DNA of 64,000 nucleotides from Candidatus Nitrososphaera gargensis Ga9.2 (GTDB lineage Archaea > Thermoproteota > Nitrososphaeria > Nitrososphaerales > Nitrososphaeraceae). Both the position numbers and the translations under genes were made by a program. The stretch is from NCBI RefSeq assembly GCF_000303155.1, contig NC_018719.1, positions 372,001 through 436,000 on the forward strand, read 5' to 3'. Shown here one piece after another: positions 1 through 64,000 of this stretch. The notes under the pieces are model-generated. The model was not told the DNA's origin, searched no databases, and saw only the letters and a program-made list of their open reading frames with translations. Each line of letters opens with the position of its first letter. Within the stretch, counting starts at the first letter, position 1.

Positions 1-138
1 AGGCTTGCCAATCTCTTTTGCTAATGCGGTTTCAAATAATTCAGTGACAGTGATGCCGCGCTTGATAGCTTCTATCTTGGCATCCTTCCACAAATCTGGA
101 TTTACGTTTATTGAAGTAGGTTCACGCTTTACCATCAT
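1..138 (-). CDS. Ribbon-helix-helix-like small DNA-binding protein, partial
   Basis: The minus strand reads MMVKREPTSINVNPDLWKDA and continues through a helix-rich stretch to the left edge, so only the first 46 residues are visible. The pattern, a beta-strand (TSINVNPDLW) followed by two amphipathic helices, is that of CopG/Arc-type ribbon-helix-helix proteins, often antitoxins or small repressors. Two tandem ATG codons (138 and 135) are candidate starts. No toxin partner is visible because the gene leaves the window. It is divergent from the transposase at 222. Confidence 0.6.
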   Translation of the reverse strand, partial: MMVKREPTSINVNPDLWKDAKIEAIKRGITVTELFETALAKEIGKP

Positions 139-221
139 ACCATCATACCAATGCCGTATATATAACATTAATGGCATAAGTATTTATAATCATGCCACTA
201 TACCATTAGTGGTAGACTGGT

Positions 222-1358
222 ATGCAAACACAACCAACCGCAAACAATTCGGAAGCTCGGATGACGAGAGGATTGCAGATACTTAAAGGAAAGCAGATCG
301 TAGAGAACACGGACGGCAGCTTTGCTGTCCCCTCTCAGACGAGCAAGAACATCTATGAAGTAAGGTTGCTCGGTCAAGCTTGGGCGTGTACCTGTCCAGA
401 CTTTGAGTTTAGACAGATTGATGCTTGCAAGCATATCTTTGCGGTAAAGATGTTCATAGCTGCCAATGTCTACCTGAAAGAAGAACCAAAGCCCAAAGTG
501 TTTGCTAGTGATGCTATTCCATGTGTCAGATGCGGCTCTATAAGAGTAATTCATTATGGTGTTAGAAGTGGCAAGCAAGTCTACTTCTGTAAAGACTGCA
601 AGCGCAAGTTTGGCGAACAGTCATTGTTAAAGAAAGTGCAGTTTACTCCAGAGTTGATAACGCTGACATTGGACTTGTACTTTTCGGGACTCTCACTTAG
701 GAAAGTAGCGCGCAACATTTCAGACCACTTTAACATCCATGTCGAATATACCACGATCTATAGCTGGATAAAGAGGTACGTTCCCATGATAGCCGAATAC
801 GTCAATACCCTGGCACCAAAGGAGCTCTCAGATACATGGCACGTTGACGAGATGTTTGTTAAACTCAAAGGCGGGCAATTCCACAAGAGCGGCGCAAGGA
901 TCGGGTTCCTATGGAACATCATGGACAGGCAGACGAGGTTCTTGCTATCTAGCAAACTAAGTGAGGAACGCGACAAGATAGGCGGAATAGCAGCGTTCAA
1001 AGAAGCAATCACTAACGCTCACGGTCTGATACCAAATGAAGTGAGAGCTGACAGCCTGAACAGCTACCCGCATATCGTAAAGACGACATTGCCAAATGCT
1101 AAGCTCATTGCAAAGTGCGGCATCAGAAAGCCACACACAAATAACAACAGGATTGAAAGGCTCAACGGTACACTACGAGAGAGAGTAAAGGTACAACGTG
1201 GATGGAAAACTATAAGCACACCCCTAGCAGAGGGACAGAAATTGCAGTACAATTTCGTAAAGCCACACATGGCACTAGACGGACAGACACCCGCACAAGT
1301 AGCTGGAATTCAAGTTAAAGGATGGGGTGAATTGCTCAAGAGGTCACTTAATAGGTGA
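222..1358 (+). CDS. DDE transposase with N-terminal SWIM zinc finger
   Basis: 378 aa. Residues 56-71 show a SWIM finger (C56-x-C58, then C69-x-H71). Residues 101-126 show a zinc ribbon (CVRC and CKDC). The rest is a DDE/integrase-core catalytic region with D in TWHVDEMF, D in VRADSLNSY and E in NNRIERLNGT. This resembles IS6/IS240-like transposases common in archaea; the SWIM fusion is less usual. I could not identify terminal inverted repeats, and the 3' end overlaps the neighbouring minus-strand gene by 15 nt, so the element may lack a complete right end or be immobile. Confidence 0.85.
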   Translation: MQTQPTANNSEARMTRGLQILKGKQIVENTDGSFAVPSQTSKNIYEVRLLGQAWACTCPDFEFRQIDACKHIFAVKMFIAANVYLKEEPKPKVFASDAIPCVRCGSIRVIHYGVRSGKQVYFCKDCKRKFGEQSLLKKVQFTPELITLTLDLYFSGLSLRKVARNISDHFNIHVEYTTIYSWIKRYVPMIAEYVNTLAPKELSDTWHVDEMFVKLKGGQFHKSGARIGFLWNIMDRQTRFLLSSKLSEERDKIGGIAAFKEAITNAHGLIPNEVRADSLNSYPHIVKTTLPNAKLIAKCGIRKPHTNNNRIERLNGTLRERVKVQRGWKTISTPLAEGQKLQYNFVKPHMALDGQTPAQVAGIQVKGWGELLKRSLNR

Positions 1359-1910
1359 TTCTTGGGCGTCGGTCTGCTTATCACGTGAACCTGTTTCTTC
1401 ATCAGGCGTGATTTTAGGTACTATGTCTTGTAGATTGTTGAGGTGTTTATCAATTATCTGATTGTATTCTTCCACAAGCATTTTTCTTAGCTCGGGCATT
1501 ATCTCTATGGATTTCGGATGAGTACGTAAATTCTTTGCCCAAACCCATTTTTCAAGAACCTTACGATTAAGCAAATAGTATCTATTTTTGATTTTTTCAT
1601 CAATATCCCGAACGAGCTCGTTCCATTCGTCTTGATTGAAGGCATATCTTTCTTGCGGCGTTGTTTGTTGATGCATGAACGCGATAGCATCGTATTTGTA
1701 CTTCATTTTGTCCAAATGATATATCATTGATGATAACAAATCCAATTTCTCTTGGATCAAGCCCATCTTCCGTTGTTTTCCCAATTGGCGCATAGTTAAG
1801 AAGTAATTGAGACTTGCTGAAACTGCACCGCTAACAACTGCTGAGATGCCTACAGTAGAAAGGATGATCTGAACCCAATTTATAGCAGGTTGTGCTTGTT
1901 CGCCTGACAC
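1344..1910 (-). CDS. Hypothetical protein with one N-terminal membrane segment
   Basis: 188 aa, family not recognised. Residues about 12-36 form one hydrophobic segment, followed by a charged, mostly helical cytoplasmic-type region (QLGKQRKMGLIQEKLDLL) and a hydrophilic C-terminus. It converges on and overlaps the transposase end by 15 nt, so its last residues may derive from the insertion. It could be an anchored accessory protein; no catalytic motif is visible. Confidence 0.6.
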   Translation of the reverse strand: MSGEQAQPAINWVQIILSTVGISAVVSGAVSASLNYFLTMRQLGKQRKMGLIQEKLDLLSSMIYHLDKMKYKYDAIAFMHQQTTPQERYAFNQDEWNELVRDIDEKIKNRYYLLNRKVLEKWVWAKNLRTHPKSIEIMPELRKMLVEEYNQIIDKHLNNLQDIVPKITPDEETGSRDKQTDAQESPIK

Positions 1911-2179
1911 ATAAGAGCCAAGTTATGGTATATATTTATAGAATTTGGGCATCTCACCAACCATTTTTGAACAACCATTTTTAACACCACCTAGATTGAA
2001 CAGAAGAAATTTTTTCCTTCGACAGACGCAGTAAATTAGACCAACTCCTATGTCGCAACGAAAACAACTGAACTATGATAGGACGAAAATAACTGACTTT
2101 AGCCAGCGCTTGTTGCGGCCCTCTTATTGCTTATGTTCGTAGCCCACTTCGATTTTCGCCAGCGCTTTTCCGTCTTTCG

Positions 2180-2195
2180 TCGTCATTAATGACGA
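2180..2195. promoter_or_regulatory. 16-bp perfect palindrome upstream of membrane gene
   Basis: TCGTCATTAATGACGA is a perfect 16-bp palindrome about 50 nt before the gene at 2247, with an AT-rich TATA-like stretch (2211-2226) between. It could be an operator. The 1911-2246 intergenic region also holds loosely repeated segments (two CCAGCGCTT and two gaaaa-aactga motifs) and no gene. Confidence 0.35.
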
Positions 2196-2246
2196 TGGAT
2201 GCGAACTTGATAAGATTATATTATTACATAACTTACACTTTACAAG

Positions 2247-2804
2247 TTGCACCTAAAAAGGGGCCACATAATGCTGATCGCCGGCGGCGCGCTGGTGGTC
2301 GTCAGCTTTTCAATGCTCGGATACTACGGCCTGCAATTCGTAAGCAGCATCCAGCAGGATAAAAGCCTGACAGTGGAGCCGGGCGGCTCGCTTCAGGTGC
2401 AGCAGAACATCAATGCAAGCCAGGGCGCCTACGTAGTCGCTTTTCCTAATTTTAAAGGCCAGCCCTCAGTCACCATAACGGGCCCTGGCGGTCAGGTCGT
2501 AGTTGAGCGAACCATCGAGCCTCCGATCATCATAGAGCCTTTCGATGCTGAACAACCCGGCGCTTACACCCTCGTCCTTTCCAACCCGACCGACCAGGTA
2601 CTAGAGGCCAACATAGTCCTCGGGGATCAGGAAACAGTTCTGAGCAGAGGGATCAACATCTCGTCTGCCGTAACCGCCCTTGTGTTCACTTCGCTTCTTG
2701 GAATAGGCATAGCCGTGGCAGTAGCTGGCGCCATCATAACTATTTTAGACAGGCGCCGGATAAGCAAGATGAAGCAGTTTGGCGACACCAGAGACTTGGT
2801 GTAG
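2247..2804 (+). CDS. Two-TM membrane protein with extracytoplasmic beta domain
   Basis: 185 aa. A membrane segment at about residues 9-33 is followed by a roughly 100-residue region rich in beta-forming residues (SVTITGPGGQVVVERT, GAYTLVLSNP), then a second membrane segment (about 141-165) and a basic tail (DRRRISKMK). The topology puts the central domain outside the cell. Start is TTG at 2247, giving a positively charged MHLKRGH leader; an ATG at 2271 is possible. It lies 26 nt before the ABC ATPase and probably shares its transcript. Function unknown. Confidence 0.7.
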   Translation: MHLKRGHIMLIAGGALVVVSFSMLGYYGLQFVSSIQQDKSLTVEPGGSLQVQQNINASQGAYVVAFPNFKGQPSVTITGPGGQVVVERTIEPPIIIEPFDAEQPGAYTLVLSNPTDQVLEANIVLGDQETVLSRGINISSAVTALVFTSLLGIGIAVAVAGAIITILDRRRISKMKQFGDTRDLV

Positions 2805-2830
2805 TATTAGGTGGTAGTGACAGCAGCATC

Positions 2831-3637
2831 ATGGCCAAGCTCGAAGCTAGAAACATCGGCAAGCAGTTCATGGCAGTGCAGGGAAGCAACACAAAGCTCA
2901 TCACCGCTGTCAAGGGCATCAACCTATCAATAGAAGACGGACAGTTCGTGTGCCTTGTGGGGCCGTCGGGCTGCGGCAAGACCACCTTTCTGAACATCTT
3001 GGCGGGGCTTGACAAGCCCACTGAAGGTGAGGTGATCTTGGACGGCCACCCTGTGAACGAAACAGGCCCGGATAGGGTCATGGTTTTTCAGGAGAATGCG
3101 CTTTTTCCTTGGCTCAAGGTTGTGGACAATGTCGAGTTCGGGCTAAAGATGGCCGGCATTGAAAAGAGCAAGAGGCACGAGCGCGCGATGCACTACTTGG
3201 AAATGATGCAGCTGACCAAGTTTGCTGACGCCTACACCTACCAGCTCTCCGGCGGCATGAAGCAGAGGGTGGCGATAGCCCGTGCCCTTGCAATAGACCC
3301 AGAGGTGCTCCTGATGGATGAGCCATTTGCGGCACTTGACAGCCAGACTAGGGATCTATTGCTTGTTGAGCTGCAGCTGATCTGGGCGCGGACGAAAAAG
3401 ACGATCGCGTTTATCACGCACAACATACTGGAATCGGTAGTGCTCGGCGACAAGGTCGTCGTGTTCACAAAGAGGCCGGGCACAGTGAAAAAAGAGATAA
3501 CGGTCAACTACCGACGGCCGCGGCTTCCAGAAGATGAGAACCTTCAGCCCTACTACCGGCAGGTAATTGACGCAATGAAGGGCGAAATAATATCGGACAA
3601 AGACGACAATGACAATAACAGCGACGGCGTCACTTGA
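2831..3637 (+). CDS. ABC transporter ATP-binding protein, nitrate/sulfonate/taurine type
   Basis: 268 aa. Walker A GPSGCGKT (44-51), signature LSGGMKQR (139-146), Walker B VLLMDEP (159-165) and a downstream switch histidine (FITHN) are all present, so the ATPase should be active. The sequence style (MVFQENALFPWLKVVDNVEFGL) matches the NrtD/SsuB/TauB group, which energise uptake of nitrate, sulfonates or similar anions. No permease or binding protein is adjacent, so the substrate cannot be assigned. The C-terminus ends in an acidic Asp/Asn-rich tail. It overlaps the convergent reductase gene by 8 nt. Confidence 0.9.
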   Translation: MAKLEARNIGKQFMAVQGSNTKLITAVKGINLSIEDGQFVCLVGPSGCGKTTFLNILAGLDKPTEGEVILDGHPVNETGPDRVMVFQENALFPWLKVVDNVEFGLKMAGIEKSKRHERAMHYLEMMQLTKFADAYTYQLSGGMKQRVAIARALAIDPEVLLMDEPFAALDSQTRDLLLVELQLIWARTKKTIAFITHNILESVVLGDKVVVFTKRPGTVKKEITVNYRRPRLPEDENLQPYYRQVIDAMKGEIISDKDDNDNNSDGVT

Positions 3638-4394
3638 GCTGCCTCAAGAGTTCAAGTCCGGATCCAAAGCTGTTGGGCGAAGTCAAGAGCACCCTATCTG
3701 CTATCTTGGCGGTCTGCCTGACAAAATCTGCTGGGTCCTTTTCATATTCAGACCAGTCAAGCCCGATTATCGACGCAGAGTGCCTGTTCTTTTCTGCCGG
3801 AACCATCACAACCGCCGCCACCTTGATCCCATAAGGCTTGGCAAGGTCGACTATTTCGCCAAGGTCTGAGAGGGACGAGATGGATTGTGTGACAAACGAG
3901 TGAGGCTTGGCCTCAAGCTTGCTCTGTATCGACTTGGCAGACCTGTCGTGTACCTTTGCCGGGAACGACAGGTCCAGCTTTATGTTCGAACTATAGCCTT
4001 CCTTCCTGAGCATCTTGACTGCCGCGCTCGGCCGCAGGCCCGAGTCGCTTGGCCCGTCCGCTGGGTCGTCGCCCATGAGCACCAGCATGCTGTCAACCCC
4101 TGTCATGATCGCGTCTGACACTGTCTGGCAGAGGGAAGTAAAGTTGCGGTCCCGCACCCTGACGCTGCAGCTCAGACTGCCTGCATCCAAGCGGCCCTTG
4201 ATGTAGCCGGCAGCAGTCACGCTTGATACCCGGGGTATGCCGAGCACCGAATCGGTCAGGTGAATGCCGCTGACAAGGCCGGACAACTGCGACGCGCGGC
4301 CTGCCATCGCCTCCATGTCAGCGTTCAGCTGCGCCAGGTTGAACCTTTCTCCCTTTACTATCTTGGGCGGGTTCAGCTCGTAGGATATTTTCAT
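3630..4394 (-). CDS. Methylenetetrahydrofolate reductase-like (MetF family) protein
   Basis: About 254 aa from the ATG at 4394, chosen because KISYELNPPK is the usual N-terminus of this TIM-barrel family; an in-frame ATG at 4460 would add 22 unconserved residues. The family motif around LVLMGDDP and the barrel strands (SGIHLTDSVLG, IKVAAVVMVPAEK) support the call. MetF enzymes reduce methylene-tetrahydropterin using a flavin; cofactor and electron donor cannot be read here. It is divergent from the Nudix gene and convergent with the ABC ATPase. Confidence 0.75.
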   Translation of the reverse strand: MKISYELNPPKIVKGERFNLAQLNADMEAMAGRASQLSGLVSGIHLTDSVLGIPRVSSVTAAGYIKGRLDAGSLSCSVRVRDRNFTSLCQTVSDAIMTGVDSMLVLMGDDPADGPSDSGLRPSAAVKMLRKEGYSSNIKLDLSFPAKVHDRSAKSIQSKLEAKPHSFVTQSISSLSDLGEIVDLAKPYGIKVAAVVMVPAEKNRHSASIIGLDWSEYEKDPADFVRQTAKIADRVLLTSPNSFGSGLELLRQLK

Positions 4395-4487
4395 TGCTTG
4401 TGTGTATCCAAAATCTACATCGGGCATTATTAAATGCGAGGTCGCATGTTTTGAGAGCATATATTTGGCCGCGCAGCTCCAAGAATT

Positions 4488-5066
4488 TTGTTGCGCAAGG
4501 AAGAGATCCTATCGCTGCTCAAGCCTGCCATCATCTCGGACAGGCCGTACCTGCCGGCGGACGCGGCTTCTGCCACTCCGGCGGCGGTGCTTGTGATAAT
4601 CCACTACCACAAAGAAGAAGACAGCCCGCATGTGTTTTTGACAAAGCGCAGCTCCAACCTGAAATCGCACAGAGGCGAGATCTCTTTTCCCGGCGGCAGG
4701 TACATCGAAAGCGACGGCACGCTACTTGCCACCGCGCTGCGGGAGACGGAGGAGGAAGTCGGGATCGCGTTCACGCCCGAGCAGGTGGCCGGCAGCCTGC
4801 GTGCAGTGCACACCATGACTTCGAATCACTTTATCGTGCCCTTTGTGACAGTGCAGGACATACTGCCAAAGTACAGGACAGCAGCAAGCGAAGTCGAGGC
4901 GGTCATCGATGTGCCGCTCATTGAAACGCTCAGGAGCATCGAGCCTGACACAGAACACTATGGGCTTGCCCAGGACGCATTCAAGTTCACCTACGGCAAC
5001 AACGTGATATGGGGCGCGACTGCAAGGATCCTGAAGCAACTGCACGGCTTGCTAATCGACAGGTAA
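4488..5066 (+). CDS. Nudix hydrolase, CoA-pyrophosphatase type
   Basis: 192 aa. The Nudix box is intact, from GGRYIESDG to RETEEEVGI, and is preceded by SHRGEISFPGG, the extra motif of the NudL/CoA diphosphatase group that cleaves CoA and its derivatives. It is therefore probably a soluble Mg-dependent diphosphatase that cleans up nucleotide cofactors. Start is TTG 4488 (TTG 4491 also possible). It is monocistronic, with a hairpin 52 nt after the stop. Confidence 0.85.
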   Translation: MLRKEEILSLLKPAIISDRPYLPADAASATPAAVLVIIHYHKEEDSPHVFLTKRSSNLKSHRGEISFPGGRYIESDGTLLATALRETEEEVGIAFTPEQVAGSLRAVHTMTSNHFIVPFVTVQDILPKYRTAASEVEAVIDVPLIETLRSIEPDTEHYGLAQDAFKFTYGNNVIWGATARILKQLHGLLIDR

Positions 5067-5118
5067 TAACTGCCCCATGTGCGCGCATGTTTCTCATGGA
5101 GAATATGATGTGTGGAAA

Positions 5119-5141
5119 AAATGGTGCACAATGCACCATTT
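5119..5141. terminator. Perfect 9-bp inverted repeat, 5-nt loop
   Basis: AAATGGTGC, loop ACAAT, then GCACCATTT. It lies 52 nt past the Nudix stop. It could be a transcript-end hairpin or an operator; there is no T-run after it, so an intrinsic terminator is uncertain. Confidence 0.35.
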
Positions 5142-5322
5142 CACGCACGAAAAATGCTACAATTTACGTGCATGCGTTCTTTCAGTCCAGAAAGTGATTA
5201 GTTCTTTTATACTGTGATTTACTCATCAGACCGTCGTAAGGACTTCATCGCTTTCGCTCCCATGGATAACAGGTCATCATTTGAGCGGCAATCGTTCGCG
5301 CTTGCAACTTATATAGAGATAG

Positions 5323-5427
5323 CGGGCCCGGTGGGCTTCGATCCCACGACAACTGGCTCCGGAGGCTTGTGCTCTCCCTTTTTTGCAAAAGAAGAACAGC
5401 ACCCTGTCCTGACTAGGCAAGGCGCGC
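5323..5427 (-). tRNA. tRNA-Arg(CCG)-like gene with 30-nt BHB intron, acceptor stem degraded
   Basis: On the minus strand a D-arm (GCCT, loop AGTCAGGACA, GGGT), an anticodon arm and a T-arm (GTGGG, loop ATCGAAG, CCCAC) can be laid out. The anticodon arm becomes CTGGC-CTCCGGA-GCCAG (anticodon CCG) only after removing 30 nt at position 29/30. The flanks form a textbook bulge-helix-bulge: central helix GTGC/GCAC, bulges TGT and AAG, inner helix TCTTC/GGAGA. A TATA box (TATATAAG) lies about 27 nt upstream. However, the acceptor strands (GCGCGCC and CGGGCCC) pair at only four of seven positions and T54 is A, so this is probably a decaying copy. Confidence 0.55.
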
Positions 5428-5467
5428 GCCACCATCGTTTCTATGCGAATTCCTTATATACTAAAAT

Positions 5468-5488
5468 GTGGTTAGTATTAGTAACCAC
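5468..5488. promoter_or_regulatory. Inverted repeat between tRNA-like gene and integrase
   Basis: GTGGTTA, 7-nt spacer, TAACCAC. It is followed by CCACT-GGTAAGT-AGTGG, which reuses part of the same sequence (about 5484-5500). It sits between the minus-strand tRNA-like TATA box and the integrase start at 5524, where an autoregulatory or recombination-arm site would be expected. Confidence 0.4.
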
Positions 5489-5523
5489 TGGTAAGTAGTG
5501 GTAAGCACAACAAACTAAAAAGG

Positions 5524-6978
5524 ATGACTGAGTCCGACAGCAGCAACTCTGCTTTTTTGGTCCAAAACAAGTCGACCAGTCGCCAGCAGCAGAAGAAGAA
5601 AAAAGAAAAAGAAGTGATAGACGCTGCAGCACTTGAGCAAAAGATCCAGCAGGCGGCAGGGCTCCAGCCGGGCCACGTGATAAAGGCGCTCAAAAGCCTG
5701 ACGCCGGAAAACACGTCGATTCTATGCGACTACATCATAGCAGAGCAGTCCACGATAAACATCTCTGAAGTAACCAAGACATCCAAGATTTTGCATCTGG
5801 CCTACCTGCCAAAGCACTGCGGGAACAAGTCGTTTAGGGAAATGACTGCTTCAGACATCCAAGCCTACCTTGACTCTGGGCGCAAAAGCGAAGAAGAGGA
5901 CCCGCTGCACAAGTGGATCGGATACTACAACAGCAAGGTAAAGGAGATACGCAAGTTCTTCAAGTGGCTGTACCAGTCTGAAAAGCCTCAGGAAGAGCGA
6001 GAGCTTCCTGCCTTTCTAACCCATATACGCAAGCTGAGGCGAAAAGAAGCCTCGATATACACACCTTTTGACCTGTGGACAAGAGACGACATTGCCATTT
6101 TTTTGAAGTACTGCCCGGTCAAAAGGGACAGATGCTATGTAGCAATGGCTGCAGAAGACACGGGCTGCAGGCCGCACGAACTTCTAAAACTGAAAATAAA
6201 GGACATCATGTTCAAGGTATCTGCCAACGGCAAAAACTATGCTGAAATCGTGGTCAACAGCGGCAAGACCGGCCAGCGCCACCTTCCGCTTTTCAGCTCG
6301 CTCCCTTACATCAAAGAATGGATAGCCGACCGCCCTTTCGGCGGAAACCCTGACTCGTATCTGTTCGTAAGCCTGGCTGACCAGAATTTTGGCGAGCGCC
6401 TAAAAACACACGGCCTGTCGCAAAAGTTCTGGCGCTACTACAGAGACATCTTCTTCCCAAAGCTTTTGAAAAGCGACCAGGTGCCTGAAGAGGACAAGGC
6501 GAAAATCAGGACGCTCTTGCAGCGCAAATGGAACCTGTATGTCATGCGCCACACCGCACTAACTAGGGCGGCCAGGCTGCTAAAGGACGGCGCGACACTA
6601 AGAGAGCACGCTGGATGGTCCTTGAATTCCAAGATGCCCATGACTTATATCCACTGGTTCAACAACGAAAGCGGCGAAAGCCTGCTTCAGGCCTGGGGCG
6701 TCGAGACCAAAGCAAAAGGCGAGGAAGAAAAGCTGGTGCCAAAGGTATGTCCGGAATGCATGGCCAGCAACAGGCCGGACGCGCTTTCTTGCTACAACTG
6801 CAAGCAGGTACTGACAAGGGAGTCCTATTTGGAAGCAAAGAACTTTGAGCAGACAATGAAGGCGCAGGTAAGCAACTTGGAGAAGGAAATACAGGAGATC
6901 AGAAAGGCCGTTGGAGGAATAAAGACCGACGCCGGCAGCAGCAGTAGTAGTAGTGGCGGCGATGGCAGCGACGAGTAA
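5524..6978 (+). CDS. Tyrosine recombinase / integrase with C-terminal zinc ribbon
   Basis: 484 aa. The catalytic set is visible: R in TGCRPHELLKL, H-x-x-R in RHTALTR, H/W in EHAGW, and the nucleophile Y in MTYIHW. An N-terminal SAM-like core-binding region precedes it, and a CPEC...CYNC zinc ribbon plus a coiled coil and a Ser/Gly tail follow. The zinc ribbon and the long polar N-terminus are typical of thaumarchaeal integrases. It lies 45 nt before an intact tRNA-Arg(CCG), a usual target for archaeal integrases, so it may mark an integrated or decayed element. Confidence 0.88.
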   Translation: MTESDSSNSAFLVQNKSTSRQQQKKKKEKEVIDAAALEQKIQQAAGLQPGHVIKALKSLTPENTSILCDYIIAEQSTINISEVTKTSKILHLAYLPKHCGNKSFREMTASDIQAYLDSGRKSEEEDPLHKWIGYYNSKVKEIRKFFKWLYQSEKPQEERELPAFLTHIRKLRRKEASIYTPFDLWTRDDIAIFLKYCPVKRDRCYVAMAAEDTGCRPHELLKLKIKDIMFKVSANGKNYAEIVVNSGKTGQRHLPLFSSLPYIKEWIADRPFGGNPDSYLFVSLADQNFGERLKTHGLSQKFWRYYRDIFFPKLLKSDQVPEEDKAKIRTLLQRKWNLYVMRHTALTRAARLLKDGATLREHAGWSLNSKMPMTYIHWFNNESGESLLQAWGVETKAKGEEEKLVPKVCPECMASNRPDALSCYNCKQVLTRESYLEAKNFEQTMKAQVSNLEKEIQEIRKAVGGIKTDAGSSSSSSGGDGSDE

Positions 6979-7022
6979 ACCGAAGTTATTTAAGTGATTG
7001 AAGAAACAAGGTTTGGGAGGGA

Positions 7023-7097
7023 GGGCTCGTAGCGTAGTCAGGATATCGCGGTGGCCTCCGGAGCCGCAGATCCTGGGTTCGAATCCCAGCGAGCCCG
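7023..7097 (+). tRNA. tRNA-Arg (anticodon CCG)
   Basis: Acceptor GGGCTCG/CGAGCCC with seven perfect pairs, D-arm with AGTCAGGAT loop, anticodon arm GTGGC-CTCCGGA-GCCGC (anticodon CCG at loop positions 34-36), T-arm CTGGG-TTCGAAT-CCCAG and discriminator G. No intron and no encoded CCA. A TATA-like box (gttatttaag) lies about 35 nt upstream and a T-run follows at 7103. Confidence 0.93.
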
Positions 7098-7101
7098 CTA
7101 C

Positions 7102-7112
7102 CTTTTTTCTTT
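7102..7112 (+). terminator. T-rich stretch after tRNA-Arg
   Basis: A pyrimidine run (cttttttcttt) immediately follows the tRNA, as expected for archaeal transcript ends. Confidence 0.5.
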
Positions 7113-7142
7113 CTATTGGAACAGCGGCTTGATTGATCTCTT

Positions 7143-7532
7143 TTAGCTTTTGCTTGGTTTCTTTATCTGCAGCCTTGAAACTTCTGGCTGCAGGAGCGCA
7201 AACATTACGTGGTTACAGTTATGAGACTTGTCAAGCTGGCAGTAAAGCTTGTTGTCGTTTAGAAATACTTCGGCAATCTTGTTGTCCTTTTCGTCCTTTA
7301 TGTACATGCAATTTAAATTGTCTTGGTCCAAGCCCAGCTTGATCATCCTAGGAGCTATTATCTCTTGGAACCGTTCAGTCTCTACGATGTCTGCAAGCAG
7401 GTCGTTTAGAAAGTTGGTAAAGTCCGGAGCCTTGCGCTTGCTTGATTTCCAATACCGTTCAAGCTTTGGCACAAGCTCTGGCCTTAAGAATACGGCTTTT
7501 CGATGCCCACGTGGGTCCTTTGTAGGCGACAA
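7143..7532 (-). CDS. Hypothetical protein with SWIM-like Cys/His motif
   Basis: 129 aa from a TTG start. The N-terminal half (RKAVFLRPELVPKLERYW) resembles a ribbon-helix-helix or small helical DNA-binding region. The C-terminal half has LYCQLDKSHNCNHVMFALL, which matches the second half of a SWIM finger (Cys, then C-x-H) and resembles the finger of the transposase at 222. Function unknown; a nucleic-acid-binding role is inferred. It faces the tRNA and integrase tail to tail. Confidence 0.55.
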   Translation of the reverse strand: MSPTKDPRGHRKAVFLRPELVPKLERYWKSSKRKAPDFTNFLNDLLADIVETERFQEIIAPRMIKLGLDQDNLNCMYIKDEKDNKIAEVFLNDNKLYCQLDKSHNCNHVMFALLQPEVSRLQIKKPSKS

Positions 7533-7692
7533 TCCTATCTAAGCCTCGCTTAGCATTGCTTACCGATAATTATTATTTAAAGTTTTACGATATTATTATT
7601 CGGATTCGCCTCAAACCAATTTTGTATTTAAACTTATCATCACTTAGCGATACTTATTAACGCGAACCAGCCATAATCAAAATGAAGGTGTA

Positions 7693-8333
7693 ATGGGACA
7701 GCGGAATTTTCTTCTAGCACAATGGGAGGAGGCGCTTTGCTGGATGGGTAGCAGGAACAATACCTCGGTCACGATATCCAAGATGCGCAAGAACGGACTG
7801 GAGCTTCGGACGGCTCAGGAACGGGCTAGAACTGGCTATTACGGCCTGTCGGTGGCGGGTTATTTGGACAAGCTTCTGAGCGAAGCAAGACTTTCCAGTC
7901 CGTAAGAATAGGGTCGAGCATCAGTCCGCAGGAGATTGAATTTAGCGAGGAAACATTCCTCTTACAGGCACGGTTTGCACATGAACTAGTTGGTACAGTC
8001 AAGCCGCCGGGACCTGAACTCTTAGGTGGAGGACCAAGCGAAGGAGGAACGGGTCGAAAAGGTGGCGAAGAAAAGCCAAAACCAACCATACAGATGGCTT
8101 ATAGCGTCGTAAAAGTTGCTGCTGACATGGATTGGAAGAAATGGGTTGAATTTTATGATGGTGTCATTCAGCCACTAGTAAATGCAGGTGCAAGAATCAA
8201 AATCAATATCGAGCTAACTGGCTCATCGGAAACCGGAATACCAAAAAATACTGTAGATCTTGTGATAAAGGAGAATCTGTCCCAATATGGGATTACCGCA
8301 CGTATTGAGCCAAAGACATCTAATCCAGAGTGA
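7693..8333 (+). pseudogene. Frameshifted remnant with DUF499-like C-terminal tail
   Basis: A promoter (tatttaaac) and ribosome site (aaggtg) precede ATG 7693, which opens a 70-residue frame ending at 7905. From about 7900 the coding sense moves to another frame that stays open to 8333 without a start, reading SISPQEIEFSEETFLLQARF, a Gly/Pro linker, and MDWKKWVEFYDGVIQPLVN. That tail, a W-x2-FY segment then beta-alpha, resembles the C-terminus of DUF499 ATPases found near restriction and methylase genes. I infer one gene broken by a frameshift and missing its ATPase portion; the family call is tentative. Confidence 0.45.
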
Positions 8334-8385
8334 CAAGCCTCCTAACCTATCGTCACAATTATTAGCAGCGAAATACTATCTCTCA

Positions 8386-9885
8386 CTACAAAGCGATTGA
8401 GCCATTCCATTGAGCATTTACCACATTGTCATGCCATTTTCTATGGTATTCCTCGTGCTCGGTATGGATGGGCACAAGGCTTTTCGCATCGGTCCCTTCT
8501 ATGACTTTCTTTATCTGGTCGCCTGAGCCGTGCCCGGAAACATGGGTGTGGATCCAATCCTTTTCGCTCGTTATTAATCCAAAATGCTCAATCCATCTCT
8601 TCACTCGCTCTTCTTTTAGCTCCATTTCGTCGTCAAACGGCTCCGTCTGCGACCTGATGTAGCTGGATCCTTCAATCGGCCTTACGTCAATTAGTTGCTG
8701 CAGCTGATAGTCGTTGCAGTAAAAGATGTAATTCTTTTGCTTGCCGGAAACATCGCGATAATTGACGGCGTTGCCATAGTCGACAAATTCCCTTTCCCAA
8801 ACGTCATAATCCTGCAGCAGCTGCTTTTCAGTCCAGTATCTGCTGATGTCGTCTCTGCCAACTAACCCCCATGACTTTCTTGGCAGGTATACCTTGATTC
8901 TCTTGTCATCCGGCTTTGGAAAGACATTCTTCCATTGATCCGATGTTTGAAACAACTTCAGCAGGTACGCTTGCTTTAGGTCAATAACCAAATCTCTTTC
9001 AGACTCTTTGGCGGCATTGTAAAATGACAGTAGCCTATCCAGGTCGCGAGTTGGGTATGTGCATACGACAAGGCCCTTTGTTTTGTTCACTATTGTCTTG
9101 ACGTCCTGCTCTACGCTAAACTCTGTAGCGGAAAATGTCTCCTCAACCCTTGTCCCCTCACATAAAAGAACGTCAATGTCAGAGTTGCCACACCGCTCTA
9201 CAAATCGCTCTGTATCACTCGCCCTTCTTCCGTGATATCGGATATCGGCAGTATAGCCAATTGAGCCCTTTGACGTATGCAGAATGATCCCTGTAACGCC
9301 GGGCAGCGAGTGGTCAACTGCCAGCGGCTCGACCTCTATAGAGTCAATTGAAAACTTTTTTGCGTTTTCAAATACGGAAATCTTTCTTGGTTCCTGATAA
9401 TCCTCGCCCTTGCCCCGGCTCATCTCGCCCTTTTTGTTTTCATAAATGCGGAAATTGTGTTTGAATGTCAGATAATCATCTTTGCCGCCCGTATCCTCTA
9501 TTCCTTGCAGTATCAATTTTGTAGCTTCAGAGCAGTAAACTGGGATGTCAGGCCGCAGATAATGAATGTATGCAGCATGGTCCACATGGGCATGGGTCAA
9601 CACCAGCGCGTCAAAAGCAGTCTCTTCCTTCCCGCCAAAGCCCATATGCTTGGCGTAATCCTGTCTATACAGCCCCTTTAGCTTGGGCAACAATCCAAAC
9701 TCAAACAAGTCGCCCATGCCGTTGAGCGCCCTAGGCTTTAGAAATTCAGAAAAGTAGTCGTTTACCTTGCCCATCTGCATTCCAAAGTCCAAAAAGATTC
9801 GAGTTCCCTTGTCCTCGACCAAGAACTTGTTACCCCCTATCTCGTGGATGCCGCCATAGAAGGTTATCTTGGTGTCCTTGGTCAA
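8386..9885 (-). CDS. Metallo-beta-lactamase / beta-CASP-like hydrolase
   Basis: 499 aa, TTG start. The metal site HAHVDH, a later AVDHS, YTADIRYHG and the C-terminal THVSGHGSGDQIK and PIHTEH motifs are those of the RNase J/CPSF-type beta-CASP group, which cut RNA. It is longer than archaeal RNase J and has unusual insertions (residues about 130-170 and 300-400), so it is probably a divergent accessory member rather than the housekeeping RNase J. It stands alone between a defence-like remnant and the nuclease unit. Confidence 0.8.
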   Translation of the reverse strand: MTKDTKITFYGGIHEIGGNKFLVEDKGTRIFLDFGMQMGKVNDYFSEFLKPRALNGMGDLFEFGLLPKLKGLYRQDYAKHMGFGGKEETAFDALVLTHAHVDHAAYIHYLRPDIPVYCSEATKLILQGIEDTGGKDDYLTFKHNFRIYENKKGEMSRGKGEDYQEPRKISVFENAKKFSIDSIEVEPLAVDHSLPGVTGIILHTSKGSIGYTADIRYHGRRASDTERFVERCGNSDIDVLLCEGTRVEETFSATEFSVEQDVKTIVNKTKGLVVCTYPTRDLDRLLSFYNAAKESERDLVIDLKQAYLLKLFQTSDQWKNVFPKPDDKRIKVYLPRKSWGLVGRDDISRYWTEKQLLQDYDVWEREFVDYGNAVNYRDVSGKQKNYIFYCNDYQLQQLIDVRPIEGSSYIRSQTEPFDDEMELKEERVKRWIEHFGLITSEKDWIHTHVSGHGSGDQIKKVIEGTDAKSLVPIHTEHEEYHRKWHDNVVNAQWNGSIAL

Positions 9886-10072
9886 GCATCAATGGTAATG
9901 GGTGCTTGCTTATTAGTTTGGCCGCTGCTCGAAAACAACGACGATTAGCGTACAAAATATTTGAAACTGAGGCAAAGCAGCTAAAAAACACGCACAAAAT
10001 AATGGGAATTATTAGCTAATTTTCGTCGTATTAAAATATAACTATTCCAGATAAGAGATACTATCTAGAGAT

Positions 10073-11209
10073 ATGCCGCTTCAAGGATTGACCGGAAAGC
10101 ACACATTTGAGAGTTTCTTGGTTAAAGTACACCATAGAGACACAAATGAAGAGATCCGCATCCTTGCATATGTATCAAACCTGACGCCTGAAAGGCTGTT
10201 TGACTCTATGAAGAGATTTCCAACTTTCCATGTTACCGAGCTGGGCGAGATAGTAGAAGTAAGGATCGAACGGTCATCTGATTCTGAGTCCAAGCCAAGA
10301 GAAGAAGAATCAAGCGACTCTGAAACTGTATCAGCACAAACCTCAACAACCTCCACGTACTACTGCCACTTTAACCGCAGAAGGGGTCTACTGCTATGCT
10401 TTACCACCGACACACTGGAAGAAGCGGGTAGAACAATGGACAGATTTGTCAACCATACAAATGGCATATTTCCGCTATGGATACATCCCATCACATTTGA
10501 CAAGATCCGCCGGGAGATTCAAAGCAAAAATCCGGACTCTATCATTAGCGAATTCCATGCTCACCGATACAAAATGGACGGAGAGGACGTCATTAGACCG
10601 AATTACGAAGAGCGATACTTCAAGTACATGGCAGATGACGGAAGATTCACGCTAGACGAGCTGAGCAAAGCATACGGAGTTCTGCCGACTTCAATCCTAT
10701 TCAACATACTAAATGTCTGCAAATTCAGGATTACGAACATGGGAAGGTTTGCGTTCGCTCATGGCGACCTTGACTTTCTCTTTAATATAATCAACGAGGT
10801 ATTGGCCAAAGTTCTAGAGACAAAGGCGCTTATCGAAAAGGCAAAGATCGAATTTATCCCTGTCAACATGGGCAGGAAGGAGGTAAAGCTGCCAAAGGTA
10901 ATTCCCGTAGACATTGTATTTAGCCGTGAAATTGACTTCAGCGAAGTAGAAAGACTTGTTGACAATATGTCAGGAGAGGATTTCAACTTTGAGATATTCG
11001 ACATGCTGCTGATGCCTGGCAGCATCCACCTAAGCGGGACCATAGTTGACAGGAACAAGAATATTGGATTTAACATAACCGGCAACTCGGAGAAGATAAC
11101 TCTAAGCCCAAGGAAAGACACTAACTTTGATTCAATGATGCAATTCTACAAAATGATAACTGAGCGACTGGACCTCAAAGCAGAGATTAGAGCAAGTACT
11201 ATTCCCTAG
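10073..11209 (+). CDS. Unknown protein, first gene of nuclease unit
   Basis: 378 aa, not recognised. An acidic Ser/Glu-rich linker (residues about 66-90) separates an N-terminal alpha/beta region from a larger part containing a winged-helix-like stretch (GRFTLDELSKAYGVLPTSI) and a C-terminal beta-rich domain (NIGFNITGNSEKITLSP). It is 17 nt before the nuclease gene and probably shares its transcript, so a DNA-recognition or regulatory role is possible. Confidence 0.6.
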   Translation: MPLQGLTGKHTFESFLVKVHHRDTNEEIRILAYVSNLTPERLFDSMKRFPTFHVTELGEIVEVRIERSSDSESKPREEESSDSETVSAQTSTTSTYYCHFNRRRGLLLCFTTDTLEEAGRTMDRFVNHTNGIFPLWIHPITFDKIRREIQSKNPDSIISEFHAHRYKMDGEDVIRPNYEERYFKYMADDGRFTLDELSKAYGVLPTSILFNILNVCKFRITNMGRFAFAHGDLDFLFNIINEVLAKVLETKALIEKAKIEFIPVNMGRKEVKLPKVIPVDIVFSREIDFSEVERLVDNMSGEDFNFEIFDMLLMPGSIHLSGTIVDRNKNIGFNITGNSEKITLSPRKDTNFDSMMQFYKMITERLDLKAEIRASTIP

Positions 11210-11226
11210 GATGGAATGCTGCACCG

Positions 11227-12385
11227 ATGTCCTCGGAAGATTTCAGCAAATACCGAGAAAAGCTTGCAAAAGACCAGCGAACTATTTTAGATAACCTTCT
11301 TCAAAAACACTCTGCAGAGTGCAAAAAGTCCTTTTTAAATGAAATACAGCGGGATCAGGTGCATAGCATGATTGTAAACATGTGCGCATCTGCATTCTCC
11401 GAAAGCGGGCCGCTGACATCCACTGGATATCACTTCATTACAGTTGATCCGCTCTACAGGTATAGAGGAGAGAGAGGGCAACAAGATCTTTGACCTTGTA
11501 ATCTACAATAGGGAATCAAAGAGGGCAATCATGATTGAATGCAAATCATCGATAGGCGACGCACGCAAGAGTGTTTTGACGCCCCTTGCAGATCAGATTA
11601 AAAATGTTCAAGACTACAAAAAGGAATTAGAGGATGAAATTGGGGGCGAAATTGCAGACATCGAATATGTAATCTGCGGCCTTTCACAAGATATTGAGGA
11701 AGTAGGCAAGGCTTTGCAGGATAATAATGAGCCTGTTTGCCTTTGGACTGTCGACCTGTTCCGCTTCACGCTGAAACTATTCAATTTAACAGGTTCCGCC
11801 GACGGGGAACAGACAGGAAAGCTCATCAGGAAAGGACAGCTGCACAGGGATGAAAAGCTGAGAAAGAGCCTATTTGAAAAGACAGAATCTCGGGGACAAA
11901 TTGAAGGCTTCAAAATAGCTCCTACGTCGCATATATGCAGGATGCTGTCGCGAGTTTTTGAGCGGATAATACAAGAGGTGATTCTTACAAATACCAGACA
12001 AGAAAAAAGGTTCTGGCTGCATGAGCTGGTTCAGATGACTCAGAAGGAATTGCCAAAATTGCAGGCTGAAGACGTGCAGCGGATCACAAAAGAATTGTAT
12101 GAATTGGCACTCCAGCTGAAGATAATAGAGGTCGAAAAATCACTGGATAAAGAAAATGACATGGCATTTATCTTGAAAATTGGCGCTCGCTCTGCAAGGA
12201 CACTTGAAAAAGAAATCAATGAAAGATACGCTGAGGAAAAATGCAGGGATAGATCGCCTGCACTGGCATTGAAAGAGTTCGAGGAATTCCTAAAGAGCAA
12301 CATTGGCTCGCTTGATTATCATCTTTCAAGAGCGGCAGCGGAGCAAGAACCTAGCAAAGCTCCCGACGATAATAAAGCAAAATAA
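11227..12385 (+). pseudogene. PD-(D/E)XK-like nuclease, frame broken at GA repeat
   Basis: Two overlapping frames (11227-11493, and 11444-12385 from a TTG) join into one logical protein of about 385 aa. The first ends in GYHFITVDPLYRYRGER; the second contributes EGNKIFDLVIYN followed by AIMIECKSS. D in FDLV and E-x-K in ECK form a PD-(D/E)XK-type active site. The switch falls on GAGAGAGAG (11468-11476); adding one GA would restore YRYRGEREGNKIFDL. The remainder is helical and ends in a charged tail. A restriction-type or defence role is inferred. Two separate overlapping genes remain possible but less likely. Confidence 0.6.
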
Positions 12386-12451
12386 AAGTTTTCATAGATT
12401 TGGCATTGTTGTCGAGATACTTCTATATGATAATACAGAAATTTTTACTTG

Positions 12452-12472
12452 TTGCACACATAATGTGATTAA
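12452..12472. promoter_or_regulatory. Stress-dyad site A
   Basis: TTGCACAC-ataat-GTGATTAA, followed directly by a TATA-like box (gcataaatatt, 12473-12483). It lies about 128 nt before the glycosyltransferase start; a second TATA-like box (taatataaag, near 12518) lies between, so its link to that gene is uncertain. Confidence 0.6.
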
Positions 12473-12599
12473 GCATAAATATTGCAAATGAGTAAGTAAT
12501 GTTGTACTCAGATCTAATATAAAGCATCAACAATTGCCTTCAGCTAGGCTCTATCAATAGAAGCGCAATCTGGATGCTTTCTCTGGGGTGAGAACAGCA

Positions 12600-13913
12600 A
12601 TGAAAGCAAATGTTGTACATATGGACTTGAACCCGTGTGGAGGGGCCGAGCAGGTAGCTATTGCCACAATTCAAGCGCTGGTTGAAATGGATATTGATGT
12701 CGAGCTTACCACTGCAAGAATTCCAGATATCTCCCGGCTCAAGAAGGCGTTCGGCTCTGAAAGAATAGACGCATTTTATCATCGCATAAGACGACTAAAT
12801 CTATTCCATAGGCTGCCTGTTGAAAGCAAGGATCGTGATGCGGCTGACGATGAAGTAGTCACCATAAATACGCATGGAGACATGCTGCCATACTACCTTT
12901 CCACCTTTTCAAGCTCAAATGCTATTACTTACTGCCACTATCCGCTAGTGACAGAGTTCAGCAGAGTACATGACCTTGCTTACCTCCAGTATCTGAGGGA
13001 TCTTGGATTGATAAAGATGGACGGGGCGAGGGCGGGCAGCAATAACGACATGCGCTCCAGGACACAAAATAGTGTATCTCGTCTCTGGCAAGAACTCGAA
13101 GAAAGCTATCTGGCAATGCTAAAACATTCTACCATTGTAACGAATTCCACCTTTAGCAGAGATGCGATTCTAAAAGTACTTTCAAGAGCACCTTATGGCA
13201 ATAACAACATAGCAGCCACCCGCTCTATGGCCGATCCAATAGTCATTCCACCGCCTGTTAATGTTGAAGAGTTTCGCAGAGCTGCATTGTATTCCAGGGA
13301 AAGGGACAATTTCATAGTTGTCATATCAAGGTTCAATCCAAGCAAGAAATTGGAAAATGCCATAGCTCTAGCTCACGTGCTAAAGAAGCTAAAGATTGGC
13401 AAAAAGATGATAATAGTTGGAGGGCTAATGCCAGAAGACAGAAACTACCACGATCATATTCTAAGAATGATAAAAAGTTGTGATTTGTCCGATTACATAG
13501 CACTTGAGGTCAATGCGACATCTGATATCCTCAAATCGATTATGCGTAAAGCAAAGGTTTACTTTCATCCTATGCCCGGCGAGCCATTTGGAATCTCTAT
13601 AGCGGAAGCTATGAGCGCTGGCTTGATTCCGATCGTACCAGACATCGGAGGTCACACAGACTTTGTACCAGAAAAATATCGATTTAGCTCCTTAGAAGAT
13701 GCCGCAATGAAGATATCATCGGCTCTCAATGCTTCGCAGGAAGAGAGGGAGAAGGTCAGCGACATAGTTTCTCCATTCTCTTTTGATAGATACATTGAAA
13801 GTATCCAAGGAATAATCGGCGCTATCTTGTCGAAAGAGCAGGTTCGACACAAGACAGATCTTGATGCTTACCAAAAAGCAAGGCAAGACTTTCACGGGAC
13901 CGCTGCTGCCTAA
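12600..13913 (+). CDS. Glycosyltransferase, GT4 family
   Basis: 437 aa from ATG 12600, chosen because GGGGTGAG lies 7 nt upstream (an in-frame GTG at 12588 falls inside that site). The N-terminal GGAEQVA donor-fold start, a central VVISRFNPSKKLENAI and the EPFGISIAEAMSAG (E-x7-E) motif are typical of retaining GT4 sugar transferases with two Rossmann folds. The layout resembles the ALG11/mannosyltransferase type; the actual sugar is unknown. It probably acts on the cytoplasmic face in glycan or glycolipid assembly. Confidence 0.85.
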   Translation: MKANVVHMDLNPCGGAEQVAIATIQALVEMDIDVELTTARIPDISRLKKAFGSERIDAFYHRIRRLNLFHRLPVESKDRDAADDEVVTINTHGDMLPYYLSTFSSSNAITYCHYPLVTEFSRVHDLAYLQYLRDLGLIKMDGARAGSNNDMRSRTQNSVSRLWQELEESYLAMLKHSTIVTNSTFSRDAILKVLSRAPYGNNNIAATRSMADPIVIPPPVNVEEFRRAALYSRERDNFIVVISRFNPSKKLENAIALAHVLKKLKIGKKMIIVGGLMPEDRNYHDHILRMIKSCDLSDYIALEVNATSDILKSIMRKAKVYFHPMPGEPFGISIAEAMSAGLIPIVPDIGGHTDFVPEKYRFSSLEDAAMKISSALNASQEEREKVSDIVSPFSFDRYIESIQGIIGAILSKEQVRHKTDLDAYQKARQDFHGTAAA

Positions 13914-13973
13914 AAGAAATATGTTTATTCCCTGAGGCAGGCGTTGTCTTCAAATAAAAAAGAGAGAGCCTGA

Positions 13974-14165
13974 CTATCGCGTCTGCGCCTGTCCTATTGT
14001 TTGACGGATTCTTGCGGCAGTCCTGTCTCCTGCAGCCCAAAGTTCATTCTTTATTTTCTGTATCATTTCTTGTCTGAGATTCTCTAGTCTGCGCCTAGCT
14101 TCCATATAGAACTGTTCTATGGCTTGGGCCGATGTTCTTGGTAATGAGAGTGTTGTTGCGAGCAA
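13974..14165 (-). CDS. Small helical charged protein
   Basis: 63 aa from TTG 14165, chosen because AGGAGG lies 9 nt upstream; the frame is open further to a GTG at 14231 that lies inside a dyad site. The protein is one long Arg/Glu/Gln-rich helix (EARRRLENLRQEMIQKIKNE), probably coiled coil. It is divergent from the small membrane gene at 14291 and shares dyad site B with it. Function unknown. Confidence 0.5.
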   Translation of the reverse strand: MLATTLSLPRTSAQAIEQFYMEARRRLENLRQEMIQKIKNELWAAGDRTAARIRQTIGQAQTR

Positions 14166-14223
14166 TTTCTCTGCCCTCCTTGATTGCTCGGTATTTATTA
14201 TTGAAGGATCAGATATTAGAAAC

Positions 14224-14244
14224 TTACTCACCTGGTGTGATTAA
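14224..14244. promoter_or_regulatory. Stress-dyad site B, divergent promoter
   Basis: TTACTCAC-ctggt-GTGATTAA between two divergent genes. On the plus side it abuts a TATA box (cgtatatatc, 14245-14254); on the minus side AT-rich TATA-like stretches follow. One site could control both directions. Confidence 0.7.
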
Positions 14245-14290
14245 CGTATATATCTGGCTGTCTAAATTCTAAGATCGGTGAGGTAGCAAA

Positions 14291-14533
14291 ATGCTTCGTC
14301 TTGAGCAAATGACTCCAAAGAAGAAGCGGATTACTACCGTCGCAATCGCAGGCGCTGCGTCAATAGCGCTGGCAGCAATTGCCATGATGGCGTATCCTGT
14401 CAGCTATCAGGCCATCGTCAATGGATTTTCATACGTAGTTGAGGGTGTGTCAGGGATATTCGCAATGCTGTCAGAAAATGTTAGAAACGCAGTTGCATCA
14501 GCGCAGAGCCTGCTAGAAGGGCAAGTTATGTAG
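14291..14533 (+). CDS. Small membrane protein
   Basis: 80 aa. A basic N-terminus (TPKKKRITTV) precedes a hydrophobic segment (about residues 15-37) and a weaker second hydrophobic helix (about 40-58). RBS-like GGTGAGG lies 7 nt upstream. It is controlled from dyad site B. Family not recognised. Confidence 0.6.
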   Translation: MLRLEQMTPKKKRITTVAIAGAASIALAAIAMMAYPVSYQAIVNGFSYVVEGVSGIFAMLSENVRNAVASAQSLLEGQVM

Positions 14534-14638
14534 AACAAACCACCGTCTTACTTCCCTTTTATTTTCTTTAACGCTGATTGGACAAATCTTCAGCTGTAAT
14601 TATGGACAAAGGAAGGCTAATAAAACTTAAATTCCTTG

Positions 14639-14659
14639 TTACACACATTATGTTAGCGA
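14639..14659. promoter_or_regulatory. Stress-dyad site C
   Basis: TTACACAC-attat-GTTAGCGA, the weakest right half. Here the TATA-like box (aaacttaaattc) is upstream, so the dyad covers the predicted start-site region of the gene at 14680. Confidence 0.5.
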
Positions 14660-14679
14660 CCATATGGTGAGAGCTGTAT

Positions 14680-14892
14680 ATGCGCGGGACCGTTACGACT
14701 GATGAATGGTCAGAAAGGAATACCCGGCAACGAACCAGCAGGAGGCCATCTCCATATCCTTCGCTTGACCGCTACGGAAGGAAACCTGAAATATTCTTTT
14801 GCAGGAACTGCGTAATCTACATAGACAACCCGGTAGTTGCGGAAAAACACAGCGTGGCAACAGGCCACATTGTCGACGAGACATTCCCATAA
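14680..14892 (+). CDS. Small protein with C-terminal C2H2-type finger
   Basis: 70 aa. A basic, disordered N-terminus (RQRTSRRPSPYP) is followed by FFCRNC and, about 12 residues later, two spaced histidines (EKHSVATGH), the spacing of a C2H2 finger. Probably a tiny nucleic-acid or protein binder. It is preceded by dyad site C and a purine-rich GGTGAGAG ribosome site. Confidence 0.55.
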   Translation: MRGTVTTDEWSERNTRQRTSRRPSPYPSLDRYGRKPEIFFCRNCVIYIDNPVVAEKHSVATGHIVDETFP

Positions 14893-14965
14893 ACTTTTTT
14901 TACGTTCCCACAGTAAATCAATAAATAATTCTTTGAGGTAATTTGCGGTAGAGGGGTGGTAGCTT

Positions 14966-15163
14966 GTGATGACGACCTCTTACGGCTACTTTAAAGATCA
15001 TGAAGACCTCGGCTACAAGTTTCGAACAGGCAGAATGTCTCTGGCAGACATTCGTAAGGGAATCAGAAGTATCATGTCAAGGTTTGTCTGCTATTCGTGC
15101 GGGGCAATCCTGGTCAACGAGCAGGATAGGATGACACATTCCGAACATAACCGCCAAGTGTGA
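14966..15163 (+). CDS. Small protein with C-terminal C2H2-type finger
   Basis: 65 aa (GTG 14966, or ATG 14969). The C-terminal FVCYSC plus HSEHNRQ gives the same C2H2 spacing as the upstream gene, so the two may be distant paralogs. A TATA-like box (caataaataatt, about 14918-14930) and GGTGG precede it; no dyad is present. Confidence 0.5.
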   Translation: MMTTSYGYFKDHEDLGYKFRTGRMSLADIRKGIRSIMSRFVCYSCGAILVNEQDRMTHSEHNRQV

Positions 15164-15713
15164 CGAGTATAATCTTGGTCTATCAAATTTTTTCAATTGC
15201 AAACCATACGCATTAGAAATAAAAAATTGGAGAATTGCGGATCTTTTTCTCACAGGAACTCTGCCACCATTTCCAAACATGCAAAGCCAAGCGTGTAAAA
15301 GAACATCTTGTTCTTTAGCGTCGAAATAATCTCCTTCTTACTGCTCCATAGGAGAAATACGCACATTTGGAGTGCGGGATAGCCTGACGTTCCAAGAGAA
15401 TTTAGTATAGCCATTATGATATTGTCCATCTGCGAAGGCATATCCTATCATTCTCTCTATCAATTTCCTACAGTGATGATCTATAATGCTGAACTGCAAT
15501 ATATGGTCAATTGCAATAATTCTTGGAAGGCTCTCTGACAATTCTATTAAGAACGAAAATCTGCTATTGAAACTTAATACAGATTTTTCTTTCTCTTCTT
15601 AAAAGCACAGTATCAGAAATTGGCATTTTTTTCTCTGACAGAAGAATCCTACCGGGGCTGGCAAACGAATTGTGTCAGCAGCTTAGCTGACCGTGCAAAT
15701 CTTGGTGTTAATG
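15164..15713. other. Gene-poor interval
   Basis: About 550 nt of AT-rich DNA. Two minus-strand frames overlap here (15250-15441 with a hydrophobic stretch, and 15338-15541), neither with a convincing ribosome site or known motif. They might be fragments of one broken membrane protein. I see nothing else supportable. Confidence 0.3.
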
Positions 15714-15734
15714 TTACTCACACTCAGTGAGCAA
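15714..15734. promoter_or_regulatory. Stress-dyad site D
   Basis: TTACTCAC-actca-GTGAGCAA, nearly perfect dyad, followed 2 nt later by the TATA box gaatatatttt (15736-15746) of the PRC-barrel-like gene at 15779. Confidence 0.7.
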
Positions 15735-15778
15735 TGAATATATTTTAGATCAGGTTTTATGATGACAGGTGATGCTGA

Positions 15779-16402
15779 ATGAGCGCAGCAACAACCAGAT
15801 ATTTCAATAAAGGTGTAATGACTTTAGATGCTCCTCATATAGGATGGGTAGTAAGAGAAACCAATGACAAGATTGTAGTTTTCGGAGAAGGCGATGACAG
15901 GTTTGACATTCCAAAGGACAAGATTAGGTTTGCCAGCAGAAATGTCCTGATAGACCTGCCGTTCTATGAGATAGTAAGGCAATACAAGGTCAGCAGAGAC
16001 GAACCTCTACCGACTGATGTTGCACCCATATCGCCCTGGCCAAAAGAGTGGCCACCAGATGTTGACCTTGCGACTTATGAGGGCCGCTATCCAAACTCGC
16101 TCTTTAACAAGGGTGTAAGAACGCAGGATGAAGAGCACGTTGGACATGTAATGAAAGAGACTGACGATATGATCGTCATTTGGGGCCACTATGACTGGCG
16201 GTTTGACGTCCCCAAGTCAAGGATAATCGCCGTTGGGAGGAACGTCATTCTGGGCATGAACTATCCAGAGGTATTCCAGTACAGAGTTGACAGGAATGCG
16301 CCGCTGCCTACAGGAGAATCCGTAGAGAAGCTGGGAGATGAGCAAGGGGAGATAGGAAAGCAACGGCAACCCGGTGCTGCCAGCACATCAGAAGCCCAGT
16401 AG
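15779..16402 (+). CDS. Tandem PRC-barrel-like two-domain protein
   Basis: 207 aa with an internal duplication. Residues about 8-80 (FNKGV, GWVVRETNDKIVVFGEGDDR, FDIPKDKI) recur at about 109-180 (FNKGV, GHVMKETDDMIVIWGHYDWR, FDVPKSRI), each ending in a Pro/Leu-rich linker. The small beta-barrel pattern resembles PRC-barrel or DUF2171 stress proteins, inferred. The C-terminus is polar and disordered. It is under dyad site D and 23 nt ahead of a CBS gene, so they are probably cotranscribed. Confidence 0.65.
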   Translation: MSAATTRYFNKGVMTLDAPHIGWVVRETNDKIVVFGEGDDRFDIPKDKIRFASRNVLIDLPFYEIVRQYKVSRDEPLPTDVAPISPWPKEWPPDVDLATYEGRYPNSLFNKGVRTQDEEHVGHVMKETDDMIVIWGHYDWRFDVPKSRIIAVGRNVILGMNYPEVFQYRVDRNAPLPTGESVEKLGDEQGEIGKQRQPGAASTSEAQ

Positions 16403-16425
16403 AACAACGATAAAGCCGGCCGGCC

Positions 16426-17052
16426 ATGACCCTACAACAACGACAAACTATTGCAAGCGGTCTTACCAAACGAGTGGGGGATGTTGCCGAACCTGATTTC
16501 ATTTGCTTGCCGGAGGACATGCTGGTCGGCGAGGCAGTAAAGGTGATGCGGGACAAAGATGTTTCTAGCATTTTGGTGTCAAAGCCCGATAAGAAAGTCA
16601 TTGTACTTGATGATGCATCTCCTGCGCCCTCCACTGTTTCTTTGTCGCATAAGAAACAGTACGTCGGCATTCTTACAGAAAGGGACATATTATATAGAGT
16701 GTTGGCAGAAAACAGGGGACCCTACAAGGTAACCCTCGGCCGAATCATGAGTTCTCCCCTTGTAACAATTAGTGAAGATGCTTCTGTTAGAGATGCCATA
16801 GGTTTGATGGAGTCAAAGCGGATCAGGAGACTTCCAGTTGTAAACAGTCGAGACGAAGTGATTGGCCTTGTAACCCTAAAGACAGTGATAGGCAACATGC
16901 CCAGCCACAACATCAACTTGGCAGAGCTAGAATCTTCACGTTCGGTGGCCGAAAAAGAAGCGGTGTGTCCATATTGCAGGTCAGTGATAAGACAAGACAG
17001 CACTATGGCAGAGCACATATCAGGCACCCATATGCAAAAGCAAACACAATAA
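16426..17052 (+). CDS. CBS-pair protein with C-terminal zinc finger
   Basis: 208 aa. Two CBS motifs, the first interrupted by an insertion (residues about 24-95) and the second at about 105-160 (ASVRDAIGLMESKRIRRLPV). The end reads CPYCRSV followed by H and H (EHISGTHM), a C2H2 finger. CBS pairs usually bind adenine nucleotides; a fused finger suggests a nucleotide-sensing nucleic-acid or protein binder, which is inference. It follows the PRC-barrel-like gene in a likely operon. Confidence 0.8.
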   Translation: MTLQQRQTIASGLTKRVGDVAEPDFICLPEDMLVGEAVKVMRDKDVSSILVSKPDKKVIVLDDASPAPSTVSLSHKKQYVGILTERDILYRVLAENRGPYKVTLGRIMSSPLVTISEDASVRDAIGLMESKRIRRLPVVNSRDEVIGLVTLKTVIGNMPSHNINLAELESSRSVAEKEAVCPYCRSVIRQDSTMAEHISGTHMQKQTQ

Positions 17053-17184
17053 GGACCTGAGTTTAGGTCTTTATCAGCCTGAACAATAACCTGACATATG
17101 TTCTCCCCCACCGCATGCCCTAAAGGTTCAGATATATCGATATATTGATGCGAACGCTTTTTAGATTTCAAGGAAATAGATGTA

Positions 17185-17343
17185 TCAGTTCTTGCAGTAG
17201 TCAGACAGCTTTAGGTCCCTTTCCTCGCCCTTGTCTGTCTTGATAACAATATGGTGCTCATTGCCATATTTGTGAAAGTCGGTTACTGTTCCTTCTACCC
17301 CATCCTTGCACTGTATCCTATCTCCTATGCATATAGCGGCCAT
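17185..17343 (-). CDS. Small KOW/SH3-barrel-like protein
   Basis: 52 aa from ATG 17343; upstream in-frame residues (to 17379) look non-coding and a ribosome-like GGAGG lies 13-17 nt before this ATG. The sequence GDRIQCKDGVEGTVTDFHK, then IVIKTDKGEERDLKLSD, has the alternating strands of a small SH3/KOW-like barrel. It is divergent from the zinc-finger gene at 17463; both flank dyad site E. Confidence 0.55.
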   Translation of the reverse strand: MAAICIGDRIQCKDGVEGTVTDFHKYGNEHHIVIKTDKGEERDLKLSDYCKN

Positions 17344-17395
17344 ATACCATAAATCGCCTCCACTATATACAGCTGCCAATTTTCAAATTTATTGC

Positions 17396-17416
17396 TTACT
17401 CACTGCCTGTGACTAA
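17396..17416. promoter_or_regulatory. Stress-dyad site E, divergent promoter
   Basis: TTACTCAC-tgcct-GTGACTAA. A TATA-like box abuts each side: gtataaatcg on the plus strand and gcaataaatttg on the minus strand. The site may control both 17185-17343 and 17463-17615. Confidence 0.7.
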
Positions 17417-17462
17417 GTATAAATCGTTCCTGTGTGCACCTATCTCTAGGTGAAAAAATGAT

Positions 17463-17615
17463 ATGGTAAAGATGATAAAAGAGGAGGTGAGAGTCCACAA
17501 AACGTCTCGGCCAAAATTTGAATGCACTAGGTGCCATAGGGCCTACCCGAGCACTCTTGATCTAGAGGAGCACATCAAATACGACCATCCAGCCAGCACA
17601 ACTGTTGCTGGCTGA
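17463..17615 (+). CDS. C2H2 zinc-finger microprotein
   Basis: 50 aa. A basic N-terminus leads into FECTRCHRAYPSTLDLEEH with a second histidine at IKYDH, a canonical C2H2 finger (C-x2-C-x12-H-x4-H) of the eukaryote-like type. AGGTGA lies 7-12 nt before the ATG. An upstream ATG at 17458 gives only three codons and is rejected. It is controlled from dyad site E. Likely a small DNA-, RNA- or protein-binding factor. Confidence 0.65.
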   Translation: MVKMIKEEVRVHKTSRPKFECTRCHRAYPSTLDLEEHIKYDHPASTTVAG

Positions 17616-17707
17616 TATTTTTCTCTTTTTCTGCATGAATCATCTGGCCCGCGCATTTCAGAAATTCGTTCCTTGATAGTCGCCCTAGAATTAGAAATAA
17701 ATACCAG

Positions 17708-17728
17708 TCACACACATATTGTGACCAA
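17708..17728. promoter_or_regulatory. Stress-dyad site F
   Basis: TCACACAC-atatt-GTGACCAA. The TATA box (gaaataaatacc, 17693-17704) is upstream, so the dyad overlaps the expected start site of the gene at 17754. Confidence 0.65.
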
Positions 17729-17753
17729 CCATATAGAGGTGAGTATCTAGGAA

Positions 17754-17915
17754 ATGCCAGAATCGCTTTGTAGGGCATGTGGATCGGAACTTGGGATTGT
17801 AGAATTGTGCGAAGGATGCAACGAACCAGTTCGCTGGAGGTGCGACAGCTGCCTAAGAGAAAGAGACTCGCCGCACATGCATAGGGCACTGGTGCAGTAT
17901 GTCCTTGCAAGATAA
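17754..17915 (+). CDS. Double-CxxC zinc-ribbon microprotein
   Basis: 53 aa. CRAC, CEGC and CDSC pairs are spaced as in small zinc ribbons or treble clefs, followed by a helical His/Met-containing tail (HMHRALVQYVLAR). GAGGTGAG lies about 11 nt before the ATG. It is under dyad site F. Function unknown. Confidence 0.65.
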   Translation: MPESLCRACGSELGIVELCEGCNEPVRWRCDSCLRERDSPHMHRALVQYVLAR

Positions 17916-17996
17916 GCTCTTCTACATCCATCATTATATTGGACAAAAAATTTTTATTTTGAATTTTAGTATTATGGATTTGGAGGTCGGTTGCAT

Positions 17997-18227
17997 ATGA
18001 TGTTGAAGAATAGAATGTCACGTGCAATTACTAGCTGGCTGCCTCTAAGCGCAGTGGCCGCAGGAATAGCAATAATGGCAGGTTCACTTTTGAATCTGCC
18101 AGTGGCAAACACAGTCACCGCAGCTGTAGCGGGCGCCGCCATGACCTTCTCTGCGTTTCTAATGAGGTCGTACGGCAAGGAAAAGGAAGAAAATAGCCTA
18201 GATCGGCAGGTCAGCCAGCAAATCTAA
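17997..18227 (+). CDS. Small two-helix membrane protein
   Basis: 76 aa from ATG 17997, placed 9 nt after GGAGGT; TTG 17991 would be too close. Two hydrophobic segments (about residues 10-27 and 32-52) are separated by a short turn, with a polar Lys/Glu tail. Family unknown. It resembles the membrane microprotein at 14291 in size and layout but lacks a dyad. Confidence 0.55.
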   Translation: MMLKNRMSRAITSWLPLSAVAAGIAIMAGSLLNLPVANTVTAAVAGAAMTFSAFLMRSYGKEKEENSLDRQVSQQI

Positions 18228-18352
18228 CTTCAAGATTAAAATAATAATCTCTATTTCTTTTTGCTCTTTACTCGATTCAAGTAGATTTGATCATAGTAGA
18301 ATGAAAAAATAAATAACATATTTTATGGATCATATTCAGAGTATATCCCACG

Positions 18353-18841
18353 ATGTCTCGCAAGCCAACAGGTACAACTACTCGTAAGAATACGAGCATT
18401 AGCGAGATAATGAGTGATAGGCTGGAGACCATCAACCTGCTAGGTAGCGCCAAGGACGCTGCTATCATGATGACAAACAGAAATGTCAGCTCGCTTTTGG
18501 TTGTTGACGATGATCGCAAGGCCGTGGGAATAATAACTGAGCGAGATCTGGTAAGGCGAGTTTGTACTAAAGACATACCGAGCCGTCTTGTGACTATTCA
18601 AAATGTCATATCTGCACCACTCAAGACAGTGCCGGCAAAGACTCCTATTGACAAAGTCGCAGATATCATGGTCAGGAACAAAATCCGCCATGTTGTAGTT
18701 GTTACAGATGAAGCAGATAAACAAGAGCCAGTCGGCATTGTCAGTGCAACAGATATCGTCGCATTTGTCAGGGAGAACAGCGAAACAATGGCCCAGATAA
18801 CTAGAGAGGTCATGGAAGCCCTAGAAAGAGAAGCAGCATAA
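18353..18841 (+). CDS. CBS-pair protein
   Basis: 162 aa made almost entirely of two CBS repeats (ARDAAIMMTNRNVSSLLVVD-type at about 38-85 and TPIDKVADIMVRNKIRHVVV at about 102-150). Such stand-alone CBS pairs bind AMP, ATP or SAM and regulate partners. A TATA-like box (aaataaataac) lies about 45 nt upstream. It is related to the CBS-finger protein at 16426. Confidence 0.85.
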   Translation: MSRKPTGTTTRKNTSISEIMSDRLETINLLGSAKDAAIMMTNRNVSSLLVVDDDRKAVGIITERDLVRRVCTKDIPSRLVTIQNVISAPLKTVPAKTPIDKVADIMVRNKIRHVVVVTDEADKQEPVGIVSATDIVAFVRENSETMAQITREVMEALEREAA

Positions 18842-18921
18842 AACAACAGGTAGACTGGAGGCTGTGTGGCCAAGCTTTACATGTTTTTGTCTGTTATTAT
18901 CCTATTATACCGCAGATGCTA

Positions 18922-19071
18922 CTATGCGGCCAGAGTAACCTCTTCTGGTTTTCCTTCCCTTCCGGGCATGATAACATTTGCGCCCTTGTGTGGATAGGTC
19001 AAAAGGTGCGTCTGCCAGTCTCCTTCTGAATCGCAACCATAGCCATGAGCTTTACACCAATAATTGCACAT
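18922..19071 (-). CDS. Cys/His-rich microprotein
   Basis: 49 aa, below usual annotation cut-offs. It begins MCNYWCKAHGYGCDSEGDWQ, then HLLTYPH, giving C-x3-C and several histidines in a finger-like array, and ends in a Lys/Glu-containing tail. I infer a zinc-binding microprotein from composition and intact frame; homologue conservation was not tested. Confidence 0.5.
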   Translation of the reverse strand: MCNYWCKAHGYGCDSEGDWQTHLLTYPHKGANVIMPGREGKPEEVTLAA

Positions 19072-19251
19072 GGTAATTTATCGATCGAATTTTGAATTTT
19101 TAACAATTACGGTCTATTGCTGCGGGTCTGAGTAGTGCATTTATTGACTTGTTTGATTTTTTGAGGGCAGATATACTATCTTGCAAAGCAGGGCATTTCA
19201 GCGTTATTTATGAATCCGTTAACAAAACACCTAAATGAATTAGAATATCCT

Positions 19252-19644
19252 TTATGCTTCAGTTGCAGTTGCAATCTGCGATATATTTGCAAACATCTCT
19301 CTTATCGTTAGTGGCATGTTCGCTATATGTAGAGAAATAGCCTCGCTAACACACTTGTAACCTTTGGCGTCCGGGACTTCGATTTCTATTGGCGCATAAC
19401 CGTTGATATCCCATAATCGCGTAGCTAAATGAATTGGTTTTTGAAGGCAATACGCAACGTCGTTTCTGCCCTCTTGCTCGTTCTTTTCAACAACCGTTTT
19501 TACATCTTCAGTATACAATTGGTTTGCCGTCTCAATTATTGTATCAACCCAGTAGAGCAGAAATTCTCGGTTATAACCCCATACCAGCTCATCCAGCTGC
19601 TTTGGAGACTTGCCTTGGGGTCGAGCGCTGATGCGAATTCTCAT
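19252..19644 (-). CDS. Hypothetical protein
   Basis: 130 aa, not recognised. It is a soluble alpha/beta-type sequence (basic N-terminus, LWDINGYAPIEIEVPDAKGY), with no Cys pairs or membrane segment. Monocistronic. Confidence 0.55.
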   Translation of the reverse strand: MRIRISARPQGKSPKQLDELVWGYNREFLLYWVDTIIETANQLYTEDVKTVVEKNEQEGRNDVAYCLQKPIHLATRLWDINGYAPIEIEVPDAKGYKCVSEAISLHIANMPLTIREMFANISQIATATEA

Positions 19645-20024
19645 CCTTGCACATATTTAGTATGTCAAAAGCTAAATTTTTGCATTGTTTTCAAGCGAAA
19701 TTCGCATATCAGTAAAATAAAAGATAGAAAAAGAAGCAAGAGCTAGCCGGGCAAAGATACCTAGGTCTTAAATGCATTAGGAAATCCGCAAGAGCTTTAT
19801 GCTGGAGCCGGCCGAAATTCGCACCTCTTTTTAACTCATATACCATTGGCTCCTGTTTGCTGATAAATTTGGCCTAGCTCTTTGTAGATGTATCTGTCTT
19901 GTCATTTTGATTTAAAAAGTCTAAAAGTTACTGACTGTCCATCTGAATGCGTAATTTTATTTTCGTGGTTTATAATCTTCAGCGCTTCAAAAAGATATTG
20001 AGTGGTTGCGAAGTGTGGCGGTTT
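19645..20024. other. AT-rich intergenic interval
   Basis: 380 nt between two minus-strand genes. It is AT-rich with scattered TATA-like stretches; I see no gene, repeat or dyad. Confidence 0.4.
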
Positions 20025-20318
20025 TTATCTCGTTTTGAACGCTCTTTGATATTGCTGTCCTCTTCGCTCTTGCCTCGCCGCAATAAACCCGCCTATCTGG
20101 TTATATGCCTGGATAAACCTATGGCCTTTGTCAGTGGTCTTGTACGTCTGGGTAGCTCCATCATATTCCAGAAGGTCTTTTTCAACCAGCAGTACAAAGT
20201 AATGTCTGAGCTGCACATATGACAGAAACGTCCTGTACATTATCTTGGCTTTGGTACAGCCGCCGTTCGCAGCTTCTAGAATCTGTGCGGTTATGTCAGT
20301 CCTGCTTCTGTACTTCAT
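20025..20318 (-). CDS. Winged-helix transcription regulator, thaumarchaeal type
   Basis: 97 aa. RSRTDITAQILEAANGG, then TKAKIMYRTFLSYVQLRHYF and a wing-like LLEYDGATQTYKTTDKGHRF, form the compact winged helix expanded in thaumarchaea. Likely a small DNA-binding regulator. The C-terminus is basic (RQERRGQQYQRAFKTR). Confidence 0.75.
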   Translation of the reverse strand: MKYRSRTDITAQILEAANGGCTKAKIMYRTFLSYVQLRHYFVLLVEKDLLEYDGATQTYKTTDKGHRFIQAYNQIGGFIAARQERRGQQYQRAFKTR

Positions 20319-20458
20319 ACGATGGCAAAAATAATAATGGCATTACGGATTAATATTTCATCAAGGTGAAAAATCAGAGAGATAATAAAAGAACCGATAT
20401 CATAGCCGCGATAAAATTTTAAATTGCGGAATGGAATAATAATGTACATTGCAAAAAT

Positions 20459-20653
20459 ATGCTAAACAAAAAACTGTCAAACGTCAGAATGTTGAAACTT
20501 TCTTCTTGGTGCACGGCAATTCTTGATGGTAAACAGGTAAGGGTTCGTGTAAGGCATCTTGGAAGAGGAAAATTCCAAGTTATCGAGGATGAATCAGGCA
20601 CTAATAACCAGAAAATAATTGACGCTTCTGATATTATTCATTGCGATAAATGA
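20459..20653 (+). CDS. Small beta-barrel-like hypothetical protein
   Basis: 64 aa. The sequence RVRVRHLGRGKFQVIEDESG, then KIIDASDIIHCDK, suggests a small SH3-like fold. The start ATG has only a weak ribosome site. Similar in size and style to the barrel protein at 17185. Confidence 0.45.
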   Translation: MLNKKLSNVRMLKLSSWCTAILDGKQVRVRVRHLGRGKFQVIEDESGTNNQKIIDASDIIHCDK

Positions 20654-20809
20654 GCCTGTTTATTGTCCTAGGACCACGGGAAAGGAAGAAAATGTTAGCC
20701 AAAGCCTTGACGCAAATTCATAGAAGCATCGCAGATACGCTGTTGCTTAGATGCGCGTCAGGTCCTTCCCAATGGCCATAAATAATTTCAATTTGGAAAT
20801 ATTTATTGG

Positions 20810-20830
20810 TTACTCACTCGTTGTAACCAA
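20810..20830. promoter_or_regulatory. Stress-dyad site G
   Basis: TTACTCAC-tcgtt-GTAACCAA, followed by a TATA-like box (ctttaataaatc, 20832-20843). It belongs to the winged-helix gene at 20887, which could regulate itself through it. Confidence 0.7.
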
Positions 20831-20886
20831 CCTTTAATAAATCTTTTCACATAATTATCCATAGTCATGTGTAGGAGGTGGTTCCC

Positions 20887-21177
20887 TTGGAGTCAATTAA
20901 GGGCCATCACAGCCAACAACAGAAAGGGACCGATAGTTACCGCTTTCTACAGATTGAAATGCAGCTGATGAAAATAATCGAGGATTCATATTTGAACGGT
21001 AGAGGAATCATGTCAGTTGATGAATTGATAAGCGCTCTAGGCAGCTTTGATTCCTTTACGCTAAGAAGACAGATACTGACACTGGAAGGTAAAGGTCTTG
21101 TCAAGAAAAGTGAACGTGGCTATATGCTGACAGAAAAGGGAAAGCAAAAATTGCAAGACTTTTTGCAAAAAAAGTAA
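20887..21177 (+). CDS. Winged-helix regulator, candidate dyad-binding factor
   Basis: 96 aa from TTG 20887, placed 6 nt after the strong AGGAGGTG; the GTG at 20878 falls inside that site. A helix-turn-helix (MSVDELISALGSFDSFTLRR) and wing (GKGLVKKSERGYMLTEKGKQ) are clear. It is preceded by dyad site G and lies just before the thermosome, so it is one candidate regulator of the regulon; this is inference from position. Confidence 0.7.
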   Translation: MESIKGHHSQQQKGTDSYRFLQIEMQLMKIIEDSYLNGRGIMSVDELISALGSFDSFTLRRQILTLEGKGLVKKSERGYMLTEKGKQKLQDFLQKK

Positions 21178-21252
21178 GAGGGACTGAATCCTTCGTGGAG
21201 CCTTAACATGTACCCCAAAGTACGGTCATGAAATAAAACATAAATAGTCCCA

Positions 21253-21273
21253 TTACACACATATTGTTACTAA
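21253..21273. promoter_or_regulatory. Stress-dyad site H, thermosome promoter
   Basis: TTACACAC-atatt-GTTACTAA. The TATA box (aacataaatag, about 21236-21246) is upstream, so the dyad covers the likely transcription start of the thermosome gene. Arrangement matches sites C and F. Confidence 0.7.
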
Positions 21274-21290
21274 CTATGTAGGTGAACAAC

Positions 21291-22943
21291 ATGTCGATGG
21301 CACCTGGACAAGTTCCTATAGTAGTTTTAAAGGAAGGGACATCAGAAACAAAGGGCAATCAGGCGCAACGCAATAACATTACCGCAGCAAAGACAATTGC
21401 AGAAATTGTCCGCACATCGCTGGGACCTCGTGGAATGGACAAGATGTTGGTAGATACCCTTGGTGACGTGACCATTACCAATGATGGCGCAACGATTCTA
21501 AAAGAGATCGATGTCCAGCATCCTGCTGCCAAGATGATGGTGGAAATCAGCAAATCCGTAGACAATGAGGTTGGCGACGGAACAACTTCAACGGTTGTTC
21601 TCGCTGGCTCACTCCTAGAAAGGGCTGAAGAGCTGATCACAAAGAACGTGCACCCGACAGTTGTGGTAGATGGATTCAAAAAGGCTGCTCAGAAGGCAAT
21701 CGATACTCTTAAGGATATTGCTATGAAGGTAGACCCTGTCGACAAGGCATTTCTGAGCAAGATAGCAAGGACCTCAATGGCTTCCAAAATGGTTGCGGCA
21801 GATTCGAAAGAGTTAGCAGACATGGTCGTCTCCGCGGTTCTTGCGGTTGCTGAAAAATCCGGCGACCAGTATAAAGTAGATGTAGACAACATCAAGGTGG
21901 AAAAGAAGGCAGGTGGAGGCATACACGACACAAAGTTCATTCATGGCATAGTGCTTGACAAAGAAGTTGTGCATGGAGGGATGCCAAAGAGGATTGAAAA
22001 CGCAAAGATAGCTCTGGTCAATGCGGCTCTGGAGATTGAAAAGACAGAAATGAGCGCAGAGATCCGCATCTCAGACCCGCACCAGATGCAGCAGTTCATT
22101 GACGAAGAGAACCGCATGCTGAAGGCAATGGTGGACAAGATAGCAGCTGCTGGCGCAAACGTGCTATTGTGCCAGAAGGGAATCGACGACATTGCGCAGC
22201 ACTACTTGGCAAAGGCTGGGATTCTTGCGGTGCGCAGGATAAAGGAAAGCGACATGTACAAGCTGTCAAGGGCAACCGGAGCACGTGTAATCAATAACCT
22301 GGATGAGCTGACTGCAAACGACCTTGGATATGCCAAGCTGGTCGAAGAGCGCAAGGTAGAGACAGACAAGTGGGTCTTTGTTGAAGAATGCAAGAACCCC
22401 AAGTCAGTGTCCATCCTTGTGCGCGGAGGCTCGCAGAGAGTAGTTGATGAGGCGGAGAGGTCGGTGCACGACGCGATAATGGCTGTCAAGGATGTTGTCG
22501 AATATCCATATGTTCTTGTTGGCGGCGGCGCTCCAGAAGCTTTGGCATCGCTCAAGCTCAGGGAATGGGCCGCGACTCTGTCAGGAAGAGAACAGTTGGC
22601 TGCCGAGAAATTTGCAGACGGAATTGAAACCATACCTCTTGCGCTAGCGGAAAATGCAGGAATGGATCCTCTCGACACACAGGCGCAGCTGCGCTCAAAG
22701 AGCAGTACTGGAAAGGCGCGCTATGGCATTGATGTTCTCAATGGCAAGGTAGCGGATTTAGCAGCAAAGGACATCTACGAGCCCCTTGCTGTCAAGGAGC
22801 AGGTCATAAATGCTGCAACAGAAGCAGCATGCATGATACTGCGGATAGACGAGGTGATAGCCGCTTCAAAGTCAAAGGATATGCCCAAACCCGGCGGTGG
22901 CCATGGTGGCGGCAGCATGGGCGGCAGCGACATGGACATGTAA
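21291..22943 (+). CDS. Thermosome subunit (group II chaperonin)
   Basis: 550 aa from ATG 21291 (AGGTG 6 nt upstream; the in-frame GTG 21282 is part of that site). Characteristic motifs are SLGPRGMDKMLVD, NDGATILKEIDVQHPAA, GDGTTSTVVLAG and VGGGAPE. The C-terminus is Gly/Met-rich (GGGHGGGSMGGSDMDM), as in cytosolic group II chaperonins. It folds proteins in an ATP-driven double ring. Dyad site H precedes it, and an ArsR-like gene follows 50 nt downstream, probably in the same unit. Confidence 0.97.
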   Translation: MSMAPGQVPIVVLKEGTSETKGNQAQRNNITAAKTIAEIVRTSLGPRGMDKMLVDTLGDVTITNDGATILKEIDVQHPAAKMMVEISKSVDNEVGDGTTSTVVLAGSLLERAEELITKNVHPTVVVDGFKKAAQKAIDTLKDIAMKVDPVDKAFLSKIARTSMASKMVAADSKELADMVVSAVLAVAEKSGDQYKVDVDNIKVEKKAGGGIHDTKFIHGIVLDKEVVHGGMPKRIENAKIALVNAALEIEKTEMSAEIRISDPHQMQQFIDEENRMLKAMVDKIAAAGANVLLCQKGIDDIAQHYLAKAGILAVRRIKESDMYKLSRATGARVINNLDELTANDLGYAKLVEERKVETDKWVFVEECKNPKSVSILVRGGSQRVVDEAERSVHDAIMAVKDVVEYPYVLVGGGAPEALASLKLREWAATLSGREQLAAEKFADGIETIPLALAENAGMDPLDTQAQLRSKSSTGKARYGIDVLNGKVADLAAKDIYEPLAVKEQVINAATEAACMILRIDEVIAASKSKDMPKPGGGHGGGSMGGSDMDM

Positions 22944-22993
22944 GAGAAGCATGTCCTACAATTTCTTTTTATGTCGGCAAGGTGAAAGGATAG

Positions 22994-23683
22994 GTGGCGC
23001 AACAAACACAGTTGGACTCGGATACAATTCTTGACATATTAGGAAACGATACCAGGAGAAAGATCTTGTCTGTACTCTCAGAGGAGCCTATGTACTTTAA
23101 CCAGCTTGCGAAGGAGATAGGCATAGGACAGCAAGCCATTATTCGACACTTGCAAGCACTGGAAGATATTGGTCTCATTGAAACATATGGCAAAAAAAGC
23201 GAATTTGGAGCACCTGAAAGAAAGTACTATCGTCTCAATACCTCGTTTGTCTTAACTGTATCCCTATCCGAAGACGACTTTACAGTATCAAAGCACGAGA
23301 TCAAGCAATTACGACACAAAGAGTCAAAGAAATACTATGAGAGCCTAGATTCAATCCCAGAAGAAGCCGGAGAGGCATTGTCCCTACTTAAGCAGAATCT
23401 GGCAGATATAGAAGAAGAGATTTCAACATTGGAATCTCGTCTGACTGACTTGTATGCTCTGAAGCAGGTAGTGCTACGTAAGCTTCATGAAATTGGGATG
23501 GACGGCTTTGATGCAGAAGAAAGGAGACTCCTCTACAAGATAGTAGAGCAGTCCCCAAGATCTATCGCCGATCTGGCAACCTTTATGGATGAAAAAGAGT
23601 CCAGTGTGAAGGGTCTCATAAAGGAGATGAAAGGCAAGATGGGCAAAGACAATGCGCAGCTTTTGTTTGGAAAACTGAAGTAG
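22994..23683 (+). CDS. ArsR-type winged-helix regulator with coiled coil
   Basis: 229 aa from GTG 22994. The N-terminal helix-turn-helix (DILGNDTRRKILSVLSEEP, YFNQLAKEIGIGQQAIIRHL) is of the ArsR/Phr-like type. The middle holds a coiled coil (about residues 125-165) and the end a second HTH-like segment. ArsR-like Phr regulates heat shock in some euryarchaea, so a thermosome-linked stress regulator is a reasonable inference. It is the second candidate for binding the dyads. Confidence 0.8.
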   Translation: MAQQTQLDSDTILDILGNDTRRKILSVLSEEPMYFNQLAKEIGIGQQAIIRHLQALEDIGLIETYGKKSEFGAPERKYYRLNTSFVLTVSLSEDDFTVSKHEIKQLRHKESKKYYESLDSIPEEAGEALSLLKQNLADIEEEISTLESRLTDLYALKQVVLRKLHEIGMDGFDAEERRLLYKIVEQSPRSIADLATFMDEKESSVKGLIKEMKGKMGKDNAQLLFGKLK

Positions 23684-23728
23684 TGACACAACAAGACAAA
23701 ATGCAGTGAGGTGAGAAAGAAGGATACT

Positions 23729-24340
23729 ATGAGCTTCTTTCCTCAACCACCGTCATCAACAGCAGGCCAAGTCACCGCAAGCCTCAGGCAAGACCATGAC
23801 ATTATCAAGAAGGTCTTGAAAGCTACCGATGCTTGCATAAAATTACTAAAAGAAGGCAAGGAGATACCGCCTGCCATTTTGCTGGATACTGTCGATTTTA
23901 TTACAAACTTTATCGACAGATGCCACCATGCAAAAGAAGAACAGGGACTCTTTCCGGCATTAGAAGCAACTGGCATGCCCCGGGAAAATAGTGTTATTGG
24001 CACAATGCTAAGGGAGTATGAAGAAGCCAGAAAGATTGCCGAGCATATAAAAAATGCAGTTGAATCTCATATTCAAGACAAGAGCGAAGAATCAAGGTCA
24101 AAAATAATCCAATATTGTGAAGCATACGTTAACCACATAGACAGGCACATATTGAAAGAGGATACCAGACTTTTCATAATAACAGAAAGGCGCTTAAAAG
24201 GCAAAGAAAATGATGTTAAAAAGATGGTTGATTCTGTAGAGATAGAAAAGGTTGGCGGCGCAGAAGGCAGGAAGCAATATGAAGAAAATGCAGACCGTTT
24301 CCTATCGTCTGTACGGCAGCTAGGTTCTAGCAATAATTGA
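23729..24340 (+). CDS. Hemerythrin-like domain protein
   Basis: 203 aa from ATG 23729. The di-iron ligand pattern is present: H in RQDHDII, HH-x3-E in CHHAKEEQGLF, and H-x3-H-x3-E in DRHILKEDTRLF. Hemerythrins bind O2 or NO and sense or store iron in the cytoplasm. It lies 45 nt after the regulator gene, and its stop overlaps the next microprotein start, so they are translated as a unit. Confidence 0.88.
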   Translation: MSFFPQPPSSTAGQVTASLRQDHDIIKKVLKATDACIKLLKEGKEIPPAILLDTVDFITNFIDRCHHAKEEQGLFPALEATGMPRENSVIGTMLREYEEARKIAEHIKNAVESHIQDKSEESRSKIIQYCEAYVNHIDRHILKEDTRLFIITERRLKGKENDVKKMVDSVEIEKVGGAEGRKQYEENADRFLSSVRQLGSSNN

Positions 24341-24486
24341 CAGGATATTATAAAAAAGTAATTCAATGTGAACTGTGCGATAAGACCATTTCATACAGAA
24401 TTGAAGAAGGAGAAGAAAAAATAGAACCTTTCAATGTTTGTTATTACTGCAAATCGTGTTTTAAGAGATTGCAATCATTGGAGTGA
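24337..24486 (+). CDS. Zinc-ribbon microprotein coupled to hemerythrin gene
   Basis: 49 aa. TTG 24337 overlaps the hemerythrin TGA as TTGA, so translation is probably coupled. The sequence has VIQCELCDKT and VCYYCKSCFKR, a four-cysteine ribbon split by an acidic loop. Function unknown; co-translation suggests a partner of the hemerythrin. Confidence 0.6.
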   Translation: MTGYYKKVIQCELCDKTISYRIEEGEEKIEPFNVCYYCKSCFKRLQSLE

Positions 24487-24525
24487 TATATATAAAATCG
24501 GGTTTTCTGTTGGCTGTTTCTTTGG

Positions 24526-24546
24526 TTACACACATCTTGTGAGTAA
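24526..24546. promoter_or_regulatory. Stress-dyad site I, Hsp20 promoter
   Basis: TTACACAC-atctt-GTGAGTAA, followed by the TATA box caataaatatc (24548-24558). The dyad therefore lies over the BRE position of the Hsp20 promoter. Confidence 0.75.
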
Positions 24547-24592
24547 TCAATAAATATCTCCTAGTGTATTCTATAACAGAGGTGACCTTACT

Positions 24593-25135
24593 ATGTGGAG
24601 AGACTTCGATTTAGGATTCGGAACAACAAGAAGGCTGTTTGAAGACATTGACAGGGAATTCAGAGATGCTGAGGAGATGCTGAACAGGATGTTCAGAACC
24701 GTACGTGAGATGAACCCATCTGACATTGCTGGTACATTTCCCTACTACTATGGCTACCAGATAACCATAGGTCCAGATGGCAAGCCCCATGTAAGAGAGT
24801 TTGGCAATGTCAGACCATCAGCTAGGGGACTGGTTGAGCAGAGCGGCGTCAGAGAACCATTGGTCGACACGAAGCTGGAGGAAAAAGACAACACGCTGAC
24901 CATAACCGCAGAGATGCCCGGTGTCACAAAGCAGGACATCAAGGTAAAAGTGTCACCAGAATATGTCTCAATACATGCTGAGAAAGGGGACAAGAAGTAC
25001 CACACCGACATACCTGTTGATGTCGAACTGGACGACAAGTCAGCCAAAGCAACCTACTCGAACGGCATTCTGGAGCTGAAGATAAAGCTGAAGGCTCCTC
25101 CAAAGCCAAAGGAGACAGAGGTTCAGGTTGAGTAA
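24593..25135 (+). CDS. Small heat-shock protein, Hsp20 family
   Basis: 180 aa. An alpha-crystallin domain covers about residues 88-168 (LVDTKLEEKDNTLTITAEMP, YVSIHAEKGDKKYHTDIP, KATYSNGILELKIK). The N-terminal arm is helical and the C-terminus ends with a V-x-V-type tail (EVQVE) used in oligomer assembly. It prevents aggregation of unfolding proteins. Dyad site I and GAGGTGA precede it, and CDC48 follows 56 nt later. Confidence 0.95.
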   Translation: MWRDFDLGFGTTRRLFEDIDREFRDAEEMLNRMFRTVREMNPSDIAGTFPYYYGYQITIGPDGKPHVREFGNVRPSARGLVEQSGVREPLVDTKLEEKDNTLTITAEMPGVTKQDIKVKVSPEYVSIHAEKGDKKYHTDIPVDVELDDKSAKATYSNGILELKIKLKAPPKPKETEVQVE

Positions 25136-25191
25136 AAGAAGGGAAGATTGTACATCCCTTAAATTTTTGTTGTGAGGTGAAAAATTGAGAA

Positions 25192-27369
25192 ATGAAAAAT
25201 GATGCTAAAGTCACATTAAAAGTAGCAGAAACAAACCCCAAGTTCGTTGGAAGGGGCATGGCACTCATAGATCCAAGAGTTATGGAAGAGATGGGTCTCT
25301 CAACAGGCGATGTTATAGAGATTACTGGCAAAAAGAAAAGCTATGTGCTTCTCTGGTCCAGCCAGAGTGAAGATTATGGCAAAGGCTTGATCAGAATTGA
25401 TGGTTATACCAGAAATAACATTGGCGTTGGGATTGACGATAGTGTCTCAATTCGAAAAGTATCTGTCAAAAAGGCAGAGCAAGTAGTCCTCGCCCCAACT
25501 GAGGAGCTTAACATTGTCGGGCTTGAAGAGTACCTGCCAGAACTACTTGAAGGACGTGTAGTTGCGAAGGGCGACGTAATTCCACTCAATATCATGGGCA
25601 GGAGAATCGGCTTTGCTGTTACAAACACTTCGCCATCTGATACTGCGTCGTTGATTGACAGCAATACCAACTTTGTCATTGGAGCAGTACCAAAAGCGGC
25701 GGCAAAGGGCGTTCCACGAGTGTCCTATGAAGATATTGGCGGTCTTAGAAATGAAGTGCAGAAGGTAAGGGAGATGATAGAACTTCCGTTGCGCCATCCA
25801 GAGATCTTTGAGCGCATTGGGATCGAAGCTCCAAAAGGCGTACTCTTGCACGGTCCTCCGGGAACAGGCAAAACATTGCTTGCAAAGGCAGTAGCCAATG
25901 AGACCAATGCCGGCTTTTACTCTATTGGCGGTCCTGAAATTATGAGCAAGTTCTACGGCGAAAGCGAAGAGAGGCTCAGGCAAATATTCAAGGAAGCAGA
26001 AGAAAATGCGCCTTCGATAATATTCATCGACGAAATTGACTCGATAGCGCCAAAGAGAGAAGAAGTAAGCGGTGATGTCGAAAAGAGAGTGGTGTCGCAG
26101 CTCCTAACTTTGATGGATGGCATAAAGTCAAGGGGCAAGCTAGTTGTCATTGGCGCGACGAACAGACCAAATGCCATTGATCCTGCTCTAAGAAGACCTG
26201 GCAGATTTGATAGAGAAATAGAGATCGGCATACCGGACGAGCAAGGGCGGCTCGAGATCCTGCAAATCCATACACGAGGAATGCCATTGACTGAAGATGT
26301 TGACTTGGCGGCAATAGCCCGAGTAACGCACGGTTTTGTCGGAGCTGACCTTGAGGCATTGAGCAAAGAGGCGGCCATGCGCTCTCTGCGAAGAATACTG
26401 CCAGAAATCAATCTAGAGGAGGCTCGGATACCTGCTGAAATATTGAACAAGATTAAAGTAACAAGGCAGGACTTCGAAGAAGCGTTAAGAGATGTTCAGC
26501 CTTCTGCAATGCGGGAAGTCTTGGTCCAAAAGCCCAATGTAAAATGGGAAGACATTGGCGGTCTCGGACAGGTCAAGGAAGAGCTCGCAGAAGCAATAGA
26601 ATGGCCGCTCAAGCATGCAGACTTGTTCACAGAGGCAGACGTCAGGCCCCCAAAAGGAATACTGCTGTATGGCCCGCCGGGAACTGGCAAGACAATGATA
26701 GCCAAGGCTGTCGCGACAACATCGGAGGCTAATTTCATCAGCATAAAAGGGCCTGAGCTGATAAGCAAATGGGTAGGCGAGTCAGAAAAAGGTGTAAGGG
26801 AGGTCTTTAGAAAGGCAAGGCAGGCAGCGCCATGCGTCGTGTTCTTTGACGAACTTGATGCCATTGCCCCAAGAAGAGGAGGCTCTGAAGGCGACTCGCA
26901 TGTGACAGAGCGCGTCATCAGTCAGATGCTGACAGAGATGGATGGCTTGGAGGATCTGAAAGGTGTAGTAGTAATTGGCGCGACGAATAGGCCAGACATC
27001 ATCGACGAGGCATTGCTCCGTCCCGGGAGGTTCGACAGGATACTTGAAGTTCCAATTCCAGATAAAGAAACAAGGAAGCAGATATTCCAAGTGCATACAA
27101 GAAGGAAGCCGCTCGATTCTGATGTTAACCTAGACAAACTGGTTGAAATGACAGAAGGCATGACAGGAGCGGACATTGCAAGCATAGTCAATGCAGCAGC
27201 CATGTCTGCAATAAAGGAGCATGTCAGCAGCAAAAATGGTGGTAACAAGAAGCTAAGGATCTCGATGAAACACTTTGAATCTGCAATGGACAAAATAAAG
27301 ACAGGAAGTTCAGCAGCCAGAACGAGGGGAAGCTTTCAGAACTTCCCCGGGAGCAGGTCGCTAACATAA
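25192..27369 (+). CDS. CDC48/VAT-type AAA+ unfoldase
   Basis: 725 aa. An N-terminal double-psi barrel plus alpha/beta subdomain (about residues 1-180) is followed by D1 and D2 AAA modules, each with Walker A GPPGTGKT (about 221 and 494), Walker B ([16 protein letters not shown]) and arginine fingers ([18 protein letters not shown]). It is a full-length hexameric unfoldase. The C-terminus (FPGSRSLT) lacks the HbYX motif that docks on proteasomes, so its protease partner may differ; the Lon-like gene downstream is one candidate. Confidence 0.96.
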
Positions 27370-27370
27370 T

Positions 27371-27616
27371 ATGACATGCAAAGGGCTGTGCGTCAGATAC
27401 AAGGCACCAAAGCCGCCGGCTCATGTAGGCGGGCGATATGGGATAGGACAGAAGAGATGCCAAGTATGCAGCATGTTCATCGAGTGGAACGACCTTTGGT
27501 GCCCCTGCTGCCATTTCAGATTGAGGATAAAACCGCGTAATCCAAAATCCAAGAAAAGAATATTGCTTGCTGTTGCAGCTAACAGTAAGACAAGAAGACT
27601 AGCTAACACAAGATGA
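27371..27616 (+). CDS. Zinc-ribbon microprotein in the CDC48 unit
   Basis: 81 aa. RCQVCSMFIEWNDLWCPCCH is a four-cysteine ribbon followed by basic residues (RLRIKPRNPKSKKR). ATG 27371 is 1 nt after the CDC48 stop. It resembles the ribbon at 43304 (C-x2-C, x12-14, CPCC, then R-x-KP). It probably binds nucleic acid or a partner protein. Confidence 0.6.
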   Translation: MTCKGLCVRYKAPKPPAHVGGRYGIGQKRCQVCSMFIEWNDLWCPCCHFRLRIKPRNPKSKKRILLAVAANSKTRRLANTR

Positions 27617-27628
27617 TGAGCAAATTCA

Positions 27629-28591
27629 ATGAGTGCAAAAATTACAGTTATACTGGGTATTCTTATTCTTGCCTCTGCAGCCGGCAATGTTTACCTTTAC
27701 CAAAAAACTACATCCCTTGAGAACACAATTTCTCAGCTCCAAGCGACAAATGAGGAACTCAAGGATGATCTTGCTAATGCCCAGAATAATAATAACCAAA
27801 GTTCTTCTTCAATAGGATCGTCATCAACAATTACCGGAAATTTACCATCTTTCTCAGGCTCGCTTCAACAGGGCAATAACAAGCTAGCAAATATGACAAG
27901 CCAGTCAATCACGGCAGTTGCCGTCAAGGCAGTACCTGTATCTGATGGATTCTTTCAGACTGTCCGGTATCAGGGAACCGTAATGGACATAACTGTCGAT
28001 ATCAGAGACGGAAGAGGTCTTGTTCTAGTGAATACAGAGATACCGACAGGCGTAGACTTTCAAACATCTGCGAGAACTGCAGTCAAGGTAGCTCAATCAA
28101 TGACAGGTGCAGATTTGAGTAGAAAAGATGTCATCTTTTCAATCAAGGCAAAAGGCGAGAATAGCACTGCAAGCGACCTTCAAGCTGTGGACGGTCCAAG
28201 CGCCGGCGCCGCAATGACTGTATTGCTTGCTGCAGAGCTTGGCAATAATGCAGAATTAAAGCAGGATGTGCTCATGACTGGAACGATAAACCCGGACGGA
28301 ACAGTAGGCCTGGTTGGCGGTGTGCCTGAAAAAGCTGTTGCAGCCGGCCAATACGGTGCCAAGATTTTTCTAGTTCCTTCAGGTCAGGCAGTTTATAACG
28401 AGCAGACTTGTGAAAAGAGACAGGAAGGGCCTTTTATCTATCAAACCTGCAGAACCGAGCAAAAATCGCTTTCAGAGTATACAGAGAAAAACTACGGCAT
28501 GAAGGTTATTGAAGTGAAGAATATCAAGGACGCATTGGCATACTTCCAATCTTGGATAAACCTGCCTAACACAATAAAATTACGACTGTAA
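27629..28591 (+). CDS. Membrane-anchored Lon-type (S16) protease without ATPase
   Basis: 320 aa. One N-terminal membrane segment (about residues 5-23), a coiled coil (27-50), an Asn/Ser-rich linker, then a Lon catalytic domain with the Ser191 motif DGPSAGAAM and Lys235 in GVPEKAVAAG. No AAA module is present, unlike archaeal LonB. A late C-terminal insertion has two cysteines (QTCEKRQEGPFIYQTC). The protease domain faces away from the N-terminus side by an undetermined topology. It is the last gene of the Hsp20-CDC48 unit. Confidence 0.88.
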   Translation: MSAKITVILGILILASAAGNVYLYQKTTSLENTISQLQATNEELKDDLANAQNNNNQSSSSIGSSSTITGNLPSFSGSLQQGNNKLANMTSQSITAVAVKAVPVSDGFFQTVRYQGTVMDITVDIRDGRGLVLVNTEIPTGVDFQTSARTAVKVAQSMTGADLSRKDVIFSIKAKGENSTASDLQAVDGPSAGAAMTVLLAAELGNNAELKQDVLMTGTINPDGTVGLVGGVPEKAVAAGQYGAKIFLVPSGQAVYNEQTCEKRQEGPFIYQTCRTEQKSLSEYTEKNYGMKVIEVKNIKDALAYFQSWINLPNTIKLRL

Positions 28592-28597
28592 AGAGCC

Positions 28598-28634
28598 CCG
28601 CCACCAGCAATGTACGAGACAGTGACGGTGGCGG
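28598..28634 (+). terminator. GC-rich hairpin after Lon-like gene
   Basis: CCGCCACC and GGTGGCGG form a perfect 8-bp stem with a 21-nt loop, 6 nt after the stop codon. No T-run follows directly. A nearby triplicate ACGGACG (28652, 28661, 28692) is noted but unexplained. Confidence 0.4.
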
Positions 28635-28791
28635 AGCACCTGTGAGCGATAACGGACGAAACGGACGTCAAGTCATTACCTAACATACGCAACGGACGGA
28701 ATCGCCCACAGGCATACTACAATAGCAACAAAAAATATTTTAATTTTTCGAAAGCGGCGCCTTTGCCAGCTCTCTCGAGCAAATCTGCTGA

Positions 28792-29274
28792 TCAGATGAT
28801 TACGACTTTGAATTGATGCAATGACCTGATCAGATTTGGCTGTTCATTATCCCATTCAGCAATCACACTTAAAATATACTCGCCTGATTCTAAAGACCCG
28901 GCGAAATAGTTACCATTTCTCATAGGCAGAGAGAAAGTACCGCTGCCGCTACTAGAGCCATTTTCAGGACTTTGAACAATGAACATGACCGCGATAGGCT
29001 GTTCTGGTGTGTTAGTAGTTTTCAACCCAAAATCCGAATCTTTATCGATATGAATTGTTGGTGTGTTTCTTGGCGCGACCCTGGCGTAAGCGAGAAAATC
29101 GCATGCCTCACCACAATACACATTATTGTACGCTCTATGACCATTTCCATCAGCGGTTATTAGGTACATTATTGGTTCTTTTGGCGTACCTGCTAAACTG
29201 AGCGAAAATAGAATGAAAAAGCCTACACCAACAGCTAGACCAGCAATGACGGGTACTGTTATGCTATTGCTCAC
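28792..29274 (-). CDS. Membrane-anchored exported protein
   Basis: 160 aa. One N-terminal membrane helix (about residues 8-30) is followed by a beta-rich extracytoplasmic-type domain with one Cys pair (YCGEACDF) and a Gly/Ser linker. Its N-terminus (PVIAGLAVGVGFFILF) is like that of the protein at 29778, suggesting a shared anchor type. Function unknown. Confidence 0.6.
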   Translation of the reverse strand: MSNSITVPVIAGLAVGVGFFILFSLSLAGTPKEPIMYLITADGNGHRAYNNVYCGEACDFLAYARVAPRNTPTIHIDKDSDFGLKTTNTPEQPIAVMFIVQSPENGSSSGSGTFSLPMRNGNYFAGSLESGEYILSVIAEWDNEQPNLIRSLHQFKVVII

Positions 29275-29324
29275 GATTGTAAGACATGATAGCTGCTATT
29301 TTTGAGCCTTTGGCTCCTCATGCC

Positions 29325-29735
29325 TTAATGAGTCAGCGTTTTAAGTGACCTGAAGAGAAGAATACCTACCACTGCGTTTGGTATCGCAAGCCACCATACA
29401 ATAGCATACGGAGCTTGGTTTACTTGGTTTGGAGCAGGAGCAAGCATAGAGATTGCAAGAGCAGCAAAAGCAAGGTACGCACCGTCCCGCTTTCTTCTTA
29501 CAAGTCGTGCTAAACCTGCAAGTGAAATAGCTACCAAAACCACATAGAATGTGACGACTGTATAATATCTCTCAGGCTGTACGGCCAAATCACCTGCGAA
29601 TTCAACTCTGGCAGCTGCAACATAGAACCCCAAACCCAGAACAGCTAGACCTGCCATGATACCAAGATAAGCAATAGCCAGCTTGACAAATGAGTGAAGC
29701 TCTGCACTATCAGAAACACTAGTATGATAGCCCAT
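29325..29735 (-). CDS. Four-helix membrane protein
   Basis: 136 aa with about four hydrophobic segments (residues about 18-40, 58-76, 86-102, 112-128) and a basic loop (RLVRRKRDG). Family unknown. It sits between two anchored exported proteins on the same strand. Confidence 0.55.
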   Translation of the reverse strand: MGYHTSVSDSAELHSFVKLAIAYLGIMAGLAVLGLGFYVAAARVEFAGDLAVQPERYYTVVTFYVVLVAISLAGLARLVRRKRDGAYLAFAALAISMLAPAPNQVNQAPYAIVWWLAIPNAVVGILLFRSLKTLTH

Positions 29736-29777
29736 TACTAATTAAGTTGAAAACAGAAGTTGCTTTTGAGGTTTTGC

Positions 29778-30296
29778 TTACTTTTTTAGGTCTGGATAAA
29801 TGTCTTCTCCAATATATGACCAAACAACTTCCCCATTCATAGCATCAATAAAGTAGTAAGCAGGAGCACTTTTTCCTTCTCCAGAATAGCTTCCATCAAG
29901 AAAATACACTAATCTTCCTGCAACTGATTTAGCTATGTCCATATTCTGAATATTAAAGCAAGCCAGAGAGGGAGTACAAGAACTAGATATTGTATACGAA
30001 GTTCCATTGATAAAGTACAGCAAATTCTTCTCTTGGTCATAGTAAATCAGTGGAAGAGGTCTATTGACATTAGCTGGGTCATGAGAATCTCTGAGATAGA
30101 GGTATACTGTCACATTATCGCCAACTCTATTTTTGATGTCTGCTTTCATCATGTCTATAACTTGAACTTCCATCAATGCCGGCACTGTCGGTATGGAAGA
30201 CGATGTTTTTCCAAATACCAAAATCAGTAACAACACAAATCCAATTCCAATTGCAAGACCAGCAGCTACAGACACTGCTAAACTATCTGACATCAT
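29778..30296 (-). CDS. Membrane-anchored exported protein
   Basis: 172 aa. The N-terminal anchor (SVAAGLAIGIGFVLLLILVF) resembles that of 28792. The outer domain has a Cys pair (CTPSLACF) and a repeated YF/FLDG pattern like PepSY-type folds, which is only suggestive. The three minus-strand genes may form one unit. Confidence 0.55.
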   Translation of the reverse strand: MMSDSLAVSVAAGLAIGIGFVLLLILVFGKTSSSIPTVPALMEVQVIDMMKADIKNRVGDNVTVYLYLRDSHDPANVNRPLPLIYYDQEKNLLYFINGTSYTISSSCTPSLACFNIQNMDIAKSVAGRLVYFLDGSYSGEGKSAPAYYFIDAMNGEVVWSYIGEDIYPDLKK

Positions 30297-30393
30297 TTTG
30301 ATTGTTTTGATTCATGCTTTTGAGTCTTTTCTGACTTTTGAGGAATGTAAGTAGTTCTTTTTGTTTTAATTAGAAAAGTAGCAATTCGACTCT

Positions 30394-30984
30394 TTGTCAT
30401 TAAACCAAGGATGTCTAGCCGAGATCAGCTTTCAAGATTACAGTCTCAGTGCTTTATGGGACGCTCGCGATGGCGATATCATTCTCAAGAACTCCCAAAG
30501 GCGCTCGTATGCTGAATCATTCGACCAAAAGCTACTGCGTGTCTATAATGACCAAACTGTCGACTTCAAAGAGGAGCTAAAGGCCGAGCCTTTAGAAGTC
30601 GTCTACAAGGAAGACCTAGTTGTCAATCCTGGTCTTCAAAGGATAGCACAGCTCATTGTTGGCGAATCCACAACTTCTTTTACCCATATGGCGAGCGGCA
30701 CTGGCACAACAGGGGAAACAACTGATGATTCAGTTTTAGCTGCTGAAAATGCCCGCGTTTCACTGTCAACTTCCGGCTACAGAGTGAGCCAAGGCATTTA
30801 TGTCAAAATGGGCGGCTTCTTTCCCAAGTCGATAGCGACAGCCAATGTCTGAGAGTCTGGGGCCTTTGACGGGCCTAGTGGCGGCGTCATGCTTTATCAT
30901 ACGCTCTACGATGACGTTATCGGTCACACGCAGAACGTGACAGTGTATACAATCACACAGGTTATTGCAGCGACCTCGCTATGA
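30394..30984 (+). pseudogene. Virus-like structural protein broken by in-frame TGA
   Basis: The first 152 residues (to the TGA at 30850-30852) are followed without frame change by another 43 codons reading ESGAFDGPSGGVMLYHTLYD and VTVYTITQV, ending at 30984. That continuation is the typical end of tail- or capsid-fibre proteins (E-x-G-x-F-x-x-x-S-GG-x-ML). I infer a single 196-residue gene with one nonsense codon. The N-terminus is also uncertain: TTG 30394 is used, while ATG 30411 opens another frame. Confidence 0.55.
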
Positions 30985-31939
30985 GCTCCCACTTCCGCAA
31001 CCTCAGAAGATATGCCGACACGCGGCCATAGTCAAGAACCTGGCTGAAAAGCTGGCTGAATTCCAAGCGTCTGAAATTATCGATGCCGATATGATCCTTG
31101 GCAGGATCGGCCGGATTGACACTGCCAAGCTGATCTGGGAAAACCACGAAGAGCATTTTCTGAACAATTCCGGCCAATTCCAAGTCACCGAGCCGGACGG
31201 AACCAACCTGTATCTCTGGTACACGATGGACGAAGCAAGCGATACTCCAAACGTCATGACGGATCACTCCGGCGGCGGGCGTCACGGCACAGTCCAGCTT
31301 GGCTCTGGTGTCAAACTCGAAAATAAAATCGTGGCCAACTACACTGCCGGCAAGCGCCTGTCCAAGTCGTTTTACTGCACCGGCAACGGCACCGAAGTCA
31401 TTAGGCGGGCGCATGACTCTGACCTTGTCGTAAACCAGAACCAGTCGTTCTCGCTCTGGCTTTACCCAACGGATCTCAGCCTAGACGGCGGCACGTCCCG
31501 GCGCTGCGTCCACAAATTTGAGGATGCCAACAACGGTTTTCAGGTTACATACGATGACATGGCCCGCATCCAGTATGTTGTGGAGAAGGCAGGGGTCGGC
31601 TACTCGGCAAGATGCGCGACTGGCGCACTGCTCTTGAACGCCTGGAACCTTATCGTGTGCTTGTGGCAGAACTCCACTAACACTCCAACGATTGTTGTCA
31701 ACAATGTCGCTTATTCAAACGTCGGCGGCGTGCCGGGCTTCAATTCAGGGACCACAGACCTTGTAATAGGCCGCCAAGGAAACAACACTACTTCGGGCCG
31801 GACAAAGGGATACATCGACGACTTTAGGTACTGGCAGAGCAAGGTTTTGTCGACCACAGAATATGGCAACCTTTGGGCCAACAAGCTGTCAATAGTTGCT
31901 TTACCCGGGCGAGTTGGACTGTGTGACGTTGCAGCATGA
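30981..31939 (+). pseudogene. LamG-like virion or cell-surface protein, frameshifted near start
   Basis: ATG 30981 overlaps the upstream stop (ATGA) and reads MSSHFRNLRRYADTRP before a TAG at 31029. The body continues in another frame as AAIVKNLAEKLAEF and a ConA/LamG-like domain (LYLWYTMDEAS, DHSGGGRHG, YIDDFRYWQ) up to 31939. A shift near 31025 joins them. An open alternative uses TTG 30965. Together with the TGA in the gene before, this indicates decay. A binding role at a virus tail or surface is inferred. Confidence 0.55.
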
Positions 31940-32397
31940 CACCTGAGCCAAAGTTTGAGAACATTGACAGGAGCGCAAATGTCCAGTCTCAAGGGGAAGG
32001 CACCGTCTCTGTCGTCACGCCAAGAGAGCGGCCAATTATCATTGGCGATAGGAAAAACTATAGGTATATTCGAAAAAAGCGCGCTAGAATTCTAAAGGAA
32101 ATTGCAGACATCAAGGCTGACTACGCAGGCAGGCCGCCAGACGCGCCTGTAATGCTGACCATAGGCCAAGTTCCTCTCAAGCTTGCTCTGAAGATAAAGG
32201 AATACCAGCTCAAGGTCTTGGGAATGTGTACCGGCCACGGTCCAGGCACATTGAAGCGACTGCTTGACATCCAGCAGAGCCTGCTTTGTGACAACTGCCG
32301 CAAAAGTTCTCTATACGGCGGCGACTTGCAATGCACGGCTGACTTGTGGCCGTTTCTGGCTGTCAACATCCTGATGGGGGCGCTGGCTAAAGACTAA
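31936..32397 (+). CDS. Virus-like cassette protein of unknown function
   Basis: 153 aa, starts inside the upstream stop (ATGA), so it is translation-coupled. A basic middle region (YRYIRKKRARILKEIADIK) and a late Cys pair (LLCDNCRK) plus another Cys are visible. Not recognised. Confidence 0.55.
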   Translation: MTPEPKFENIDRSANVQSQGEGTVSVVTPRERPIIIGDRKNYRYIRKKRARILKEIADIKADYAGRPPDAPVMLTIGQVPLKLALKIKEYQLKVLGMCTGHGPGTLKRLLDIQQSLLCDNCRKSSLYGGDLQCTADLWPFLAVNILMGALAKD

Positions 32398-33098
32398 TGG
32401 GTACAGCCGGCCTTGCTTGGGATGTCGGTGACTATATCAGCGCCGCTCGGATGAACCAAAAGGACGAATTGGTAGGGACAGGCGCAGAGATAGCTGGCAT
32501 TTCTCCGACTTATCCGGGACAACAAGCATTTTGCACTGCAACAGGTTCAGGATTCACAGTAGATACGCTTTACCAGCGAAATGCAGCCAACACTGCTTGG
32601 AACGCTGTCGGCGCTCTGTCAGGCGCTGTAAACGCCAATTTAGTAAAATTTTCAACGCCAACATCAGCTGACTTTACCATACCGGGTGCCGGGACGATAG
32701 CCGTTTCTTCTGGTGCGTCGCCGGACAATATGCGCGACAACAACACCGGTACGTCTTGGCTCTCAAACAACGAGGCAAACCCATGGGCCAGAATCGACAC
32801 AGGGGCGACTCGCCTGCTCGGTGCCGTCCGGATCTATTGGGGCGGCACATCAGCCGAGACGCCGAACTCCTTCAAGATCCAAGTGTCGGACGATGCTGTC
32901 ACCTGGGCTGATGTACTGAGCAGGACTGCCGAGCCAGCTTTGGGTGCCTATACAACCTACGAGTTCAACGTTGTCTACAAACGGTATGTCAGAGTGATAG
33001 CTCAGGAAACGCTGGCAATGAGGATAAACGAGTTCCATTACTATACACGAGTCACCGAGGACGCAATAGCAAATCATGGGCATGGGTTGTTGTCGTAA
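32397..33098 (+). CDS. Discoidin-like (F5/8 type C) fibre protein
   Basis: 233 aa, ATG overlaps the previous stop (TAATG). The N-terminal about 60 residues (WDVGDYISAARMNQKDELVG) are shared with the next gene. The C-terminal about 115 residues follow the F5/8C jelly-roll pattern (DNNTGTSWLS, NPWARIDTG, LGAVRIYWGG, FKIQVSDD, KRYVRVIAQE). It ends AIANHGHGLLS. I infer a receptor-binding tail fibre. Confidence 0.65.
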   Translation: MGTAGLAWDVGDYISAARMNQKDELVGTGAEIAGISPTYPGQQAFCTATGSGFTVDTLYQRNAANTAWNAVGALSGAVNANLVKFSTPTSADFTIPGAGTIAVSSGASPDNMRDNNTGTSWLSNNEANPWARIDTGATRLLGAVRIYWGGTSAETPNSFKIQVSDDAVTWADVLSRTAEPALGAYTTYEFNVVYKRYVRVIAQETLAMRINEFHYYTRVTEDAIANHGHGLLS

Positions 33099-34276
33099 TG
33101 GGCCAATCAGGTTTGCAGTGGGACCCGGCTGACTATGTAAGCGTTGACAGGCTCAACCAAAAAGACATCTTTACCGGGACTGCAACACAGATCGACGCAA
33201 TCAAAACCACGTACGCCGGCATGCGCGTCTACTGCACTCAGGCTGGCGGCATCAACAACTTGGAGGCTGATGTCCTCTATATCCGCAATTCGCAGAACAC
33301 AGCATGGATAAAAATCGCAAGAATGAACCAAGAAGCCAACCCAAAGCAGGTGACCTTTTCTTCCCCTGATTCTTTGGACTGGACTGATCCAGTCTCTGTG
33401 ACGGTTTCTTCAGGGGGCTCGGAAACTGTCGTTTGCAACCCAAACGCGCCTGACAACTATTATTCGATGTCGGCCAACTACAACCAGCGCGAGGCAGAGC
33501 GGATAACCGATACGTCGCTTCGGAACAAGGCGCTGGTTTCGGTCAAATGGTATCTGGCAAAAGGCGGCAGCCCGACTGGAAATGTCGAATGCAGGATTAG
33601 AAAAGTCTCTGACGATTCAATAGTTGCGACGGCCACAAACCCTATAGCTGCATCTTCTCTTTCTGAATCATCCTACACGCGTCACACTTTCAATTTCCCA
33701 GCAAACACGCTGACTCCAAATGAAGATTGCCGTATAGCAGTCGAATATCCATCTGGCGACGCTTCCAATTACATCAAAGTTGGAGTCCACACAGGGTCTG
33801 GTAATACCTATGCCGGCGGCCACCGTGAAGGCTACTCTGGCGCTTGGAACATAACAGACACCTCGCATGACTTTAACATCGAAATAATCTTTGGCTCAGG
33901 CGCTAATATCAAGGATAATAACACATCGACAAAGTGGACATCATTGAATGAGGCTAATCCATGGGCTTATGTCGAGGTTGCCTCTACAAGCAAGCCAACA
34001 GGTGCGATCAGGGTTTTCTGGGGCAATTCTAACGAAACCCCGACCAACTACAAGGTCCAGCACTCCAATAACGCAAGCTCTTGGACTGACCTGCTGACAA
34101 GGAACGTCAAGCCGCCATCAAACCAATGGACGACGTACGAGTTCAACATCGTCGACTGCCGCTATGTCAGGGTCCTGGCCCAAGAAACCTTGGCAATGTC
34201 AATCTATGAAGTCGATATTTACAAACAGGAAGCTGCCCAAGCTTTGGCAGACCATAGCCATGCCCTGCTAACCTAA
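33098..34276 (+). CDS. Larger discoidin-like fibre paralog
   Basis: 392 aa, ATG overlaps the previous stop (TAATG). It shares the N-terminus of 32397 (WDPADYVSVDRLNQKDIFTG) and its F5/8C end (DNNTSTKWTSLN, GAIRVFWGN, CRYVRVLAQETLAMS), but has an extra about 150-residue beta-rich domain between. It ends ALADHSHALLT, like AIANHGHGLLS. A tandem paralog of a receptor-binding protein is the best reading. Confidence 0.65.
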   Translation: MGQSGLQWDPADYVSVDRLNQKDIFTGTATQIDAIKTTYAGMRVYCTQAGGINNLEADVLYIRNSQNTAWIKIARMNQEANPKQVTFSSPDSLDWTDPVSVTVSSGGSETVVCNPNAPDNYYSMSANYNQREAERITDTSLRNKALVSVKWYLAKGGSPTGNVECRIRKVSDDSIVATATNPIAASSLSESSYTRHTFNFPANTLTPNEDCRIAVEYPSGDASNYIKVGVHTGSGNTYAGGHREGYSGAWNITDTSHDFNIEIIFGSGANIKDNNTSTKWTSLNEANPWAYVEVASTSKPTGAIRVFWGNSNETPTNYKVQHSNNASSWTDLLTRNVKPPSNQWTTYEFNIVDCRYVRVLAQETLAMSIYEVDIYKQEAAQALADHSHALLT

Positions 34277-34338
34277 TCAGAGAAGACGGTCAAAAGCTAA
34301 TGCCATTTTTATTGTACCTTTTCGTGACATCCGGCTAG

Positions 34339-34671
34339 TTGCCTAAAAAAGAGTTCTTTGTCGAAGGCTCGAAGGACTTTATGAAAGTGTACGAGTCGTT
34401 GCCCCGCACAAGTCAGCTGAAGAAGGATATCGACAACGCCATTTCAGAGCTAAAGAAGGATCCTCTGAAAGGCGAAAGAATACAACAGCAACTATGGCCA
34501 AAAGAATATGTCAAAAAGTATGGCATTAACAACCTGTTTAGATATCGCCTCGGTGGAGGCTACAGGCTCACGTACACTATTGTTGGCAGGCCAAACGGAA
34601 CAACCTCGGTATTACTTGACGCTCTAACTCACAAAGAGTATGACAAATTATTTGGTTATAGTACCAGTTAG
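34339..34671 (+). CDS. RelE-superfamily toxin-like protein
   Basis: 110 aa, TTG start. The layout (KVYESLPRTSQLKKDIDNAI, LKKDPLKGERI, FRYRLGGGYRLTYTI, LLDALTHKEYDKLFG) is that of RelE/ParE mRNA-cleaving toxins, with basic R residues in the central strands. No antitoxin frame lies directly upstream or downstream, so it is an orphan here. Confidence 0.7.
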   Translation: MPKKEFFVEGSKDFMKVYESLPRTSQLKKDIDNAISELKKDPLKGERIQQQLWPKEYVKKYGINNLFRYRLGGGYRLTYTIVGRPNGTTSVLLDALTHKEYDKLFGYSTS

Positions 34672-35061
34672 CTAGAGAAGCCTGGTTGACTCTTCAAGCA
34701 GCTTTTCCAGTTTCGGGTTGTCTGCAAATACCCAGATAATCGCACCATCTTTGTTGTCTATCATTATCTTGTTGCTTGCTTCTAGATAATTCAGCACCTT
34801 CTCTAGAGTCTGGTATTGCATGCTCTTTGGCAGGCTTCTCCAGAGTTTGTACTTGGATGGATACTCTTTTGCTTCCTTTATGGCCGCCTCAACCATCTGG
34901 ATGGTAGGCAATGTCGGTTCATGATAGCCAGCGCTCCTTCCTCCTCTCTTCGTTGTCCTACCGGTCCCCAAGCCCCTTCTTCTTCCAGAAAAGGGACCGC
35001 TACCACTCCTTGATACAGCTGGCGTCGTCATGTCCAACATCTTCATTGTTGTTATTGTCAT
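34672..35061 (-). CDS. Winged-helix-like thaumarchaeal protein
   Basis: 129 aa. A Gly/Arg-rich, probably disordered N-terminus (SGRRRGLGTGRTTKRGGRS) leads to a conserved-looking C-terminal helix-wing (YKLWRSLPKSMQYQTLEKVL, NYLEASNKIMIDNKDGAIIW). I recognise this style from thaumarchaeal genomes; it probably binds DNA. It is convergent with the RelE gene and divergent from the CDC48-N protein, with a small palindrome (GTGTA-ata-TACAC, 35102-35114) between. Confidence 0.6.
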   Translation of the reverse strand: MTITTMKMLDMTTPAVSRSGSGPFSGRRRGLGTGRTTKRGGRSAGYHEPTLPTIQMVEAAIKEAKEYPSKYKLWRSLPKSMQYQTLEKVLNYLEASNKIMIDNKDGAIIWVFADNPKLEKLLEESTRLL

Positions 35062-35170
35062 ACTTCTTTAGCAGTAAAACTATTTAAACTTATACATTGT
35101 TGTGTAATATACACTTGTATAATATCACAACCTTGACAAATAGGTTATGCTAGCCTTTTAAGAAGTCGTT

Positions 35171-35737
35171 TTGGTTCAAGGGAACAGAAACCTTAAGTCT
35201 AGGCAATTTTCTCCGAAGCTGATATTGAGCGAGAACAGGATATCTCGTAGAGTCGTCGAGTCCTATGGAAGAAACAAGGAGCAGAAGTTGGCTTTTCTTG
35301 AAGATTCTGACATCCAGCTACTTGGTTTAAACCAGCAACAGCAGGACTGCCTCGTGATAACCGGCAAGCGCAAGGCCTCTGCTTGGGCGTACTCGATGCG
35401 CTACAGTAACAACTCAAGCCAAAATGGAATTGGACTGGATGCTGCAATGCGAAATATTGCCGATGTTTCAATTGGAGATACGGTAGTCATTGAAAAAGTT
35501 ACGCCGCTTGCCGGAGAGCGAGTAATTCTAAAGCCAGTAGAGGAGATAATACCAGGGATTTCGGCCAGAGTCATGGAGTATGTACCGTTTGCCATCAAAG
35601 ATAATCCGCTGGCAGTTGGAGAGCGAATCTGGTATTCCTTTGATGGAACTACGTTTGTGTTTGATGTCGCAGACGTTCAGCCGAAAAATGCCAGTGCCAT
35701 AGTCGTTTCAAAGAATACTAAATTTGCAGTAGGGTAG
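35171..35737 (+). CDS. Stand-alone CDC48/VAT N-domain-like protein
   Basis: 188 aa, TTG start. From residue about 45 it follows the CDC48 N-domain: LLGLNQQQQDCLVITGKRKA, SIGDTVVIEKVTPLAGERVI, then the second subdomain (EYVPFAIKDNPLAVGERIWY and a final SKNTKFAVG matching DSNTNFVIG of the CDC48 at 25192). No AAA module follows. Known CDC48 N-domains bind adaptors and substrates; a free copy could act as adaptor or competitor, which is inference. Confidence 0.7.
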   Translation: MVQGNRNLKSRQFSPKLILSENRISRRVVESYGRNKEQKLAFLEDSDIQLLGLNQQQQDCLVITGKRKASAWAYSMRYSNNSSQNGIGLDAAMRNIADVSIGDTVVIEKVTPLAGERVILKPVEEIIPGISARVMEYVPFAIKDNPLAVGERIWYSFDGTTFVFDVADVQPKNASAIVVSKNTKFAVG

Positions 35738-35767
35738 TCGCAGCAGAGCCTTCCAAATCTTGAAAGA

Positions 35768-36745
35768 TTATTGCGCTGCGGGAAGAAGACGGTTATTAAC
35801 GACTGCAAAAAGCAACTGCTTTAGCTTTGTGTTCAGATGGACCTCCTTTTTGGCTAAAAGCGCGTCTAAATCCTTGAGTCTTAGAGTTGGCCTTCCAATC
35901 TCTCCTGCATACTTTACCCCCTCGCTGATGAGGCTCTCAAATAGCTCTAGTTTGTGAACGAACGCCACTTTGGTCAACTCTTTACTTGCAAGGGCTTCTG
36001 CAGAATCTATCCTCGAGCGTATTTCATCTGGATATCTGTGAAAGTCACCGCGATCTAATCCCTTTCTGCTCCAAAATCCTCTGATCATCGAAGGAAAGTC
36101 GTAATTCCCTGCGAACGCAAGTTTCTCCTTTGGGTATTCGTTTTTGACAAAGCTTACTATTTCATCCGCTATGCCGGCATCGCTATTTTGATTCAGATAA
36201 TCAAGGACCTTTTGCGGCACAAGGCTAGAGTTGTCTCTTGTCCAGGACGTTATGCTCTTCAGCTCGCTCTGAAAATGGACAACATCGTTCATGTTTTGAA
36301 ATGGCAATAGGGCCGATACCGAGTCCAGCTCGACATTAAGAAGGTAGCCCTCTCTGTCCTTTTCAAGCTTTATTTTGATCTTCTTTGGGTGCAACTCCTG
36401 CTTTGGACCGACTATCTCCTGTTCTATCTCGTCAATCATTGCAAATACCTGATCCTTGCTAAACTTTAGAGCATACACAATCTGCATGTCTTTTGACTCT
36501 ATGTCTATACTATAGTTCCATGAAGAATGCCTTCTGAGCGCAAAGTAGCCATAATTTTCTAGCCGCAGTCTCTTGATAGCTTCGGATGACTCGTAGGTGG
36601 TCACTTCGTCCTTTTCTTCTCCCCAGCTTTCTGATTCTTCCCTTGCAGCATTGCGGTTGTGAATAGCAGCCCATCTTTCGCCGTCAGACAAGCTTCCCCA
36701 GTCCCCTACGAATTGAGGCCTACCGCCCCTTGTTATCCACGGCAT
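35768..36745 (-). CDS. Hypothetical protein
   Basis: 325 aa, not recognised. It is a soluble, charged, mainly helical protein with a central beta region (KIKIKLEKDREGYLLNVELD) and a helical C-terminus. It converges on the CDC48-N gene with a 30-nt gap. No motif supports a function. Confidence 0.6.
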   Translation of the reverse strand: MPWITRGGRPQFVGDWGSLSDGERWAAIHNRNAAREESESWGEEKDEVTTYESSEAIKRLRLENYGYFALRRHSSWNYSIDIESKDMQIVYALKFSKDQVFAMIDEIEQEIVGPKQELHPKKIKIKLEKDREGYLLNVELDSVSALLPFQNMNDVVHFQSELKSITSWTRDNSSLVPQKVLDYLNQNSDAGIADEIVSFVKNEYPKEKLAFAGNYDFPSMIRGFWSRKGLDRGDFHRYPDEIRSRIDSAEALASKELTKVAFVHKLELFESLISEGVKYAGEIGRPTLRLKDLDALLAKKEVHLNTKLKQLLFAVVNNRLLPAAQ

Positions 36746-37163
36746 TGAAAAGCCTAGCTTGAACTTGCTTTAATCCATTTCTGGATACATAATTTGTTCA
36801 TCCATTCATTTTGTTCTTGTTCGCGAAGGGCGTGCTAGACACGACTTCACCAGTAATTTCTGACAGAATTTTTAAATACAAAAGTGATGATTAAGTTGTA
36901 AACGAAAGAGCCGGACGGGCTGAAAAAACATGGAAACGGTTATGGCAATTTGCTTGCCTGACTAGGCGACGGGCCCTGAATACCTCGTTGAATTTGCTCA
37001 TATATGAAAGATTGCGTTCGGATAAAAGGCTAGAAACAGGAAGAATAGTTTTCAAATTGCAATTCTTGAAGTGTACGCATAATATATATTGCAAAACCAA
37101 AATCAGATTCTTGTCTCTTCTATAGTCCGATTGCTACTCAATCCATAACTAGCATAATTTCGG
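36746..37163. other. Intergenic region with candidate structured RNA
   Basis: About 420 nt without a gene. A TATA-like box (tttttaaatac, 36869-36879) is followed by a GC-rich island (about 36905-36980) with short hairpins AGCC-ggacg-GGCT, GGCAA-tttgc-TTGCC and GCCT-gact-AGGC, and a repeated GACGGGC/CTGA. A small RNA is possible but unproven. Confidence 0.25.
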
Positions 37164-37190
37164 TTCCCTCTCTTGGCTTATGAGAGGGAA
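37164..37190 (+). promoter_or_regulatory. Hairpin covering start codon
   Basis: TTCCCTCTC and GAGAGGGAA form a perfect 9-bp stem with a 9-nt loop. The ATG of the next gene (37180-37182) lies across the loop and 3' arm, and no purine-rich ribosome site is otherwise present. Confidence 0.45.
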
Positions 37191-37821
37191 ACAAAACAAC
37201 CTCAACCATATCCTCAACATCTGCCAAGATGGTAGCAGTACGAACATTCTCCAGCAATTGCAAAGCGTGACAGAACAAAAAGTGGACAAGGTGGACTACC
37301 AGCAACAAATAGAGCGGTGGAACAAGTACCAAGAGCTTTTAGATGAAATAGGCAAGAAATGTGGCCGGGACGTTGGCGTCAGGCTTGCAAGAAACGTCAA
37401 GCATAATTTCAACGTGTTTACTGACACATCCTCGGCTGGGCTTGCTGTAGTCGGCGCGGCTGCGTTGCTGACATTATGGGGCGCATTTTCGATCTATAGC
37501 ATCTATTACCTGGTTGGCAGTATTGCTGCTCTGAGTTTTGTAGGCTGGCAGGCATTTATCAGGTTACACCATCCATCGGTAATACACTTCAAATGCAGCC
37601 CTGCCTTGCATATCGACGAATTTGCGTACATGCGCCAGACGATAAGAGGGATACCGCCAGCAGAGCATGATCCGATAGTCAGGCTGCCTGTGCTAGAAAT
37701 GTCCATATCGCGAGCATGGCTGGCGCAGCAGGGCATGCTAAAGTTCATGGAAAGTCTGCGCGATATAAAATGGGAGAGAGCAGAGGAAAGGAGCCAGCAG
37801 GAACATCTACGGGAGGAATAA
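37180..37821 (+). CDS. Membrane protein with charged tails
   Basis: 213 aa. Two hydrophobic segments (about residues 86-103 and 106-122) lie between a polar, coiled-coil-prone N-terminus and a C-terminal region (SPALHIDEFAYMRQTIRGIP) ending in a charged helix (RDIKWERAEERSQQEH). The following zinc-finger gene is 5 nt away. Function unknown. Confidence 0.55.
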   Translation: MRGKQNNLNHILNICQDGSSTNILQQLQSVTEQKVDKVDYQQQIERWNKYQELLDEIGKKCGRDVGVRLARNVKHNFNVFTDTSSAGLAVVGAAALLTLWGAFSIYSIYYLVGSIAALSFVGWQAFIRLHHPSVIHFKCSPALHIDEFAYMRQTIRGIPPAEHDPIVRLPVLEMSISRAWLAQQGMLKFMESLRDIKWERAEERSQQEHLREE

Positions 37822-37826
37822 AAAGA

Positions 37827-38081
37827 ATGGCAATAGAAAGATGCGACAAATGCGGCAAGTCATTCATGAGCAAGTCAGAGGTTGAGCGCCACAAGATGTG
37901 GGAGCATCCAGTGCCAGTATCGCCTTTTGAAGAGCGGCCTGCTGCAGCCGTCAATAATAACAATGGCATTAATCCTGACGAAGTGCACAAGCTGACAAGC
38001 GACGTGATGGCTGGTACAAGAAGTAAAGGTTCCTCAGCAATTGGCAGCGGGCAAAGAAGAAGAGTCCCATTCAGAACCTAA
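37827..38081 (+). CDS. C2H2 zinc-finger protein with disordered tail
   Basis: 84 aa from ATG 37827, 5 nt after the membrane gene. CDKCGKSFMSKSEVERHKMWEH is, residue by residue, a canonical C-x2-C-x12-H-x4-H finger. The tail has an Asn run and basic residues (QRRRVPFRT). Similar in type to the microprotein at 17463. Probably cotranscribed with the membrane gene. Confidence 0.7.
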   Translation: MAIERCDKCGKSFMSKSEVERHKMWEHPVPVSPFEERPAAAVNNNNGINPDEVHKLTSDVMAGTRSKGSSAIGSGQRRRVPFRT

Positions 38082-38134
38082 AAGCAGAGAAGCATTAAAG
38101 ACCCGGTATATGATATAGTCTATGAGACATATAT

Positions 38135-38389
38135 CTGTCGCCCATAGACGATCAGTACAACAAACTCCGAAAGAATATTGGAAATGACTTTAGTAGCAGC
38201 CAGAAAGAGGAGAGGATAGCCGAGCTTTATTCATTCCATTGCGACAACTGTGGCTATCGAAATATCCATAATATCAGGGAGCTTGTTTGCGGGTGCGGCA
38301 AAGAGCTGGCAGGGACACTGGTGTACCGAAAAGTTGGAGATACAGTAATTTATGACGCTAGAGAAAAGAGAAAGGGCAGAAGAAGATGA
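38135..38389 (+). CDS. Zinc-ribbon ORF without a standard start codon
   Basis: An open frame of about 84 codons reads FHCDNCGYRN, then LVCGCGKEL and a basic tail (EKRKGRRR), which looks like a real zinc ribbon. From the upstream TGA there is no ATG, GTG or TTG before the domain; CTG 38135 or ATA 38144 are the only candidates. It overlaps the next gene by 38 nt. It may be mistranslated by me, use a rare start, or be decayed. Confidence 0.4.
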   Translation: MSPIDDQYNKLRKNIGNDFSSSQKEERIAELYSFHCDNCGYRNIHNIRELVCGCGKELAGTLVYRKVGDTVIYDAREKRKGRRR

Positions 38390-38666
38390 TGATAGCATGA
38401 TCTATAGGTGCCCGGACGGCCACATCAGTTTTGCAAAACAACTACAATATTGCGGGATGAAAGGATGCGGCAAGCCCATTGAAATTATTAGCGAGCAAGA
38501 TATCGAGTGGCTATATAAAATCAATCCAAGCGGGCTGGCAATGAATGAGAAAGACCTGAACAAGATACTGGAGGACAAGAACATGCCCAACGAGGTAAAG
38601 GAAGCGGTGAAACAAGTATTTCCAGAGCTGAAGGAAAAGAAGAAGAGGAGATTTTGGTTTGCATAA
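38352..38666 (+). CDS. Small zinc-ribbon-like protein
   Basis: 104 aa (ATG 38352; ATG 38397 is also possible and would avoid most of the overlap). YRCPDGHISF and YCGMKGCGKPIE give a Cys array, followed by a helical region (NKILEDKNMPNEVKEAVKQV) and a basic end. Not recognised. Confidence 0.55.
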   Translation: MTLEKRERAEEDDDSMIYRCPDGHISFAKQLQYCGMKGCGKPIEIISEQDIEWLYKINPSGLAMNEKDLNKILEDKNMPNEVKEAVKQVFPELKEKKKRRFWFA

Positions 38667-38817
38667 TTAATCAAGAACGAAACCATATTGGAAATGGTGA
38701 ACAAGCGAATATCTAGATGAATGCTTCGTCCACGATGGATAATGCTACTTATGAAGCTAGCAACGTAGCCAAAGGCTCAAAAGCATTATGGCATTTAGGT
38801 AAAAATACAAAAGAAGG

Positions 38818-39267
38818 ATGTGGAACTATCAGAAGCCTGTCCATAACATGGAAAGAGGAAGAAGCTCGCTTCTGATAAAGAGGCAGTTAGCGATTATAGG
38901 CAGCATTGCCGCAGTGGCAGCTGTTGCGCTTTTCATGACCATCTTCTCATTCGGTGCCGATGATTCTTTCTCAATAACAGAGATTCCATTCTTTTTCATG
39001 AACGGGCAAGAAATTACGGTAAGGGGAACGTTTGAAGAGTGTGCACCAACCAAGATGCTGCTGATATGCTATCCGGGATTCCGGTCAGACGATGGCAATT
39101 ATTTTGTACTCACAGACCACGATACTAAGGATTTAAGGAGCCTGATCAAACAGGGGCATTTTCAAGTTACTGGAAAATTTTCTCCAGAGATACCTGAGGA
39201 ATTTGCGGCAGCAGATGTGGCAGGAGTCATCTCAGTTAGCTCTATCACTCCAATTGATTCTGTTTAA
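38818..39267 (+). CDS. Membrane-anchored small exported protein
   Basis: 149 aa. One membrane segment at about residues 22-43 precedes an outer beta domain (ITVRGTFEECAPTKMLLICYP) with two cysteines and an OB-like strand pattern (GHFQVTGKFSPEI). Function unknown. Confidence 0.55.
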   Translation: MWNYQKPVHNMERGRSSLLIKRQLAIIGSIAAVAAVALFMTIFSFGADDSFSITEIPFFFMNGQEITVRGTFEECAPTKMLLICYPGFRSDDGNYFVLTDHDTKDLRSLIKQGHFQVTGKFSPEIPEEFAAADVAGVISVSSITPIDSV

Positions 39268-39444
39268 GACATAATACTGGACACAATCTTGGACGCATGA
39301 TCGTTCAGTATCGACATTCTTTGTGGTGCTCGCTTTTTTCGTAGTCAGAATTTTAGATATATAGAAGACGCAGCTTGGGACATCAAGACAAAGAAGCTAC
39401 AGGATATGATAGAATAAAGAAACATGCCGCGCAAAGAGTAGTGC

Positions 39445-39624
39445 ATGGGCGAGCAGAAAGACAAGACGCTGGAGCAGGTATCCGACGAAGACTATAAAGT
39501 GGCACCAACCAGTGCGGATGAAAGGCACCTGAACAAAAGGGATATGAAAAAACGGGTCACAGGCGAAAGCTACCCACTGCTCGAGGAAAAGGTGCAGCAA
39601 GAGCTAAGAGGGGGAGTAGAATAG
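39445..39624 (+). CDS. Charged microprotein
   Basis: 59 aa, absent from larger ORF sets. It is hydrophilic throughout (KDKTLEQVSDEDYKVAP, HLNKRDMKKRVTGESYPLL). No motif. Support is limited to an intact frame and typical composition. Confidence 0.35.
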   Translation: MGEQKDKTLEQVSDEDYKVAPTSADERHLNKRDMKKRVTGESYPLLEEKVQQELRGGVE

Positions 39625-39784
39625 CAAAGGCTCCAAGCATTGCTCATTGGCCATGCACAGAAATTACACTAAATTATATAATACGCTAAATTATTCACAT
39701 TTGCTCAAGAATAAACCAAGCTTCTTTCAAGCTACTGCATATATTTCCAAAAGTTATTTATTCTAGAAGCGCCTTTAACTAAAT

Positions 39785-40264
39785 GTGTACGCAAAACTAT
39801 GCAACATTGAAATTTTATCAAGCTACATCAAGGACGTTTCAGTTGGCGACATGCTGACGGTGCAGGCGCTCATCACAAACCCACTTGACTGGCAGCACTT
39901 TTACGAAAAGATACTGACAATAAAACGGGGCGACAAGACGGACTTTACGGTCGTCACGGGCGAAGGCGACAGACTGGTTGGCACCGGCGACATTGTCGAA
40001 GTGGACAAGTGGAGCAACAGCGGCCACTATGGGTTCAAGATCAAGATAGATGTCAAGCGCCAAAAGTCGCTTACCGATAGGAGGATAAGGGGGCCAGGCA
40101 GGACGGCAAAGCCGGCGGCTGAAAAGCCGCCGGCCGAGCCGGCGGAGGCGGAAGCGCCGCAATTCGCTCCGCTGGCAGCAGCCGCCACCACCTTGGTAAC
40201 GCCGCAGGATATTGCATCGTTTCGCGAAATGCTGAAAGGCTCGATCACGATGGACATGGCCTAA
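39785..40264 (+). CDS. Hypothetical protein with Ala/Pro linker
   Basis: 159 aa, GTG start. An N-terminal beta-type domain (VGDMLTVQALITNP, TDFTVVTGEGDRLVGTGDIV) is followed by a basic stretch, a Pro/Ala/Glu-rich linker and a short helix (PQDIASFREMLKGSI). Codon use matches the neighbouring core genes. Function unknown. Confidence 0.55.
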   Translation: MYAKLCNIEILSSYIKDVSVGDMLTVQALITNPLDWQHFYEKILTIKRGDKTDFTVVTGEGDRLVGTGDIVEVDKWSNSGHYGFKIKIDVKRQKSLTDRRIRGPGRTAKPAAEKPPAEPAEAEAPQFAPLAAAATTLVTPQDIASFREMLKGSITMDMA

Positions 40265-40684
40265 GTGCCTAGTTGATCGGTGCTGTAACCTGTACACTGA
40301 CACCTCATTTCCTTGTCTTTGGCGTCAGTGGCGAGGCATCTTTTGCCTGTAAACGAATGCTGCCAGTCACTGTGCCCGCAGATGCATACTGTCATGCCTG
40401 TCGTCATCGCCTCAAGTTAATTACCATACTCTGTTGCTGCCGCCAAGGCATCATCTTCCTCCTCTGCTTTTTGCCTGCTTTCTGCTGTACACCGAAGCAA
40501 CCGGCGTTGTCCAAAAGATAGGAGCATGTAGGACATTTATTGGTTCACGAACTTGGACAATCTAACAAAAGGCAGGAGCAATTTCTAAAGCTATTTTGCC
40601 AAACGAATGTAAGTCCGATTCCAATTTACGATTTGCAATTACTTCAAACACTTATAATGTTCATAGGCCGCTTTATTCCCGCGC
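40265..40684. other. Intergenic interval
   Basis: About 420 nt. One plus-strand frame (40273-40521) is Cys-rich but has no ribosome site or recognisable domain, and I do not call it. A TATA-like stretch lies near 40645-40670. Confidence 0.35.
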
Positions 40685-41395
40685 TTGGCAGCAATCAAGG
40701 TCTTCGCGGTGGACATTGACGGCACCCTTACTGAAAACGGGGGAGGTGCGATACACCTGGCGGCTCTAGCAAAGCTCCGCTACCTTGAGAGGCTGGGCTA
40801 TAACGTTGTATATGTCACCGGCAGGTCTTCGATCGAAGCGTATGTCCTTGCAGTATTTGGCGGCACCACCAGAATTGCGGTTGGAGAAAACGGTGGCGCA
40901 ATAACAATCGCGCCACAGGAGCACAAGTTGCTGGCAAGCAGGGAAAAGTGCATGGAGGGGTATGAAGTGCTGAAAAAGAGCATTGACGGCGTGCAGATAA
41001 AGCCGGTGTTTCCGAGGATGACCGAAGTGGTTCTGCTGCGCACGTTTGACCTGAAAGAGGGCCAGAAAATCTTGGAAGAGCATAACCTGCCGCTGTATCT
41101 GTCAGACAGCAAGTACGCTTTTCACATCAACGAAAAAGGGGTCGACAAGGGATACGGGCTTGCAGAGGCTTTGAAGATGCTCAAGGCAGACCCGGAAGAG
41201 ACGGTCGCGATAGGCGACAGCGAAACCGACGTGCCGATGTACGGTATTTGCGGCTGCAGCATTGCGCTTGGGCACGCCGAGGAAAGCGTCAAGAAAAAGG
41301 CTGATCACGTGGTCGCCGGCAGTGAAGGAGCCGGCCTTGCCGAAGCCATAGATTACGTTGCGTTCAACTACCTTGGGGTGAAGAAGGCGCAATGA
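40685..41395 (+). CDS. pgp: Archaeal phosphoglycolate phosphatase (HAD)
   Basis: 236 aa, TTG start. HAD motifs are present: DIDGTLTENGG (nucleophile and acid Asp), VTGRSS, and GDSETDVPMY. The size and cap style match the archaeal TA0175-like phosphoglycolate phosphatases, which clear 2-phosphoglycolate. Its stop overlaps the argS start by 4 nt, so the two are coupled. Confidence 0.85.
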   Translation: MAAIKVFAVDIDGTLTENGGGAIHLAALAKLRYLERLGYNVVYVTGRSSIEAYVLAVFGGTTRIAVGENGGAITIAPQEHKLLASREKCMEGYEVLKKSIDGVQIKPVFPRMTEVVLLRTFDLKEGQKILEEHNLPLYLSDSKYAFHINEKGVDKGYGLAEALKMLKADPEETVAIGDSETDVPMYGICGCSIALGHAEESVKKKADHVVAGSEGAGLAEAIDYVAFNYLGVKKAQ

Positions 41396-43296
41396 CGTTC
41401 CGGCTGTTCAGGAACGATGTGCGCAGACTGGTCAAGCAGGCTCTAGATAATGCAGGGTATCCTGCCGTCGAATTTGACGTGTCCGAACCACCGCAAAAAG
41501 AATTTGGCGACCTGTCATGCAACGTCGCGTTCCTTCTGGCTAGGCACGCCAAAAAGCCACCGCAAAAGATAGCGGCTGAACTGGTCGAAGCGATCAGGCT
41601 GAACATCAAGGATACATGCGTCCTGTCGGCAGAGACTGCCGGCGGCCACATCAACTTCAAGGCCGACTATTCGCGCCTGTCGCCAGCGACTCTTGGACAG
41701 GTGCTCAAGAGCCCAGAAAATTATGGCTACCCAGACTCGGGGCAGGGCCGGCACATCGTCATAGAGCATACAAGCGTCAACCCGAACAAGGCGCTCCATG
41801 TGGGCCATATGCGCAACGTGATAATCGGCGATACGCTCTACCGCATAATGAAGGCCACGAACCACCGGACGACGGTGCTCAACTACGTTGACGACTCCGG
41901 CCTGCAGGTCGCCGACATTGTAGTGGGCTTCAAGTTCTCCGGCTTTAATGTCGAACCGCCCAAGGGCAAAAAGTTTGACCACTATTGCGGCGACGAGGTG
42001 TACGTCAAGATAAACGAGATGTATGAGAAGGACCCTCTACTGGCAGAAAAGCGCAAGCTGGTGCTCAAGGAGATAGAGGAGGGCAAGTCAGAGATCGCAC
42101 GCTTTGCCACGGATATTACGTTGCGCGTGCTGAACGAGCAGTTGAAGACGTGCTGGCGCATGAAGGCGCGGTACGACCTATTGAATTTCGAGTCGCACAT
42201 CGTCGTATCGAAACTGTGGAGCAAGACGTTTGAGCTGCTAAAGAAAGAAAGGCTCACTCATTTTGAAGAGGAGGGCAAGAACAAGGGCTGCTGGGTCATA
42301 GAGGCCAAGGATGAGGAGGACAAGGTCCTTGTGAGGAGCGACGGCACGGCCACGTACATTGCAAAGGACATCCCCTATGCCGCGTGGAAGCTGGGGCTTA
42401 TCGAAGACCCGTTCTCCTACCGGGAGTATCTCGGGCAGTGGGACGGCTCGATGCTTTATGCCACTACGCTTGGGGGTAGCGACAAGCCTACAGCAGCCAA
42501 GAAATTCAACGGGGGCGAGCGCGTCATTACGATAATTGACTCGCGGCAGGCCCGCCTGCAGAGGATAATATCACAGGTGCTCTCAAAGATCGGTGCCGGC
42601 ACCCAAGAATACTTCCACTTGAGCTACGAGGCGGTGACCCTCAGTTCAGAAACCGCCAAGGCGTTTGGGATCGACATCGGCGACCGGCAGTTCATGCACA
42701 TGTCTGGCAGAAAGGGCATCTATGTCAACGCCGACTATGTGCTTGACACACTGCACACCAAAGCGTACGAAGAGGTAAAGACGAGGAACCCTGGCTTTAC
42801 AGAAGAGCAGCTGAACGCCATAGCAGAAGAGATCGCGATATCGGCGATACGTTACAACATGATAAAACAGGATCTTGATAAGATAATCACCTTTGACGTA
42901 AAAGAGTCGCTGAGCCTTGAAGGTGACACCGGACCATACCTGCAGTACGCCTATGCGCGCTCGCAGCGCATACTGGAAAAATCAGGTCAGGATATCGCAG
43001 GGAGCAACTTTGCCTTTGACCGGCTCGCTCACGAATCGGAGATAGCACTGATAAAAGAGATAGCCAAGCTCGACCTTGTTGTCGAGGACGCGGCAAAATC
43101 ATTGTCGCCCAAGTCGCTTGCGCGCTATGCCTACAACCTTGCGACGACATTCAACCTGTTCTATGAGAAGGTGCCCGTGTTGAAAGAGCAGGACGCTGAC
43201 ATCAGGATGGCGCGCCTTGCCCTTGTCAAGGCTTTTGGAGTTGCGCTGAAAAACGCGCTTGACGTGCTGGGCATAACCGCGCTTGACCACATGTAG
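41392..43296 (+). CDS. argS: Arginyl-tRNA synthetase
   Basis: 634 aa. The class I HVGH motif (KALHVGHMRN, about residue 136) and the MSGRKG variant of KMSKS, typical of ArgRS, are visible. An N-terminal additional domain and a C-terminal helical anticodon-binding domain (YLQYAYARSQRIL, LARYAYNLATTFNLFYE) complete it. It charges tRNA-Arg in the cytoplasm. Coupled to pgp (ATGA). Confidence 0.96.
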   Translation: MTFRLFRNDVRRLVKQALDNAGYPAVEFDVSEPPQKEFGDLSCNVAFLLARHAKKPPQKIAAELVEAIRLNIKDTCVLSAETAGGHINFKADYSRLSPATLGQVLKSPENYGYPDSGQGRHIVIEHTSVNPNKALHVGHMRNVIIGDTLYRIMKATNHRTTVLNYVDDSGLQVADIVVGFKFSGFNVEPPKGKKFDHYCGDEVYVKINEMYEKDPLLAEKRKLVLKEIEEGKSEIARFATDITLRVLNEQLKTCWRMKARYDLLNFESHIVVSKLWSKTFELLKKERLTHFEEEGKNKGCWVIEAKDEEDKVLVRSDGTATYIAKDIPYAAWKLGLIEDPFSYREYLGQWDGSMLYATTLGGSDKPTAAKKFNGGERVITIIDSRQARLQRIISQVLSKIGAGTQEYFHLSYEAVTLSSETAKAFGIDIGDRQFMHMSGRKGIYVNADYVLDTLHTKAYEEVKTRNPGFTEEQLNAIAEEIAISAIRYNMIKQDLDKIITFDVKESLSLEGDTGPYLQYAYARSQRILEKSGQDIAGSNFAFDRLAHESEIALIKEIAKLDLVVEDAAKSLSPKSLARYAYNLATTFNLFYEKVPVLKEQDADIRMARLALVKAFGVALKNALDVLGITALDHM

Positions 43297-43303
43297 TAGT
43301 CAG

Positions 43304-43525
43304 TCAGTACCGGCGCAATGTCGATTCCCTTGCAGCCTTGCTGTTTTCGCCGTAGTACTGCGGCTTTGTGCGCAGGCTCTTGTTGCAGCAGGGGCAGTGG
43401 TAGTCCTTGAGGCCCATAAATATCGCCCTGTCGCAGGTGATGCAGACCTTCATCCCCTTCGAGTAGTCGATCTTTTTCACCGGCACATAGTTTGGGTGGG
43501 TTTTACAAAAGCTCCTACAGGACAT
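43304..43525 (-). CDS. Zinc-ribbon microprotein
   Basis: 73 aa. CITCDRAIFMGLKDYHCPCC is a four-cysteine ribbon, followed by KSLRTKPQ and a basic tail. It resembles the ribbon encoded after CDC48 (27371), so they are likely paralogs. Tail to tail with argS. Confidence 0.6.
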   Translation of the reverse strand: MSCRSFCKTHPNYVPVKKIDYSKGMKVCITCDRAIFMGLKDYHCPCCNKSLRTKPQYYGENSKAARESTLRRY

Positions 43526-43633
43526 CTCTGCAACAAACCCCTGCAGGCATTAGTTATTTGTTATGTGAATAGAAACTATAGCGCATCTACGCTTTTTAGA
43601 TTGATTTTTATTCTCTCTCTGCTTGCTATCCGA

Positions 43634-44491
43634 ATGAATATCTTGGCAAAGATCGAGGAAGGCTCATACGTGCTGCTGTTTCACACGCCGCGCAAAAAGT
43701 GGCTCACCAAGGTGACGCAGGACAAAAAGCTCCACACCCATCTTGGCATCATCGACATTTCTGCCACAATTGGCATGGAGTACGGGTCGGCCATCCGGAC
43801 CACTGAGGGCAAGCTGGTCTTTCTCATAGAGCCCACGATCCATGACTTTATCATGAAGTCAGAGCGTCGGACCCAAATAGTCTACCCAAAAGATCTGGGA
43901 TACATCGCCGCTCGCACCGGCCTCAAGAACGGCTCCAAGGTGCTCGAAGTCGGCACCGGCAGCGGCGCACTTGCGACATTCATGGCAAGCATCGTCAAGC
44001 CAGACGGCCACATTTACAGTTTTGACGTCAACCCGGAATTCATGGATATAGCAAGGCGCAACTTGGAGAAGGCCGGCATGTCGCAATACGTGACCCTGCA
44101 CCAGCACGACCCGCACCAAGGAGTCGATGTCCGGGACGCCGACATTGCAATAGTCGACCTTGGAGACCCGTGGACCGTGCTTGATCAAGTGCACGATGCG
44201 CTGAAAGGCAGCGGCGCGTTTGTAGCCATTTGCCCGACCATGAACCAGATTGAAAAAACGGCGACAGAGCTGAAAAAGAGCGGCTATGCCGACATTGACT
44301 GCGTAGAGCTGATGATCCGCAACATAGAAGCAAGAGAGGGCATGACCCGGCCGTCGATGAGGATGATCGGGCATACGACGTACCTCGTATTTGCGCGCAA
44401 GGTGCAGAAGCTTCAGGAAAGGGTCGAAGCAGAAGCTATTGCTGAGGAAGAAGGCGCTGAAGAAAACGACGAAGAAAACAGAGACGAATGA
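43634..44491 (+). CDS. trmI: tRNA (adenine-N1) methyltransferase, TrmI type
   Basis: 285 aa from ATG 43634; the open frame extends upstream without conserved sequence. An N-terminal small domain is followed by a SAM-binding fold (NGSKVLEVGTGSGALATF, GHIYSFDVNPEFMDIARR). Archaeal TrmI methylates A57/A58 of tRNA. The acidic C-terminus (EEEGAEENDEENRDE) is an extension. A 4-helix membrane gene follows 33 nt downstream. Confidence 0.9.
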   Translation: MNILAKIEEGSYVLLFHTPRKKWLTKVTQDKKLHTHLGIIDISATIGMEYGSAIRTTEGKLVFLIEPTIHDFIMKSERRTQIVYPKDLGYIAARTGLKNGSKVLEVGTGSGALATFMASIVKPDGHIYSFDVNPEFMDIARRNLEKAGMSQYVTLHQHDPHQGVDVRDADIAIVDLGDPWTVLDQVHDALKGSGAFVAICPTMNQIEKTATELKKSGYADIDCVELMIRNIEAREGMTRPSMRMIGHTTYLVFARKVQKLQERVEAEAIAEEEGAEENDEENRDE

Positions 44492-44524
44492 TTAATAGCA
44501 GTAGATTCCTTCAGAAATTCGCCA

Positions 44525-45007
44525 ATGACCAAGGCCGCCGGCTTTATTCGCAAGTACATGGATTCCATACTCTTTAACAGGAACCTGATAATTGCCGGTG
44601 CCGGCTCTTTTTTCGCAAGCGCCTATGTGTCAGAGCTGTATGCGCAGTATGACAGCAACGACCTAGCAAACTCTGCACTTGCGCTTGTAGTAGAGTACGG
44701 GATCTACATCCCGGTTTTTGCAATGTTGTTCTACATCAACAACCGGAGCAAGTACGTCGACCCTGCTACCGGTAGGCGCGACTCGCGCCAGATAATGCAG
44801 GACATAAAAAAGCTCTTTGCCGCCTTTTCCGTCTCCGAGGTGATATACTCGGTGACCAAGGTGGCGATGCAGTACTGGCTGCTTCAAGCTGGGAATCAGC
44901 CCTACGAAGCATCAATGGCAAGCTCCCTTATCGCCTGGGGGGTGTTCTTTGTTGCTATAAACTCGATGGCGAAGCTGGTAAAATTGTTCAAGCATCATCA
45001 AACTTGA
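44525..45007 (+). CDS. Membrane protein, about four helices
   Basis: 160 aa with hydrophobic segments at about residues 20-38, 50-70, 95-112 and 133-150, and a charged cytoplasmic-type loop (NNRSKYVDPATGRRDSRQ). Family not recognised. Its end overlaps the convergent DUF192 gene by 20 nt. Confidence 0.6.
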   Translation: MTKAAGFIRKYMDSILFNRNLIIAGAGSFFASAYVSELYAQYDSNDLANSALALVVEYGIYIPVFAMLFYINNRSKYVDPATGRRDSRQIMQDIKKLFAAFSVSEVIYSVTKVAMQYWLLQAGNQPYEASMASSLIAWGVFFVAINSMAKLVKLFKHHQT

Positions 45008-45539
45008 CTTGCGTGCCCTCAATGACGTTGTATTTTCGAGCAAAGCCGGCTACTGTCTCTAGCACATACTGCGCGTCCTCGTCAGGCACATAGTTGGGGC
45101 AGGAAATAGGCGGGTAGATCTCGCAGGGTTGCGCGCTCTCTTCGATGTAGACTACTGTCTTGTTGCTGTCAAGCCACATGATGTCGATTGGAAACTTCAT
45201 TTCAGGCGGCATCCAGAATGGATACTTTTGTGATGTCTCAAACACAAAGAGCATGGATTCGTTTTCGCCAAGGGTGTCTTTGACAGTCAGTCCCTTTGAC
45301 CTCTGCTCGTTGGTCTCAGCCACATCGGCCACCAGATTGACGCCGTTTACGGTGACATTGACCTGCCTGTAGCCATCATCGGTGCTGTTATCCGGAGTCT
45401 TCTCGCCGCCTATAATGATCTCTTGCGGACTGTCCGCCTGCTCAGCCGAGCGCGCAACTGGAGTGACGAGCAGGACCGCTCCGGCGATAATCCCGGCAGC
45501 TGCCGCAGCGACGATTACGACTATCGTGGTTGTGCGCAC
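44988..45539 (-). CDS. DUF192-family exported protein
   Basis: 183 aa. A membrane anchor (about residues 5-28) and a Ser/Asp-rich linker precede the DUF192 domain, recognisable from QVNVTVNGVNLVADVAET, EQRSKGL, FVFETSQKYPFWM and FPIDIMWLD. Archaeal members are extracytoplasmic with unknown function. Two cysteines (CEIYPPISC) could pair. Confidence 0.85.
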   Translation of the reverse strand: MRTTTIVVIVAAAAAGIIAGAVLLVTPVARSAEQADSPQEIIIGGEKTPDNSTDDGYRQVNVTVNGVNLVADVAETNEQRSKGLTVKDTLGENESMLFVFETSQKYPFWMPPEMKFPIDIMWLDSNKTVVYIEESAQPCEIYPPISCPNYVPDEDAQYVLETVAGFARKYNVIEGTQVKFDDA

Positions 45540-45656
45540 TACCGGTAAAGTACGTGCACTCGCTATTTATTACTTAGCGAGCAGGAAAACCTAAATGCTT
45601 AGCTCTCTGAAAGCGAGCCTATTTTAGGAACCATTGACAACAATTGCTAACTATAA

Positions 45657-46835
45657 TTGCTCAACTTCAAGTTTCGCCTCTATCCTACAAGGGAGCAAGA
45701 AGCCAGGCTTGAAGCCGTCCTAGAAGTGAACTGCATTGTGTACAACTATTTTATTCTTAACCACTTTCGTAGCAGAAATGATATGAGCCATGCCTGACAG
45801 AGCTAAAAGAGCAGCAGCCAATACTTGAAACTATCATAGCAAGATGCTTCAAATGATATCTACAAAGGTGGCAGGAGCGTGATGCTCTGGAAGAACTGAA
45901 GAAAAGAGGACATGCCGCTGGCATTGGTAGGTTGCAATTGTTAAAGGGCGGTGAATGCCACTCGTTTACGTACAACCAGTCTGGTTTTAACATTTATCAG
46001 AACTTTGCAAGTGTTTGCTCTGGCTTGCAAAGATAGGTCATATTGAGATACGGATTCATAGGCGACCAATTAACATCAAAGGAGTAACTATTGTAAGGCA
46101 AAAGCTGATAGTAGGTGGTATGCTGTTGTAGCGTGCGAAATCCTGAGAGACATTCAACAATCAGATATGAAAAGCCAGTTGGCATTGACGTTGGAATAAC
46201 TAACTATGCCTACGACTCTAATGGCAATCATATTGATAATCCATTATTCATGAGCAAGGAGTTGAAGCCATTAAGAAGAGCGCAAAGGAAAGTACCGCGG
46301 AGGCAGAAAGGTTCAAAGAATTACAAAAAAGCTGTTTCTTGGCTGCAGCGCCTGCATATGAGAATAGCTAACAAGCGCAAGAATTTCTTGCATAACCTAT
46401 CAACATGGTATTGCAGAAACTACGACTTGATATTTATTTATAGAAAAATTAAGGCTGCAGAATATGAACAAGAACCACTATCTGGCAAGACACATTATGG
46501 ATTCAAGCTGGGGCACTTTCAAGCAAATGCTAGAGTACAAAGCTAACAGACTTGTTGAGATTGAGCCTTATAATACATCTGTTGAATGCTCAAGATGCGG
46601 CAGCCTTGTTCCAAAAACGCTTGCCATGCGTATCCATGAATGCAACAGGTGCGGCGCAGTCCTTGACCGCGACCATAACTCTGGCATCAATATCGAGCAG
46701 AGAGGGATGAAACTGCTCGGTCTTCCATTGAGAAAGCTACCCATTCAACATGGGAAAGTCACGTCTGTGGAGACTCTGTGTAGAGTCGCCTAAGCAGGAA
46801 CAAGCCCACATGCTATAGCGATGGGTAGTTGACGT
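45657..46835 (+). mobile_element. Degraded TnpB (IS200/IS605-type) remnant
   Basis: Pieces in different frames: an N-terminal KFRLYPTREQEARLEAV at about 45665, then a middle reading KPVGIDVGITNYAYD (about 46170-46545), then CSRCGSLVPKTLAMR and the CNRCGAVLDRDHNSGIN end (46464-46793). Stops and frameshifts separate them. The right end reads CCCACatgctatagcgaTGGGTAGTT, the same hairpin-plus-GGGTAGTT end as the other TnpB copies in this window. No TnpA is seen. The element is dead. Confidence 0.85.
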
Positions 46836-48025
46836 CAAACCGGCCTCGATAATCGGAGGTGCACAAGCTGCGCGCTCTTGCCCTGTTGCATGATGCGGGG
46901 CTCGTTGCCGGCGCGCCTAAAGTACGAGCCGAGCACAAGCGCCCACGGAAGTACGTGCTTGCTGTCCACCTTTGACTGGAGGCTCACGATGTTGTTGCTC
47001 CTGTCATGCTTTAACCCTCCAAGGCAGCTTATCTTTAGCGCCGAGTCCACAAGGTCCATCACCTCTGCAGCGCTCATGTCCGATATCTTCAAGCCGTACC
47101 TTTCCTCAATGTCTTGCACAAGCTCGGCTGGCATCATATCCGCACCGCCCACAGCATATTCAAGCATCCTGAGCGATAGGCCGTTTTCCACAATCCTTGC
47201 AAGCTCGACTGCCTTTGCGGCGACTGCCGGCTCTGTATCAAGCAGGTACTTTACCTCGCCAGCTCTGCTCCACGCCTCCTCAAAGTTCTTTGACTGGAGC
47301 GCCCCAAACGAGTCGGTCGAGGAAAAGAGTGCCGCCTTGCCGTTGCTGCTGTCGACTGACACCATGTGCGTCGAGTCGATTATTATTACGTTTATCGCCG
47401 CGTCGCCTGTCCGCAGCTCGATCCCTTCGGGCAGCTGGAAAATGCTTTCGCTGCCTATGCACTGTTGCCCGAGTATAAAGCGGGCTCGCACTCCTGCTGT
47501 CACCGCCCTGACAAGGGACGGCCTGCACTGCGAGATCAACCTTAGGCCCCACTGGTCAAGCGTTGCAGTTATTGACGAGCGCGACCCAGCTATCAGGCTA
47601 CCTAACTTTTCCAGAGCAGAGTTTGCATCTAAGATAAAGTACCGCCGCTCCTCGGAGCCCTTGGGGCGCTGGCCCTCGTCATTTATCTTTTGCAGCCGGT
47701 CGACTATTTTTTTCATGTTCTTTACCCTGCGCTCATGCAGGTTGACTATCTCGGCAAACGCCTCCTCTGGCGGGATGGCGCTGCAGATAAGCGGCTTTTG
47801 CTTCGAGACCACTGCCAGCCGCTTTTTTTCCAGTTTTTTTACCGTCTGGTAGATCTTTGTACGCGGCAGGTTGGCATAGTACGCTATCTCGCTTGCCGCA
47901 AGGGAGCCTTTGCCTATCATTGTAAGATACGCCCTTGCTTCGTATTTTGAAAGCCCAAATTCTTCAAGGCTGTCTGGAAGATCGCTACTATTATTATTAC
48001 TGTCAGTAGTGGTAAGCACGTCCAT
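46835..48025 (-). CDS. TrmB-family transcription regulator
   Basis: 396 aa from ATG 48025 (the frame is open to 48079). An N-terminal winged helix (LEEFGLSKYEARAYLTMIGKG, LPRTKIYQTVKKLEKKRL) is followed by a coiled coil and a large sensor-like region. TrmB proteins normally sense sugars; the ligand cannot be read here. It is divergent from the cdv genes and could regulate them, by position only. A TnpB right end abuts its 3' side. Confidence 0.8.
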   Translation of the reverse strand: MDVLTTTDSNNNSSDLPDSLEEFGLSKYEARAYLTMIGKGSLAASEIAYYANLPRTKIYQTVKKLEKKRLAVVSKQKPLICSAIPPEEAFAEIVNLHERRVKNMKKIVDRLQKINDEGQRPKGSEERRYFILDANSALEKLGSLIAGSRSSITATLDQWGLRLISQCRPSLVRAVTAGVRARFILGQQCIGSESIFQLPEGIELRTGDAAINVIIIDSTHMVSVDSSNGKAALFSSTDSFGALQSKNFEEAWSRAGEVKYLLDTEPAVAAKAVELARIVENGLSLRMLEYAVGGADMMPAELVQDIEERYGLKISDMSAAEVMDLVDSALKISCLGGLKHDRSNNIVSLQSKVDSKHVLPWALVLGSYFRRAGNEPRIMQQGKSAQLVHLRLSRPV

Positions 48026-48184
48026 ACTATCAGAAAGGAAAATGAAGGTAAAACGATTGGTCAAATAGATTGCGCCCAAGTTCGAAAAAATGTCAAGCTG
48101 TTACCGCCCGACCCTGTTACCGCGGTTACAAAACTTTCCGGCACATGACAAGTATTATTTCAACTGCCATATGCAACCAGCAGT

Positions 48185-48820
48185 ATGATGAATTCAAGGT
48201 GGGTAAAATCCGAGTCAATACTCAGCAGTAATGACGATCAAACCATTTCACCGCCAAAGCCGGGCGGTCCGCTAAAGCCGAGGCTCGACGCGGTGCAGAA
48301 AAAGATACAGGTGCAGATCTCAAGGCTTGAGGAGCTGCACGGGGTGCTCAAGTCAAAGGACGAGGAGGCATTCCGCAAGCTGGTGACTTCGATAAAGGAG
48401 AACAACGCCCAGTACTCGACGGTGCTGTCGTCAGAGCTTGCAAGGGCAAGGCAAGTGTCAAGGGTGGTCTTTCTTTCAAAGGTGGCGCTTGAGAAGCTGG
48501 TAGCTAGGCTGTCCTCTGCTTCAGACTTTGGCGATCTGGTGATCGTGCTGAGCCCGGCGATGGCGGTGGTAAAGAACTTGAGGTCGTCCCTTACGCCGCA
48601 CGTGCCAGAGATGGAGGGCGAGCTTGGCGTCATCTCTGAGCTCTTGAGCGGGATACTGGTCGATGCCGGCCAAGTGGGCGGTTACACTATCAACTTCGAG
48701 ACTGCGAACGAGGAGGCTGTGCGCCTCATAGAAGAGGCATCTGCGGTAGTGGAGCAAAAGATGAAGGACGAGTTCCCCGGCATCCCCGATCTGCCGGTGA
48801 TACCCCAGAAACTTGCCTAG
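48185..48820 (+). CDS. cdvB: ESCRT-III / CdvB-like division protein
   Basis: 211 aa. The helical Snf7 core (about residues 30-165: KKIQVQISRLEELHGVLKSK, LSSELARARQVSRVV) is followed by a Pro-rich MIM2-like tail, FPGIPDLPVIP (about 197-207), the type that docks the MIT domain of CdvC. CdvB polymerises at the division site. The N-terminal basic disordered stretch is short. It is upstream of a second ESCRT-III gene and cdvC. Confidence 0.82.
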   Translation: MMNSRWVKSESILSSNDDQTISPPKPGGPLKPRLDAVQKKIQVQISRLEELHGVLKSKDEEAFRKLVTSIKENNAQYSTVLSSELARARQVSRVVFLSKVALEKLVARLSSASDFGDLVIVLSPAMAVVKNLRSSLTPHVPEMEGELGVISELLSGILVDAGQVGGYTINFETANEEAVRLIEEASAVVEQKMKDEFPGIPDLPVIPQKLA

Positions 48821-48932
48821 GCCGGCTTCATGGCTGGGCCGGCTAGGCAAGCTATAAAGCTAAACTGCCAACATCTTTTGACTTTGCTCTTTTTCCTCAT
48901 TTTTTCATAGTTGCGCCGCAGTAGCATATCAT

Positions 48933-49490
48933 TTGCTGTTCAAGAAGAGCAACAACGCTTCGATAAAGGAGAGAGCGAACGCTGCGCTTGCCAGCCTCCA
49001 GCGAAACGCCTACGCCATGGGGATGCTGCGCTCAAGGCTCGAGTCGCGGATCAACTTTACCCTCAACGAAAAAGGCAGCACAGAGAGCTGTCAAGAGCTG
49101 ACCAGGGTGCTTGAGCTGGTCAAGAACGGCGAGATGATCCTGCACGAAATGTCTGAAAAGATCGAGTCTGCCCGTTTCTTGGAGGAGTTTGTCATGATAA
49201 TGGACAGCGCTGCGTCATCAGTCAGCGAGATAAAGGATGACATCGAGCAGATGATGCCGGCGGCCGAAGCAGCGCTGGAAGAGATGCACGACGCGATCTC
49301 CAAAGTGTCGTCGGGGCTCCCGGCTGACCTGAGGCAGGAGATAGAGCCAGCGATCCTTGCCGAAGCGGTCGCAGCGATCGCGGCAGGCAACGCCAGCGCG
49401 GCAGTAATTGAGGCAAAGGAAGAAAAAGAAGAAAAAACGGCGGCCGTGCCGGAACAGGAAGAAGAAGAGCCGGAAAGCGTTCCGGCATAG
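48933..49490 (+). CDS. Second ESCRT-III-like protein, no MIM2 tail
   Basis: 185 aa, TTG start. The Snf7-type helical core is visible (LFKKSNNASIKERANAALAS, RSRLESRINFTLNEKG). Instead of a MIM2 motif the C-terminus is a Glu/Ala-rich acidic tail (EEKEEKTAAVPEQEEEEPE). It is likely a CdvB paralog of distinct role, for example membrane binding or polymer capping, which is inference. Confidence 0.75.
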   Translation: MLFKKSNNASIKERANAALASLQRNAYAMGMLRSRLESRINFTLNEKGSTESCQELTRVLELVKNGEMILHEMSEKIESARFLEEFVMIMDSAASSVSEIKDDIEQMMPAAEAALEEMHDAISKVSSGLPADLRQEIEPAILAEAVAAIAAGNASAAVIEAKEEKEEKTAAVPEQEEEEPESVPA

Positions 49491-49576
49491 GTGCAAATAA
49501 TTTTGTTAGCTAGGCAAGATAGATTTACACCCAAGTAATTCAAAGCCACAAGTCAATTCTGCCTTGAACTGTAATT

Positions 49577-50818
49577 ATGAGTCTCGCACCACAGGAACTG
49601 GAAAATAGCGCTAGCAAGTATGCAGCCGAGGCAATCCGGCTGGATTCTCAGGGGTCACGGGGGATGGCGATTCAATCGTATCAGCGCGCAATAGAGGCGC
49701 TGGTCAAGCTGGTCCAGATCTACCCAGATTACAAGCTAAACAAGGTCTACATGGAGAGAGCAAACGCCTACCAGAACAGGATCAAAGCCCTCCAGATGTC
49801 GCACGGCCTTGAAGAGGAAGAAAGGCCGCCGACCCATATAGACAACAGCAGCGGCAAGCAAGAGCCTTCAAACGGGCACGGGACAAAGCCGGCGGCATCA
49901 TCGTCCGGCAGCAGCAAGTCGGCCAACGTGGAGACGCTCAAGGCGGACTTTGACGATCTGGTCATGAAGGAAAAGCCTAAGGTGAGCTGGAACGAGGTGA
50001 TCGGCCTTGAAGACGCCAAGCGGGCGATCCGAGAATCGATCGTCTACCCAATGAAGAGGGCAGACCTGTTCCCGCTTGGGTGGCCACGTGGGATACTGCT
50101 CTATGGGCCACCGGGATGCGGCAAGACCCTGCTTGCAGCTGCGGCAGCCGCAGAGATCGACGGCTACTTCATCAATGTTGATGCGGCTTCGATGATGAGC
50201 AAGTGGCTAGGCGAGGCTGAAAAGAACATTTCAAAACTGTTCAAGATGGCGCGCAACCTGAACGAGAGCGAGGGCGTGCCAGTCCTTCTGTTCATAGACG
50301 AGATCGATTCGCTTCTGGGCACACGCAACAGCGAAGTCGGGGGCGAAGTCCGCGTCAAGAACCAGTTCCTGACCGAAATGGACGGCATCAACGGTAAGAG
50401 CAAAGAGTCGCAGCTGTACGTCATTGGCGCGACCAACAAGCCTTGGAGCCTTGAAGCGGGATTCCTGCGCAGGTTCCAAAAGCGCATCTATGTCACGCTG
50501 CCGGACACCGCGTCGAGGACCAACCTCTTTGCACAGTACACGGGACCGCTGAACGTGGAAGGCACTTTGCGCGTCGAGGAGCTTGCCAAGGTGAGCGAAG
50601 GCTACAGTGCAAGCGACATCAAGGATATCTGCCAGTCGGTGCAGCTCAGAGTCGTCAACGAGCTGTTTGAAAGCGGCAAGGCTATGGAGGCCGGCGCCAA
50701 CCCAAGGCCGATCAACATGCTCGACTTTAAGGAGATCCTAAAGATCAGGAAGCCCTCCGTCAGCATCGACATGATAAGGGCCTACATGCGGTGGAGCGAC
50801 CAGTTCAAGGCGCTTTAA
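49577..50818 (+). CDS. cdvC: CdvC, Vps4-like AAA ATPase
   Basis: 413 aa. An N-terminal MIT domain (about residues 5-78: LENSASKYAAEAIRLDSQGS, AIQSYQRAIEALVKLVQIYP) is linked by a Gly/Ser-rich spacer to one AAA module with GPPGCGKTLLAAA, a VLLFIDEIDSLLG Walker B and an arginine finger (GFLRRFQKR). It remodels the ESCRT-III polymer during division. Its end overlaps ppa tail to tail by 14 nt. Confidence 0.95.
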   Translation: MSLAPQELENSASKYAAEAIRLDSQGSRGMAIQSYQRAIEALVKLVQIYPDYKLNKVYMERANAYQNRIKALQMSHGLEEEERPPTHIDNSSGKQEPSNGHGTKPAASSSGSSKSANVETLKADFDDLVMKEKPKVSWNEVIGLEDAKRAIRESIVYPMKRADLFPLGWPRGILLYGPPGCGKTLLAAAAAAEIDGYFINVDAASMMSKWLGEAEKNISKLFKMARNLNESEGVPVLLFIDEIDSLLGTRNSEVGGEVRVKNQFLTEMDGINGKSKESQLYVIGATNKPWSLEAGFLRRFQKRIYVTLPDTASRTNLFAQYTGPLNVEGTLRVEELAKVSEGYSASDIKDICQSVQLRVVNELFESGKAMEAGANPRPINMLDFKEILKIRKPSVSIDMIRAYMRWSDQFKAL

Positions 50819-51368
50819 CTACTTTTTCTTCTTGCGCCCTGAACCTTTCAATGGCCTCTGATATCTTTGTTTTGGCCACCTGCTGGGGCTTCCAGCCCTT
50901 TACCTTGACGTACTTGCCATCTTCAAGCTCCTTGTAGTGCTCAAAAAAGTGCTCGATCTGGTTCAAGATGTAGCGCGGGACGTCGCCGATGTCTTTGACA
51001 CCTGCAAAACTTGGATCTATCTTTGCAATCGGCGCCGCTATCACCTTTGCGTCAGGGCCCTCTTCGTCCTCTGTCAAGAGCACGCCTACCGGAGTCGCCC
51101 TGATAACTGACATCGGGACTACCTGGTAGTCGCCCAGCACAAGGACATCGACGGGATCGCCATCGCCTTCTAGAGTGCGCGGAATGAACCCATAGTTGCA
51201 GGGGTAGACCATAGTCGTGAACAGGCGCCTGTCTACAAATACTGCGCCGGTTTCAGCGTCCAGCTCGTACTTTATGCTGCTGCCCTTTGGGACCTCGATC
51301 ACTACGTTGATCTCGTCAGGGGTGCCACTGGGCAGATTTTTTGTATGAACAAAATGCGGAATATGCAA
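50805..51368 (-). CDS. ppa: Soluble inorganic pyrophosphatase
   Basis: 187 aa. Family I signature: IKYELDAETG, VYPCNYGFIPRT and the catalytic DGDPVDVLVL. It hydrolyses cytosolic pyrophosphate with Mg2+, pulling biosynthetic reactions forward. It is followed, beyond the TnpB region, by the membrane pyrophosphatase gene. Confidence 0.95.
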   Translation of the reverse strand: MHIPHFVHTKNLPSGTPDEINVVIEVPKGSSIKYELDAETGAVFVDRRLFTTMVYPCNYGFIPRTLEGDGDPVDVLVLGDYQVVPMSVIRATPVGVLLTEDEEGPDAKVIAAPIAKIDPSFAGVKDIGDVPRYILNQIEHFFEHYKELEDGKYVKVKGWKPQQVAKTKISEAIERFRAQEEKVVKAP

Positions 51369-51511
51369 AGTAGTTTAGGCATACCTGTATCCCTCTTATA
51401 ATTTATGAGAAAACCTCGACTTTCGCCGTAGGATAAAAACAATAAAGTCAGTACCGGATATTTTAGATACCTCCCACGATGAATTACATAATCATCAGAG
51501 CAAGGCATAAT

Positions 51512-51800
51512 ATGATCAGAACATACTGGTTTCGTCTATATCCAAAAAGGCAGCAAGTAAAAATGATGACTGATACTATTGAAACTTGCAGACATCTATA
51601 CAATGATTCACTTTATGAAAGAAGCTGCGATTGGAGTTTGCGGGTATTGGGATCAGATGTATCTTCTACCTTTGAGAAAGCAGGATAACAAGCAGGTGCA
51701 CAGCCAAGTGCTGCAAGATGTATTACTCAGGCTAGACAAAGCGTATCAGGCATTCTTCAAAAAGCTAGCCAAATATCCAAGATTCAAACGGAAAGAGAAG
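51512..51800 (+). mobile_element. Outer TnpB remnant, left part
   Basis: MIRTYWFRLYPKRQQVKMMT opens a TnpB N-terminus with a frameshift near 51620. A second frame continues to KKLAKYPRFKRKEK, a hallmark TnpB stretch, and stops abruptly where the intact TnpB element begins. The right part (53126 onward) resumes with TYPQYGNSWRF, the next part of the same family. Confidence 0.8.
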
Positions 51801-51806
51801 TGTGAA

Positions 51807-52955
51807 CTACCCACGTCTTAAGACGTGGGCTTCTTCTTCCTGCTTCCTCGACTGCATTGCAATCTCTACAGGCGTAACTTCCCGGCGTTCCACCGGTAGC
51901 AACAACATCGTCATCATCAGTGATTCTAACCCTCGCTTGAGGATGTTAAGAGAAGCGTTGTAGTCCCTGTCAAGCACAGCACCACACTCTGTACAAACAT
52001 GTGTACGTACAGCCAGTGACTTTGGTACTGGGTGTCCACACCTCGAGCAGTCAACCGATGTGTATGCTGGCTCTACCTCTACAACGCGGTTGGCCTTGTA
52101 CTGCAGCATATTTTTGAAGGTAGACCAGCTTGCGTCCAGGATTCTGCGCGCAAGACGGTGGTTCCTTGTGAGGTTTGCTACTTTCAGCCGTTCTAAAAAT
52201 ATCAGGTCGTAGCGGCTGCTGTAGTACGTTGACAGCTTGTGCAGAAAGTCCTTTCTCTTGTTATGGATGCGTTCATACAGTCTGACTAGCATGCGCTTTG
52301 CTTTCTCCCGGTTGCTGCTGCCTATCTGCCTTCTTGATAGCCTTCTATGGGCTCTTTTCAATGGCTTTAGCATCTTTGTCAGGAACTGCGGATTTTCCAC
52401 TGCATGGTTGTCAGAGTCATGGCAGAACTTTGTTATACCTACATCAATGCCTACTGCTGGTTTTGTGTATTTGATTATCGTTGAAAATGGCCTGCGCAGT
52501 ACATCGCAGGCTACAACTGCGTACCACTTCTTTCCCGTCTTACTGCGACATACAGTGACCTGCTTGACATTGACAGGTTGACGATGTAGTACAATCTTTA
52601 TACTACCTATCTTCGAAAGCACGAGCTTGTCTTTCTCAATCCGAAAGCCAGACTGGTTGTATGTAAAAGCGTTGAAATCTTCATCCTTTCTGTAAGAAAG
52701 CCTGCCAACAGCGACCTTTCTAGCTGCTGCAACCTGCTTTGCTACCATCTGCAACATTTTAGAGTGGTAGTATTTGTGAAGCCAAGGGTGCTGCTCTTTT
52801 AATTCAGTCAGAATATAGTTCATGTCATATTCTGACATTGGCGATGGTAGTGAGAGAAAGTAGTTGTACACCCACCTGCAGCAATCAAGTGTCTGCTCTA
52901 ACAGAAGCTCCTGCTCTTTCGTTGGATAGAGACGGAACTTGTAGTTAAGCGTCAT
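51807..52955 (-). CDS. tnpB: Intact TnpB RNA-guided nuclease
   Basis: 382 aa. The N-terminal FRLYPTKEQELLLEQTLDCC, the RuvC-type GIDVGITKF, the second acidic site E (DLIFLERLKVANL), the zinc finger CSRCGHPVPKSLAVRTHVC and the final DRDYNASLN (third Asp) are all present. TnpB is the nuclease of IS200/IS605 elements and is guided by a RNA from its own 3' end. No TnpA lies beside it. The stop codon is inside the right-end palindrome. It is inserted in an older tnpB. Confidence 0.93.
   Translation of the reverse strand: MTLNYKFRLYPTKEQELLLEQTLDCCRWVYNYFLSLPSPMSEYDMNYILTELKEQHPWLHKYYHSKMLQMVAKQVAAARKVAVGRLSYRKDEDFNAFTYNQSGFRIEKDKLVLSKIGSIKIVLHRQPVNVKQVTVCRSKTGKKWYAVVACDVLRRPFSTIIKYTKPAVGIDVGITKFCHDSDNHAVENPQFLTKMLKPLKRAHRRLSRRQIGSSNREKAKRMLVRLYERIHNKRKDFLHKLSTYYSSRYDLIFLERLKVANLTRNHRLARRILDASWSTFKNMLQYKANRVVEVEPAYTSVDCSRCGHPVPKSLAVRTHVCTECGAVLDRDYNASLNILKRGLESLMMTMLLLPVERREVTPVEIAMQSRKQEEEAHVLRRG
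51810..51829. repeat. TnpB right-end palindrome
   Basis: CCCACGTCTTAAGACGTGGG, a perfect 20-bp palindrome, followed on the TnpB strand by TAGTTCACA. It overlaps the tnpB 3' end (the stop is the TAG). This is the expected place for the 3' scaffold of the TnpB guide RNA. Related CCCAC...GGGTAGTT ends occur at 46805-46831 and 54006-54014. Confidence 0.7.
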
Positions 52956-53056
52956 TTTATTTTTTTACATAGCACTATTGCTACTTCTATTATTTAACGT
53001 CTCAGGCACTTTGGCGGGAGGGCGGGGTGGGGTGGGGTAGAGGAAAAGATTCATTG

Positions 53057-53112
53057 ACGGGAACCAAATTCATCCCACCCTTGAAAAGGCGTGGGTTTTC
53101 TTTGGTTCCCGT
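53057..53112. repeat. 56-bp nested palindrome (MITE-like)
   Basis: The outer arms ACGGGAACCAAA and TTTGGTTCCCGT (12 bp, perfect) enclose a near-palindrome CCCACcctt-gaaa-aggcGTGGG (53074-53095). This nested structure resembles IS200/IS605 ends or a small palindromic non-autonomous element. It lies between the start side of the intact tnpB and the outer remnant. Confidence 0.55.
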
Positions 53113-53125
53113 ACCCTCCATCAGG

Positions 53126-54010
53126 ATAAAACTCTTTTTTACATATCCGCAGTATGGTAATAGTTGGAGATTCAAAGAATGCAAGTCAGTACCATCCTGT
53201 TTAGGTGCTGTTAAGATCAAGATGTATAGAATTCCTGTTGGAACATTGAAGAGATGTACTATAATTCGAGATGTCAATCAGTGGTACTGCGTAATTATTA
53301 TCGATGACGGAATTGACAAGCCTATTACAGATCATGGTACAAACAAAAAGCCTGTTGGAATAGATGTTGGTCTGCTGAACTAGCTGACTTTGAGTGATGG
53401 AAAGAAGATTCAAAATACACTAGACTTTAAAGCTCAAGTAAAGAAGATCAAGCGATTACAGAGAATCCTATCTAGAAAACAAAACAAAAGGATTCCAAGA
53501 GTAGAGAGAAGGCAAGAATAGCCTTGTCAAAAGCATGGAGAAAGCTGATAAGAAGACAGCGTGATGATTTCGTACACAAGACATCGAAGATGTTGTCAGA
53601 TGAAGGATATACGCTCATTGTATTTGAAAAACTGAACATCAATAACATGGTCAAGAACCATTCTCTAGCATCAGCAATAATGGATATATATGCCACTTGG
53701 GCAGAGCTGCGCGAATATACACTGCCTACAACGTAGAAAAGCGCGGCGGACAAGTTATTCTTGTCAATCCAAATGGTACTCGCAGAAATGCTCAAGATGC
53801 GGGACAGTTGCTAAAGAAAAGCTTGACCTTGACGAACGTATCTTTGAATGTCATAGCTGCGGTCTAGTCATTGATAGGAACTGGAATGCAGCTATTAATA
53901 TTCTGAAATTGGGTCTGGAACAGGCCTATGCTGAGAAGCAGCAGAGCGCCTCTACTTGTCAAACGGATAAGCAAGTTTGCTTTGAGGAGGTATGAAGCTC
54001 AGTAATGGGT
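53126..54010 (+). mobile_element. Outer TnpB remnant, right part
   Basis: Fragments in several frames: TYPQYGNSWRFKECK (from about 53140), KPVGIDVGLLN with a stop at 53381, VHKTSKMLSDEGYTLIVFEK (53524-53736) and CSRCGTVAKEKLDLDERIF with CHSC and DRNWNAAIN (53690-53995). The RuvC acidic residue and the finger are recognisable, but stops abound. Together with 51512-51800 this is one dead tnpB split by insertion of the intact one. Confidence 0.82.
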
Positions 54011-54103
54011 AGTTCACAATTCAAGTTGGATAATATTCACCTTGTAGTTTCGACCATTGTCGCATCAGCCTTTATATATTTAGTTCATTGACAATCAGCG
54101 AAC

Positions 54104-56197
54104 ATGGCCTTTGAAGACATGCTCCCTATCGGCGCATCCATAGCGTCAATGGCGGTCGCGGCCGGCCTTGCAGGCTGGGTTGGCAGGCAGCACAGCGGCA
54201 CCGAGAAGATGATGAGCATATCGTCGGCGGTCAGGACGGGAGCGATGGCCTTCTTGAGGCGCGAGTTCAAGATAGTCATACCAGTGGCAGTTGCACTTGC
54301 AGTAATAATCGGCTTTGCCTCTGGCTTTTCAAACGGCGCAGCTTTTGCGGTAGGCGCTGCTCTATCCGGCCTCGCAGGGCTCATTGCGCTTAGAATCACC
54401 GTCAAGGCGGCGGTGAGGGCTGCGCAAGCAACTTCCAAGGGTCTGGGGCCGGCTTTTGCAGCTGCGTTTAGGGGTGGCGCGACAGTAGGGTTGTCTGTGC
54501 CGGCAATGGCGCTGATCGCGATCACCGTGCTTTTCTTTGTGTTTCCAGACCCTCTAACCATAGCCGGGGTCGGAATCGGTGCAAGCCTGATCGCGCTTTT
54601 CATCAGGGCCGGCGGAGGCATATTCACAAAAGCAGCAGACCTTGGAGCCGACCTTGTGGGCAAGGTAGAGGCCGGAATCCCTGAAGACGACCCCCGGAAC
54701 CCCGCGACAATCGCGGATAACGTCGGCGACAACGTAGGCGACGCAGCAGGCATGGGCTCTGATGTCTATGAATCGTACATCGTCACGATACTTGCCGCCA
54801 TGCTGCTTGGCGCGCTCATTGTCCCAACATCGCTTCAGGCAATAGGCGGCGATAGGTTTGCGCTGACAACGCTTCCAATAATTGGCATTGAGGTAAACCC
54901 GCTTGTCATATACCCGATGCTGATCGGGGCGTCGGGCCTGATCGCGTCGATAATCGGCGCCATGACAATAACTTCAAGGAAGATATCCGACCCCATGAAG
55001 CCGCTTGATATCGCCTTCATGGTGAGCGCCGCAATAGCGATCGCGCTCAACTTTTTCTTCACGACAAGTTTCCTTGGCTACAACGTGCTGTCCTACGCGC
55101 TGTTTGCGACCACGGTCGTAGGTGTGATACTAGTGCCAGTCATACAGAGGATTACCGACTATTATACCAACTACAAGTACAAGCCTGTGAAAGAGATCTC
55201 TGACTCGACAAAGTGGGGTTATGCCTCAAACACACTTGCCGGAATAATTATGGGCATGCAGTCGACCGGGCCTTTCATGCTGTCAATAGTGGTGGTGCTT
55301 GGGATTTCATACGGCATCACGTTTGGAATAACACAGGATCCACTCGTGGGCATCTATGGAACAGCGATGGCGGCGATGGCCATGCTCAGCCTTGCGGGAA
55401 TCGTGCTCTGCATCGACGCTTTCGGCCCAATCAGCGACAACGCCGGCGGCATCGTGGAAATGACCGGTATGGGCGAGGAGAACCGCGCGATAACCGACAA
55501 GATAGATGCGGCTGGCAACACCACCAAGGCGATCACAAAGGGCTTTGCAATAGCCAGTGCAGGACTTGCGGCGCTTGCCATGATACAGGCGTTCCAGCAC
55601 GAGGCAGACAAGATATTCCCAGCAATGACGTTTGAATATTCGCTGTCAGATGTTGGGCTCGTTATAGGGCTCTTGATAGGAGGGCTCATTCCGTTCTTTG
55701 TAACCAGCCAGCTTATCGCAGGGGTCAGCAGGTCCGCATCAAAGATGGTAGACGAGGTGAGAAGGCAGTTCAAGGAAATACCCGGCATACTTGATGGCAA
55801 GGCCACGCCTGATTATGCAAAGTGCGTCGACATTGCGACTGGCGCAAGCCTGCGGGAGCTGTGGAAGCCGGCGCTTGTAACCGTGGCTGCGCCGATCATA
55901 ACTGGCATACTTCTTGGGCCGACTGCGGTGGCAGGCGTGCTGATGGGCGCAGTAGTTAGCGGGCTCTTCCTTGCATACCATCTTGCAAACAGCGGAGGCG
56001 CGTGGGACAACGCCAAAAAGTACATCGAAATGCAGGGCAAGAAAAAGACAGAGGCCCATGCTGTTGCTGTCGTTGGCGACCTCATAGGCGACCCGTACAA
56101 GGACACGGCCGGGCCGGCGCTCAACACTGTCATCAAGCTGCTCAATACGGTCGCGATAGTGTTTGTGCCAGTATTTATCGCGATACTGGCGCTTTAG
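54104..56197 (+). CDS. hppA: Membrane-bound H+-translocating pyrophosphatase
   Basis: 697 aa with about 16 membrane helices. The PPi-binding loops DVYESYIVTILAA with the preceding GDAAGMGSD and DNAGGIVEMTGMGEE are intact. The motif GNTTKA has Lys at the position that is Ala in K+-dependent enzymes, so it should be K+-independent. It pumps H+ using PPi energy. A TATA box (tttatatattta) lies about 35 nt before the ATG. Confidence 0.95.
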   Translation: MAFEDMLPIGASIASMAVAAGLAGWVGRQHSGTEKMMSISSAVRTGAMAFLRREFKIVIPVAVALAVIIGFASGFSNGAAFAVGAALSGLAGLIALRITVKAAVRAAQATSKGLGPAFAAAFRGGATVGLSVPAMALIAITVLFFVFPDPLTIAGVGIGASLIALFIRAGGGIFTKAADLGADLVGKVEAGIPEDDPRNPATIADNVGDNVGDAAGMGSDVYESYIVTILAAMLLGALIVPTSLQAIGGDRFALTTLPIIGIEVNPLVIYPMLIGASGLIASIIGAMTITSRKISDPMKPLDIAFMVSAAIAIALNFFFTTSFLGYNVLSYALFATTVVGVILVPVIQRITDYYTNYKYKPVKEISDSTKWGYASNTLAGIIMGMQSTGPFMLSIVVVLGISYGITFGITQDPLVGIYGTAMAAMAMLSLAGIVLCIDAFGPISDNAGGIVEMTGMGEENRAITDKIDAAGNTTKAITKGFAIASAGLAALAMIQAFQHEADKIFPAMTFEYSLSDVGLVIGLLIGGLIPFFVTSQLIAGVSRSASKMVDEVRRQFKEIPGILDGKATPDYAKCVDIATGASLRELWKPALVTVAAPIITGILLGPTAVAGVLMGAVVSGLFLAYHLANSGGAWDNAKKYIEMQGKKKTEAHAVAVVGDLIGDPYKDTAGPALNTVIKLLNTVAIVFVPVFIAILAL

Positions 56198-56220
56198 TTC
56201 AGTTCAATTCAATTCTTGGG

Positions 56221-56604
56221 CTAGATCTGCATCATGCTCTTTTCTACGCGGGGGAGCACCTTGTTTTCAATCACCTTGATTGGATCAGAGGCCAGATCCA
56301 TGGACAGCATAAGGTAGAACTTGTCGTGTCCGGCAGACACTACTGGGATCGTCGCCCTGATGAGGTTCTCAAACCTGCCCACCACGTATTTCAGCCTTCC
56401 AACTTTGGGGCCTCCCTGAATGACGCCCATGCGCTGGATGGCCTGTATGGTGTATGCTTCTGTTTCTTCCTTGGTGGATAGAGGGACAAGGCCCGGCTTG
56501 TACACGGTAGCAATCAGGCTGCCAAGATGATCGGCCAAGCCTACATACCGTATAGATCTGTCCAGATGGAGGACTTCATCGCACATCTTCTGGTAGTCTG
56601 CCAC
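56221..56604 (-). CDS. Conserved-type thaumarchaeal hypothetical (DUF6659-like)
   Basis: 127 aa. Alpha/beta sequence with IRYVGLADHLGSLIATVYKP and VVGRFENLIRATIPVVSAGH; the alternation resembles roadblock-type folds. I associate it with the DUF6659 style of thaumarchaea, with modest certainty. Function unknown. Confidence 0.5.
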   Translation of the reverse strand: MADYQKMCDEVLHLDRSIRYVGLADHLGSLIATVYKPGLVPLSTKEETEAYTIQAIQRMGVIQGGPKVGRLKYVVGRFENLIRATIPVVSAGHDKFYLMLSMDLASDPIKVIENKVLPRVEKSMMQI

Positions 56605-56766
56605 TGAAGAGGTAAGTGTATGCTGGCTTCATATACTGTGCGGTTGGACTAGATCTGCTGCAGCAGCATCATATTGGTGCTCTACTGTTTGCAAACTTCA
56701 ATGGCGAGCTGTTAGCACACACGACCAAAAATATAAACACAGGCCGCGCTATCGACATTCGCATAG

Positions 56767-59700
56767 ATGGAATTTAGCACCAAGTTCGACGCCAAGGCGA
56801 TCGAAAACGAGGTTCGCAATTATCTCGATAATCTCGATTTAAGGGCTCATCTTGAGAACGAGCTTGCCGGCAAAGAGCTCGTCGGCTACATAGAGGGGCC
56901 GCCGACAATGAATGGTGAGCCCCACGCGGGGCACCTCCGCGGCAGGATAATCAAGGATCTCTGGTACCGCTTTAACACGTTGCAAAAAAAGAAAGTGATC
57001 TTTCGAGCCGGGTGGGACACGCAGGGGCTGCCGGTAGAGCTGCAGGCGGAAAAGGAGCTTGGGCTGACTGGCAGCAAGGCAGAAAATATCAGCAAGGTAG
57101 GCGTAGAAAAAATAGTTGAAACCTGCAAAAAGATAATCCACTTTTACAACGAAAAGTGGGTCGCAGTTGACAAGCTGCTTGGCATATCGTTCAACTATGA
57201 AAAGGCGTACTGGACATTCCGGGACTCGTACATAGAGCGGGAGTGGCAGTACATGAGAAAGGCGTGGGAGAGCGGGGTGCTAAGAGAGTGGTTCAGGGTA
57301 GTCGCATACTGTCCGTCGTGCCAGACGTCCCTTTCAAACGCTGAAGTGAACCAAGGCTATGAAACCGTCGAAGACCCATCGTTCTACTACAAAGTAAAAC
57401 TAGCAGACGAAGACGCGTACATGATAGTATGGACTACGATGCCCTTTACGATCGTCACGGACGAAATGGTGGGGGCAAATCCAAAGGCCGATTACAACTA
57501 TGTCCGCGCCAACGGCGAGCGGTGGGTAGTAGGAGCCGACAGGATGCAGGACCTGATGAGGGAGCTGCGGATTGAAGATTACGCGGTGGAAAAGACTGTC
57601 AAGGGGAGCGAGCTTGACGGCAAGCACTATATCCATCCGCTGTTGCACATGATACCCGGACTTGCGGAACTTGCAAGCAACGGCTCGATCCACTTTGTGG
57701 TTGCAGAAGATTTCGTAGATACCGCCACCGGCAGCGGCCTTGTGCACCTCTCGCCGGCAAACGGCGAGGAGGACTTTGAGGTAGCGGCAAAGAGGAACGT
57801 CCCGATCTTTGTGCCAATAGACGACAGGGTCATTTTCACAGAAAAGGCAGGCTCGTTCAAGGATCTCTTTGTCAGGGACGCCGACATGAAGGTCGTGCAA
57901 GCGATGAAGGAAGCCGGTGCCTCTGTCAAGCTGGGCAAGATAAAGCATCAGTACCCTACGTGCTGGCGCTCGCACCACAAGGTCGTGTGGCTTGCCCGGC
58001 GCGAATATTTCTACATTATTGAAAAGCTCGGCGACAAGCCCTTGCAGGCTGCGCAGAATGTCGAGTACTTTTTCGAGCCGCCAAAGAACAGGTTTGTGGA
58101 AATAATCAGGGAGCAGCACCCTTGGTGCATATCACGCGAGCGCGTCTGGGGCACCCCACTCCCCGTGTGGTCATGCGCCAAGTGCGGACACAAGGATGCC
58201 CTCTTCTCAAGGGCAGAGATCGTGAAGAATGCGATCGAGCTTCCCGACGGGCCGAATTTTGAGCTCCACCGCCCTTGGATTGACAGGATCAAGATCAAGT
58301 GTGAGAAGTGCGGCGCGGCCATGCAGCGCGAGCCATTCGTACTTGACACCTGGCACAACAGCGGCGCTGCCCCTTATGCATCTCTCACCGATGAGGAATA
58401 CCATGACCTTATACCTGCGACCTTTCTGACAGAGGGCATCGACCAGACAAGGGGCTGGGCGTACACGCTCCTGATGGAAAACGTCATCATGAACCAAGCA
58501 GGAGTGGCGCCGTTCCAGTCATTTCTCTTTCAGGGGCACGTGCTTGACGAAAAGGGCAACAAGATGAGCAAGAGCCTTGGCAACGTGATCGAAGCACGCA
58601 CACTCTTGAGCGACAACCCTGTCGACCTCGTGCGGCTGTACTTTATGTGGAAATCATCGCCCATCGAGTCGCTGAACTTTAGCCTAGACGAGATGAGGAC
58701 ACGGTCCTACCAGATACTGAGCACACTCCACAATCTACACGTCTACTTTAAGCAGAACAGCGAATTTGACAAGTTCGATCAGGGCAAACACGTTCTGCAA
58801 TGGGTTGCAGACAATAACCTGCTTGGTCAGACTGAAGTATGGCTCCTTTCAAAGCTGCAAGGGCTGATAGCCGAGGTGACTGACTCTTTTGCTCGCTGCC
58901 GCTTCCATGAAGGTGCCAAAGCTATAGACGAATTTATTATAAACCACCTCAGCCAGACCTACATCCCGCTTACCCGCAACGTAATATGGGATGACAGCGC
59001 CGAGAATCTGGACCGGCGCCTTGCAGTGTATTCTGTCCTCGGCCACGTATTGATGCAGATCGACATCATGCTTCACCCGCTATCGCCCTTTATCACAGAG
59101 TACCTCTACCTGACGTGCTTCTTTGGTAAGAAAAAGAGTGTTTTGCTTGAGAGCTGGCCTAGACGCGATGAGAAACTTGTCAATGCCAAGATCGAATCGG
59201 CATTTGATAGGATCAAAGAGATTGTATCACTTGCCAATGCTGCAAGGAACCTTGCAGGCCTCAAGAGGCGCTGGCCGATCAGGGAAGTCATTATCTGCGG
59301 CCAAGGCCTGCAGTCGCTTGATATCGAGGGCGTTTCAGACGCGCTAAAGAGCCAGCTCAACGCGGGCCAGTACAGGCTAGTGGAAATCTCTACAGGCTCA
59401 CAGCTAGAGAAGGTGGCCGGCCTGCTTGACAGCAAGATGCCGATCTCTGTCAGTGTGGAGCTTGTAAGAAAGAACGTTGCGCCAAGGGTCAAGGCCGATA
59501 TAGGCAAGGTTGTTCAGGCGTTTGAAAACATAGATAAATTGCGTCTCCTCGGTTCGCTCAGGTCAGGCAATTACTCACTTACCTACGACGATGGCAAAAC
59601 AGTCGAGCTGTCCCCGTCCGATGTTGAGGTTGCATACAAGGCTGCCGAAGGATACTCGTCGTCTGAAAGAGGCGATCTAGTGGTTTTCATCTCTACTACT

Positions 59701-59982
59701 CGAGACAAGGACCTGATGGTCAAGGGTCTGATAAGAGATTTGGCAAGGCAGCTCCAGCAGCTGCGCAAAGAGAGGCAGTACAACCCGACAGATATCCTCG
59801 ACGCAGCGTATGTCGCTGGCCTTGAAGCCGAAGAGATCGCGGCCCTATCCGCCATGAAGGACGAGCTGACATACCTTGTGCGCGTGAAAAATGTCTCGCT
59901 GTCAAAAGAACCCCTAGATAACAAGGTAAACTATAAAACTGTCGAGATTGACGGCAGGGAATTCAGAATATCTGTGGAATAA
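56767..59982 (+). CDS. ileS: Isoleucyl-tRNA synthetase
   Basis: 1071 aa. HAGH (53-56) and KMSKS (about 599-603) define the class I active site; the large insert with editing-domain features, a zinc site (CPSCQTS, CAKCGHK, CEKCGAA) and the long C-terminal anticodon region match the eukaryote/archaea-type IleRS. It charges tRNA-Ile and edits valine. Monocistronic, with a TATA-like box (aaatataaac, about 56730-56740). Confidence 0.96.
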   Translation: MEFSTKFDAKAIENEVRNYLDNLDLRAHLENELAGKELVGYIEGPPTMNGEPHAGHLRGRIIKDLWYRFNTLQKKKVIFRAGWDTQGLPVELQAEKELGLTGSKAENISKVGVEKIVETCKKIIHFYNEKWVAVDKLLGISFNYEKAYWTFRDSYIEREWQYMRKAWESGVLREWFRVVAYCPSCQTSLSNAEVNQGYETVEDPSFYYKVKLADEDAYMIVWTTMPFTIVTDEMVGANPKADYNYVRANGERWVVGADRMQDLMRELRIEDYAVEKTVKGSELDGKHYIHPLLHMIPGLAELASNGSIHFVVAEDFVDTATGSGLVHLSPANGEEDFEVAAKRNVPIFVPIDDRVIFTEKAGSFKDLFVRDADMKVVQAMKEAGASVKLGKIKHQYPTCWRSHHKVVWLARREYFYIIEKLGDKPLQAAQNVEYFFEPPKNRFVEIIREQHPWCISRERVWGTPLPVWSCAKCGHKDALFSRAEIVKNAIELPDGPNFELHRPWIDRIKIKCEKCGAAMQREPFVLDTWHNSGAAPYASLTDEEYHDLIPATFLTEGIDQTRGWAYTLLMENVIMNQAGVAPFQSFLFQGHVLDEKGNKMSKSLGNVIEARTLLSDNPVDLVRLYFMWKSSPIESLNFSLDEMRTRSYQILSTLHNLHVYFKQNSEFDKFDQGKHVLQWVADNNLLGQTEVWLLSKLQGLIAEVTDSFARCRFHEGAKAIDEFIINHLSQTYIPLTRNVIWDDSAENLDRRLAVYSVLGHVLMQIDIMLHPLSPFITEYLYLTCFFGKKKSVLLESWPRRDEKLVNAKIESAFDRIKEIVSLANAARNLAGLKRRWPIREVIICGQGLQSLDIEGVSDALKSQLNAGQYRLVEISTGSQLEKVAGLLDSKMPISVSVELVRKNVAPRVKADIGKVVQAFENIDKLRLLGSLRSGNYSLTYDDGKTVELSPSDVEVAYKAAEGYSSSERGDLVVFISTTRDKDLMVKGLIRDLARQLQQLRKERQYNPTDILDAAYVAGLEAEEIAALSAMKDELTYLVRVKNVSLSKEPLDNKVNYKTVEIDGREFRISVE

Positions 59983-60170
59983 TAATTTTTACAAGTTGGC
60001 GCGTAATTTTGCTGCTATAATGTAATATTGCTCGTTTCTATTGTCTGGATACAGGGGAGTAGGGGTGTAAAAATATTGCCACCTACTGTACAAGTAAAAA
60101 AATTATTGCTTGACAAGTCAATAATTCTTGGCATATTATTCTAAATAGATATTTTCGTACGGTACGCTGA

Positions 60171-60509
60171 TTGACCACCAACGAACAGGTAACCCTTGAC
60201 AGCTGGGTCATGAGCAGGCTGAGGGACCGGCTTCGCAGGGCATCGATAATAGCCAGCAGGACTGGAAAGCCGGTGGTGCTTTATCGGCATACCATCGAGG
60301 AAGTGGATCACTCTGCAGAAGAAGAAATCGCCACGGTCAACGAGCAGTATGTCGTCGTGCAGGTCATTACGCATGGCGGCTTTATCCCGCCCAACTTTCA
60401 GCAGCAGTTCGTCTTTACCTTTGAGCAGTTCCCTGAGTGGATAATGAAGAGGAGTAACGAGCTGCTGTCACTCTGCCTTGAAAGTCTTGATCAAGAGATC
60501 GTGGACTAG
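60171..60509 (+). CDS. Hypothetical protein
   Basis: 112 aa, TTG start. A basic helix (MSRLRDRLRRASIIASRTGK) precedes beta-type residues (YVVVQVITHGGF) and a helical acidic end. Not recognised. A near-palindrome (TTATTGCTTG / CAAGTCAATAA, 60103-60124) lies about 50 nt upstream. Confidence 0.5.
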   Translation: MTTNEQVTLDSWVMSRLRDRLRRASIIASRTGKPVVLYRHTIEEVDHSAEEEIATVNEQYVVVQVITHGGFIPPNFQQQFVFTFEQFPEWIMKRSNELLSLCLESLDQEIVD

Positions 60510-60547
60510 TAAATCTAAATAGATCTGGTTTTTCCATTATAGCTGAA

Positions 60548-60826
60548 ATGGCAAAGTTTGACGGCATAAAGGGGCAGGAGCTGCTCGATTTTGAAAAGAC
60601 CAAGGACGAGCTCACGCTAATCTTCAAGGATAACAGGTACCTGTTTATCAAGGTCAACAGCGGCGATCTGGTAGTCGATCTGGCAGCGTGCAACACTGCA
60701 AAGGGTCAGGAGCTGCAAAGCGTTGAAGAGGGTAGCGGAGAAATCACGCTCATATTCAAAGATGACCACAAGCTGCCAGTCAAAGTCCAGAGCGGCCAGA
60801 TGCAGGTCGATTCCATTCCAGAATGA
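60548..60826 (+). CDS. Small protein of two tandem repeats
   Basis: 92 aa. KGQELLDFEKTKDELTLIFK (residues 8-27) recurs as KGQELQSVEEGSGEITLIFK at about 52-71, each followed by a strand and the V-x-SG turn. Each half is a small beta-rich unit. Function unknown. It ends 17 nt before the convergent phosphatase gene. Confidence 0.55.
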   Translation: MAKFDGIKGQELLDFEKTKDELTLIFKDNRYLFIKVNSGDLVVDLAACNTAKGQELQSVEEGSGEITLIFKDDHKLPVKVQSGQMQVDSIPE

Positions 60827-60842
60827 TATAATATATGGCTCA

Positions 60843-61349
60843 TTACTTTTTACTCTTCAGGTATTTCTCGTACATCAACACCGCGGTTTCTTGTGATATC
60901 GACTGCACCGAGCCGGGCCTCATGTTCCTTATCATGTCAATGGCCTGATCCGCGGCAAGGTTCTGCTTTTTGACAAGGTACGCAGCAAGCACAGCGCCAG
61001 TCCTGCCCTTGCCGGCGGCGCAGTGAACCATTACGGGCCGGCCACTGCTTATCTGCTGGTCGATAAAGTCGACTGCCTGCGCGAGCTCTTCGATGCTAGG
61101 CGCGCCAAAGTCTTCGACTGCCAGATGCAGGTAGTCAATATCGCTCCCATTAAACCAATCTGACGGCAGCGGGACTTCTCTCACGGTGACGATAGACCTG
61201 ATCCCTTGGTCGATCACCCACCCAAACTCGTCCTCAGATACTGGCAGGCCACAACCTGCCAGCTTGCCCTCTATGACCCAGCTAAAGTTGGTGGGCCTGT
61301 CTGTTACCATGCCATGGAGCCTCCGGTAAGCGTCACCTATCTTTGTCAA
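60843..61349 (-). CDS. Dual-specificity-type protein phosphatase
   Basis: 168 aa. The phosphatase loop HCAAGKGRTG (H-C-x5-R-T/S) is intact, with the general acid likely in the DFGAPS region. It removes phosphate from protein Tyr/Ser/Thr or small molecules. It is the archaeal DUSP/PTP-like type; its substrate is unknown. Divergent from the zinc-ribbon gene at 61400. Confidence 0.88.
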   Translation of the reverse strand: MTKIGDAYRRLHGMVTDRPTNFSWVIEGKLAGCGLPVSEDEFGWVIDQGIRSIVTVREVPLPSDWFNGSDIDYLHLAVEDFGAPSIEELAQAVDFIDQQISSGRPVMVHCAAGKGRTGAVLAAYLVKKQNLAADQAIDMIRNMRPGSVQSISQETAVLMYEKYLKSKK

Positions 61350-61399
61350 CAGTTATCCAAGGGAAACAACAATTTATTAACAATACGCATAAAGTCATC

Positions 61400-61588
61400 A
61401 TGTCAATGCTTGAGGCAAAGTGCCCAGAGTGTGGCAGAAAGGCGCAGGTGAACGACGAGATGTCCGAGGTAAAATGTGGGCATTGCGGCTTTTCTGCTAC
61501 CTATGATGACTATATCGAGATAATGAAGGGCAAGGCAGTCGATATTGCCGACAACTTTCAGGCAAGCTGGGACAGGAATCCTTTCTAG
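61400..61588 (+). CDS. Zinc-ribbon microprotein
   Basis: 62 aa from ATG 61400 (open frame starts further up but with no conserved sequence). CPECGRK and CGHCGFS form a four-cysteine ribbon, followed by an acidic/helical tail. Common type of small archaeal zinc ribbon. Function unknown. Confidence 0.6.
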   Translation: MSMLEAKCPECGRKAQVNDEMSEVKCGHCGFSATYDDYIEIMKGKAVDIADNFQASWDRNPF

Positions 61589-61591
61589 CTA

Positions 61592-61723
61592 CTACCAGAC
61601 ACTGCCTTTATCACTACAATCGAGGTGCATGCCGCAGTTCTGGCAGATCATGTGGCATGCTGTAAGGTTCCTCATTTCAAACCCGCAGCGGGGACACTCA
61701 ATGACTTGCTTCTCAGCTTCCAA
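61592..61723 (-). CDS. Cys-rich zinc-ribbon microprotein
   Basis: 43 aa, TTG start (61723). IECPRCGFEMRNLTACHMIC, then QNCGMHLDCSDKGSVW, gives a two-ribbon array. Its 3' end meets the ribbon gene at 61588. A longer start has no usual codon. The ending CSDKG-x-W suggests a conserved family. Confidence 0.55.
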   Translation of the reverse strand: MEAEKQVIECPRCGFEMRNLTACHMICQNCGMHLDCSDKGSVW

Positions 61724-61822
61724 TGCATAGGCTTGGCTATTGGAGCTTTTAATCTTTTTCAGCCTGAATATGAAATATTTTTTATTTATTATACATTAAT
61801 ACCTCGATTGAGCACAAGCCAA

Positions 61823-62161
61823 CTATACTGCCAAGACGATCGTTATCTGTGACCTTGGACTGAATTTCAGATGAATGGTGTAAAAGCGAGCATATATGCT
61901 ACATGACAAGATGTAGGAACAGGCTAATTTTCTGCGGAGGTGGAGGATGGCCAAAATAATAATACTCATATGCAGCGAACGTTCTATCGTTGGTATATAC
62001 ATGAATTCGTGGCCAATCCTTTTTCTATGAAGCAATCCGCGCTTGGCATAGCGCATCAGTCCCATCCCAACGGCCCTTGGAGAAAAGTAAAATCCTTTGG
62101 AAACTAGGTAGTGCATCATAGTTGTAGAGGTAACTCCATTATATCCATGAATCACTTTCAT
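61823..62161 (-). CDS. Winged-helix regulator with aberrant C-terminus
   Basis: 112 aa. The N-terminal half (TSTTMMHYLVSKGFYFSPRA, VGMGLMRYAKRGLLHRKR) is a small winged helix of the thaumarchaeal type. After residue about 60 the sequence turns into an uncharacteristic hydrophobic/Ser-rich stretch (HMSIIILAILHLRRK), which suggests a frameshift or loss of the proper end. It probably is a degraded or truncated regulator. Confidence 0.45.
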   Translation of the reverse strand: MKVIHGYNGVTSTTMMHYLVSKGFYFSPRAVGMGLMRYAKRGLLHRKRIGHEFMYIPTIERSLHMSIIILAILHLRRKLACSYILSCSIYARFYTIHLKFSPRSQITIVLAV

Positions 62162-62559
62162 AGATGGTTTTGAGTATTGCTAATTTTAAGGAGTTCTTGA
62201 TGTTCTGCGGCATATATGTTTGGTAATGACTAAGTAACACATACGTGTTACTTTCAAAAATGACTAGTAGTAGAGCCGCAACATTGTTTCTGTCGATAGA
62301 AACTGCCTGAGGGCTTTGTGTGTAAAAAGTAGCAATCTATAAAACCCTGCCTGAGCAAAGCCTTAAATATGATCTTCAGCAGGAGATCTTTTTAGTTCTA
62401 TTTTCAAGGTTCATTTCGCCAAAACACTTTCTCGCATCTAAAATGTCCTTAAATTGATATTTTTGCGCATCATCCTAGACTAAAAACGCATCAGTATATT
62501 GGTGGGGAAGATGCCGTGCCCAAAGGTTAATTAAACGTTGAAGGCGCCTGAACTTTACT
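62162..62559. other. Intergenic interval before S6e
   Basis: About 400 nt. Contains a palindrome (GTAACAC-atac-GTGTTAC, 62234-62251) and a TATA-like stretch (ggttaattaaac, about 62524-62535) for S6e. No gene seen. Confidence 0.4.
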
Positions 62560-62979
62560 TTGGCCCAGTTCAAACTGGTCATCTCGGACACAAAAGGCAG
62601 AACAATTTCGCAGGAGCTCAAGGACAGGGCTGCACAGCCACTGGTGGGCTCTAGGATAGGCAGCATCATTGATGCCTCGATAATTGGGGTGGCCGGTGGC
62701 AAGCTCAAGATAACAGGTGGCAGCGACAAGTCCGGCACGCCCATGCGCGGCGACGTCCACGGTGGCGTCAAGAAATATGTCCTACTCTCGACCGGCGTCG
62801 GCAACAGAAGCGAGGCAAGGATGAGAAAGCTGGTAAGGGGAAACATGGTCACAGAGGAGATCTACCAGCTGAACTGCATGCTGATTGAAGGCACTCTGCC
62901 TCAAAAGCAGCAGGCTACTGAAGCTGCAGCAGCACCAGAGACAATAACAGCCGCCGAGTCGGCAAAGAAAAAGAAGTAG
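62560..62979 (+). CDS. rps6e: 30S ribosomal protein S6e
   Basis: 139 aa, TTG start. FKLVISDTKGRTISQELKD, LVGSRIGSIIDASIIGVAGG, KLKITGGSDKSGTPMRGDVHGG is the typical S6e body. The C-terminal Ala/Lys-rich tail is longer than in many archaea. It lies 51 nt before aIF2-gamma, the common archaeal neighbour order. Confidence 0.95.
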   Translation: MAQFKLVISDTKGRTISQELKDRAAQPLVGSRIGSIIDASIIGVAGGKLKITGGSDKSGTPMRGDVHGGVKKYVLLSTGVGNRSEARMRKLVRGNMVTEEIYQLNCMLIEGTLPQKQQATEAAAAPETITAAESAKKKK

Positions 62980-63030
62980 TGGCAGTTCCGTACCTTAATA
63001 TCCCTGAGAATTTTACGATAGTTACTACCA

Positions 63031-64000
63031 TTGCACTGGAAAGAGACTCTGCCGGATTGGTATATCAAGGAATATGGCTACCAGCCCTGCGTTAACATCG
63101 GCACTTCGGGCCACGTTGACCATGGCAAGACCACGCTTATAGAAGCCATCACAGGCGTCTGGACCAGCGCCCACAGCGAAGAGCTGCGCAGGGGTATCAC
63201 GATCAAGGTCGGGTATGCCGATGCGGCGTTTTACAAATGTCCCAAATGCCCGACCCCCGAAGCCTACGGCACACAGCCAAAATGCAACAACTGCGGCGGC
63301 AAGAGCGAGCTCCAGCGGGTGGTAAGTTTTGTTGATTCGCCTGGTCATGAAAGCCTAATGGCTAACATGCTCTCTGGCGCAGCGCTCATGGATGGCGCGA
63401 TACTTGTAGTAGCGGCAAACGAAAAGGTGCCGCAGCCGCAGACAAGGGAGCACTTACTTGCACTTTCTGTCCTTGGTATCCAGCAGATAGTGCTTGTTCA
63501 GAACAAGGCTGATCTTGCAGAGTACGACGAGGCTCTTGACAATTACAAACAGATTAAGGACTTTGTAAAGGGAAGCGTTGCAGAAAAAGCTCCAATTATC
63601 CCAGTATCGGCCCAGCACAAACTCAACATCGACGCACTTATTGAGGCTATTGAAAACAACATCAAGACGCCGGCGAGAACCAAGAATGTCGAGCCAATAA
63701 TGCATGTCCTGCGCTCATTTGATGTGAACAAGCCCGGCACGTCTATCAAACAAGTCAAGGGCGGCATCATTGGGGGTGCGCTAGTGCAGGGCGAGTTCAA
63801 CGTTGGCGACGAAATTGAGGTCCGCCCCGGGCTCTTGGACGAAAAGAAAGGTAAGTACGAGCCCATAACCTCCCAAATTTCAACACTTGGTACCGGAGCC
63901 GGCTTGGTCGACGCAGTCAAGCCCGGTGGTCTTGTGGCTATAGGCACGAAACTAGATCCTACGTTTACAAAGAGCGACTCGCTCATAGGCTCGCTGGTAG
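63031..64000 (+). CDS. eif2g: Translation initiation factor aIF2 gamma subunit, partial
   Basis: Start TTG 63031 ([21 protein letters not shown]); it runs off the right edge with 323 codons seen. GTPase motifs are GHVDHGKTT (G1), DSPGHE (G3), NKAD (G4) and SAQHK (G5); the zinc knuckle is CPKC...CNNC. It delivers Met-tRNAi to the small ribosomal subunit. It lies just downstream of rps6e. Confidence 0.95.

Follow-up and report, generated by a model that had tools for sequence, protein, structure and literature searches.

Is a CDC48 N-domain that stands apart from any AAA motor a working protein, and if so, does it belong to the host or to a virus? CDC48 is a general protein-unfolding engine in archaea and eukaryotes. 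Free-standing CDC48-type domains are already known from Ufd1, and to our knowledge archaeal CDC48 adaptors have hardly been described. The question is raised by an open reading frame, here called P0001, in a 64,000-nucleotide stretch of the ammonia-oxidising archaeon Candidatus Nitrososphaera gargensis Ga9.2 (positions 372001-436000 of the complete 2,833,868-base genome), which is referred to as the window. Its features are collected in Table 1.

Table 1. Features of P0001 and of its full-length comparison gene, in window coordinates.
Feature	Position	Strand	Details and basis
P0001, motor-less CDC48 N-domain protein	35171..35737	+	TTG start, 188 aa; Pfam, NCBIfam, codon use, AlphaFold model
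Alternative TTG start of P0001	35225..35737	+	170 aa; aligns with N-termini of CDC48 proteins (inference)
TATA-like CCTTTTAAG, candidate promoter if 35225 is the start	35154..35162	+	Sequence inspection only
Nn half, double-psi beta-barrel, CDC48_N PF02359	35249..35503	+	Residues 27-111; Pfam E 1.8e-9; fold model
Nc half, CDC48_2 PF02933	35573..35731	+	Residues 135-187; Pfam E 3e-4, just under cut-off; alignment
Full-length CDC48 paralogue, comparison gene of the first-pass annotation	25192..27369	+	28% identical to P0001 over the N-domain

Both halves of the N-domain can be recognized in P0001, the second with less certainty. In Pfam hmmscan, CDC48_N scores 38.1 bits against a curated cut-off of 35.1 (E 1.8e-9), while CDC48_2, lying C-terminal to it and nearly full length, scores 20.7 bits against a cut-off of 22.4 (E 3e-4); the latter assignment is backed by alignment and by the structure model. 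The NCBIfam model CDC48 (TIGR01243) also matches (E 5e-11), limited to its N-terminal positions 4-155. No AAA family matched the protein in the Pfam scan, and of the two AAA modules that mark a CDC48 ATPase none is found in the protein or downstream of it. Searches with the AAA parts of CDC48 (tblastn), run over 30000-40000 and around the other motor-less genes described below, turned up no trace of an AAA module (best E 0.34). P0001 terminates at the domain border, where the N-D1 linker would start.

These results bear out a first-pass annotation, made from the sequence letters, which had described P0001 as a CDC48-type N-domain lacking the AAA module and had aligned it by eye with the CDC48 encoded at 25192. 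BLASTP recovers that alignment (28% identity, 170 columns, E 2e-11) up to the matching ends, SKNTKFAVG at the C-terminus of the P0001 translation and DSNTNFVIG in the paralogue. One correction is needed: P0001 is closest not to this neighbour (45 bits) but to the canonical CDC48 (32% identity, 65 bits, E 1e-17), which lies 2 Mb away at genome position 2412417. Counterparts of the canonical protein are the top P0001 matches across the remaining 17 genomes of the genus.

The same annotation had proposed a profile and structure comparison with VAT-N and had named a different predicted fold as the outcome that would speak against it. The profile comparison gave the CDC48_N match, and the AlphaFold2 model (mean pLDDT 82, pTM 0.78), calculated from 42 sequences of CDC48 N-domain relatives that steer the model, has a VAT-N-like fold. 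It is kidney-shaped, with Nn and Nc arranged as in VAT-N or p97-N. In Foldseek, the top PDB match of the model is VAT-N (1cz4; E 1.2e-12, probability 1.00, TM 0.71), followed by p97 N-domains. The single-sequence control stays unfolded in silico (pLDDT 29), which is usual and uninformative about P0001.

P0001 is not a chance reading frame. The codon score of its own frame exceeds those of all 2000 first-order Markov sequences, and a stop-free frame has a probability of about 4e-5 in unconstrained saturated sequence; chance as the origin of the ORF is therefore excluded. The frame contains no stops, compared with about 10 expected in saturated neutral sequence, and its codon usage is better than that of the other five frames. 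An antisense reading of the region was rejected because the opposite strand is full of stops, and an Rfam scan of 22000-46000 returned zero RNA families. Of the alignment columns occupied by hydrophobic residues in 40 Nitrososphaeria CDC48s, 82% stay hydrophobic in P0001; at polar columns the figure is 13% (permutation p about 1e-5). The kept hydrophobic pattern and the lack of stops favour constraint on the predicted fold and are also compatible with a recent loss of function.

As to where translation begins, the true start could be TTG 35225 instead of TTG 35171, because residues 1-12 are disordered in the AlphaFold2 model and because the TATA-like CCTTTTAAG, which ends only 8 bases before TTG 35171, would place the start of transcription past that codon if it is used. 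Residues 19 onwards match up with the starts of CDC48 proteins in the alignment.

Within this fold, the sequence has diverged strongly. P0001 keeps 37 of the 108 near-invariant positions of canonical N-domains (34%), including the second GD box, several structural glycines and prolines and the Arg-Asn pair at residues 94-95. The 71 positions lost include the YPSDEG block, the first GD-box glycine and the greater part of both the RDVGRGxARID block and the GGRLTFQ strand. In a tree of N-domains its end branch measures 4.87 and has no supported neighbour; a placement by tree was rejected, the branches being too long for a common motor-less origin or the parent paralogue to be named. No orthologue was found at E <= 1e-22 among 400 Nitrososphaeria genomes or in a contig scan, so no cross-species selection test is possible, and for the same reason the gene could be recent or dispensable.

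P0001 is not the only protein of its kind. A census of CDC48_N in 23 genomes, to which its frequencies apply, was combined with inspection of the loci; a wider PF02359 census was swamped by full-length CDC48s. The genome of P0001 encodes a second motor-less protein (L083, 173 aa, 61.7 bits) that also ends after Nc, and for it, too, no motor-less orthologue was found. Others occur in G135 (L091, 283 aa; L090, 378 aa), G120 (L085, 255 aa), G072 (L086, 333 aa; L087, 204 aa) and G263 (L088, 267 aa), and a search of the genus added L039 (281 aa, G336) and L040 (278 aa, G216). All of these resemble P0001 in matching CDC48_N over the Pfam cut-off and in having no AAA module. The single-contig genomes G070, G093, G100, G132 and G089 contain full-length CDC48_N frames only in the census. 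The motor-less proteins aligned to P0001 are only 15-27% identical to it, and, unlike P0001, most of the other Nitrososphaeraceae examples bear C-terminal additions, of at least two kinds. One C-terminal region may be common to L086, L090 and L091, which are 24-27% identical overall. Another is shared by L039, L040 and L088, and its relatives also stand alone.

P0001 is best read as a host binding module that descends from CDC48, evolves fast and is specific to its lineage. We put at about an even chance the specific account that it is a free N-domain whose parent, a CDC48 paralogue, lost the D1/D2 AAA motor, and that the host retains it as a small protein for binding; the recurrence of the same class in its own genome (L083) and in related genomes speaks for this. 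Loss of D1/D2 would have left the Nn double-psi barrel and Nc as a free protein, which is expected to fold as a monomer and, alone, to be unable to enter the CDC48 ring. By analogy with the N-domains of CDC48, it could bind some of their clients or partners. It would then compete with the ring-attached N-domains, and fewer of those clients would be delivered to the ATPase; alternatively, if it also touches CDC48, it could hand clients over in the manner of the UT3 domain of Ufd1. The competitor or adaptor role that the first-pass annotation had proposed may thus reasonably be inferred from such analogies. The strong divergence from canonical N-domains suggests a binding surface tuned to a narrow target, and canonical partners may fail to bind P0001 because so few of the near-invariant positions (37/108) are kept.

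Two known systems help to place this account. The N-domains of VAT have been termed regulatory, with a role that is called unclear; when they are removed, the ATPase and unfoldase activities rise (PMC5423775). The N-domain of VAT or CDC48 (PDB 1cz4) and P0001 have both subdomains in the same order, the Nc half of P0001 being the less certain one, and are homologous in sequence, whereas P0001 has no D1/D2, stops before the N-D1 linker and keeps 34% of the near-invariant positions. In eukaryotes, Ufd1 carries a UT3 domain with the architecture of CDC48-N, which binds ubiquitin and forms part of a substrate-recruiting adaptor (PMC4192671); it resembles P0001 in being a CDC48-N-like domain with no ATPase attached (PMC4192671). 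Unlike Ufd1, P0001 is archaeal, has no C-terminal extension for a CDC48-binding motif of the SHP/BS1 kind and has no known link to ubiquitin. Its only match to a UFD1 profile in Pfam, UFD1_N2, scores 14.2 bits against a cut-off of 37 (E 0.045).

It is possible, and we suggest it tentatively, that the Nitrososphaeraceae keep motor-less N-domains as a recurrent, fast-turnover class of CDC48 adaptors or decoys, parallel to the UT3 domain of Ufd1, with P0001 as the minimal form. That the class consists of minimal proteins or of fusions to lineage-specific C-terminal domains is a part of this suggestion which we hold with the same reserve. An incomplete literature search found no papers on archaeal proteins that consist of a CDC48 N-domain without the motor. 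A natural set of such proteins would offer a direct means of finding what archaeal N-domains bind, and would illustrate one way in which the ATPase itself can give rise to adaptors such as Ufd1.

The main rival to a host binding module is a decaying CDC48 fragment: a duplicate of CDC48 would have lost its AAA part by deletion, and the N-terminal piece left behind would have a frame that is open by chance or translated without function. CDC48 copies do arise and vanish in this genome. One copy, near 2484239-2486166 (L008, G000:C1:2482855-2486193), is frameshifted within its N-domain, and its frame stops before the end of D2; it is a probable pseudogene. The genome also holds a frameshifted motor-less N-domain gene at 838315-838549 and a truncated relative of 119 aa at 2551491. 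The overall picture is one of CDC48-derived pieces that are born and lost, some of them being retained. The missing orthologue, the very long branch and the lack of synteny of the P0001 stretch in five relatives would also suit a remnant, but the hydrophobic pattern is intact at about 30% identity without a stop, codon use is coding-like, the frame ends precisely where the domain does and leaves no AAA debris behind it, and a second intact copy of the same size (L083) exists elsewhere in the genome. On balance we regard decay as rather unlikely.

Also unlikely, in our view, is that the N-domain has been reused outside CDC48 altogether, as an independent binding protein whose small double-psi barrel recognizes a lineage-specific ligand, possibly together with an island neighbour. 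Such a reuse would be in keeping with the loss of 71 of the 108 near-invariant positions, with the variable C-terminal additions of the relatives and with a convergent neighbour gene that is also narrowly distributed, yet no gene pairing is conserved, and the CDC48-N core and the domain pair of P0001 are still intact.

P0001 sits in a variable island, since five relatives lack, at the syntenic site, counterparts of the genes tested between 28792 and 39267. Five consecutive genes at 30394-34276 encode laminin-G and F5/8-type lectin domains, with one match to phrog_5417 (E 1.3e-11), and look like genes for tail or surface-binding parts; P0001 lies about 0.9 kb beyond this cassette. From this closeness the first-pass annotation had drawn the idea of a viral inhibitor of host CDC48. 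Such an inhibitor, borne by a virus or mobile element and arriving with the cassette, would account for the neighbouring lectin genes, the phrog_5417 match and the absence of the island at the syntenic place in five relatives, but it is very improbable, since CDC48-N is unmatched in phages, plasmids, IMG/VR scans and PHROGs, the other motor-less genes mostly adjoin ordinary chromosomal genes, and no tRNA lies within 28 kb of P0001.

The copies in archaeal viruses for which the first-pass annotation had advised a search did not appear. P0001, the canonical N-domain and another motor-less protein (L091) had no match in 50,697 phage genomes or in IMG/VR scans, the latter being pattern-seeded and showing mainly close relatives, so that distant viral copies may have escaped them, and P0001 had none in plasmids or PHROGs. 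Viral structural neighbours of the model at E below 0.001 are only UFD1-like and AAA proteins, mostly from eukaryotic giant viruses. UFD1-like proteins of the same fold in these viruses make the idea possible, yet they give no pointer to P0001. A viral origin was set aside as unsupported, as phages, plasmids, IMG/VR, PHROGs and the viral structure library were all without a relevant match. A published survey of integrated elements in Thaumarchaeota leaves CDC48 unmentioned (PMC6563490).

Several further observations concern the surroundings of P0001. At 34339-34671 lies a relative of ParE/RelE-like toxins (E about 1e-3, under the cut-offs), beside which an antitoxin partner is not obvious; it is followed by the convergent gene, which encodes a narrowly distributed 129-aa protein of unknown kind. 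A link to toxins or defence through the ParE-like neighbour was rejected, its Pfam matches being marginal only. The gene at 37716-38081 encodes a small protein that has one zinc finger of the C2H2 type (E 1.8e-4, under the cut-off). Farther away, 24593-28591 is an apparent operon in which CDC48 is accompanied by a small heat-shock protein, a protein of 81 aa resembling a zinc ribbon, and a probably membrane-anchored protein whose protease domain is of the Lon type (S16; Lon_C E 1e-9); a possible unfold-and-cleave unit may be envisaged here. None of the neighbours of P0001 is a conserved gene indicating a CDC48 function.

Across the motor-less loci, the one shared neighbour is a gene for a metallo-beta-lactamase fold, present near a motor-less CDC48_N gene in two species (L091:5445-7584 and L085:4281-7604; 50% identical) and not beside P0001. 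In L039:1947-2759, L040:2521-3318 and L088:3362-4111, the CDC48 Nn half is joined to a C-terminal domain that matches nothing in Pfam and bears the motif GSCIDFE..GWDFF..DLR/DLK; shorter stand-alone relatives of this domain lie at L087:6988-7317 and L040:645-986. In a 347-aa protein of G131 (L089:3708-4748), a DUF5643-like region (E 6e-6, under the cut-off) comes after a weak CDC48_N stretch, and the genome of the window (G000) has a protein of the same type cut down to 119 aa (L084:2800-3156). At L090:3068-5148 (minus strand), the 378-aa motor-less N-domain gene abuts a downstream gene on the same strand for a 324-aa protein of an unknown family, and the two likely form a two-gene operon.
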